The notes under the pieces: model-generated
Database searches by the model: none
What the model saw: only the letters and a program-made list of their open reading frames with translations
What the model was told of the DNA's origin: nothing
Position numbers and translations under genes: made by a program
In this document: positions 1-22,361 of the stretch, one piece after another
How positions within the stretch are numbered: the stretch's first letter is position 1
How the letters are laid out: every line of letters starts with the position of its first letter
Source: a virus
Virus record (IMG/VR): IMGVR_UViG_3300028388_000952
Span: 1 to 22,361 of that record
DNA length: 22,361 nt
Strand: one strand, 5' to 3'

Positions 1-581
1 TTCTTTGTGCCCGGTGGGATGTCACCACCTGTGCTGCGTCCTGAAGGCGCACCGCTGCCAACTGGCTTGGGTGCTTTCTGCATATAGCTGGGCAAAGTTT
101 TGGCCCACTCGCCAATCGGCTTGCGCTCATAGCCATTGACGACAACAACCGTGCCATCAGATTCGCGCTCGATTTGGTCCGGCTTCAACAGATCAGCTTT
201 GAATACGATGCTCGGATCATGCACAACATCGGCCAATGCTGTGTTCGCAGGTGCAATTAGCTCAAGCTCGCGGACTCGTGCTTCAAGCTCAGCAATCCGC
301 TTGTCCTTGGCTTCAGCAGCCTCACGGAACTGCTGCTCAAGAGCCTGACGCGCCTCGGTGTACTTGCCTTCTGATTCGAGTTTGTTCTGCTCAACGTTGC
401 GCTTGAACTCAAGCAGCTCCTGAACATCAACACCATCAGGAACGGTTTTTGCTTCTTTGAGCTTGCCGATCAGCTCGTAATTCTTTTTCTCTAAGGCTTG
501 GACGCTGTTTTTTAGTGCATCCAGCTCAGCATTGTTCGGAGCTGCGGGAGACGTAATCTCCAGATTCTGCTCTTCAGACAT
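1..581 (-). CDS. Scaffold-like coiled-coil head protein (3' end beyond window)
   Basis: The frame is open from an ATG at 581 to the window's left edge (193 codons), so the protein is truncated by the window. It starts MSEEQNLEITSPAAPNNAEL. Residues of about 18-110 are rich in Glu, Lys, Gln and Leu with heptad-like spacing (LKNSVQALEKKNYELIGKL and RIAELEARVRELEL), predicting a long coiled coil. A Gly/Pro/Ser-rich stretch follows near residue 180. An acidic coiled-coil protein directly downstream of portal and MuF genes is the usual place and form of a capsid scaffolding protein, which would precede the major capsid gene, presumably just left of the window. Function is inferred from composition and position; no catalytic motif is visible. 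Confidence 0.7.
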   Translation of the reverse strand, partial: MSEEQNLEITSPAAPNNAELDALKNSVQALEKKNYELIGKLKEAKTVPDGVDVQELLEFKRNVEQNKLESEGKYTEARQALEQQFREAAEAKDKRIAELEARVRELELIAPANTALADVVHDPSIVFKADLLKPDQIERESDGTVVVVNGYERKPIGEWAKTLPSYMQKAPKPVGSGAPSGRSTGGDIPPGTK

Positions 582-622
582 TGATAACCCGTAAGGTTAA
601 TTTCACGGTCACTGTAACTGGC

Positions 623-904
623 TCAAGACCATTTCACCCGATTCGCCCAATATGCGGCAGATGCTTTGCCCTTCGCGATGTTTTTTGCGTGACGTGCTTT
701 GAATGACTTGCGCTTGGCTTTGTCCGCAGCACTCTCACCTTTGCGCGGAGGTTTCGTCTTAGCACCCTGCTGCCCGAACCTAATGAGCCTCGGCTTGCCG
801 TCCTCCTTAATGACGACAGCGTGAGACTTGCCGCTCGGATGGTTCGGCGTACGAATGGGCTTATCAAAGCCCTCAAACGTATGGCCACCGCGTTTGATGC
901 TCAT
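623..904 (-). CDS. Small basic conserved phage protein
   Basis: A 93-residue, highly basic protein. It begins MSIKRGGHTFEGFDKPIRTP and carries LIRFGQQGAKTKPPRKG and a C-terminal ARHAKNIAKGKASAAYWANR segment. I recognise this pattern as a small protein seen in head regions of many marine phages, but I know no function for it. The start ATG overlaps the stop of the upstream 51-residue gene in an ATGA, so translation is probably coupled. It could bind DNA or coat the virion interior given its charge; this is inference. Confidence 0.75.
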   Translation of the reverse strand: MSIKRGGHTFEGFDKPIRTPNHPSGKSHAVVIKEDGKPRLIRFGQQGAKTKPPRKGESAADKAKRKSFKARHAKNIAKGKASAAYWANRVKWS

Positions 905-1056
905 TTGCCTTTCTTGCTCATAGCCAAGCGATGCGCCTTTGTAAAGCTCATGCCCTCACGCATCTTGCGCTTCATAAAGTCCATGTGCGCCTTGGTGTGC
1001 CCGTGCGCCTCTTGGTGCCGCTTCAAGGCATTCTTTTGGCGGGTGGTGAGCTTCAT
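901..1056 (-). CDS. 51-residue Lys/His-rich micro-protein
   Basis: A short reading frame starting MKLTTRQKNALKRHQEAHGH and ending SKKGK. It is rich in Lys, Arg, His and Met, with a repeated 'KxHMDFMKRKM / FTKAHRLAM' style helix. Both ends overlap neighbours by four bases as ATGA, which argues strongly that it is translated. Similar short basic proteins occur in head operons of marine phages (from memory). No function is known. Confidence 0.7.
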   Translation of the reverse strand: MKLTTRQKNALKRHQEAHGHTKAHMDFMKRKMREGMSFTKAHRLAMSKKGK

Positions 1057-1307
1057 TTCTTTTTCTTGCCTTTCTTCAGCAAATCAGCGTCAGCCTTGCG
1101 CGCTCCGCCTTTGCCTGAAACGAAACTGTTAACACGACCCATCGCCCAGGCAGCCATCGGGACATTGCGCGACCCGCTGCCGAGATATGCGCCTTGGCCA
1201 CGCCGATAAACGGCGGCCAGCTGGCCGTAGGTGAAGCGGGTGCCCTCAGCCTTTTTACGAAGAGCCTTTTTTACGCTTTCGCTTAGTGGTTTTCTTTTTG
1301 GTGCCAC
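1053..1307 (-). CDS. DUF5824-like basic phage protein
   Basis: 84 residues from a GTG start at 1307, which lies 53 bases inside the upstream 76-residue gene. The core reads KKALRKKAEGTRFTYGQLAAVYRRG, then AAWAMGRVNSFVSG and KADADLLKKGKKKK. The 'SYGTLKKVYRRG ... WAxxRVNSFI ... KADxDL' arrangement matches what I recall of the DUF5824 phage family; the family name should be treated as probable. No Met lies early in the frame, so GTG is the best start. The stop overlaps the next ATG. Function unknown. Confidence 0.72.
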   Translation of the reverse strand: MAPKRKPLSESVKKALRKKAEGTRFTYGQLAAVYRRGQGAYLGSGSRNVPMAAWAMGRVNSFVSGKGGARKADADLLKKGKKKK

Positions 1308-1485
1308 CTTGTTTGGCCCTCGATGCTGAAACGGCTTTGATGTCGATGAACTCGCCGCGCTTGTAAGCCTCAGCGGTTCGCTTTATCTCTCGTGCCTTGG
1401 CAGCGCGGTTCTTTGCACCCGACAGGTACTTCTTAGGCAGGCCGGTGGCCTTGTCCTTCGGAACGCGACGCTGCTTCCGTGCCAT
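1255..1485 (-). CDS. 76-residue Lys/Arg-rich protein
   Basis: Starts MARKQRRVPKDKATGLPKKY, followed by LSGAKNRAAKAREIKRTAEA, and ends in a poly-basic tail (TKKKTTKRKRKKGSS). About one third of residues are Lys or Arg. The phrase 'VPKDKxTGLPKKYLSG' recurs in small proteins of marine phages, from memory. Its ATG overlaps the previous stop in TAATG. It may bind nucleic acid non-specifically, for example inside the capsid; that is inference only. Confidence 0.72.
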   Translation of the reverse strand: MARKQRRVPKDKATGLPKKYLSGAKNRAAKAREIKRTAEAYKRGEFIDIKAVSASRAKQGGTKKKTTKRKRKKGSS

Positions 1486-1550
1486 TACTTCTTCTTGCCG
1501 CCCTTCTTCTTCTTTTTCTTGGGCTTACCCATTCCGTAATGTCCAGGCAT
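1485..1550 (-). CDS. 21-residue poly-lysine micro-protein
   Basis: The frame encodes MPGHYGMGKPKKKKKKGGKK plus one Lys and stop. It is bracketed on both sides by one-base stop/start overlaps (TGATG at its start, TAATG at its end), so it sits exactly in register in the coupled operon. It is too short for homology calls. The MPGHYGM opening is one I have seen in tiny head-region proteins of marine phages, again from memory. Role unknown. Confidence 0.6.
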   Translation of the reverse strand: MPGHYGMGKPKKKKKKGGKKK

Positions 1551-1663
1551 CAGTCAGCCTCCGAAGGTGCTTCCTTTTTAGCGGACTTTTTCTTGGCCGT
1601 CGCCTTGGGCTTGGCCTCAGCGCCTTGCTTTGTGAATTGATACTTAGCTGGCAGAGGTGCCAT
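1550..1663 (-). CDS. 37-residue basic micro-protein
   Basis: Starts at ATG 1663, 20 bases inside the end of the MuF gene, and encodes MAPLPAKYQFTKQGAEAKPK followed by an Ala/Lys-rich stretch and an acidic end (EAPSEAD). The stop overlaps the next start in TGATG. It has no clear Shine-Dalgarno sequence, consistent with coupling to the MuF reading frame. Without it, the coupled chain of start/stop overlaps would be broken here, which is the main support for calling it. Confidence 0.52.
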   Translation of the reverse strand: MAPLPAKYQFTKQGAEAKPKATAKKKSAKKEAPSEAD

Positions 1664-2789
1664 AGCCACGGTTGCGTAATTGATCCAAGGTTAGCTCTGA
1701 CCCATCCCGAGCCACAAACTTACGGATGGCATCAGAAGGGCCGTACTTTCTGACCAGTCCTTTCCACATTGCAAGACGCTCAGGCCCAAGAGCATCACGC
1801 TTCACAGCATCACTTTGATCGTTTAGCCACTCGCCATAGTCTTCGCGGGCTTCCTCGAACTCTTTCTCAAGCCCGATCGGAATGTTGATGTAGCGCGAGC
1901 GGCAGTTGAAATGCTGCGGTGGATATGGGCCATCCCCATGCTTGAACACCTTGCCATCCAAGGCGCGGCAAATCGGAGAGGTCCGGCTATCAAGCGTCGC
2001 CGTGTAGCGATACTTTGCCGTCGCATCAGGATTCTCCGCAGCAATGATCCGATCGGCAGCAACAGCCACTTGGTTCACGCTGGTGCGAACGATTGCCCTG
2101 ATCTGATTGTTCGGGATGCTGGTTGCTTGGCCGCCTGCCGCGATGATCGTGTCGATCGATCCACGTTGCTCTTTGGTCAGCCGCCCCTTCAATCTGCGAA
2201 CAATGCTTGGCACTGATTCGCCTTCGAGCAAGCCGTTTCGCACAGCGACGCTGAACAGCTCGGCTTGCCTGGCGGACATCTTGCTGAACGCTTCCCGGAC
2301 AACTTCACCATTTGGCAGGCTTATCTCTTGCCCGACAGTCAGCTGAAAGGGAATCGTGTCTCTTGCGATTCGCTCAAAGCTATCGCTCAGATTGACAACA
2401 CCAGCCACCGTCGGCTGACTCGTGACGATCGCTTGCCCTAAGGCTGGGCTGATCTCCACAGTGCCAACGGTTGCGGCAGCCCCGGCAGGCAGCGCCTTCT
2501 GTAGTTGCTCCGCTGCAAACTCCGACTGCAGAACAGCCAAGCCCTGCAACTCCTCGGTCATCGTCGCGATGCTGTCGCCAGACCAAGTGCGAAGTGAGTC
2601 ATTCAGTTGCGCGAGAATGGCCCGAAGCCGTGCAGCTTTAACAGGCGACGCAAGCTCATCAATCCCACGCAGCTGATCAACAGCATCCAGCACAGCATCG
2701 TTGTATGCACGGATCAAACGTCGCGACACACTGTTGCTATAGCGATTCAGATCGATCGCGTTTCGGAATATCTCGCGAAGTTCACTCAT
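1644..2789 (-). CDS. MuF-type head morphogenesis protein (SPP1 gp7-like)
   Basis: 381 residues. The C-terminal half has the diagnostic MuF core: YRYTATLDSRTSPICRALDG at 260-279 with Cys274, then the YPPQHFNCRSRY segment with His293, Cys296 and Arg297. These Cys/His residues form the conserved signature of SPP1 gp7/Mu gpF proteins. Members bind the portal and are packaged in small numbers with the head; some act on ejected DNA. The N-terminal ~250 residues are helical. Immediate coupling (ATGA) to the gene downstream of the portal and the portal-MuF order agree with this. Length is ordinary for the family, and no toxin domain is fused. Confidence 0.92.
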   Translation of the reverse strand: MSELREIFRNAIDLNRYSNSVSRRLIRAYNDAVLDAVDQLRGIDELASPVKAARLRAILAQLNDSLRTWSGDSIATMTEELQGLAVLQSEFAAEQLQKALPAGAAATVGTVEISPALGQAIVTSQPTVAGVVNLSDSFERIARDTIPFQLTVGQEISLPNGEVVREAFSKMSARQAELFSVAVRNGLLEGESVPSIVRRLKGRLTKEQRGSIDTIIAAGGQATSIPNNQIRAIVRTSVNQVAVAADRIIAAENPDATAKYRYTATLDSRTSPICRALDGKVFKHGDGPYPPQHFNCRSRYINIPIGLEKEFEEAREDYGEWLNDQSDAVKRDALGPERLAMWKGLVRKYGPSDAIRKFVARDGSELTLDQLRNRGYGTSAS

Positions 2790-3064
2790 GCCGGCTCAAT
2801 CCCTAACTCGTCAGCCGCTGTGACGCAAAGCGCCGAAACATCTGCCCCGGCCTTGAGGGCAAACTTCACGGTGTTGTGAAACTTTGCCCTGGCATTTAGG
2901 TCGTAGCAGTGGATATGCATCTCGGTCACTTTCGATATTTTCCCCTTGCTGAAGTAGCTCATTCGGATCACGGCAAAGTATTCGTTCGTTAATTCCTCTT
3001 TGGCAAAGAACAGCAACTGCTTACGTGGCGGCTCTGGTCTCCGCAGGTTATCCAGCCAGCTCAT
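2786..3064 (-). CDS. Hypothetical protein between portal and MuF
   Basis: 92 residues from ATG 3064, starting MSWLDNLRRPEPPRKQLLFF. This start lies 17 bases inside the portal gene's end; a longer frame to 3139 exists, but its extra N-terminus is portal coding sequence read out of frame. The protein has mixed charge, with an aromatic/basic middle (EYFAVIRMSYFSKGKISKV) that looks beta-rich and a C-terminal helix (KFHNTVKFALKAGADVSAL). Its stop overlaps the MuF start (ATGA). I do not recognise the family. Position suggests a head-assembly accessory. Confidence 0.68.
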   Translation of the reverse strand: MSWLDNLRRPEPPRKQLLFFAKEELTNEYFAVIRMSYFSKGKISKVTEMHIHCYDLNARAKFHNTVKFALKAGADVSALCVTAADELGIEPA

Positions 3065-4490
3065 CAGCCTCGCCAACCGCTTCTGGCATTGTGGCCTCTG
3101 TTTCAGGCGCAGGCTCGGGCTCAGGCTGCTGCATTTCAATCAAGCCGCCGCTTTGGGTGGCCTCGATCTCTTCCTCAACATCAAAGTCGTCGCCCAGCAC
3201 CTCGCCAGCCTCAAGCTGAAGCAGCAAAGTTTCCTGGGTGATCGTGCCTGCGGTGTAGAGCTGCAGCAAGGCTTGGATCTCTTGAGGCTCAAGCCTTGTG
3301 CCCATGAAGTCGCGATTGACCAAGCTGCTGCCGGCATTTGCCTCGCCCATGTACTGAGCATGGAAACGCAGGCAGTTGTCGATCAGATCCTGCATCTGCT
3401 GGGCCACCACCATCATGGTGCTGTCGCCTTGGCTGCGGTCGATCCGCTTGGCCTCTGCAGTTTCGCCGACCAGCTTTGCGCCAAGAACTGCAGCCAATCC
3501 CAACTCGTTTATTTGAGACGCAATTTGATCCAAACGGCGGAACTGAGCGTCGTAGCTGTTGCCTGATGGCTCGATGTATTGCGCCGAAGCTCCTTCAGGC
3601 AAGGCCATCGCTTCACCAGGGCCGGCACTGATCTCTTCAGCAGATTGCGGGAAACCAAAAATCGCCAACATCGGCACTGCGCTGATATGGAGCTGATTCG
3701 CTAAATCACTTTGCGTTTGGTAGTGCTGCAGGTTCAGCTCAGCAATATCAGCCAAGGGCGGGATTGATTCAAGAAGGCCCATCCGGTTGGAATAGGCCAC
3801 GCTGAACGGGATCTCGCTCAGGCTCGTGCGGCCTTCATCAACAACGCGGAAGTCCCCCTTCGCGTCCTTCTGGTAAATCTCAAAAGCGCCAGGAGTCAAG
3901 ACGCGGACTTGCACCACCTCCTTTTCGCCATAAAGGCCGTCGGGGACAAGAATCTTTTCCTGCAGCCGCAGCTGAGTCAGCTTTTGTTGGCCGTCTGCCA
4001 GCTCAGTCCGCCAGCCCAAGATGTCCCTTGGCGTGTAAGTCACGTAGTAGGGACGCCCGTTTTGGCCGGCAGCTGGGGCATCGACAAGGACGCCAACGTG
4101 GCCGTACCGGATGCAGACCCTCGTTGTCGTGAACAACCAGGTTTGTAGATCGTTGCCCTGCAGATCAACGTCGAACAACTGCTCACGGATTTGATCCGAT
4201 ACGTCGTCAAGACGGACAGGCTTACGGGTCAACATGCCCGCAAGCATCCTCTCTAAGCGAACGTAATAAGGGGCTAAAACCGATCGCTGCAGTCTGTTGT
4301 CATATGCCTCATCAAGTTCTCGAGGTTCTTGTGGAAGAAATTTGCGATGTCCCTTGCGAATTTTGTAAGTGCCGCCGAGGAGGTGCTCTATAAGGCCCCA
4401 ATGGGGCTCCATGTTGACCCAGGCGGTATTGGGGTCATTGACCTGCGTCACATTGCCAATACGTTGCCGCCCGGAGAAACCTGAATACAC
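3048..4490 (-). CDS. Portal protein, DUF4055 family
   Basis: 480 residues from GTG 4490, with a GGGTGGG stretch upstream as ribosome-binding candidate. Family marks in order: the RLERMLAGMLTRKPVRL segment (78-94), SEIPFSVAYSNRMG (225-238), a long helix PLADIAELNLQHYQTQSDLA (245-264) followed by LH, and AGPGEAMALPEGASAQYI (289-306). These are the hallmarks I associate with DUF4055 portal proteins, which form the dodecameric ring through which DNA enters and leaves the head. The C-terminus is acidic and Pro/Glu-rich (about 425-475), typical of a flexible tail. It lies between large terminase and MuF, as expected. Confidence 0.9.
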   Translation of the reverse strand: MYSGFSGRQRIGNVTQVNDPNTAWVNMEPHWGLIEHLLGGTYKIRKGHRKFLPQEPRELDEAYDNRLQRSVLAPYYVRLERMLAGMLTRKPVRLDDVSDQIREQLFDVDLQGNDLQTWLFTTTRVCIRYGHVGVLVDAPAAGQNGRPYYVTYTPRDILGWRTELADGQQKLTQLRLQEKILVPDGLYGEKEVVQVRVLTPGAFEIYQKDAKGDFRVVDEGRTSLSEIPFSVAYSNRMGLLESIPPLADIAELNLQHYQTQSDLANQLHISAVPMLAIFGFPQSAEEISAGPGEAMALPEGASAQYIEPSGNSYDAQFRRLDQIASQINELGLAAVLGAKLVGETAEAKRIDRSQGDSTMMVVAQQMQDLIDNCLRFHAQYMGEANAGSSLVNRDFMGTRLEPQEIQALLQLYTAGTITQETLLLQLEAGEVLGDDFDVEEEIEATQSGGLIEMQQPEPEPAPETEATMPEAVGEADELAG

Positions 4491-4517
4491 AGCTAAAGCC
4501 CACCCGATGGCATCAGC

Positions 4518-5870
4518 TTAGTAAAGCCTGATTCCTGTGCCTCGACCAGCACGAGCATGAATCATCGAGAACTCTCGATAGACCAAATATCCGAGAGCGT
4601 CATTCATATGGTCATAACCTGCGTCCTTATCAGGATCGCCAGCCTCGGTATAACTCTGCAGCTCTAGGCACTCAATCGTCCGTTTGCAATTAGCCGCAAC
4701 CTGCAACCTTACTTTGCCTTTGCCGTTCTCCAGCAAAGCTTGTAGAGAAGCCACCCGATCACGGATGGGAGGGTTGGCTTTCGGCGATTGGTTGCTGAAC
4801 CCATAGGACTCCAAGATCTGAATGTCCGTTCGTGAGGCATTCGTGCTTCTGTTGCCGCCTGATGCGTCAGGGTAGATGTAAACCTTGCGTCCGTTAGCGC
4901 GGAGTTGTATCTCTTGGGCCATTGCGTCGGTGTCATGTGCACCGCTGATCTCGTCGATCAGGAGAAGGTTTTCTCCAAGACGAACACCGATCACCGCTGA
5001 CATGTTGCCGATATTAAAGTCAACACCCACGCGAAGTGGTTCCATGCTGACGTCAGGAATCGAGTTGGTGACATGTTTTTCGCGATTGAACCGGTCATAA
5101 ACCTGACCAGTTGTGAGATTGCAAAATTGGCCTTCTAAGTAAGCCTGCAACAGGCTCGGATCGTAGTTGGCTTGCAGTCTCTCGATGAAGTCTTGGGGCA
5201 GATAAGGGTTATCCGCCGAGCGCATCCTAATGAGCTTGCGGTCTTCGCGCTGCTGCGCCTCCTCTGTGCCGAACGTGTTCCACATCCAACGGAAGCCCTC
5301 TGGCGTTGATGCGGCGCTAAACTGGCGCACGTTGCCGGCCCTGAGGCGGCCAAGGATCTTGGGGAACGCGCGCGTGCAAATCGCAGGGTTCACCGTATCA
5401 ATTTCATCGCACAGGATGTACGCCAAGTTGAGACCGATGATGCGGGAGTAGTTCTCGAAGGAGCGGCACAGCAATTTGCTGTCTCCGCCTGGGAAGTGCA
5501 GCAGATATTCGGGCAACGGTGATGCGCGGAAGGTGTACGGGATCTCGTACTGCTCAAGGAAGCCTTCGAAATCTGCCTGCCAAATATCACGAATCAAAGG
5601 CCCAGTAGGCTCCATGACGCAACCGGTAAAGCCTTGATTGGCGGCTGCCATAAAGACGCTTTTTGCCGCCAACGCTCTCGTCTTGCCTGCGCCGTAGCCA
5701 GCAGAGATGCCAAGGATCTCGGTCTTGTCGTCATCAACAAAGGCACGCTGGCCTGGGTGCAGATCCTCCCGGATTCGGCTAAGCAGCCTGGCAACATCAA
5801 GTTGGGAGTTGCCCTCACCGATGCGGTGCAAAACCGAGCCAGTCGGGATATGGCTCAGGATTCCGCTCAC
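4518..5870 (-). CDS. terL: Large terminase subunit (packaging ATPase-nuclease)
   Basis: 450 residues. The ATPase domain shows Walker A GISAGYGAGKT (54-64), Walker B YILCDE (151-156, Asp155 and Glu156) and a coupling motif SAAST (185-189). The RNase H-like nuclease domain has Asp284 in GVDFNIGN, Asp335 in YPDASGG and Asp424 in DHMNDALGY, the expected acidic triad. The enzyme pumps DNA into the prohead and cuts it. Its start overlaps the small terminase stop by four bases, and the portal follows after 27 bases. All key residues are present, so it should be active. Length is normal. Confidence 0.96.
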   Translation of the reverse strand: MSGILSHIPTGSVLHRIGEGNSQLDVARLLSRIREDLHPGQRAFVDDDKTEILGISAGYGAGKTRALAAKSVFMAAANQGFTGCVMEPTGPLIRDIWQADFEGFLEQYEIPYTFRASPLPEYLLHFPGGDSKLLCRSFENYSRIIGLNLAYILCDEIDTVNPAICTRAFPKILGRLRAGNVRQFSAASTPEGFRWMWNTFGTEEAQQREDRKLIRMRSADNPYLPQDFIERLQANYDPSLLQAYLEGQFCNLTTGQVYDRFNREKHVTNSIPDVSMEPLRVGVDFNIGNMSAVIGVRLGENLLLIDEISGAHDTDAMAQEIQLRANGRKVYIYPDASGGNRSTNASRTDIQILESYGFSNQSPKANPPIRDRVASLQALLENGKGKVRLQVAANCKRTIECLELQSYTEAGDPDKDAGYDHMNDALGYLVYREFSMIHARAGRGTGIRLY

Positions 5871-6187
5871 TGAAGTACCTGAGCAATCTGCGCGGCGGTC
5901 TTGATGCAGCCCAGTGCAGCGTTGAGATTATTGGTCTTGCGGGCCTCCTTTTGAAGCGTGGCGAGCTGGGCCAAGATCTCTGCTGTAAAAGTCAGGCGGT
6001 CCGTTTCCCAGTCAGCGCGCAAGATGTCCCGCGCACGGGCGATATAGGTGTCAGCAGAGCGCTCGGACGCCTCCCACTCCTTTGCTGCGTACTGCAGGAT
6101 TTCGGACCGCACTGCGCCGTTTGCCAGAAGGCGTGCAACGCGGTTGATCCGCATATCCATTTCAATTTTGGTTGACTTCTTCCCCAT
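5867..6187 (-). CDS. terS: Small terminase subunit
   Basis: 106 residues from ATG 6187, starting MGKKSTKIEMDMRINRVARL. The N-terminal half (about 12-60) reads as a helix-turn-helix DNA-binding domain (LLANGAVRSEILQYAAKEWE then SERSADTYIARARDIL). The C-terminal half is an oligomerising helix pair (AEILAQLATLQKEARKTNN then LNAALGCIKTAAQIAQVLQ). This is the classic small-terminase design. ATG 6187 is preferred over a TTG one codon earlier because GGGAGG lies just upstream and the stop of the methyltransferase overlaps as TGATG. It would recognise the packaging site and recruit the large subunit. Confidence 0.85.
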   Translation of the reverse strand: MGKKSTKIEMDMRINRVARLLANGAVRSEILQYAAKEWEASERSADTYIARARDILRADWETDRLTFTAEILAQLATLQKEARKTNNLNAALGCIKTAAQIAQVLQ

Positions 6188-7383
6188 CAATCCTCCCGAG
6201 GAGCCAGCACAGCGTCCTTACCAGTGAATTCTGACCAACGCTGGACGATGACGTCGCAGTAGGCGGGGTCAAGTTCCATAAGTCGAGCCTGACGCCGAAT
6301 CCGCTCACACGCAATGATTGTGGTGCCGGAGCCACCAAAAGAGTCAAGGACTAATTGGTTTGGCTTGGTCGAGTTGTCGATCTGATATTGGAAGAGGTCG
6401 ACCGGCTTCATTGTTGGGTGCTGCCCGTTCTTCTTTGGCTTGTCAAACTCAAGGATGGTGGTCTGCTTGCGGTCTGAGTTCCAAGTGTGAGCGGCTCCTT
6501 CAGTCCAGCCGTAGAGGCAAGGCTCGTGCTTCCACTGGTAATCCTGCCGGCCCATGACCAAGGATGACTTAAGCCAGATCAAGCATTGGCGAATCTTCCA
6601 GCCGTTGTCTTGAGCAGCGCCTCGGAAGTTGTAGCCCTCAGAGTCTGCGTGCCAGATGTAGAACGCCGCACCAGGCTTGAGGACTTGATTGGCGGTGGAG
6701 TAGACGTCGCAAAGGAACTGACGGAACTCGCCGTCGGCCATGTTGTCGTTTTGGATCTTGAGGCCGGTGCCGCCTTCGTAATCGACGTTGTAAGGCGGGT
6801 CAGTGAGCCACAGGTCGGCGAGCTGGCCGTCCATCAAGCGCTGGAGGTGTTGCGGGTTGGTTGAGTCGCCGCAGAGCAAACGGTGGTTGCCAAGGATCCA
6901 AAGGTCGCCTGGCTTGGTGATCGGCTCCTCAGGCGCGTCGGGAACCGCGTCCGGATCGGTGTTGCCTTCAACCGGGTCGACCTCGACGACGTTCAGCAGC
7001 TCGTCAAGGTCGTCTTGGTTGAACCAAGGGTCAAGCTCGTGCTCCTCAGACAAGCGGTGAAGCATTTCAAGATCCCACTCGCTGAGATCGGCGGTGCGGT
7101 TGTCGGCAAGAGCGAGGCCGACCTTTTGTTCTTCGGAGAGGCCGGAGCGGCGCACTGCGATCACCTCGTCGCCCTCTGACTCAATGATGCGGACGCGGCG
7201 GATGCCAGCGGCCTTGGCTCCGTCGATGGTGCCGTTACCGGCGAGGATGCGATTGTCCTCGTCGATAACGATGGAACGCGCAGCGCCGTAACGCTGCAGT
7301 GATTCTTTGATTAAGTCTGAGGAACGATCAGTACGACGGCGTGCATTCTTGTGATCAGATTTCAGATCGTTGATTGATGCCAC
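6187..7383 (-). CDS. DNA methyltransferase with N-terminal ParB-like domain (DPPY type)
   Basis: 398 residues from GTG 7383. Residues of about 1-100 form a ParB/Srx-like domain (INDLKSDHKNARRR, then GAARSIVIDEDNRILAGNGT). The C-terminal part is an amino-methyltransferase: catalytic DPPY at 195-198 and the SAM-binding DSFGGSGTT at 347-355, with the target-recognition region between them. Catalytic motif before SAM motif is the beta-class order. It should transfer a methyl group from SAM to N6 of adenine (or N4 of cytosine). No restriction partner is adjacent, so it is a solitary phage modification enzyme. The stop overlaps the terS start (TGATG). Confidence 0.93.
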   Translation of the reverse strand: MASINDLKSDHKNARRRTDRSSDLIKESLQRYGAARSIVIDEDNRILAGNGTIDGAKAAGIRRVRIIESEGDEVIAVRRSGLSEEQKVGLALADNRTADLSEWDLEMLHRLSEEHELDPWFNQDDLDELLNVVEVDPVEGNTDPDAVPDAPEEPITKPGDLWILGNHRLLCGDSTNPQHLQRLMDGQLADLWLTDPPYNVDYEGGTGLKIQNDNMADGEFRQFLCDVYSTANQVLKPGAAFYIWHADSEGYNFRGAAQDNGWKIRQCLIWLKSSLVMGRQDYQWKHEPCLYGWTEGAAHTWNSDRKQTTILEFDKPKKNGQHPTMKPVDLFQYQIDNSTKPNQLVLDSFGGSGTTIIACERIRRQARLMELDPAYCDVIVQRWSEFTGKDAVLAPRED

Positions 7384-7576
7384 CAGCTTGATGTCTTGAC
7401 TTCCACGCTGACATTAGCTGATTGATTTTGACATCAACTAAGTGCATTGAAGAAACAGTTCCGACGTATTCACCTACTTGAATCCTGAGGCATCCGTCTT
7501 CCAGAGTGCGGATCTTTGGATTTGGCGTAGGCAGCTCGGAGTGCATTTTCGTACCGGATGAAGACGGCGAGTTCAT
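7355..7576 (-). CDS. Hypothetical small protein upstream of the methyltransferase
   Basis: 73 residues if started at ATG 7576; an inner Met would start it at 7546. The middle (GCLRIQVGEYVGTVSSMHLV) reads like a folded beta-rich segment followed by a helix (KINQLMSAWKSRHQAGG). The end overlaps the methyltransferase start by 29 bases. No strong ribosome-binding site is visible. The first third overlaps, in another frame, a second plausible small gene (7466-7615). I do not recognise a family; the latter half is the more convincing part. Confidence 0.45.
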   Translation of the reverse strand: MNSPSSSGTKMHSELPTPNPKIRTLEDGCLRIQVGEYVGTVSSMHLVDVKINQLMSAWKSRHQAGGINQRSEI

Positions 7577-7615
7577 TTTGACGTTGAAGTTCGCGAAGGT
7601 CGTGGTCCTTAGTCA
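7466..7615 (-). CDS. 49-residue charged micro-protein (overlapping frame)
   Basis: From ATG 7615/7616 the frame reads MTKDHDLRELQRQNELAVFI, then RYENALRAAYAKSKDPHSGRR. The composition (charged amphipathic helix, no Cys or Trp) looks like a real small helical protein. It overlaps the 7355-7576 frame by 111 bases in a different phase. There is no good ribosome-binding site. One of the two frames, or both, may be translated; the sequence alone does not decide it. Confidence 0.4.
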
Positions 7616-7703
7616 TGTTGCAAAGAGTGTGTCGGGGGATGGATCACGCTGCTCTGTCGTGCCCTGCTTTCCCCTGCTGCACCCAGGGTGTTGTATGGCT
7701 TTC

Positions 7704-7729
7704 AGCCTGAGCGGGGGACAGCTCAGGCT
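7704..7729. promoter_or_regulatory. Hairpin in the 7617-7747 inter-gene stretch
   Basis: AGCCTGAGC at 7704-7712 and its exact complement GCTCAGGCT at 7721-7729 enclose an 8-base loop, a 9-bp stem. It lies 18 bases downstream of the stop of the leftward 83-residue gene, where a terminator or processing site would sit, but no run of U follows on either strand. The 131-base stretch 7617-7747 otherwise holds no convincing gene; a 33-codon frame there crosses the hairpin. Confidence 0.5.
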
Positions 7730-7747
7730 TCAGGCTCCCCGACATGG

Positions 7748-7999
7748 TCAGTCAAACTCCTGGAAGGAGAGGGTCAAGCCTGCGTCACGGGCTTCACGAA
7801 CGAGCAGGTGGTAGTGGTCGTCGCTTTGCACCCACTCGTCCCAGATCAGTGAGCCGGGCAAGCCAAAGAGTCGCTGGAACAAGTTGGGCTTGCGCGCTTC
7901 GCAGAGAATGCTGGGCTCGTCAGGTTCGGGCTCAGGTTGGTCTTCCCAGGCTTGCTGGGCCTCGTAAAGGCCAAGGGAGTAGTGATGCCAGTCGGACAT
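7748..7999 (-). CDS. Hypothetical acidic small protein
   Basis: 83 residues from ATG 7999, starting MSDWHHYSLGLYEAQQAWED. A Pro/Glu-rich acidic stretch (QPEPEPDEPS) is followed by NLFQRLFGLPGSLIWDEWVQ and a helical C-terminus ending SFQEFD. A longer frame to 8218 exists, but its extra N-terminus coincides with the 51-residue gene in another frame and with a promoter. The start lies two bases after that gene's stop, so they are probably co-translated. No family recognised. Confidence 0.62.
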   Translation of the reverse strand: MSDWHHYSLGLYEAQQAWEDQPEPEPDEPSILCEARKPNLFQRLFGLPGSLIWDEWVQSDDHYHLLVREARDAGLTLSFQEFD

Positions 8000-8001
8000 G
8001 A

Positions 8002-8157
8002 TCAAGCCTCCCGCTGGGTGATTTCGCCGTGAAGCTCGGCAACTCGGCTGAGGTGCCATTCTCTGAGCTTGAGCAAAGCGTCGCTGCTCAGCTCGTGCAA
8101 GGGGGAGTCCAGCAGGAGCTGAATGTCGCGGGGGACTCCAAAGGAAGTGATTGCCAT
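8002..8157 (-). CDS. Hypothetical 51-residue protein
   Basis: Starts at ATG 8157 (MAITSFGVPRDIQLLLDSPL). The rest is helical: HELSSDALLKLREWHLSRVA then ELHGEITQREA. It is the first gene after the candidate promoter at 8190-8218, leaving a leader of about 25-30 bases. A GGAG lies about 17 bases upstream of the ATG, farther than ideal. Extension to 8211 would place the start inside the promoter, so the short form is preferred. No known family. Confidence 0.55.
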   Translation of the reverse strand: MAITSFGVPRDIQLLLDSPLHELSSDALLKLREWHLSRVAELHGEITQREA

Positions 8158-8189
8158 GGAACAGTGCCGTCTCCGGCTTGGGCTCCCCA

Positions 8190-8218
8190 ACATTAAACCG
8201 TGGCGCGCCACGCGTCAA
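8190..8218 (-). promoter_or_regulatory. Candidate leftward promoter with palindromic operator in spacer
   Basis: On the minus strand TTGACG (8218-8213, five of six to the sigma-70 -35 box) is followed by the perfect 14-bp palindrome CGTGGCGCGCCACG (8212-8199). After it come two overlapping -10 candidates: TTTAAT at 8197-8192 (spacer 15) or TAATGT at 8195-8190 (spacer 17). A palindrome filling the spacer is where a repressor would block polymerase. It would drive the small genes, methyltransferase, terminase and head genes to the left. Inference from sequence only. Confidence 0.5.
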
Positions 8219-8808
8219 GTCAAAAGGCTCAACTGCTCAACGACTGGCGGGAGCAGCCGGCTGCCCCATTGATCGGCCATCGCATCAGCAACGCCTTGGT
8301 AGGTGCGGCTGCGCTCCTTCCAGCGGTCAGGCCCCGGGCTCATCAGGTGGACCTTTGGCTCTCGGCCCTCCACGCAGTTTGAAGGAACAAGCCTTGGCAG
8401 ATTCTGCAGCCAAAAGCAAGTGGCTTTGGTTTCTCCATGGCCGTGCTCCCAAGGCTGAATGATCTGATCCGGCGGCCTGATTGCGCTGCTGATCACGCTC
8501 ACCGGGTTTTCAATGCACCAACGAGGGATGGGTGCGGACATCAAAAGCCGAACAAAATTCAACGCATCTCGCTGCTCCCGCTGCTTGCGGTGGAAGTGAC
8601 GAGAACCGCTGACTGCAAGGTGGGTGCAAGGCGGATGAGCCACCATCAAATCCCAGCCTTCATGCAGCAGCTCCTCGACAGGGCCTTGGTGATGCCACTG
8701 CGGATCAGCCTCGCACTCCAAAAGGTCGCAAGACCACGCATCGTGCCCGTGCTTGCGGAAGGCATCTCGCACCCTGCCGCTGTATTCACAGGCAACGAGG
8801 ACTCTCAT
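8215..8808 (-). CDS. C5-cytosine-methyltransferase-like phage protein
   Basis: 197 residues from ATG 8808. The N-terminus VLVACEYSGRVRDAF resembles the SAM-binding motif I of Dcm-like enzymes. HPPC at 58-61 supplies a Pro-Cys like the catalytic motif IV, and ENPVS at 100-104 matches motif VI. Also characteristic are PDQIIQPWEHGHGETKATCF and the RSRTYQGVADAMADQWG tail. I recognise this as a widespread short phage/prophage family usually annotated as DNA methylase. It is about half the length of classical C5 enzymes and lacks an obvious target-recognition domain, so activity is uncertain. Its start overlaps the upstream stop (TGATG). Confidence 0.8.
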   Translation of the reverse strand: MRVLVACEYSGRVRDAFRKHGHDAWSCDLLECEADPQWHHQGPVEELLHEGWDLMVAHPPCTHLAVSGSRHFHRKQREQRDALNFVRLLMSAPIPRWCIENPVSVISSAIRPPDQIIQPWEHGHGETKATCFWLQNLPRLVPSNCVEGREPKVHLMSPGPDRWKERSRTYQGVADAMADQWGSRLLPPVVEQLSLLT

Positions 8809-9068
8809 CAAGCCTCCGTCGCCAAGGCTTTGACAACAGCATTCACCAGGCGCACGAGGTTCTCCTGAGGAACGCCCACATAGTGCTCGCTGAGGTTCCT
8901 GATTGCCCGCTCCTGCGCCTCAGGGTCCATTTGCACGCGAGGGATGATGCCGGCGTTCAGGGCGCGATCACGGACCAGCTGAGCGCGAGACACGCCGTGC
9001 GCTGCAGCTTCAATATCCAGACGGTCGCGTTCCTCGGGAGTGACGGCGAACTTGATCTCCTTGGACAT
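8808..9068 (-). CDS. Small ribbon-helix-helix-like protein
   Basis: 86 residues from ATG 9068, beginning MSKEIKFAVTPEERDRLDIE. A beta strand (KEIKFAVT) followed by two helices (EERDRLDIEAAAHG and SRAQLVRDRALNAG) is the pattern of a ribbon-helix-helix or MobC-like DNA-binding unit. The C-terminal part (residues ~50-86) is helical. Both ends overlap neighbours by one base (TGATG), placing it in an operon with the replication ATPase and the cytosine-methylase-like gene. It may be a regulator or a partner of the ATPase. Confidence 0.65.
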   Translation of the reverse strand: MSKEIKFAVTPEERDRLDIEAAAHGVSRAQLVRDRALNAGIIPRVQMDPEAQERAIRNLSEHYVGVPQENLVRLVNAVVKALATEA

Positions 9069-10666
9069 CAAAAATCAAACGGGTCAGGTTCAGGCGTTGT
9101 AGCCGCGAACGGGCTGGATTGACAGGGGCGGATGTCCAGGTCCGGTCGCTGGTTGCGGAACTGAACGAGCGGGTTCCCGAGCTTGGCGATCGTGATGGAC
9201 AAGGGGTTGGAGTTGTCTTGGACAACCCAGCCGTTTGACCAAACGCCGGCACTGAAACGCTCCACCGCGTCACCGACTGACAGGGGTGACAAAGGGGGGT
9301 CTCCCCCAGCAATGGGTGACAAGGGTGATAAAGGTGACAAAGGCTTCGTATCGTGTGTGTAGGGGGTACTTTGTCCCCTTTGTGACGTTTGTCCCCCCTC
9401 CAGGGAGGAGACCCCTGTGGGTCGAAACAACAGCGCCGGACGACCGCCTTCCGTCTCCGCTTGCCCGGCTTGCTCGACCAGCCCCTTGCGTTCCAGTGAG
9501 CGCAGGCAGCGGTGCGTTTTGTTTCGCTCCAAGTTGAAGTGGCCCGACAGCTCGGATGCAGCAACCGGGAACTCACCAAGCATCCACCGCTCCTTGATGT
9601 AATCGAACACGTCAGCCTGCCGGCCTTGTAGGTCGTCAGCGGCCTCCTGCATCGCCTCGGCAGCCAGCACGCTCTCGCCATCGCCGTGGTGAATCCATCC
9701 GTCGTCCTTCAGCTCAATCAGCAACGTGGTGCCTTTGGCGCGGCCTTGCGTTTTGACCACAACGCGGTGGTCGTTCTGCGTTTGCCCCTCCGCAGGCTGG
9801 CGAAACCAGTTCATCAAGATCGTGAGGCTGGCCGCTGCCGGCAAAGCGTTCGAGCCGCGTGATGCGTTTGTTGCGTTGCCCCCAGCCACCGATTTGTTGG
9901 TGTGGTGGATCATCGCCAGCGTGGCGTGATGCGGGGCAAGCACCTGGGCCAAGTCGCGTGCCGGGCCGTCAAAAGCGCTGGTGGCCTCGTCAACGCCAAG
10001 CGGGCTGATGCAGGCGTGATAGCTGTCGAGCAAGAACAGCGAGCCAGGGTTGGCCTCTGCAAGGCCACCAAGATGCTCAATCCCTTCCGCCGTCAGGTGC
10101 AGCGGTGCGCCTGTGTGCCACAACATTTCGATCGGGCCGCCCATGTCACCCTCTGGCGTGACAAGCCCCTCGCGCTTGAACAGCGTGAACCAGTCATTCT
10201 CTGGCTGGTCAGTGCCGACGATGAAAACCTTGGGGCAAGCGCCGTGCAGACGTAAGCCGCAAAACTCACCATCGCCGCGCCACCATGCGCCGATCATCCC
10301 GACCATCAACGCTGACTTGCCGACCTTGGGCGGGGCCACCAGCAAGTTGAACGTGCCGGCCATCAACACGCCTTCCCAAGCCCAGGGTGTTGGCGTGGTG
10401 TCCATGCGCTCGCCACGCAGGCGGGGCAGGGTGACCCCGGCAATTTCTCCGCGAGCACGAGCCAAATAAACGGCGGCGGTGCGTTCGCTGATCGGGCAAG
10501 CCAGCTCCTCGGCCATAAGGCGGAGCCGTTGGTTTTGCAGAAACGGATCGGCTTCGTCAGAGAGGACCGCCTTTGCGGCGGACTGGACGCGCGCGAGGAG
10601 TTCCTTGTGATCGCTCAGGCTTTCTGGACTGATGAAGACTTCGGAGTCTTCGGGTGTAGTAACCAT
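9068..10666 (-). CDS. RepA/RecA-fold replication ATPase with C-terminal winged helix
   Basis: 532 residues. Walker A is APPKVGKS (111-118), Walker B SLFLLD (209-214), and the sensor-like IHHTNKSVAGG lies at 253-263, the layout of AAA_25/RepA-like hexameric helicases that many phages use in place of DnaB. Residues ~350-410 form a winged helix (ASELSGHFNLERNKTHRCLR then SLERKGLVEQAG). A low-complexity linker rich in Leu-Ser-Pro (442-463) follows, encoded by 9-bp DNA repeats. The C-terminus ends TPEPDPFDF. The ATG has only an AAGG tight against it, so initiation may rely on the overlapping upstream gene. Likely the replicative helicase or its loader. Confidence 0.82.
   Translation of the reverse strand: MVTTPEDSEVFISPESLSDHKELLARVQSAAKAVLSDEADPFLQNQRLRLMAEELACPISERTAAVYLARARGEIAGVTLPRLRGERMDTTPTPWAWEGVLMAGTFNLLVAPPKVGKSALMVGMIGAWWRGDGEFCGLRLHGACPKVFIVGTDQPENDWFTLFKREGLVTPEGDMGGPIEMLWHTGAPLHLTAEGIEHLGGLAEANPGSLFLLDSYHACISPLGVDEATSAFDGPARDLAQVLAPHHATLAMIHHTNKSVAGGNATNASRGSNALPAAASLTILMNWFRQPAEGQTQNDHRVVVKTQGRAKGTTLLIELKDDGWIHHGDGESVLAAEAMQEAADDLQGRQADVFDYIKERWMLGEFPVAASELSGHFNLERNKTHRCLRSLERKGLVEQAGQAETEGGRPALLFRPTGVSSLEGGQTSQRGQSTPYTHDTKPLSPLSPLSPIAGGDPPLSPLSVGDAVERFSAGVWSNGWVVQDNSNPLSITIAKLGNPLVQFRNQRPDLDIRPCQSSPFAATTPEPDPFDF
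9278..9385. repeat. Iteron-like 9-bp tandem repeats inside the ATPase gene
   Basis: Five direct 9-mers close to TGACAAAGG, read on the plus strand, lie at 9278-9286, 9287-9295, 9317-9325, 9326-9334 and 9335-9343. An inverted imperfect copy sits at 9377-9385. Between the two clusters, 9294-9307 is a G-run/C-run hairpin. Nine bases equal three codons, so the repeats encode the Leu-Ser-Pro linker. Spacing and placement inside a replication gene resemble the origin iterons in lambda O; function as an origin is inference. Confidence 0.6.
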
Positions 10667-10919
10667 CCTTCGCTCTGGAGGGGGAAAAGAAGTTTTGTTG
10701 GGAGTAGATGCGAAGGCGCTCTAGCTCGCGAAAGGCAGCAAGTTCTGCGCTGGTTTCGTAAGGATGAGCCGCTTCCCAAGCATCGAGTGCGGCATCAGAC
10801 CGCGCGCGTTGCGTTTTTGAATAGTGCCCTAAAAGGACAAGCTCTTCATCGCAATCGGCTGGAAGAGAAAAAGGAACCCATTGGAGGAGTTCGTACGCGC
10901 GAAGCTCCTTGTCAATCAC
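10557..10919 (-). CDS. Hypothetical protein with long overlap into the ATPase gene
   Basis: 120 residues from GTG 10919. The first ~85 residues look like a genuine folded helical protein: ELRAYELLQWVPFSLPADCD, EELVLLGHYSKTQRARSDAA, then LDAWEAAHPYETSAELAAFR. The last ~37 residues are basic, overlap the ATPase N-terminus by 110 bases in another frame, and look like read-through sequence. The start overlaps the upstream stop by eight bases. I do not recognise a family. The unusual overlap could reflect loss of an earlier stop codon. Confidence 0.62.
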   Translation of the reverse strand: MIDKELRAYELLQWVPFSLPADCDEELVLLGHYSKTQRARSDAALDAWEAAHPYETSAELAAFRELERLRIYSQQNFFSPSRAKDGYYTRRLRSLHQSRKPERSQGTPRARPVRRKGGPL

Positions 10920-11094
10920 GCGGCAGGGGCTCCGGCTCGGAAGCGATGGCCTTTTGCAGCAGCAGGTTGACCCAACCAGTGAAGCTCACCCCGATCGGAC
11001 GCTTGCGCTCCACCTCGTCAGAAACGCGTGGGTCCAGTCGCACGCGTGTCGGGCTGGGATCCAGGATGGGATCGTTTTGGATCAGTTCAGGCAT
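10912..11094 (-). CDS. Small ribbon-helix-helix-like regulator candidate
   Basis: 60 residues if started at ATG 11094 (MPELIQNDPILDPSPTRVRL). The pattern TRVRLDPRVSDEVERKR, then GVSFTGWVNLLLQKAI (strand, helix, turn, helix) fits a ribbon-helix-helix DNA-binding fold. Longer forms starting at 11124 or 11199 are open, but they would overlap the -10 candidate and the divergent gene. The 11094 start leaves GGAAG 13 bases upstream and about a 20-base leader. As first gene of the leftward operon, next to a palindrome, it is a plausible autoregulator. Confidence 0.6.
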   Translation of the reverse strand: MPELIQNDPILDPSPTRVRLDPRVSDEVERKRPIGVSFTGWVNLLLQKAIASEPEPLPRD

Positions 11095-11119
11095 CAAGAA
11101 GGGGTTGCTTCCGGGCCAG

Positions 11120-11147
11120 ATCATGCCAAGGTTGGCCAGCCTTGCAA
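11120..11147 (-). promoter_or_regulatory. Candidate leftward promoter with palindromic operator at divergent junction
   Basis: On the minus strand TTGCAA (11147-11142) and CATGAT (11125-11120) are separated by 16 bases. The separation is filled by AAGGTTGGCCAGCCTT (11128-11143), a 16-bp palindrome with a single mismatched pair. The whole 11095-11151 gap separates the leftward and rightward early-type operons, so a protein bound here could control both. The boxes are only moderate matches (four of six each). Confidence 0.42.
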
Positions 11148-11151
11148 GCCC

Positions 11152-11802
11152 ATGTTGCTTGATCCGATTCCCGAGCTGACCCTCGACCACGATTCGCACC
11201 GCTACACGTACAAGGGACAGCTACTCGCCCGCTCCGTTTCGGAGGTGATCGGTCACGACCTGACGCCGGAGCAGCGCGCCGGCATGGAGCGTTACAAACA
11301 CGGCCCTGACGGATGGGCTGCCAGGGGGACGGCGATCCACAAAGTGCTCGAGCACCACCTCAAAGGCGAGCCTTGCGTGATGGATGACAAGTGGAGCCCG
11401 TGGGTGGACGCGTTGCTCGACGAGTCGATCTTTGGCCGTTTCCGGCTGCTGGCCTGTGAGTTCCTGCTGGTTGACGAGCGCCGGTCAATGGGCGGCAGCT
11501 TCGATTTCTTAATCGAATTAGAGGAGCTGGGCGTCCCTGAGGGCAAGGGGCTAATTGTTCTAGGAGACCTCAAAACCGTTTCTCACAAGACCGGCGTTGG
11601 ACGGCGCAAACCAGCAACGGCGCAACTGGGTGCATACCTTTCCATGCTCAAGCGGCTGCGGCCGAAGGTGCAGGTGAGTCAGTGCGTGACAGTCGTGTCG
11701 GGGCCGGAACGCTGCAAGGTCATCAGGGAGGATCCTGAGGACTGCCACGCCGCTTGGGAAGAAGCGTGGTCTCGCTACAACCTCGATTTGCCCGAGTTTT
11801 GA
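11152..11802 (+). CDS. PD-(D/E)XK nuclease, RecB/Cas4-like exonuclease
   Basis: 216 residues from ATG 11152, starting MLLDPIPELTLDHDSHRYTY. Key marks: a helix with ARGTAIHKVLEHHL (57-70, His63 and Glu67), GGSFDFLIE (114-122, Asp118), VLGDLKT (136-142, Asp139 and Lys141) and AQLGAYLSML (157-166). These are the motifs of the PD-(D/E)XK superfamily branch containing RecB nuclease and Cas4. No cysteine cluster for an iron-sulphur site is visible, unlike true Cas4. Phage members supply 5'-3' exonuclease activity that works with annealing proteins such as the ERF protein encoded downstream. A longer frame to 10909 is antisense to the leftward genes. Confidence 0.87.
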   Translation: MLLDPIPELTLDHDSHRYTYKGQLLARSVSEVIGHDLTPEQRAGMERYKHGPDGWAARGTAIHKVLEHHLKGEPCVMDDKWSPWVDALLDESIFGRFRLLACEFLLVDERRSMGGSFDFLIELEELGVPEGKGLIVLGDLKTVSHKTGVGRRKPATAQLGAYLSMLKRLRPKVQVSQCVTVVSGPERCKVIREDPEDCHAAWEEAWSRYNLDLPEF

Positions 11803-12038
11803 TGAAGTGCCCTCATTGCGGATGCTCTTGGATCAGCGTCCTGGAATCTCGCCACACGAACGCCAAAGCCATCAGTCGTCGACGTAAATGCAAAGTGTGT
11901 GACCACGTTTGGGCAACAGCAGAAGTCAGCGTCCCCGACGATGAATGGGGCTACAAGGCAACGCCCAGACCCAACCAGCGCGACAAGGCGATGTTTGGCG
12001 TAAAGGCGGGGATGCTTGAAAGGCTTCAGGCCGCCTGA
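11802..12038 (+). CDS. NrdR-like zinc-ribbon protein without ATP-cone
   Basis: 78 residues from ATG 11802, which overlaps the nuclease stop in TGATG. MKCPHCGCSWISVLESRHTN supplies Cys3 and Cys6, and RRRKCKVCDHVW supplies Cys30 and Cys33. The spacing and the 'VLESR ... RRRKCKVC' phrase closely follow the N-terminal zinc finger of NrdR, the repressor of ribonucleotide reductase genes. The ATP-cone that senses dATP in NrdR is missing; instead there is a short tail (GYKATPRPNQRDKAMFG). It may bind DNA as a minimal regulator. The longer frame from 11754 lies in nuclease coding sequence and is not preferred. Confidence 0.75.
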   Translation: MKCPHCGCSWISVLESRHTNAKAISRRRKCKVCDHVWATAEVSVPDDEWGYKATPRPNQRDKAMFGVKAGMLERLQAA

Positions 12039-12052
12039 ACCGTGCGCACGTT

Positions 12053-12092
12053 GCGGACGCTCTGCATCGGTGTTACGTTGCGGGGCGTCCGC
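12053..12092. promoter_or_regulatory. Inverted repeat upstream of the 199-residue gene
   Basis: GCGGACGC at 12053-12060 pairs with GCGTCCGC at 12085-12092 across 24 bases. A direct repeat ACGTTGCGG also begins at 12048 and near 12075. The element fills the 69-base gap before ATG 12108, so an operator or leader structure is possible. A short hairpin, TTCAGG/CCTGAA at 12025-12039, overlaps the preceding stop codon. Confidence 0.35.
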
Positions 12093-12107
12093 GCCGTTCC
12101 CGCGCTC

Positions 12108-12707
12108 ATGACTATTGCACTGCCCACACGCGTAAAGCCTGCAAACGGCGACTTTCCAAGAATCAACAAAGCGCCATCCGAGGTCGTCTCACGTCTTTCC
12201 TCTGATCAACACGCCTTGAGCAACTTGCTGATCGAATCGAGTGATTGGGATCGCTGGGTCTGGAAAGGCACTGATCTTTCAGCTCCACTTCGCGCGTTGT
12301 TTCTTGCAGAGTCCCTTGGGCTGCTGGATAAGGACGCAGCCAACAGGGCCAAGGATGTCTCGATCATGGACATCACTAACGCCGTCAACCAATACCTGAT
12401 TGACAGAGGGCAAGCACCGGTTGCTGAGTCAACTGTTTACAGCAACATCTACAAGGCTGCAAAGTTCGTCCACTTTGCTCTCGGGTTAAGCATCATCCCT
12501 AATAAAAAGACGATGAGCGTTCGCCTGACGGACGAAAAAACAAACGCTCAGAACTTGGACAAATACTTTGAAGCTATGAAGTCCAAGATGAAGGAGCTGG
12601 TCAAAGAGATGGAGCACGCTGAAGTTTGTCAATTTGACACCAGAGAGTGGCGCGCGCAGTTCACTCTTGAAACTGGTGCGGTGCTCAGCCTGCCAGGGCA
12701 AAACTGA
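12108..12707 (+). CDS. Hypothetical 199-residue protein
   Basis: Starts at ATG 12108 (MTIALPTRVKPANGDFPRIN); the longer frame to 12042 would translate the inverted repeat and is not preferred. Mostly helical: ALSNLLIESSDWDRWVWKGT, then APLRALFLAESLGLL and VSIMDITNAVNQYLIDRG. A C-terminal charged helix contains KMKELVKEMEHAE. No catalytic motif is visible and I do not recognise the family. A transcription-terminator hairpin follows directly. Its place between a zinc-ribbon gene and a DNA-binding-like gene suggests an early or regulatory role, which is inference. Confidence 0.72.
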   Translation: MTIALPTRVKPANGDFPRINKAPSEVVSRLSSDQHALSNLLIESSDWDRWVWKGTDLSAPLRALFLAESLGLLDKDAANRAKDVSIMDITNAVNQYLIDRGQAPVAESTVYSNIYKAAKFVHFALGLSIIPNKKTMSVRLTDEKTNAQNLDKYFEAMKSKMKELVKEMEHAEVCQFDTREWRAQFTLETGAVLSLPGQN

Positions 12708-12714
12708 TCCGATC

Positions 12715-12737
12715 GGGGGCTCCGGCCCCCTTCTTCA
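12715..12737 (+). terminator. Hairpin terminator after the 199-residue gene
   Basis: GGGGGC (12715-12720), loop TCCG, and GCCCCC (12725-12730) form a 6-bp GC stem, followed by TTCTTC. The pyrimidine tract is short, so termination may be partial. The next gene starts 14 bases later. Confidence 0.65.
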
Positions 12738-12750
12738 TTGAGACACGCTT

Positions 12751-13740
12751 ATGACTTCTGCAATCGTTCCTGAGATCGTCAACGTCGAGATCCTCGAAGA
12801 ATCTTCGATGACGGAGGCTGAGGAAAAAGAGCTGGTGATCGTTAAAACCGCCATCCGCACCGCATATGGAAACCGGATGGAACAAGACTTGGCGATCGGT
12901 GCCGGCCTCAACAAAATTTACAGCCGTAAGTTGTACAGAGGATCTAAGGGAGGTCGCTCTTGGAAAAAATGGCTTGAAGAAGAATCCGACGAAATAACTG
13001 CAGGCAGAGGGCCTTTGAAACTTGATACCGCGAGACGCCTCAGCGGGTTTTACGAGTTTCGTTGCGAAGTGTTACAGCCCACGGCCAGCTGGTCGCAGGA
13101 TCTTCCGCTACCTACGTCTCCTAATCAAGTCAGGCCATTGCTCGCGCAGCTGGAGACACATCCCAAAGCTGCTATTGAAATGTGGAAGGCAGCCTGCGCC
13201 GACGCCGGCAAAGGCAAGGTTCCCACTTTTGAGCAGGTTCAACGCGCTGCCCTTGCGTTCAAGGCAAACGAAGCAAACGAAGCTAGGCGTTTGTCCGCAG
13301 CACAGCAGGCTTCTTTGGACGCAGCAAATGCGGCTCGAGCTGAGAAAAGAACTTGGGAGCAAGAAGAGCCAGCGCCTAAGACCGAACGTCTAAAAACTGA
13401 TGAAGAGGTCTTCGGCTGGACCCTCCAAAAGGACGACGGCGCACTTGACGCCATCGAAGAGTGCAAAGAGATCACGCGCGCAATCAACAAGGCACACGAA
13501 GCCGTCGGCCTGCTGCGCGGCATCCTCTACAAACGCATCAGCGTTCACGGACGCGACTACATGGGCTTCCTGCGCCAGGTCGATGCCGGCGTTTACAGCC
13601 TCTCGACCATCGACCACGAGGTCCGGCAGATCGGGGAGGACGTGGACTTCGTGCTGGCATTGCTGGTCGCAGACGTCGGGGAGGGCGAGCTATCCCAGGC
13701 CACCGTTGACCTTTCAGCGATTCCGACACGAGACGGTTGA
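12751..13740 (+). CDS. Putative DNA-binding protein of cyanobacterial/phage type
   Basis: 329 residues. The N-terminal part has QDLAIGAGLNKIYSRKLYRG and SWKKWLEEESDEITAGRGPL followed by LDTARRLSGFYEF, a pattern like small phage/plasmid helix-turn-helix proteins in which a W-WL helix precedes 'T-A-R'. The segment LPLPTSPNQVRPLLAQLETH near 118-137, with KVPTFEQVQRAALAFKAN after it, resembles a motif I recall from cyanobacterial DNA-binding proteins (LPTS-x-Q-RPL). The middle is charged and Ala-rich. The C-terminal third (~220-325) is a separate helical domain. Role unknown; perhaps partition or replication control. Confidence 0.72.
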   Translation: MTSAIVPEIVNVEILEESSMTEAEEKELVIVKTAIRTAYGNRMEQDLAIGAGLNKIYSRKLYRGSKGGRSWKKWLEEESDEITAGRGPLKLDTARRLSGFYEFRCEVLQPTASWSQDLPLPTSPNQVRPLLAQLETHPKAAIEMWKAACADAGKGKVPTFEQVQRAALAFKANEANEARRLSAAQQASLDAANAARAEKRTWEQEEPAPKTERLKTDEEVFGWTLQKDDGALDAIEECKEITRAINKAHEAVGLLRGILYKRISVHGRDYMGFLRQVDAGVYSLSTIDHEVRQIGEDVDFVLALLVADVGEGELSQATVDLSAIPTRDG

Positions 13741-13741
13741 C

Positions 13742-13987
13742 GTGGCGCGCCCGCAATGGCAATGTGTGGTTGCCGAGAGGCAGCTGTTCACCCGTTTTGC
13801 CATGACTCCCCTGGAGCGACTCAACCGTGCCTTGATCATCCGCAAGGCGCTTGAGGATCTGATGACCACCAAGGAATCCACCAAATACTTGGATGGCTTC
13901 AACGATTACTGGGAGGACTACATCCGCGACCTGACCAAGGACTACCAAGAAACGCTGGCGGTCAACCTCCCTCCTTTCCTGTCCTGA
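13742..13987 (+). CDS. Hypothetical small helical protein
   Basis: 81 residues from GTG 13742, or 61 residues from ATG 13802 (MTPLERLNRALIIRKALEDL). GTG 13742 follows the upstream stop by one base and fits operon packing; the ATG form begins where the sequence looks clearly protein-like. The rest reads TTKESTKYLDGFNDYWEDYI then RDLTKDYQETLAVNLPPFLS, an acidic helical protein. The longer frame from 13400 lies inside the upstream gene. A strong terminator follows. No family recognised. Confidence 0.6.
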   Translation: MARPQWQCVVAERQLFTRFAMTPLERLNRALIIRKALEDLMTTKESTKYLDGFNDYWEDYIRDLTKDYQETLAVNLPPFLS

Positions 13988-13991
13988 CGCG

Positions 13992-14014
13992 AGGCCCTTC
14001 GGGGCCTTTTTCTT
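13992..14014 (+). terminator. Rho-independent terminator
   Basis: AGGCCC (13992-13997), loop TTCG, GGGCCT (14002-14007), then TTTTCTT. A UUCG tetraloop on a 6-bp GC stem with a U tract is a textbook intrinsic terminator. It ends at the base before the next gene's ATG (14015), so it occupies that gene's ribosome-binding region. Confidence 0.88.
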
Positions 14015-14347
14015 ATGAACACCAGCGACCTGCCACTTTTTAACCACCCGACGGCACCGCATAACGGCGTCGACACCAGCCGGGAGGCAGCCGACAGCGT
14101 GCGCGATCAACTCAACGCCATGTGCAAGCAGGTGCTTGAGGCGGTCCGTAAATGCCCCGGCGGCCTTACCTGCGAACAGGTTGAGCAACTGCTCGGCATG
14201 AAGCATCAAACCGCCAGCGCCCGGCTCCGCGATCTGATGTGCCTTGAGCCCTGCCCGCTTGAGTTTCGGCCTGATGAGAAGACAGGCAAGCCCCAACGTC
14301 GGAGCACCGCTTCCGGCAGAACCGCCCGCATCTACTTTGCAAAATGA
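14015..14347 (+). CDS. Winged-helix DNA-binding protein
   Basis: 110 residues from ATG 14015. It has the phage pattern DTSREAADSVRDQL, QVLEAVRKCPGGLTCEQVEQ, then LLGMKHQTASARLRDLM and SGRTARIYF: helix, helix-turn-helix (about 50-75) and a wing ending in a conserved 'SGR-A--Y' strand. This MarR-like small protein is common in phage early regions; I know no proven function. No Shine-Dalgarno sequence is possible in the usual place because the terminator abuts the ATG, so expression may depend on read-through or leaderless translation. Confidence 0.75.
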   Translation: MNTSDLPLFNHPTAPHNGVDTSREAADSVRDQLNAMCKQVLEAVRKCPGGLTCEQVEQLLGMKHQTASARLRDLMCLEPCPLEFRPDEKTGKPQRRSTASGRTARIYFAK

Positions 14348-14799
14348 CTGAAACCATCGACTTCGCCGCCCAAAGCAAGTTTGTCGACGAGGACAACGGC
14401 TACAAGCTCGTGCTGGAGCGCCATCAAAAAATGTGGGCTGAAGCGCAGGAGCAAGAGCGTCAAATCTTGATAGAGGGCAGAAAGGTTGCCCGAGCTGTCC
14501 GACTGATGGACATCTGCATCGAGAAGTTCTGCGCTTGCGCTGACGTTGCTGAGGGAAGTGACGAGGACAAAACGCTGCAGCAGTACACCGGCGAAAACGC
14601 CGAGTCTTGGTTCTATGAGTTTGAGCAAAGCAAAGAACTCCTCCAAGAGTTGCTCCTTGATCAATGCAGCAAGGTTTTGACCGCCAAGTACAAAGCGAAA
14701 AAGATGAAGGAGGAGGCCAAGCTGCATTGCGATCAGTTGAGCGCCGCAAGAACTGAGGCTGAAAAGCGTTACAAAGAATCGCTTGAGAAAAACGATTGA
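14344..14799 (+). CDS. Hypothetical helical protein
   Basis: 151 residues; ATG overlaps the upstream stop as ATGA. The protein is acidic and strongly helical: YKLVLERHQKMWAEAQEQER, then ESWFYEFEQSKELLQELLLD, and a Lys/Glu-rich C-terminal coiled coil (KAKKMKEEAKLHCDQLSAAR). Three Cys lie within ICIEKFCACAD and one near the C-terminus. No motif recognised. Position before rusA suggests a recombination accessory. Confidence 0.7.
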   Translation: MTETIDFAAQSKFVDEDNGYKLVLERHQKMWAEAQEQERQILIEGRKVARAVRLMDICIEKFCACADVAEGSDEDKTLQQYTGENAESWFYEFEQSKELLQELLLDQCSKVLTAKYKAKKMKEEAKLHCDQLSAARTEAEKRYKESLEKND

Positions 14800-15224
14800 G
14801 CAGCTTCACCTTCACGGTCATGGGCAAGCCTGCCCCACAGGGAAGCAAACGCTCCCTCGGTGGTCGGGTGATGATCGAATCCAGCAAACGTTGCAAACCT
14901 TGGCGGCAAGACGTCCGCCACGCAGCTCTGGACTTGACACCTGAAGCGTGGCGCGCCACACTACCGATGAAGGTCCAGGTCGACTTTCTTTTCAATCGCC
15001 CGAAGGCGGACTACCGCACCAACGGCGAGCTGAAACCATCTGCTCCACTTCATTTGACCAAGCGCGTCGGCGACGTCGACAAGCTTTGCCGCGCGCTTCT
15101 TGATGCCATGACGGGCGTCGTCTTCGATGACGACTGCCAGGTCGTGACGCTTATTGCCAACCGCCGTTATTGCCTCTCACATGAGCGACCAAGCGCAATC
15201 ATCACAGTCACAGCCCTCGGCTGA
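14796..15224 (+). CDS. rusA: RusA-type Holliday junction resolvase
   Basis: 142 residues from TTG 14796, which overlaps the upstream stop (TTGA). The N-terminus FTVMGKPAPQGSKRS matches the RusA opening. The active-site region is GDVDKLCRALLDAMTGVVFD with further Asp after it; Asp93, Asp95, Asp103 and the Asp111-113 run correspond to the metal-binding acidic residues of RusA. The enzyme would resolve branched recombination or replication intermediates. It overlaps the ERF gene by 44 bases. Length is typical (about 120-140). Confidence 0.92.
   Translation: MSSFTFTVMGKPAPQGSKRSLGGRVMIESSKRCKPWRQDVRHAALDLTPEAWRATLPMKVQVDFLFNRPKADYRTNGELKPSAPLHLTKRVGDVDKLCRALLDAMTGVVFDDDCQVVTLIANRRYCLSHERPSAIITVTALG
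14948..14959. repeat. Second copy of the GTGGCGCGCCAC palindrome
   Basis: CGTGGCGCGCCAC at 14947-14959 repeats 13 of the 14 bases of the palindrome at 8199-8212. A partial copy (CGTGGCGCGCC) lies at 13741-13751. Here it is inside rusA coding sequence (codons for A-W-R-A), so it may be coincidental or a secondary binding site. Confidence 0.4.
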
Positions 15225-15882
15225 ACTGGTCGCCGCGCTGATCAAGTTTCAGCAGTCGGTTCCGACCATTCACGACAACGACAACAGCTACCACGGTGGC
15301 TTCGCCAACCTGCCCGGCATCCTCTCAACCATCGGGCCAAAGCTGCGCGAGAACGGCCTTGCCGTCTCTCAGCTGCCGGAGGAGATCAACGGTCAGCCTG
15401 GCCTGCGCACCACATTGCTGCACACCAGCGGCCAGAGCCTGACTGCCGTCACTCCGCTTGCGGTCAACGCAGGGAAGAACGGAACCCAAGAGTGGGGCAA
15501 AGCAATGACCTACTCCCGGCGCTACGCCCTTCAGGCGGTGCTTGGCCTTTGCGTTGGCATTGAGGACAACGACGCGGACATGGAGCCAGAGCCGACGCGC
15601 ACACGCACGATTGAGCCAAAGGCAAAGCCTGCTCCAGCTGCAGCGCCTCCAGCGATCAAAACTGAGCTGACGCCTGCCGACAAGCAAACCTGCATCGCCA
15701 TGATCAAGGCGATCGGGCTGCCAAAGGCAGATGGCGGCCTAGACAAAAAATATGAGATGCACAAGATCCTTAGGGAATTCCGGGAGGCTTTTGAGATCAA
15801 AGCCGATAACGTCTCCGATGGGATCCAAACGGTTGTCCATCAAGAATGGATCGCCAAACGTTGCCAGGCTGTTGAGGCATGA
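15181..15882 (+). CDS. erf: ERF-family single-strand annealing recombinase
   Basis: 233 residues from ATG 15181, starting MSDQAQSSQSQPSAELVAAL. The ERF core is clear: LIKFQQSVPTI, NSYHGGFANLPGILSTIGPK, LRENGLAVSQLP, then TQEWGKAMTYSRRYALQAVL and GIEDNDAD (to ~133). ERF proteins anneal complementary single strands and act with an exonuclease, here probably the PD-(D/E)XK enzyme. An Ala/Pro linker (~145-160) joins a C-terminal helical domain (~160-233). The frame upstream of 15181 is rusA sequence. Its stop overlaps the next ATG (ATGA). Confidence 0.94.
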   Translation: MSDQAQSSQSQPSAELVAALIKFQQSVPTIHDNDNSYHGGFANLPGILSTIGPKLRENGLAVSQLPEEINGQPGLRTTLLHTSGQSLTAVTPLAVNAGKNGTQEWGKAMTYSRRYALQAVLGLCVGIEDNDADMEPEPTRTRTIEPKAKPAPAAAPPAIKTELTPADKQTCIAMIKAIGLPKADGGLDKKYEMHKILREFREAFEIKADNVSDGIQTVVHQEWIAKRCQAVEA

Positions 15883-16058
15883 CCGATGGGCGGACATCAC
15901 AAGCGCGTCGTGATGCACGGCGGCGCAAGTTTCAATTCGGTGTGCGGTTGGATTCCGATCTAGCCGCGCAACTGCAGCACTACGCCGACAAACGCCACGA
16001 CGGCATCATCAACGCTGCTCTTCAAACAATCATCCTCAAATTTTTCAACGGCAAGTAA
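15879..16058 (+). CDS. Small ribbon-helix-helix-like protein
   Basis: 59 residues starting MTDGRTSQARRDARRRKFQF. A basic N-terminal arm precedes KFQFGVRLDSDLAAQLQHYA (strand then helix) and GIINAALQTIILKFF (second helix), the ribbon-helix-helix order. Start overlaps the erf stop as ATGA, and the stop overlaps the next start as TAATG, so it is firmly in the operon. It may regulate the recombination operon or assist it. Confidence 0.68.
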   Translation: MTDGRTSQARRDARRRKFQFGVRLDSDLAAQLQHYADKRHDGIINAALQTIILKFFNGK

Positions 16059-16375
16059 TGGCTGACTTCAACATCGGTTTCGTCCAGTTCACTCAACTTG
16101 AGGAGGACAAGCGGACAGAAAAAAGCCCAGACGTCACAGGCTCCATCGAGGTTCTTGCAACCGACGTGGACGCACTGATCAACTACCTGCAAACAGCAGA
16201 GCGCGAGGAGGACTACCGAGGCGACGAGGTGGTCAAGCTGCGTTTGGCTGGCTGGAACGGCATGACCCGCAAGAACAAGCCCATGCTCAAGGGCAAGCTG
16301 AGCGAGCCGTATCGCCCTGACGCCAAGCCTGCAGCAACTGTTGCGGCAAGCAGCGGCGGCGATTTCGACTTCTGA
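16058..16375 (+). CDS. Candidate single-stranded DNA-binding protein
   Basis: 105 residues, starting MADFNIGFVQFTQLEEDKRT. Short strands separated by loops (IGFVQF, DVTGSIEVLA, DEVVKLRLAGWNGM, KPMLKGKLSEPYRP) suggest a small beta-rich domain. The C-terminus is a Gly/Ser-rich linker ending GGDFDF, an acidic tail with terminal Phe like that of SSB proteins, which recruits partners. It lies in the rusA-erf operon, where phage ssb genes are common. I do not recognise the core as a standard OB fold, so SSB is an inference from tail and context. Confidence 0.6.
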   Translation: MADFNIGFVQFTQLEEDKRTEKSPDVTGSIEVLATDVDALINYLQTAEREEDYRGDEVVKLRLAGWNGMTRKNKPMLKGKLSEPYRPDAKPAATVAASSGGDFDF

Positions 16376-16388
16376 TTAACGGGGCATC

Positions 16389-16454
16389 ATGCGTGCAGTA
16401 TCGGAAACGCCTGCAGGGTCGGGTGGTGCCGTCCTTTGGTTGCGCTTCGAGTAA
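16389..16454 (+). CDS. Possible 21-residue micro-ORF
   Basis: ATG 16389 opens MRAVSETPAGSGGAVLWLRF plus Glu and stop. It fills the gap between the SSB candidate and the next gene. There is GGGG five to eight bases upstream, which could serve ribosome binding. Nothing else supports it. Confidence 0.25.
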   Translation: MRAVSETPAGSGGAVLWLRFE

Positions 16455-16468
16455 GTCCCCGCCTTCTT

Positions 16469-16648
16469 ATGACAAAACCCATCATCAAGCAGGTCAACAA
16501 GCACGGCGTCGTTCACTGGGAGGTGACACACGCAGGCATGACGCGCTTCTTCTTGCACGATTGGAAAGCCAAGTGGCATTACGAGTCGCTGCTCAGATAT
16601 CACCGATCAAGATCAGCGCCTAGAGACACGTCCAAGGATGCGATGTGA
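16469..16648 (+). CDS. Hypothetical 59-residue protein
   Basis: Starts at ATG 16469 (MTKPIIKQVNKHGVVHWEVT). It continues HAGMTRFFLHDWKAKWHYES, a short strand-rich then helical protein with several Trp and His residues and a basic tail. The longer frame upstream (16436) has no added support. Its 3' end overlaps the opposite-strand 72-residue gene by 49 bases, so the two operons converge tail to tail. No family recognised. Confidence 0.58.
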   Translation: MTKPIIKQVNKHGVVHWEVTHAGMTRFFLHDWKAKWHYESLLRYHRSRSAPRDTSKDAM

Positions 16649-16818
16649 CCTACAGCCTGCTTGAGGAGCTTGGTTTGATGCCAGCTTTGTTGAGCCATGG
16701 CAATACATAAACCCATCAAAGCTTCTTGGTTATCGCAGCTTTTGATCTCTCGAATTGTTCGCTCTAACTGAAGCTCCTCTTCCAGACTCTTCTCAACAAT
16801 CATCCAGTCGAAAGACAT
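16600..16818 (-). CDS. Small conserved cyanophage-type protein
   Basis: 72 residues starting MSFDWMIVEKSLEEELQLER. Helical throughout: TIREIKSCDNQEALMGLCIA then QSWHQTKLLKQAVGHIASLD. The 'WHQ--LLKQAVGHIA' phrase is one I recall from small proteins of cyanobacteria and their phages; function is unknown. The start is well supported: GGAGG lies six bases upstream of the ATG, one of the best ribosome-binding sites in the window. It follows the lysin gene after 15 bases and is probably co-transcribed with it. Confidence 0.72.
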   Translation of the reverse strand: MSFDWMIVEKSLEEELQLERTIREIKSCDNQEALMGLCIAMAQQSWHQTKLLKQAVGHIASLDVSLGADLDR

Positions 16819-16833
16819 AGAGCCTCCGCTTGG

Positions 16834-17457
16834 TCATGGGCTAATTGTGATCATCCAACCGGAGTTTGGGCCATCAACCAGCCATCGGTGGTTGAATTCG
16901 GACTGACGCACCCGCACAGACTTGCCAGACCTTGATCGGTCGTGCCCTCCCCTCTGCATAAGGGGTTTGCCCATCGGGTCATGCATCACCCAATACTGGT
17001 CCCCAACTGGGCTGCGCTTGCCCTGGAAGCCCGTGATCACGGACCAATGGCCGCAGCTGTAGCTGTCGCACATCGGCGGCTCACCGCGCGTCAGGTCGCC
17101 GGAATGGAGCCATCCCACGAGGACCGCGCCCCCGCGAGAGATTGACTCTTCGATCATCTCTGGCGTGCCTTTCTGAGTGAACTCCACATCCAGGCCCAAG
17201 GCCCGGAGCGTTTGGAGCTGGGCATCAACACTGGTGGTATCGCCGTAGTGGGCCAAGTGGTAGATGTATTCGTTATCTGAATCGACCAGACCGGCGCTGG
17301 CTGCGAGCATGGCGGCGGCGGAGGCGAAACATTCACGCCAGCCGTCTTGTCCGTTGTCGAGTTGCTGAAAGTAGGGGACGAAAACTTCTTGATCAATGCC
17401 AGCGGCCAGCCAAGCCTCGAGCCACTCACTGTCTTCCTGAAAAAGCTCAGAAAACAT
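16834..17457 (-). CDS. C39-like cysteine peptidase, probable endolysin
   Basis: 207 residues from ATG 17457. Papain-fold C39 marks: VPYFQQLDNGQDGWRECFAS with the oxyanion Gln near 31 and nucleophile Cys43, SCGHWSVITGF with His137, and YWVMHDPMGK with Asp160. The C-terminus FNHRWLVDGPNSGW matches the tail I recall from cyanophage cell-wall peptidases. It probably cuts peptidoglycan cross-links during lysis. Starts at TTG/GTG codons near 17538-17544, right after the stop of the small membrane gene, are alternatives. There is no signal peptide in the 207-residue form, so release would need a holin. Confidence 0.82.
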   Translation of the reverse strand: MFSELFQEDSEWLEAWLAAGIDQEVFVPYFQQLDNGQDGWRECFASAAAMLAASAGLVDSDNEYIYHLAHYGDTTSVDAQLQTLRALGLDVEFTQKGTPEMIEESISRGGAVLVGWLHSGDLTRGEPPMCDSYSCGHWSVITGFQGKRSPVGDQYWVMHDPMGKPLMQRGGHDRSRSGKSVRVRQSEFNHRWLVDGPNSGWMITISP

Positions 17458-17552
17458 GGTTTCTTGTATGGCTGCAACGCCAGCCAAGTGGTAGGGCGAG
17501 TCATCGCGGAAGTGCTGGAAGAAGGGCAGCAAACTCAGCACACCCAAAAAAC

Positions 17553-17699
17553 CTACAGACGGCCCGATGATGACTGGGAACAAACGCTTTCGCCAGCCGT
17601 GTATCCGGCGACGAACACCAGCATTGAGCTGCACAGCAGCAGCGTGACCGCGCCGCCCGCAACGAACCAACCCGTCACGGAGAAGACGGACATTTTCAT
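17553..17699 (-). CDS. Small one-helix membrane protein of the lysis cassette
   Basis: 48 residues starting MKMSVFSVTGWFVAGGAVTL. One hydrophobic segment spans about residues 5-32 (GWFVAGGAVTLLLCSS then MLVFVAGYTAG), followed by a short polar Ser-rich tail. The start overlaps the upstream gene's stop (ATGA). Size, topology and place just before the C39 lysin suggest a holin-like, pinholin-like or spanin-like role; this is inference. Confidence 0.62.
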   Translation of the reverse strand: MKMSVFSVTGWFVAGGAVTLLLCSSMLVFVAGYTAGESVCSQSSSGRL

Positions 17700-17869
17700 T
17701 TTTCAACTCTCTTCTCCGGATACAGGTTCGAGCGCACATACGCGCACACTTGGTCGTCGATCGTATTGTCAGTGGAAGCGCAATACGCCTCCAAAAGATC
17801 CATCACAAGTTTTTTGACCCCTTCCGATTGCAAGAACCGAAACAAGATTGGGCGGATCAAAAGCAGCAT
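17696..17869 (-). CDS. Small conserved lysis-region protein
   Basis: 57 residues starting MLLLIRPILFRFLQSEGVKK, with LVMDLLEAYCASTDNTIDDQ after it and a basic end (PEKRVEK). The pattern 'FLQS--VK-LV-DLLEAY---TDN-ID' is familiar from small proteins near lysis genes of marine phages, from memory. AAGG lies eight bases upstream of the ATG. The stop overlaps the next ATG. The amphipathic N-terminus may contact the membrane. Function unknown. Confidence 0.66.
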   Translation of the reverse strand: MLLLIRPILFRFLQSEGVKKLVMDLLEAYCASTDNTIDDQVCAYVRSNLYPEKRVEK

Positions 17870-17885
17870 GGTTAGGCCTTGAACT

Positions 17886-17903
17886 GCACTAATACGTTAG
17901 TGC
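17886..17903. promoter_or_regulatory. Inverted repeat between two lysis-region genes
   Basis: GCACTAA (17886-17892), loop TACG, TTAGTGC (17897-17903): a perfect 7-bp stem that includes the stop codon of the 83-residue gene. No U tract follows, so it is more likely an RNA structure or operator than a terminator. Confidence 0.45.
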
Positions 17904-18148
17904 CTATCTGAGTGCCCTTCCAGTCGTGCCACTGAACGCTCCAATTCGTTCAATCTGGCGAACACCTCAACATCTTTGGTCTTGATGTCATCGTGCAAGA
18001 TCTGCAATCTGCTGGACAGATTGTCCACGGCAGTTGTGAGCCGCACCAAAGAATCACGGCCCTGTTGGCTTTGACGGTTTAGACCTGAAACGCCCAAGCC
18101 AGCTACGGTGACGCTAGCCCCGGCAACGGCGGCCCAGACTTCAACCAT
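17897..18148 (-). CDS. Membrane-anchored coiled-coil protein (holin-like candidate)
   Basis: 83 residues. An N-terminal hydrophobic Ala/Val/Gly segment (VWAAVAGASVTVAGLGVSGL) forms one membrane helix. It is followed by a long coiled coil (LVRLTTAVDNLSSRLQILHD then IKTKDVEVFARLNELERSVA). This layout is common for small phage lysis-cassette proteins, including some holins and spanin-like proteins. A GGGG/CGGG stretch lies just upstream of the ATG as possible ribosome-binding site. Its start is only 26 bases from that of the divergent 92-residue membrane protein. Confidence 0.66.
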   Translation of the reverse strand: MVEVWAAVAGASVTVAGLGVSGLNRQSQQGRDSLVRLTTAVDNLSSRLQILHDDIKTKDVEVFARLNELERSVARLEGHSDRH

Positions 18149-18174
18149 GACCCGCCCCTAACGCTTGCCCAATC

Positions 18175-18453
18175 ATGGCAGAAACACCGCAGGCCAAGTC
18201 AGAAGAACAAGAGGATCATGGCAATGGATGGCTAGGCGACTTTGTACGCCTGACAATCATGATTTGGGCGATGGGTGTGATCACTGCCAACTACCTAGGC
18301 ATGTTCAAGCAGTCAATCGACGTAACTTTTTCGGCTTCACTGCTTTCCTCCACTGCAGCCAGCTATGGCCTTTCTGTGGGCCGCAACGGTCAAAAGAAGA
18401 GAGAAGACAAGAACGTTATCGTTGAGAAAGATTCCAAAGCTGGCATCAAATGA
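18175..18453 (+). CDS. Two-helix membrane protein, holin candidate
   Basis: 92 residues. A polar N-terminus (MAETPQAKSEEQEDHGN) precedes a first hydrophobic helix (FVRLTIMIWAMGVITANYLG, about 23-42). A second weaker helix (SASLLSSTAASYGLSVG, about 53-69) and a charged Lys/Glu tail follow. Small size, two membrane helices and a charged tail are typical of class II holins, and the C39 lysin gene is close by, though on the other strand. The next gene's ATG overlaps this stop (ATGA). Holin function is inferred. Confidence 0.62.
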   Translation: MAETPQAKSEEQEDHGNGWLGDFVRLTIMIWAMGVITANYLGMFKQSIDVTFSASLLSSTAASYGLSVGRNGQKKREDKNVIVEKDSKAGIK

Positions 18454-18974
18454 CCCGCACACTTTTGGTATTGGGGATTACTTTGGCAGCTGCATCGCCT
18501 GCCCATGCTGACCTGCGGCATGTGATGACCCAAAGCGCCCAGATCTCGGTGGATCAGGCCTACAGCTCGGCCACTCGTGGCGGCACCACCTACAGCAGCC
18601 AAGGAACCAACGTCACCCCATCGGTCACGGTCAGCGGCACAACGACCAACAACCGCATCGGTGGTCTGGACATGTCCACCATCACCAGCGGCGTTCCGGA
18701 CATTGTGAACACGGACTATGACGTGACCACCGCCGGGTCGGCTTATTCCATGACGGAAAGCCTGACGGTTGGCGACAGCATCCCCAGCTCCACCACGGTG
18801 ACGAATGGCGTTGTGCCTTCTCTCCCGTCGATGATGACGACCATCACTGGTGCGGGGGGCGAAACGGGCTCTCTCGCGGCCAGCGTGACTAGCTCAGGCC
18901 AAGCAACCGTAACGGCTGGTGATGCTGGAACCTCGGCCATTCTGTCCACCAAGATCGAGCTGGAAATTGACTAG
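18450..18974 (+). CDS. Secreted protein A of unknown function (Thr/Ser-rich)
   Basis: 174 residues. A clear signal peptide, MTRTLLVLGITLAAASPAHA, precedes a Thr/Ser/Val/Gly-rich mature part with strand-like repeats (GGTTYSSQGTNVTPSVTVSG and AYSMTESLTVGDSIPS). The mature chain lacks Cys and suits an extracellular or surface beta structure. It shares an ordered set of short motifs with the next gene (Y-S-x-x-G-x-N-V, G-G-(L/V), W/Y-S-(I/M)-T-E-S), so the pair look like diverged duplicates. Function unknown. Confidence 0.72.
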   Translation: MTRTLLVLGITLAAASPAHADLRHVMTQSAQISVDQAYSSATRGGTTYSSQGTNVTPSVTVSGTTTNNRIGGLDMSTITSGVPDIVNTDYDVTTAGSAYSMTESLTVGDSIPSSTTVTNGVVPSLPSMMTTITGAGGETGSLAASVTSSGQATVTAGDAGTSAILSTKIELEID

Positions 18975-19398
18975 GGCTTGGCTGCTGGTTTTGCTGCTGC
19001 CTAGCTCAGCTATGGCCGCACCTATCGTTCCTCAGTTCACCCAGGGCCAGCTCAATTCGCGGGTCGAATCCACAACGGTGATTCAAGAATCCATCACCAG
19101 TTACAACTACCGAACCGGCTATAGCTATTCAGCTGCAGGCCATAACGTCGAAACGGTGGGCGATGTGCCCATCTCGCCTGATGCCACCGTCACCAACAAT
19201 CAGACCGTCGGTGGCGTGAACTTTTCTTGGACTAGCCCCCACCTTGAAACCAAGCCCCAATGGCAAGTCGTCAATCCTGGCGAAAGCTGGAGCATCACAG
19301 AATCGTTCATGGCTCCTGGCCTCGATGCAGTGACGCAGGTTCAAAGGACCATCACCACAGAAAGCGTCACGGAAAGCACCTCGGTGTTCTCGCAGTAA
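18967..19398 (+). CDS. Secreted protein B, paralogue-like to A
   Basis: 143 residues from TTG 18967, inside the last codons of gene A. This start is chosen because MTRAWLLVLLLPSSAMA is a complete signal peptide (n-region, hydrophobic core, A-x-A end), whereas the longer frame from 18919 would bury it. The mature part has YSYSAAGHNVETVGDVPISP, VGGVNFSW, then NPGESWSITESFMAPG and an end rich in Thr/Ser (TITTESVTESTSVFSQ). Motif order matches protein A. It is probably exported to the periplasm or surface. Confidence 0.68.
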   Translation: MTRAWLLVLLLPSSAMAAPIVPQFTQGQLNSRVESTTVIQESITSYNYRTGYSYSAAGHNVETVGDVPISPDATVTNNQTVGGVNFSWTSPHLETKPQWQVVNPGESWSITESFMAPGLDAVTQVQRTITTESVTESTSVFSQ

Positions 19399-20030
19399 TC
19401 GCGGCGCTCGGCAGCCCTGCTTACGCCAACACAACAGTCGCAAACCCTTCGAGCACATCGACGGGCTCAGTGGTCAACAACGCCTATCAGATGATGACTG
19501 GGCCGCATCCGATTTACCGGATGTCACAGGGGATCCAGTGCCCAGGACCAACCCTTACGGTGTCGCCTTTCGTCACCGGCAGCAGGAACTTTGACCTGCC
19601 GTTTGAGTCAACAACGCGGACGCCTGTTTATTCAACAGCAGACAGCAACGATGACGGCGAGCCTGACTCCCCAGGCAAGGTGCTCTACTACTCAGAGTTG
19701 CCACGCTTCGAGAAAGACCGACGCTCGCTCAACTACGGCATCACGGCCACCTTCTCTGTGCCGCTAGACCGTGGCTTAGCTGATCAGTGCAAACGAGCCG
19801 TCAACACAAACATCAAATTGCAGGAGCAGTTGTTGGCCACCAAACGCCTAGAGCACGAGTTGTTTAGGGCTCAAAAGTGCGGGGAACTTGCCAAGGCGGG
19901 CGTGCAATTTACGGGCCAAATGTCAGTGGTGTGCAGTGATCTAATTGTCACAGTGCCCCCGGTCAAGATGGTGCCCCACACGCACGCTATTTCCGCGCCT
20001 TCCGCTGCGCCTGCTTCCGCAGGAAAGTAG
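19260..20030 (+). CDS. Secreted protein C of unknown function (start uncertain)
   Basis: The only standard start in frame upstream of the protein-like region is ATG 19260, 138 bases inside gene B. The real N-terminus looks like a signal peptide near residues 41-56 (GVLAVIAALGSPAYA), but no ATG, GTG or TTG lies close before it. The mature part contains QGIQCPGPTLTVSPFVTGSR, LNYGITATFSVPLDRG and a C-terminal region with Cys in CKRAVN, QKCGEL and VVCSDL. The 'QGI-CP-P-L' and 'YG--A--S-PL' phrases recall cyanobacterial/cyanophage exported proteins. Its 3' end overlaps the opposite gene by 44 bases. Confidence 0.62.
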   Translation: MASRQSWRKLEHHRIVHGSWPRCSDAGSKDHHHRKRHGKHLGVLAVIAALGSPAYANTTVANPSSTSTGSVVNNAYQMMTGPHPIYRMSQGIQCPGPTLTVSPFVTGSRNFDLPFESTTRTPVYSTADSNDDGEPDSPGKVLYYSELPRFEKDRRSLNYGITATFSVPLDRGLADQCKRAVNTNIKLQEQLLATKRLEHELFRAQKCGELAKAGVQFTGQMSVVCSDLIVTVPPVKMVPHTHAISAPSAAPASAGK

Positions 20031-20700
20031 AGGGCCGCGCCTCTTTCTTGCGGGTCACAATCTCCTTCGCCTTGGTCAGAAGCTTCTTCACCACCGGCTT
20101 GATGATCCGTACCAAGAACGGCGTGCTGAGCGCGGCAGTGGTTGCAACAACAGCAATGCCTGCGGTCTGCGCTGCCTCGTAGGGCGACGGCACCGCTTTG
20201 ATCAGCTGCTCCGTCACAGGAACGTTGCGGTAAACCTCTTTGCAGACACCATCGACTAGCTCGTAAGACTCCAGGATCTTGCGGCCATTAGGTGACAGCG
20301 TGCCAATCTCTGCCGCATCTGCTGGCGGGCATTTCACCTCTGGCGGTTGTTTGTCTTTTGGCGGTGGTGGCTTTGGGTCAGCCTTTTGCTGTGCTGGCGG
20401 ATCCTCTTGTTCTTGATTCTGTGTCGGTGTCGGCTCAATGATCTGCAGTTTGCGCGGGTTCCAATCCAGCGGAACGTAACTGGGGATCTCACCCTCAGGG
20501 CAAGAGATGCCAACACCATTCGGGTCATCCCGCAGCAGGGATGGGTTTAGGTGTGCGTCTCTGTGGACCCTGGCACATCCTGGCTTTTGGTATATCGGAC
20601 GCGGCGCTAAGTTCTGTGTGACCGGCGGTGGGAAAACACGCGGCTCAGGGATGGGCCGTATCTCAATCGTCGGAATCTCAATATCAGGAATGTCGGGCAT
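19987..20700 (-). CDS. Proline-rich cyanophage-type protein with C-terminal membrane helix
   Basis: 237 residues starting MPDIPDIEIPTIEIRPIPEP. Order: Pro/Ile-rich N-terminus, then a Cys-containing segment (GCARVHRDAHLNPSLLRDDP, GISCPEGEIPSYVPLDW), a Pro/Gln/Lys-rich linker (~90-125), a second Cys segment with GVCKEVY, one hydrophobic helix (~180-200, TAGIAVVATTAALSTPFLV) and a basic tail. I recognise this architecture as a recurrent protein of marine cyanophages, thought to be virion-associated or membrane-associated, with no proven role. Its ATG shares the CATG at 20698-20701 with the gene on the other strand. Confidence 0.78.
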   Translation of the reverse strand: MPDIPDIEIPTIEIRPIPEPRVFPPPVTQNLAPRPIYQKPGCARVHRDAHLNPSLLRDDPNGVGISCPEGEIPSYVPLDWNPRKLQIIEPTPTQNQEQEDPPAQQKADPKPPPPKDKQPPEVKCPPADAAEIGTLSPNGRKILESYELVDGVCKEVYRNVPVTEQLIKAVPSPYEAAQTAGIAVVATTAALSTPFLVRIIKPVVKKLLTKAKEIVTRKKEARPSTFLRKQAQRKARK

Positions 20701-21013
20701 GAAGTCAGAGCGGTTTACAGCAGGTCAGCTGTGGATTGAGAGGAACCGCAGGAGAGAGGGACCGCCCATTGTTTACACCGTAATGAACGGAACCAGCGCC
20801 AGGCCGTTTACAGATACAAAGGCCATTTTGAAGTGGGTCAAGTGGCCGAAAGGTACGCCAACCGGGGACGCCTTGCGCGAATGGCTAGCTTCGTTTGAAC
20901 AGAAACAAGAAGCACCCGCGCCAGAACTGGACATGGCGAAAATCAAGTCTGAAGGCTTCGGGCCGGAAGCTCATGACGACGATCCAACCGCCAACACCAA
21001 GATGGTGGTCTGA
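20699..21013 (+). CDS. Hypothetical small protein divergent from the proline-rich gene
   Basis: 104 residues from ATG 20699, starting MKSERFTAGQLWIERNRRRE. The middle reads GPPIVYTVMNGTSARPFTDT then KAILKWVKWPKGTPTGDALR, which looks like a genuine folded domain. The tail is acidic (APELDMAKIKSEGFGPEAHD). Frames further upstream lie on the other gene's antisense strand and have no added support. Its start codon overlaps that of the leftward gene by two bases. Family not firmly recognised; cyanophage-like from memory. Confidence 0.65.
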   Translation: MKSERFTAGQLWIERNRRREGPPIVYTVMNGTSARPFTDTKAILKWVKWPKGTPTGDALREWLASFEQKQEAPAPELDMAKIKSEGFGPEAHDDDPTANTKMVV

Positions 21014-21022
21014 TTTTTCCTG

Positions 21023-21031
21023 TGCTATAAA
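21023..21031 (+). promoter_or_regulatory. Extended -10 promoter element
   Basis: TGCTATAAA matches the extended -10 consensus TGnTATAAT in all but the last base. It follows the 104-residue gene's stop within ten bases and precedes no gene on the plus strand; an intrinsic terminator lies about 110 bases downstream. Predicted transcription start is near 21038. Confidence 0.5.
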
Positions 21032-21037
21032 TGGCCT

Positions 21038-21167
21038 AGGCATACCCCCTACCCCTGCGTCGGATGGGTCGTCACTGCTCGCAAACCTGTGTCAGCCGCG
21101 ACCTGGCCATCGTCACTGCATTGTCTGATCAGACCAGGAGAACCCTCGGGACGCCGAGGGTTTTCTT
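21038..21167 (+). ncRNA. Candidate short non-coding transcript
   Basis: The interval from the extended -10 element to the terminator at 21142-21167 holds no convincing gene on this strand; the short frames there look random. A transcript of about 130 bases would result. The only other explanation is that the -10 match is chance and the terminator simply serves the upstream gene. No known RNA family recognised. Confidence 0.3.
21142..21167 (+). terminator. Rho-independent terminator
   Basis: ACCCTCGG (21142-21149), loop GACG, CCGAGGGT (21154-21161), followed by TTTCTT. An 8-bp perfect stem with a U tract. It ends the rightward unit and sits three bases from the stop codon of the leftward 77-residue gene, so convergent transcripts meet here. 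Confidence 0.88.
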
Positions 21168-21170
21168 GTG

Positions 21171-21404
21171 TCAAGGCATCTTGAAAGGCACAGCTGGACC
21201 AGTGCTGGTTGGCAGCTTTGGCATCTCAGGCATTTCTGGGACGGGCACCTGATCAAGGATCGTTTTTGTCAGCTCTAGCTTCAGCTCGCTGGCGTAGTTT
21301 TTGACCATTGACGGCACGCGCGTGTAAGCCATCACGCCCATGACGGCCATCGTGCCAGACATGACAAAGCCCAGAACGCCGAGCAAGTTGTAGACCTTTT
21401 GCAT
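21171..21404 (-). CDS. Small cyanophage-type membrane protein
   Basis: 77 residues. One membrane helix near the N-terminus (YNLLGVLGFVMSGTMAVMGV, about 5-24) is followed by a charged helix (NYASELKLELTKTILDQV) and a Pro-rich tail (PVPEMPEMPKLPTSTGPAVP). The layout 'LGVLGFVMSGT ... PEMPKLP ... TGPA-PF' is one I recall from small cyanophage genes near the MPDIP protein. Role unknown. Its ATG lies three bases beyond the U tract of the terminator of the upstream gene, leaving no room for a Shine-Dalgarno site. Confidence 0.7.
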   Translation of the reverse strand: MQKVYNLLGVLGFVMSGTMAVMGVMAYTRVPSMVKNYASELKLELTKTILDQVPVPEMPEMPKLPTSTGPAVPFKMP

Positions 21405-21407
21405 AGC

Positions 21408-21430
21408 AAAAAGGCCCCTGTGGAGGGGCC
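21408..21430 (-). terminator. Rho-independent terminator (leftward)
   Basis: On the minus strand GGCCCCT (21430-21424), loop CCAC, AGGGGCC (21419-21413), then TTTTT (21412-21408). A 7-bp GC stem with U5 directly after is a strong intrinsic terminator for the secreted-protein gene at 21464-21805. It abuts the start of the next gene. Confidence 0.9.
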
Positions 21431-21463
21431 AAGAAACGTGTGAGGTTCCAACCAGAAGGTAAC

Positions 21464-21805
21464 TCAGAAAGAGAACTTGGCGCCAGTCTTGAAACCGAGG
21501 CCGAAGTCATCGCCGGTACTGAATGAAACCTCTCCGTAAAGAGGACCGCCGCTCACGCCAGCCTTGCCGGTGAACTCGATCTCTTTCTCACCAGCGTCAG
21601 GGAACACCACAGCAGGGCCTGCCTGCACGTAGGCACCGTTGTCGAAGTCATAGCCAACATGTCCCTCAAGGATCCCGGAGCCAACGCCAGAGTCGAGGCC
21701 GACGCCGACATTCAGCTCAGGATTGACGTACCAATCTGCGCGGGCAGAGAGGGGAGCCAAGGCAAGTGCGCCAGCGGCTACACCAAAAACAAGACGCTTG
21801 ATCAT
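21464..21805 (-). CDS. Small exported beta-barrel-like protein
   Basis: 113 residues. Signal peptide MIKRLVFGVAAGALALAPLS followed by ARA, then a Gly-rich mature part of alternating strands: DWYVNPELNVGVGLDSGVGS, LEGHVGYDFDNGAYVQAGPA, KAGVSGGPLYGEVSFSTG, with a C-terminal aromatic ending GAKFSF. Strand alternation and terminal Phe are typical of outer-membrane barrels. I recall similar porin-like proteins in many cyanophages, with no proven function. It could alter the host surface. A strong terminator follows 33 bases after the stop. Confidence 0.8.
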   Translation of the reverse strand: MIKRLVFGVAAGALALAPLSARADWYVNPELNVGVGLDSGVGSGILEGHVGYDFDNGAYVQAGPAVVFPDAGEKEIEFTGKAGVSGGPLYGEVSFSTGDDFGLGFKTGAKFSF

Positions 21806-21813
21806 TAGTTGAA

Positions 21814-21939
21814 TTAGCGTTTTCCCTGGCCACGGTATCTCTTCTTGCCCTTTTTTGGGCGTGAGTGCTGACCATTTCCCTGTTTGGTCCGCTTGGGTCT
21901 CCCAACAACAAAGTTCTTCCCGCTAAGTGACTTAGCCAT
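21814..21939 (-). CDS. 41-residue basic cyanophage-type protein
   Basis: Reads MAKSLSGKNFVVGRPKRTKQ then GNGQHSRPKKGKKRYRGQGK and Arg. Nearly 40 percent of residues are Lys/Arg. The phrases 'SGKNFVVGRPK-T-QGNG' and 'KK-YRGQGK' are ones I recognise from a very widespread cyanophage micro-protein of unknown function, possibly DNA-binding. The ATG overlaps the upstream stop in TGATG. Confidence 0.78.
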   Translation of the reverse strand: MAKSLSGKNFVVGRPKRTKQGNGQHSRPKKGKKRYRGQGKR

Positions 21940-22130
21940 CAGTAGCCGTCAGTTGACTGCAGGCTTTGATATTTAAGAGCCAGCCCAGTAAACAGACCAT
22001 GTTGGGGATGGCTGATCATGTCGCGGCCATCAAGGAAAAACAATTCCTCCATCCACAGCGTTCTGGCCGCCATAGCCTGTACGTCCTCCGCACCAGGCTT
22101 AGCAGCGATCATTGGGTCAGGGCGTTGCAT
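21939..22130 (-). CDS. Small cyanophage-type protein
   Basis: 63 residues from ATG 22130, starting MQRPDPMIAAKPGAEDVQAM. The core AARTLWMEELFFLDGRDMIS followed by HPQHGLFTGLALKYQSL resembles a small conserved cyanophage protein I recall ('LF--DGRD-PSHP-HGLYTGL'). The start lies 22 bases inside the preceding gene; a later Met is possible. The stop overlaps the next ATG. Function unknown. Confidence 0.68.
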   Translation of the reverse strand: MQRPDPMIAAKPGAEDVQAMAARTLWMEELFFLDGRDMISHPQHGLFTGLALKYQSLQSTDGY

Positions 22131-22264
22131 TGCTGTCTTGCAGGAAAATCACGCTGTGCCTGTGAGTAGCCAGCGCCATACATGATATGAGCAGTGCCCA
22201 CGATTGCCATCAGCCAAGAGATGATCACCAACCAAAAGCACAGCATCAGCCGATGAGCTGACAT
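22109..22264 (-). CDS. 51-residue single-helix membrane protein
   Basis: Starts MSAHRLMLCFWLVIISWLMA, giving one hydrophobic helix from about residue 6 to 27, then a polar part (HIMYGAGYSQAQRDFPARQQ) ending CNALTQ. The ATG overlaps the upstream stop in TGATG. The helix could be a membrane anchor or uncleaved signal. No family recognised. Confidence 0.62.
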   Translation of the reverse strand: MSAHRLMLCFWLVIISWLMAIVGTAHIMYGAGYSQAQRDFPARQQCNALTQ

Positions 22265-22361
22265 CACCAGCCAGAAGGTTTGCCAGACGCCTGAGTCGGA
22301 TTGATCTGCTCAGTAATGCGTGCAGCAAGCTGATCCTGAATCTCAGTGACCTTTTCAGCGC
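22264..22361 (-). CDS. C-terminal end of a protein (5' part beyond window)
   Basis: The last 31 codons before the stop are visible: AEKVTEIQDQLAARITEQIN then PTQASGKPSGW. The segment is helical and polar. The rest lies beyond the right edge. It could be the tail of a structural protein, but nothing here identifies it. The stop overlaps the next ATG (TGATG), supporting the frame. Confidence 0.6.
   Translation of the reverse strand, partial: AEKVTEIQDQLAARITEQINPTQASGKPSGW

Follow-up and report, generated by a model that had tools for sequence, protein, structure and literature searches.

A cassette of exported and membrane proteins conserved in marine cyanophages may act with the endolysin at the end of infection

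Three overlapping genes for exported proteins (A, B and C), together with membrane-protein neighbors (H, D and a phrog_568 gene), recur in about 380–450 cyanophage records of siphovirus, myovirus and podovirus type. We hold, at about even confidence, that their sequences describe a cyanophage-specific, late-expressed envelope module that would act with the endolysin at the end of infection, perhaps in place of spanins. Computation showed export signals, paralogy of A and B, an overlap of B with C, conservation and joint occurrence of the genes, a late-promoter motif and the endolysin neighborhood.

Gene layout of the cassette

The window, which is the whole stretch of DNA analyzed (22,361 nt), comes from a siphovirus-type phage infecting marine picocyanobacteria and represents a 22-kb fragment of its genome. 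Its terminase shared 70–75% identity with those of S-H1, MED4-117 and KBS-S-2A. H, A, B and C lie head to tail on the plus strand, with overlaps of 4 nt (H/A) and 8 nt (A/B). D converges with C, and their tails overlap by 44 nt. The phrog_26178 gene and H are divergent, and their start codons are 26 bp apart. An earlier note, made from these letters alone, had placed three mutually overlapping ORFs behind a holin candidate; the ORFs were confirmed (Table 1), and the candidate is the two-TM protein H. All cassette parts were predicted to be membrane or exported proteins. Family-library matches for the cassette were labeled "unknown function" or DUF only. In two contigs that are near relatives of the window, B/C or A frames were broken (L016, 3053–3529; L021, 2973–3625), which reflects either an assembly error or a real deletion.

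Table 1. Features of the cassette and its surroundings in the window
Feature	Position	Strand	Description
Endolysin-family gene	16834–17739	-	C39-like; phrog_10051 (3e-42); PF13529 (1e-3, below cut-off)
phrog_2738 gene	17696–17869	-	Amphipathic mini-protein
phrog_26178 gene	17897–18148	-	N-terminal TM and coiled-coil-like tail
H	18175–18453	+	Two-TM holin-like membrane protein; PF20048 (DUF6450; E = 5e-12), phrog_721 (3e-14)
A	18450–18974	+	Sec-exported Thr/Ser/Gly-rich beta protein; phrog_564; signal peptide 18450–18509
B	18967–19398	+	TTG start; Sec-exported beta protein; signal peptide 18967–19017; phrog_650 (1e-43), PF19847 (DUF6322; 6e-30)
C	19260–20030	+	Sec-exported; phrog_848/1755 (phrog_848, 1e-75)
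B/C dual-coding overlap	19260–19398	+	C in the -1 frame
D	19987–20700	-	Inner-membrane protein; Pro-rich ectodomain, one C-terminal TM; phrog_570 (1e-46)
phrog_568 gene	21171–21404	-	Small membrane protein; N-terminal TM, helix, Pro tail
Phage_OMP gene	21464–21805	-	Beta-barrel-like exported protein; PF24653 (2e-16)

Export signals of A, B and C and paralogy of A and B

The signal peptides that the earlier note had read in A, B and C held up in homologues. For each protein, a hydrophobic core and a -3/-1 site recurred in over 100 homologues, and a strict AXA-type cleavage site was found in 102/104 A, 85/117 B and 105/113 C proteins. The GenBank annotators of P-SSP7 independently recorded a SignalP match for the B homologue and one TM for D.

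A and B had also been proposed to be duplicates. An A-only HMM matched B proteins (E = 2.5e-5) and a B-only HMM matched A proteins (E = 1e-5; Z = 1e5 for both), whereas none of 4420 shuffled sequences and no reversed sequences were matched, indicating that A and B are true but ancient paralogues. B scored 104 bits against DUF6322, above the curated cut-off of 30.6, and A scored 13.5 bits, below it. The description of the mature parts as Thr/Ser/Gly-rich applied to A (45% of the chain) and B (33%), but hardly to C (26%). The mature parts of A and B contain no Cys, and an S[VI]F[ST]Q-like tail was nearly always present at the C-terminus of aligned B proteins.

B was modeled with AF2 as an all-beta protein (pLDDT 86.6) with strands of 24 and 25 residues. 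Its search against PDB gave nothing significant (E > 5e-3, TM < 0.31); the matches were a mixture of beta-pore stems, tail knobs and appendage fibres that had only long strands in common. A BFVD search returned mainly its own cyanophage family.

H has two TM by hydropathy, and its P-SSP7 homologue is also annotated with two in GenBank. Its size and two TM are in the range of holins (small, 1–4 TM), and like them it may permeabilize the inner membrane. H resembles two-TM phage holins in adjoining an endolysin gene and exported lysis candidates as well, but its families, DUF6450 and phrog_721, carry no functional annotation.

C overprints the end of B

C has a 56-residue basic leader followed by a signal peptide. 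The AF2 model of C (pLDDT 68) has four beta strands and a 42-residue helix in the mature part. Alignments showed four invariant Cys, the helical part is a 4-Cys one, and the first mature Cys is residue 38. In Foldseek searches against PDB, TolC-like proteins came top, with a non-significant E of 0.31. C shares four beta strands and a long helix with TolC-type outer-membrane factors, but it is half their size, lacks an internal repeat and matches them at E of about 0.3. With a fold match at this level, the model would not make C a TolC-type member. Neither the B nor the C model settles the mechanism.

From C start to B stop, the overlap was 139 nt in the window and in MED4-117, mostly 166 or 172 nt in myovirus-type loci and 112–208 nt in most podovirus-type loci; it was longer or shorter in a few. 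C was in the -1 frame relative to B everywhere except in the suspect contig L016. In 59 non-redundant B genes, -1-frame stops made up 0–0.7% in the last 140 nt and about 6% further upstream, and the other frame had 5–6%. At the conserved Trp sites, the preceding codon gives ATG, GTG or TTG. The leader of C (about 40–60 residues among homologues) is basic and lies ahead of the hydrophobic signal core because C starts at these sites inside B; a start codon directly before the core was absent in most loci. A programmed -1 frameshift producing a B::C fusion was rejected as first choice, as the C frame is open only from the conserved ATG/GTG/TTG, upstream of which stops occurred at background density.

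Because it overlaps B, C has often been missed or mis-started, and the annotation of several genomes omits it. It was unannotated or not called intact in S-RSM4 (5001–5729 of locus L032) and S-PRM1 (about 5780–6529 of L033). In the podovirus P-GSP1, a phrog_2738 domain is fused to the C-terminus of C (4854–5570 of L035), whereas in the window phrog_2738 is a separate gene beside the endolysin. B/C is a clean case of a gene maintained by overprinting another in three phage morphotypes.

D and other envelope proteins

The charge after the TM of D exceeded that before it in 99/99 homologues, and the tail is strongly basic; an N-out/C-in topology was thus predicted. The ectodomain is about 170 residues long and has no signal peptide, which makes the N-out placement unusual. 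Cys42, Cys67 and Cys153 are near-invariant.

The phrog_568 product, a membrane protein of 77 residues, accompanies the exported cassette, and whole-record searches found it in the 14 non-podovirus cassette carriers. Databases and papers name it "plasmid stability protein", and pseudolysogeny has been inferred from it (PMC9602691); the name looks like a misannotation. In myoviruses, a phrog_605 gene lies between phrog_568 and D (L147, 11710–12270; L143, 2857–3492). Its product has an N-terminal TM and a Gly-rich hydrophobic C-terminal part, a two-anchor layout. The Phage_OMP (PF24653) gene adjoins the cassette in most siphovirus-type loci.

Distribution among cyanophages

By tblastn, A was found in 381 and C in 441–448 of 50,697 phage records, essentially all of them cyanophages. 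HMM scans of about 110 loci gave the order A-B-C, with D and H nearby. In the podoviruses P-SSP7, P-GSP1, S-RIP2 and SS120-1, the module lacks A and has the order D-H-B-C; it lies between the genes for tail fibres and terminase, near where T7 has its holin gene.

Among 24 whole records, which are not phylogenetically independent, B, C and H were all present in 18 and all absent in six (S-PM2, P60, PSS2, Syn5, S-H1 and KBS-S-2A), with no exceptions. The linkage was strict even though myoviruses carry H on a different strand. These six phages and S-SZBM1 lack C and have hosts of the same kind; the published virion proteome of S-SZBM1 is thus uninformative on the presence of C in virions.

A host origin of the genes was considered and rejected. 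The 14 genome-contig matches (L113–L126), including one filed under Nonlabens xiamenensis (NZ_RMVE01000006, L116), place cyanophage cassettes in records labeled as bacterial genomes or MAGs. Because most of these contigs are short, come from MAGs and carry neighboring cassette genes, they are probably phage contigs binned or co-assembled with bacteria. No chromosomal family of cassette genes was seen in one non-exhaustive scan with two peptide patterns.

For T4-like cyanophages, most of the cassette had already been noted as a cluster with no function attached. Sullivan et al. 2010 (PMC3037559) described this T4-like version, made up of hypothetical proteins, in every cyanophage except S-PM2 and proposed no function. 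Their T4-GC 218/219/234/235/237 and 414 ("plasmid stability protein") are the same genes in P-SSM4 and S-SM1, with 218 equivalent to H, 414 to phrog_568, 219 to phrog_605, 234 to D, 235 to C, 236 to B and 237 to A. Both analyses agree on the absence from S-PM2. Their study covered T4-like phages only, whereas siphoviruses and podoviruses were also included here. The occurrence in all three morphotypes, the export signals, the A/B paralogy, the B/C overlap, the late promoter and the endolysin linkage are new. In the literature searched, this cluster was the sole earlier description found, in line with the earlier note, which knew of no described function.

Endolysin neighborhood and late-promoter motif

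Linkage to an endolysin gene, a mark of lysis cassettes, was found mainly in siphovirus-type loci. In 26 of the 27 that had at least 1.1 kb of upstream sequence, an endolysin-family gene lay divergent beside H, along with one or two small genes; MED4-117 was the one locus without it. An endolysin-family homologue was at the cassette in 9/48 myovirus-type loci. Cys-His-Asp of the phrog_10051 endolysin was kept in siphovirus-type relatives, whereas the catalytic Cys/His were not conserved in the myovirus-type homologues. KBS-S-2A keeps an endolysin-family homologue and lacks the cassette. The endolysin candidate of the window had no match among PDB sequences. Its longest ORF contains a hydrophobic segment near residues 53–71, possibly a signal-anchor.

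Of 54 myovirus-type loci, 39 carry a T4-late-promoter-like motif, [AC]TAAATA, between -48 and -25 relative to the start of A, against a background rate of 0.6% per 30 nt. Its positions clustered at -35 to -30, about 33 nt before A. It was also found upstream of H in 25/54 myovirus-type loci, and in none of the siphovirus-type loci. For T4 late promoters, Sullivan et al. 2010 (PMC3037559) queried with TATAAAT. The A-B-C operon of S-SM1 is reversed relative to the 49-kb block around it, the rest of which is almost wholly forward.

Comparison with spanins

Kongari et al. 2018 (PMC6139136) found 91 of 677 genomes without spanins; Prochlorococcus/Synechococcus phages account for 20 of the 91. As a possible i-spanin they named a type I inner-membrane protein with a C-terminal TM, and as a possible o-spanin an outer-membrane protein; D matches the former. 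The cassette was present in 17 of 21 marine cyanophages from their spanin-less list, a count that leaves out S-CBS4. Whole-record searches identified 13 carriers (P-SSP7, P-SSM2, P-SSM4, Syn9, P-HM1, Syn33, S-ShM2, S-SM1, S-SSM5, S-SSM7, Syn19, P-RSM4 and S-RSM4), and tblastn added P-HM2, Syn1, P-SSM7 and S-SM2. S-PM2, P60, PSS2 and Syn5 lacked it.

No classical i-spanin/o-spanin pair was found among A–D. A, B and C have AXA-type cleavage sites and no o-spanin lipobox Cys, and D has a C-terminal TM instead of the N-terminal TM and periplasmic coiled coil of an i-spanin. The phrog_568 and phrog_26178 products have an N-terminal TM, but no lipoprotein partner. The cassette was not filed as a spanin because the lipobox and an N-terminal TM on D were both absent. 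Like the two-component spanins Rz/Rz1 of lambda, it has overlapping genes in different frames that are envelope-directed, lies beside holin and endolysin genes and combines an inner-membrane protein with an exported partner. Unlike them, it has no lipoprotein, it has extra exported beta proteins and the TM of D is C-terminal; no sequence similarity was found. The cassette may work like a spanin.

Discussion

The earlier note had read a phage cassette devoted to the envelope, with exported proteins, a duplication and a holin-like neighbor, and this part stood; surface remodelling, a superinfection block and an extracellular fibre, which it had offered as roles, were not established. The spread over hundreds of cyanophages, the overprinting of B by C, the endolysin operon and the late-promoter motifs in T4-like phages had been missed.

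Host-surface remodelling or superinfection exclusion is unlikely, though it is the strongest of the other explanations. A, B and C would mask or alter surface receptors, and progeny or competing phages would then fail to adsorb to late-infected cells or debris. Their signal peptides, the nearby outer-membrane-like PF24653 protein and the cyanophage-specific, non-universal occurrence, as of an accessory function, are consistent with it. However, the late-promoter motif and the conserved endolysin neighborhood fit egress better, and the strict linkage to the two-TM, holin-like H is left unexplained. Conservation, overprinting, the endolysin operon and the late-promoter motifs favor lysis or egress over early remodelling of the host surface.

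Late timing and export are also compatible with a fibre or virion role. For an extracellular or periplasmic fibre, which we consider quite improbable, A and B would polymerize via their very long Ser/Thr-rich beta strands, and C would be an outer-membrane anchor or export pore. The two long strands of the B model, its weak resemblance in fold to Ena fibres (spore appendages) and to the tail knobs of phages, and the strands, long helix and weak TolC similarity of C point this way, but every PDB match was non-significant, B occurs without A in podoviruses and the endolysin linkage is left without a reason. Least probable of all are virion-associated proteins or tail parts with incidental hydrophobic N-termini, for which the late-promoter motif, the podovirus module coming after tail-fibre genes and a weak resemblance between B and tail proteins of phages argue, and against which stand the strict signal-peptide sites in A and C, the same genes across three tail architectures, the S-TIM5 record (other genes labeled "virion structural protein and packaging", cassette genes "hypothetical protein") and the disulphide-like Cys pattern of C and D, which fits an oxidizing compartment.

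In the favored lysis module, H would make or trigger a holin-like lesion in the inner membrane, and A, B and C would be exported via Sec to the periplasm and/or outer membrane. D, anchored by its C-terminal TM, would reach out with its Pro-rich, disulphide-bearing ectodomain and meet the exported proteins, among which C, with beta hairpins and a long helix, would be the best outer-membrane candidate. Once the wall is cut, an assembly of D, C and B would disrupt or fuse the outer membrane, a task that spanins perform with different components. We infer the topology of D, these contacts, the outer-membrane site and the disruption itself from the features above. Besides the endolysin genes and the late-promoter motif, the reversed A-B-C operon of S-SM1, the strict co-occurrence of B, C and H, the placement in podoviruses and the presence in spanin-less phages speak for this module. 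Against it speak the missing lipobox and spanin pair, the seven phages that lack C but have hosts of the same kind, the KBS-S-2A endolysin homologue that occurs without the cassette, the non-significant fold matches of B and C, the unusual N-out ectodomain of D and the catalytic Cys/His changes in the myovirus-type endolysin homologues. More tentatively, D and Sec-exported B and C could form a lipoprotein-free "cyano-spanin" that takes the place of Rz/Rz1-type spanins in most of the marine cyanophages listed as spanin-less.

Marine cyanophage lysis is a driver of large carbon flux. This cassette, both conserved and engineerable, is a concrete candidate for what may break the outer membrane when marine cyanophages exit their hosts.
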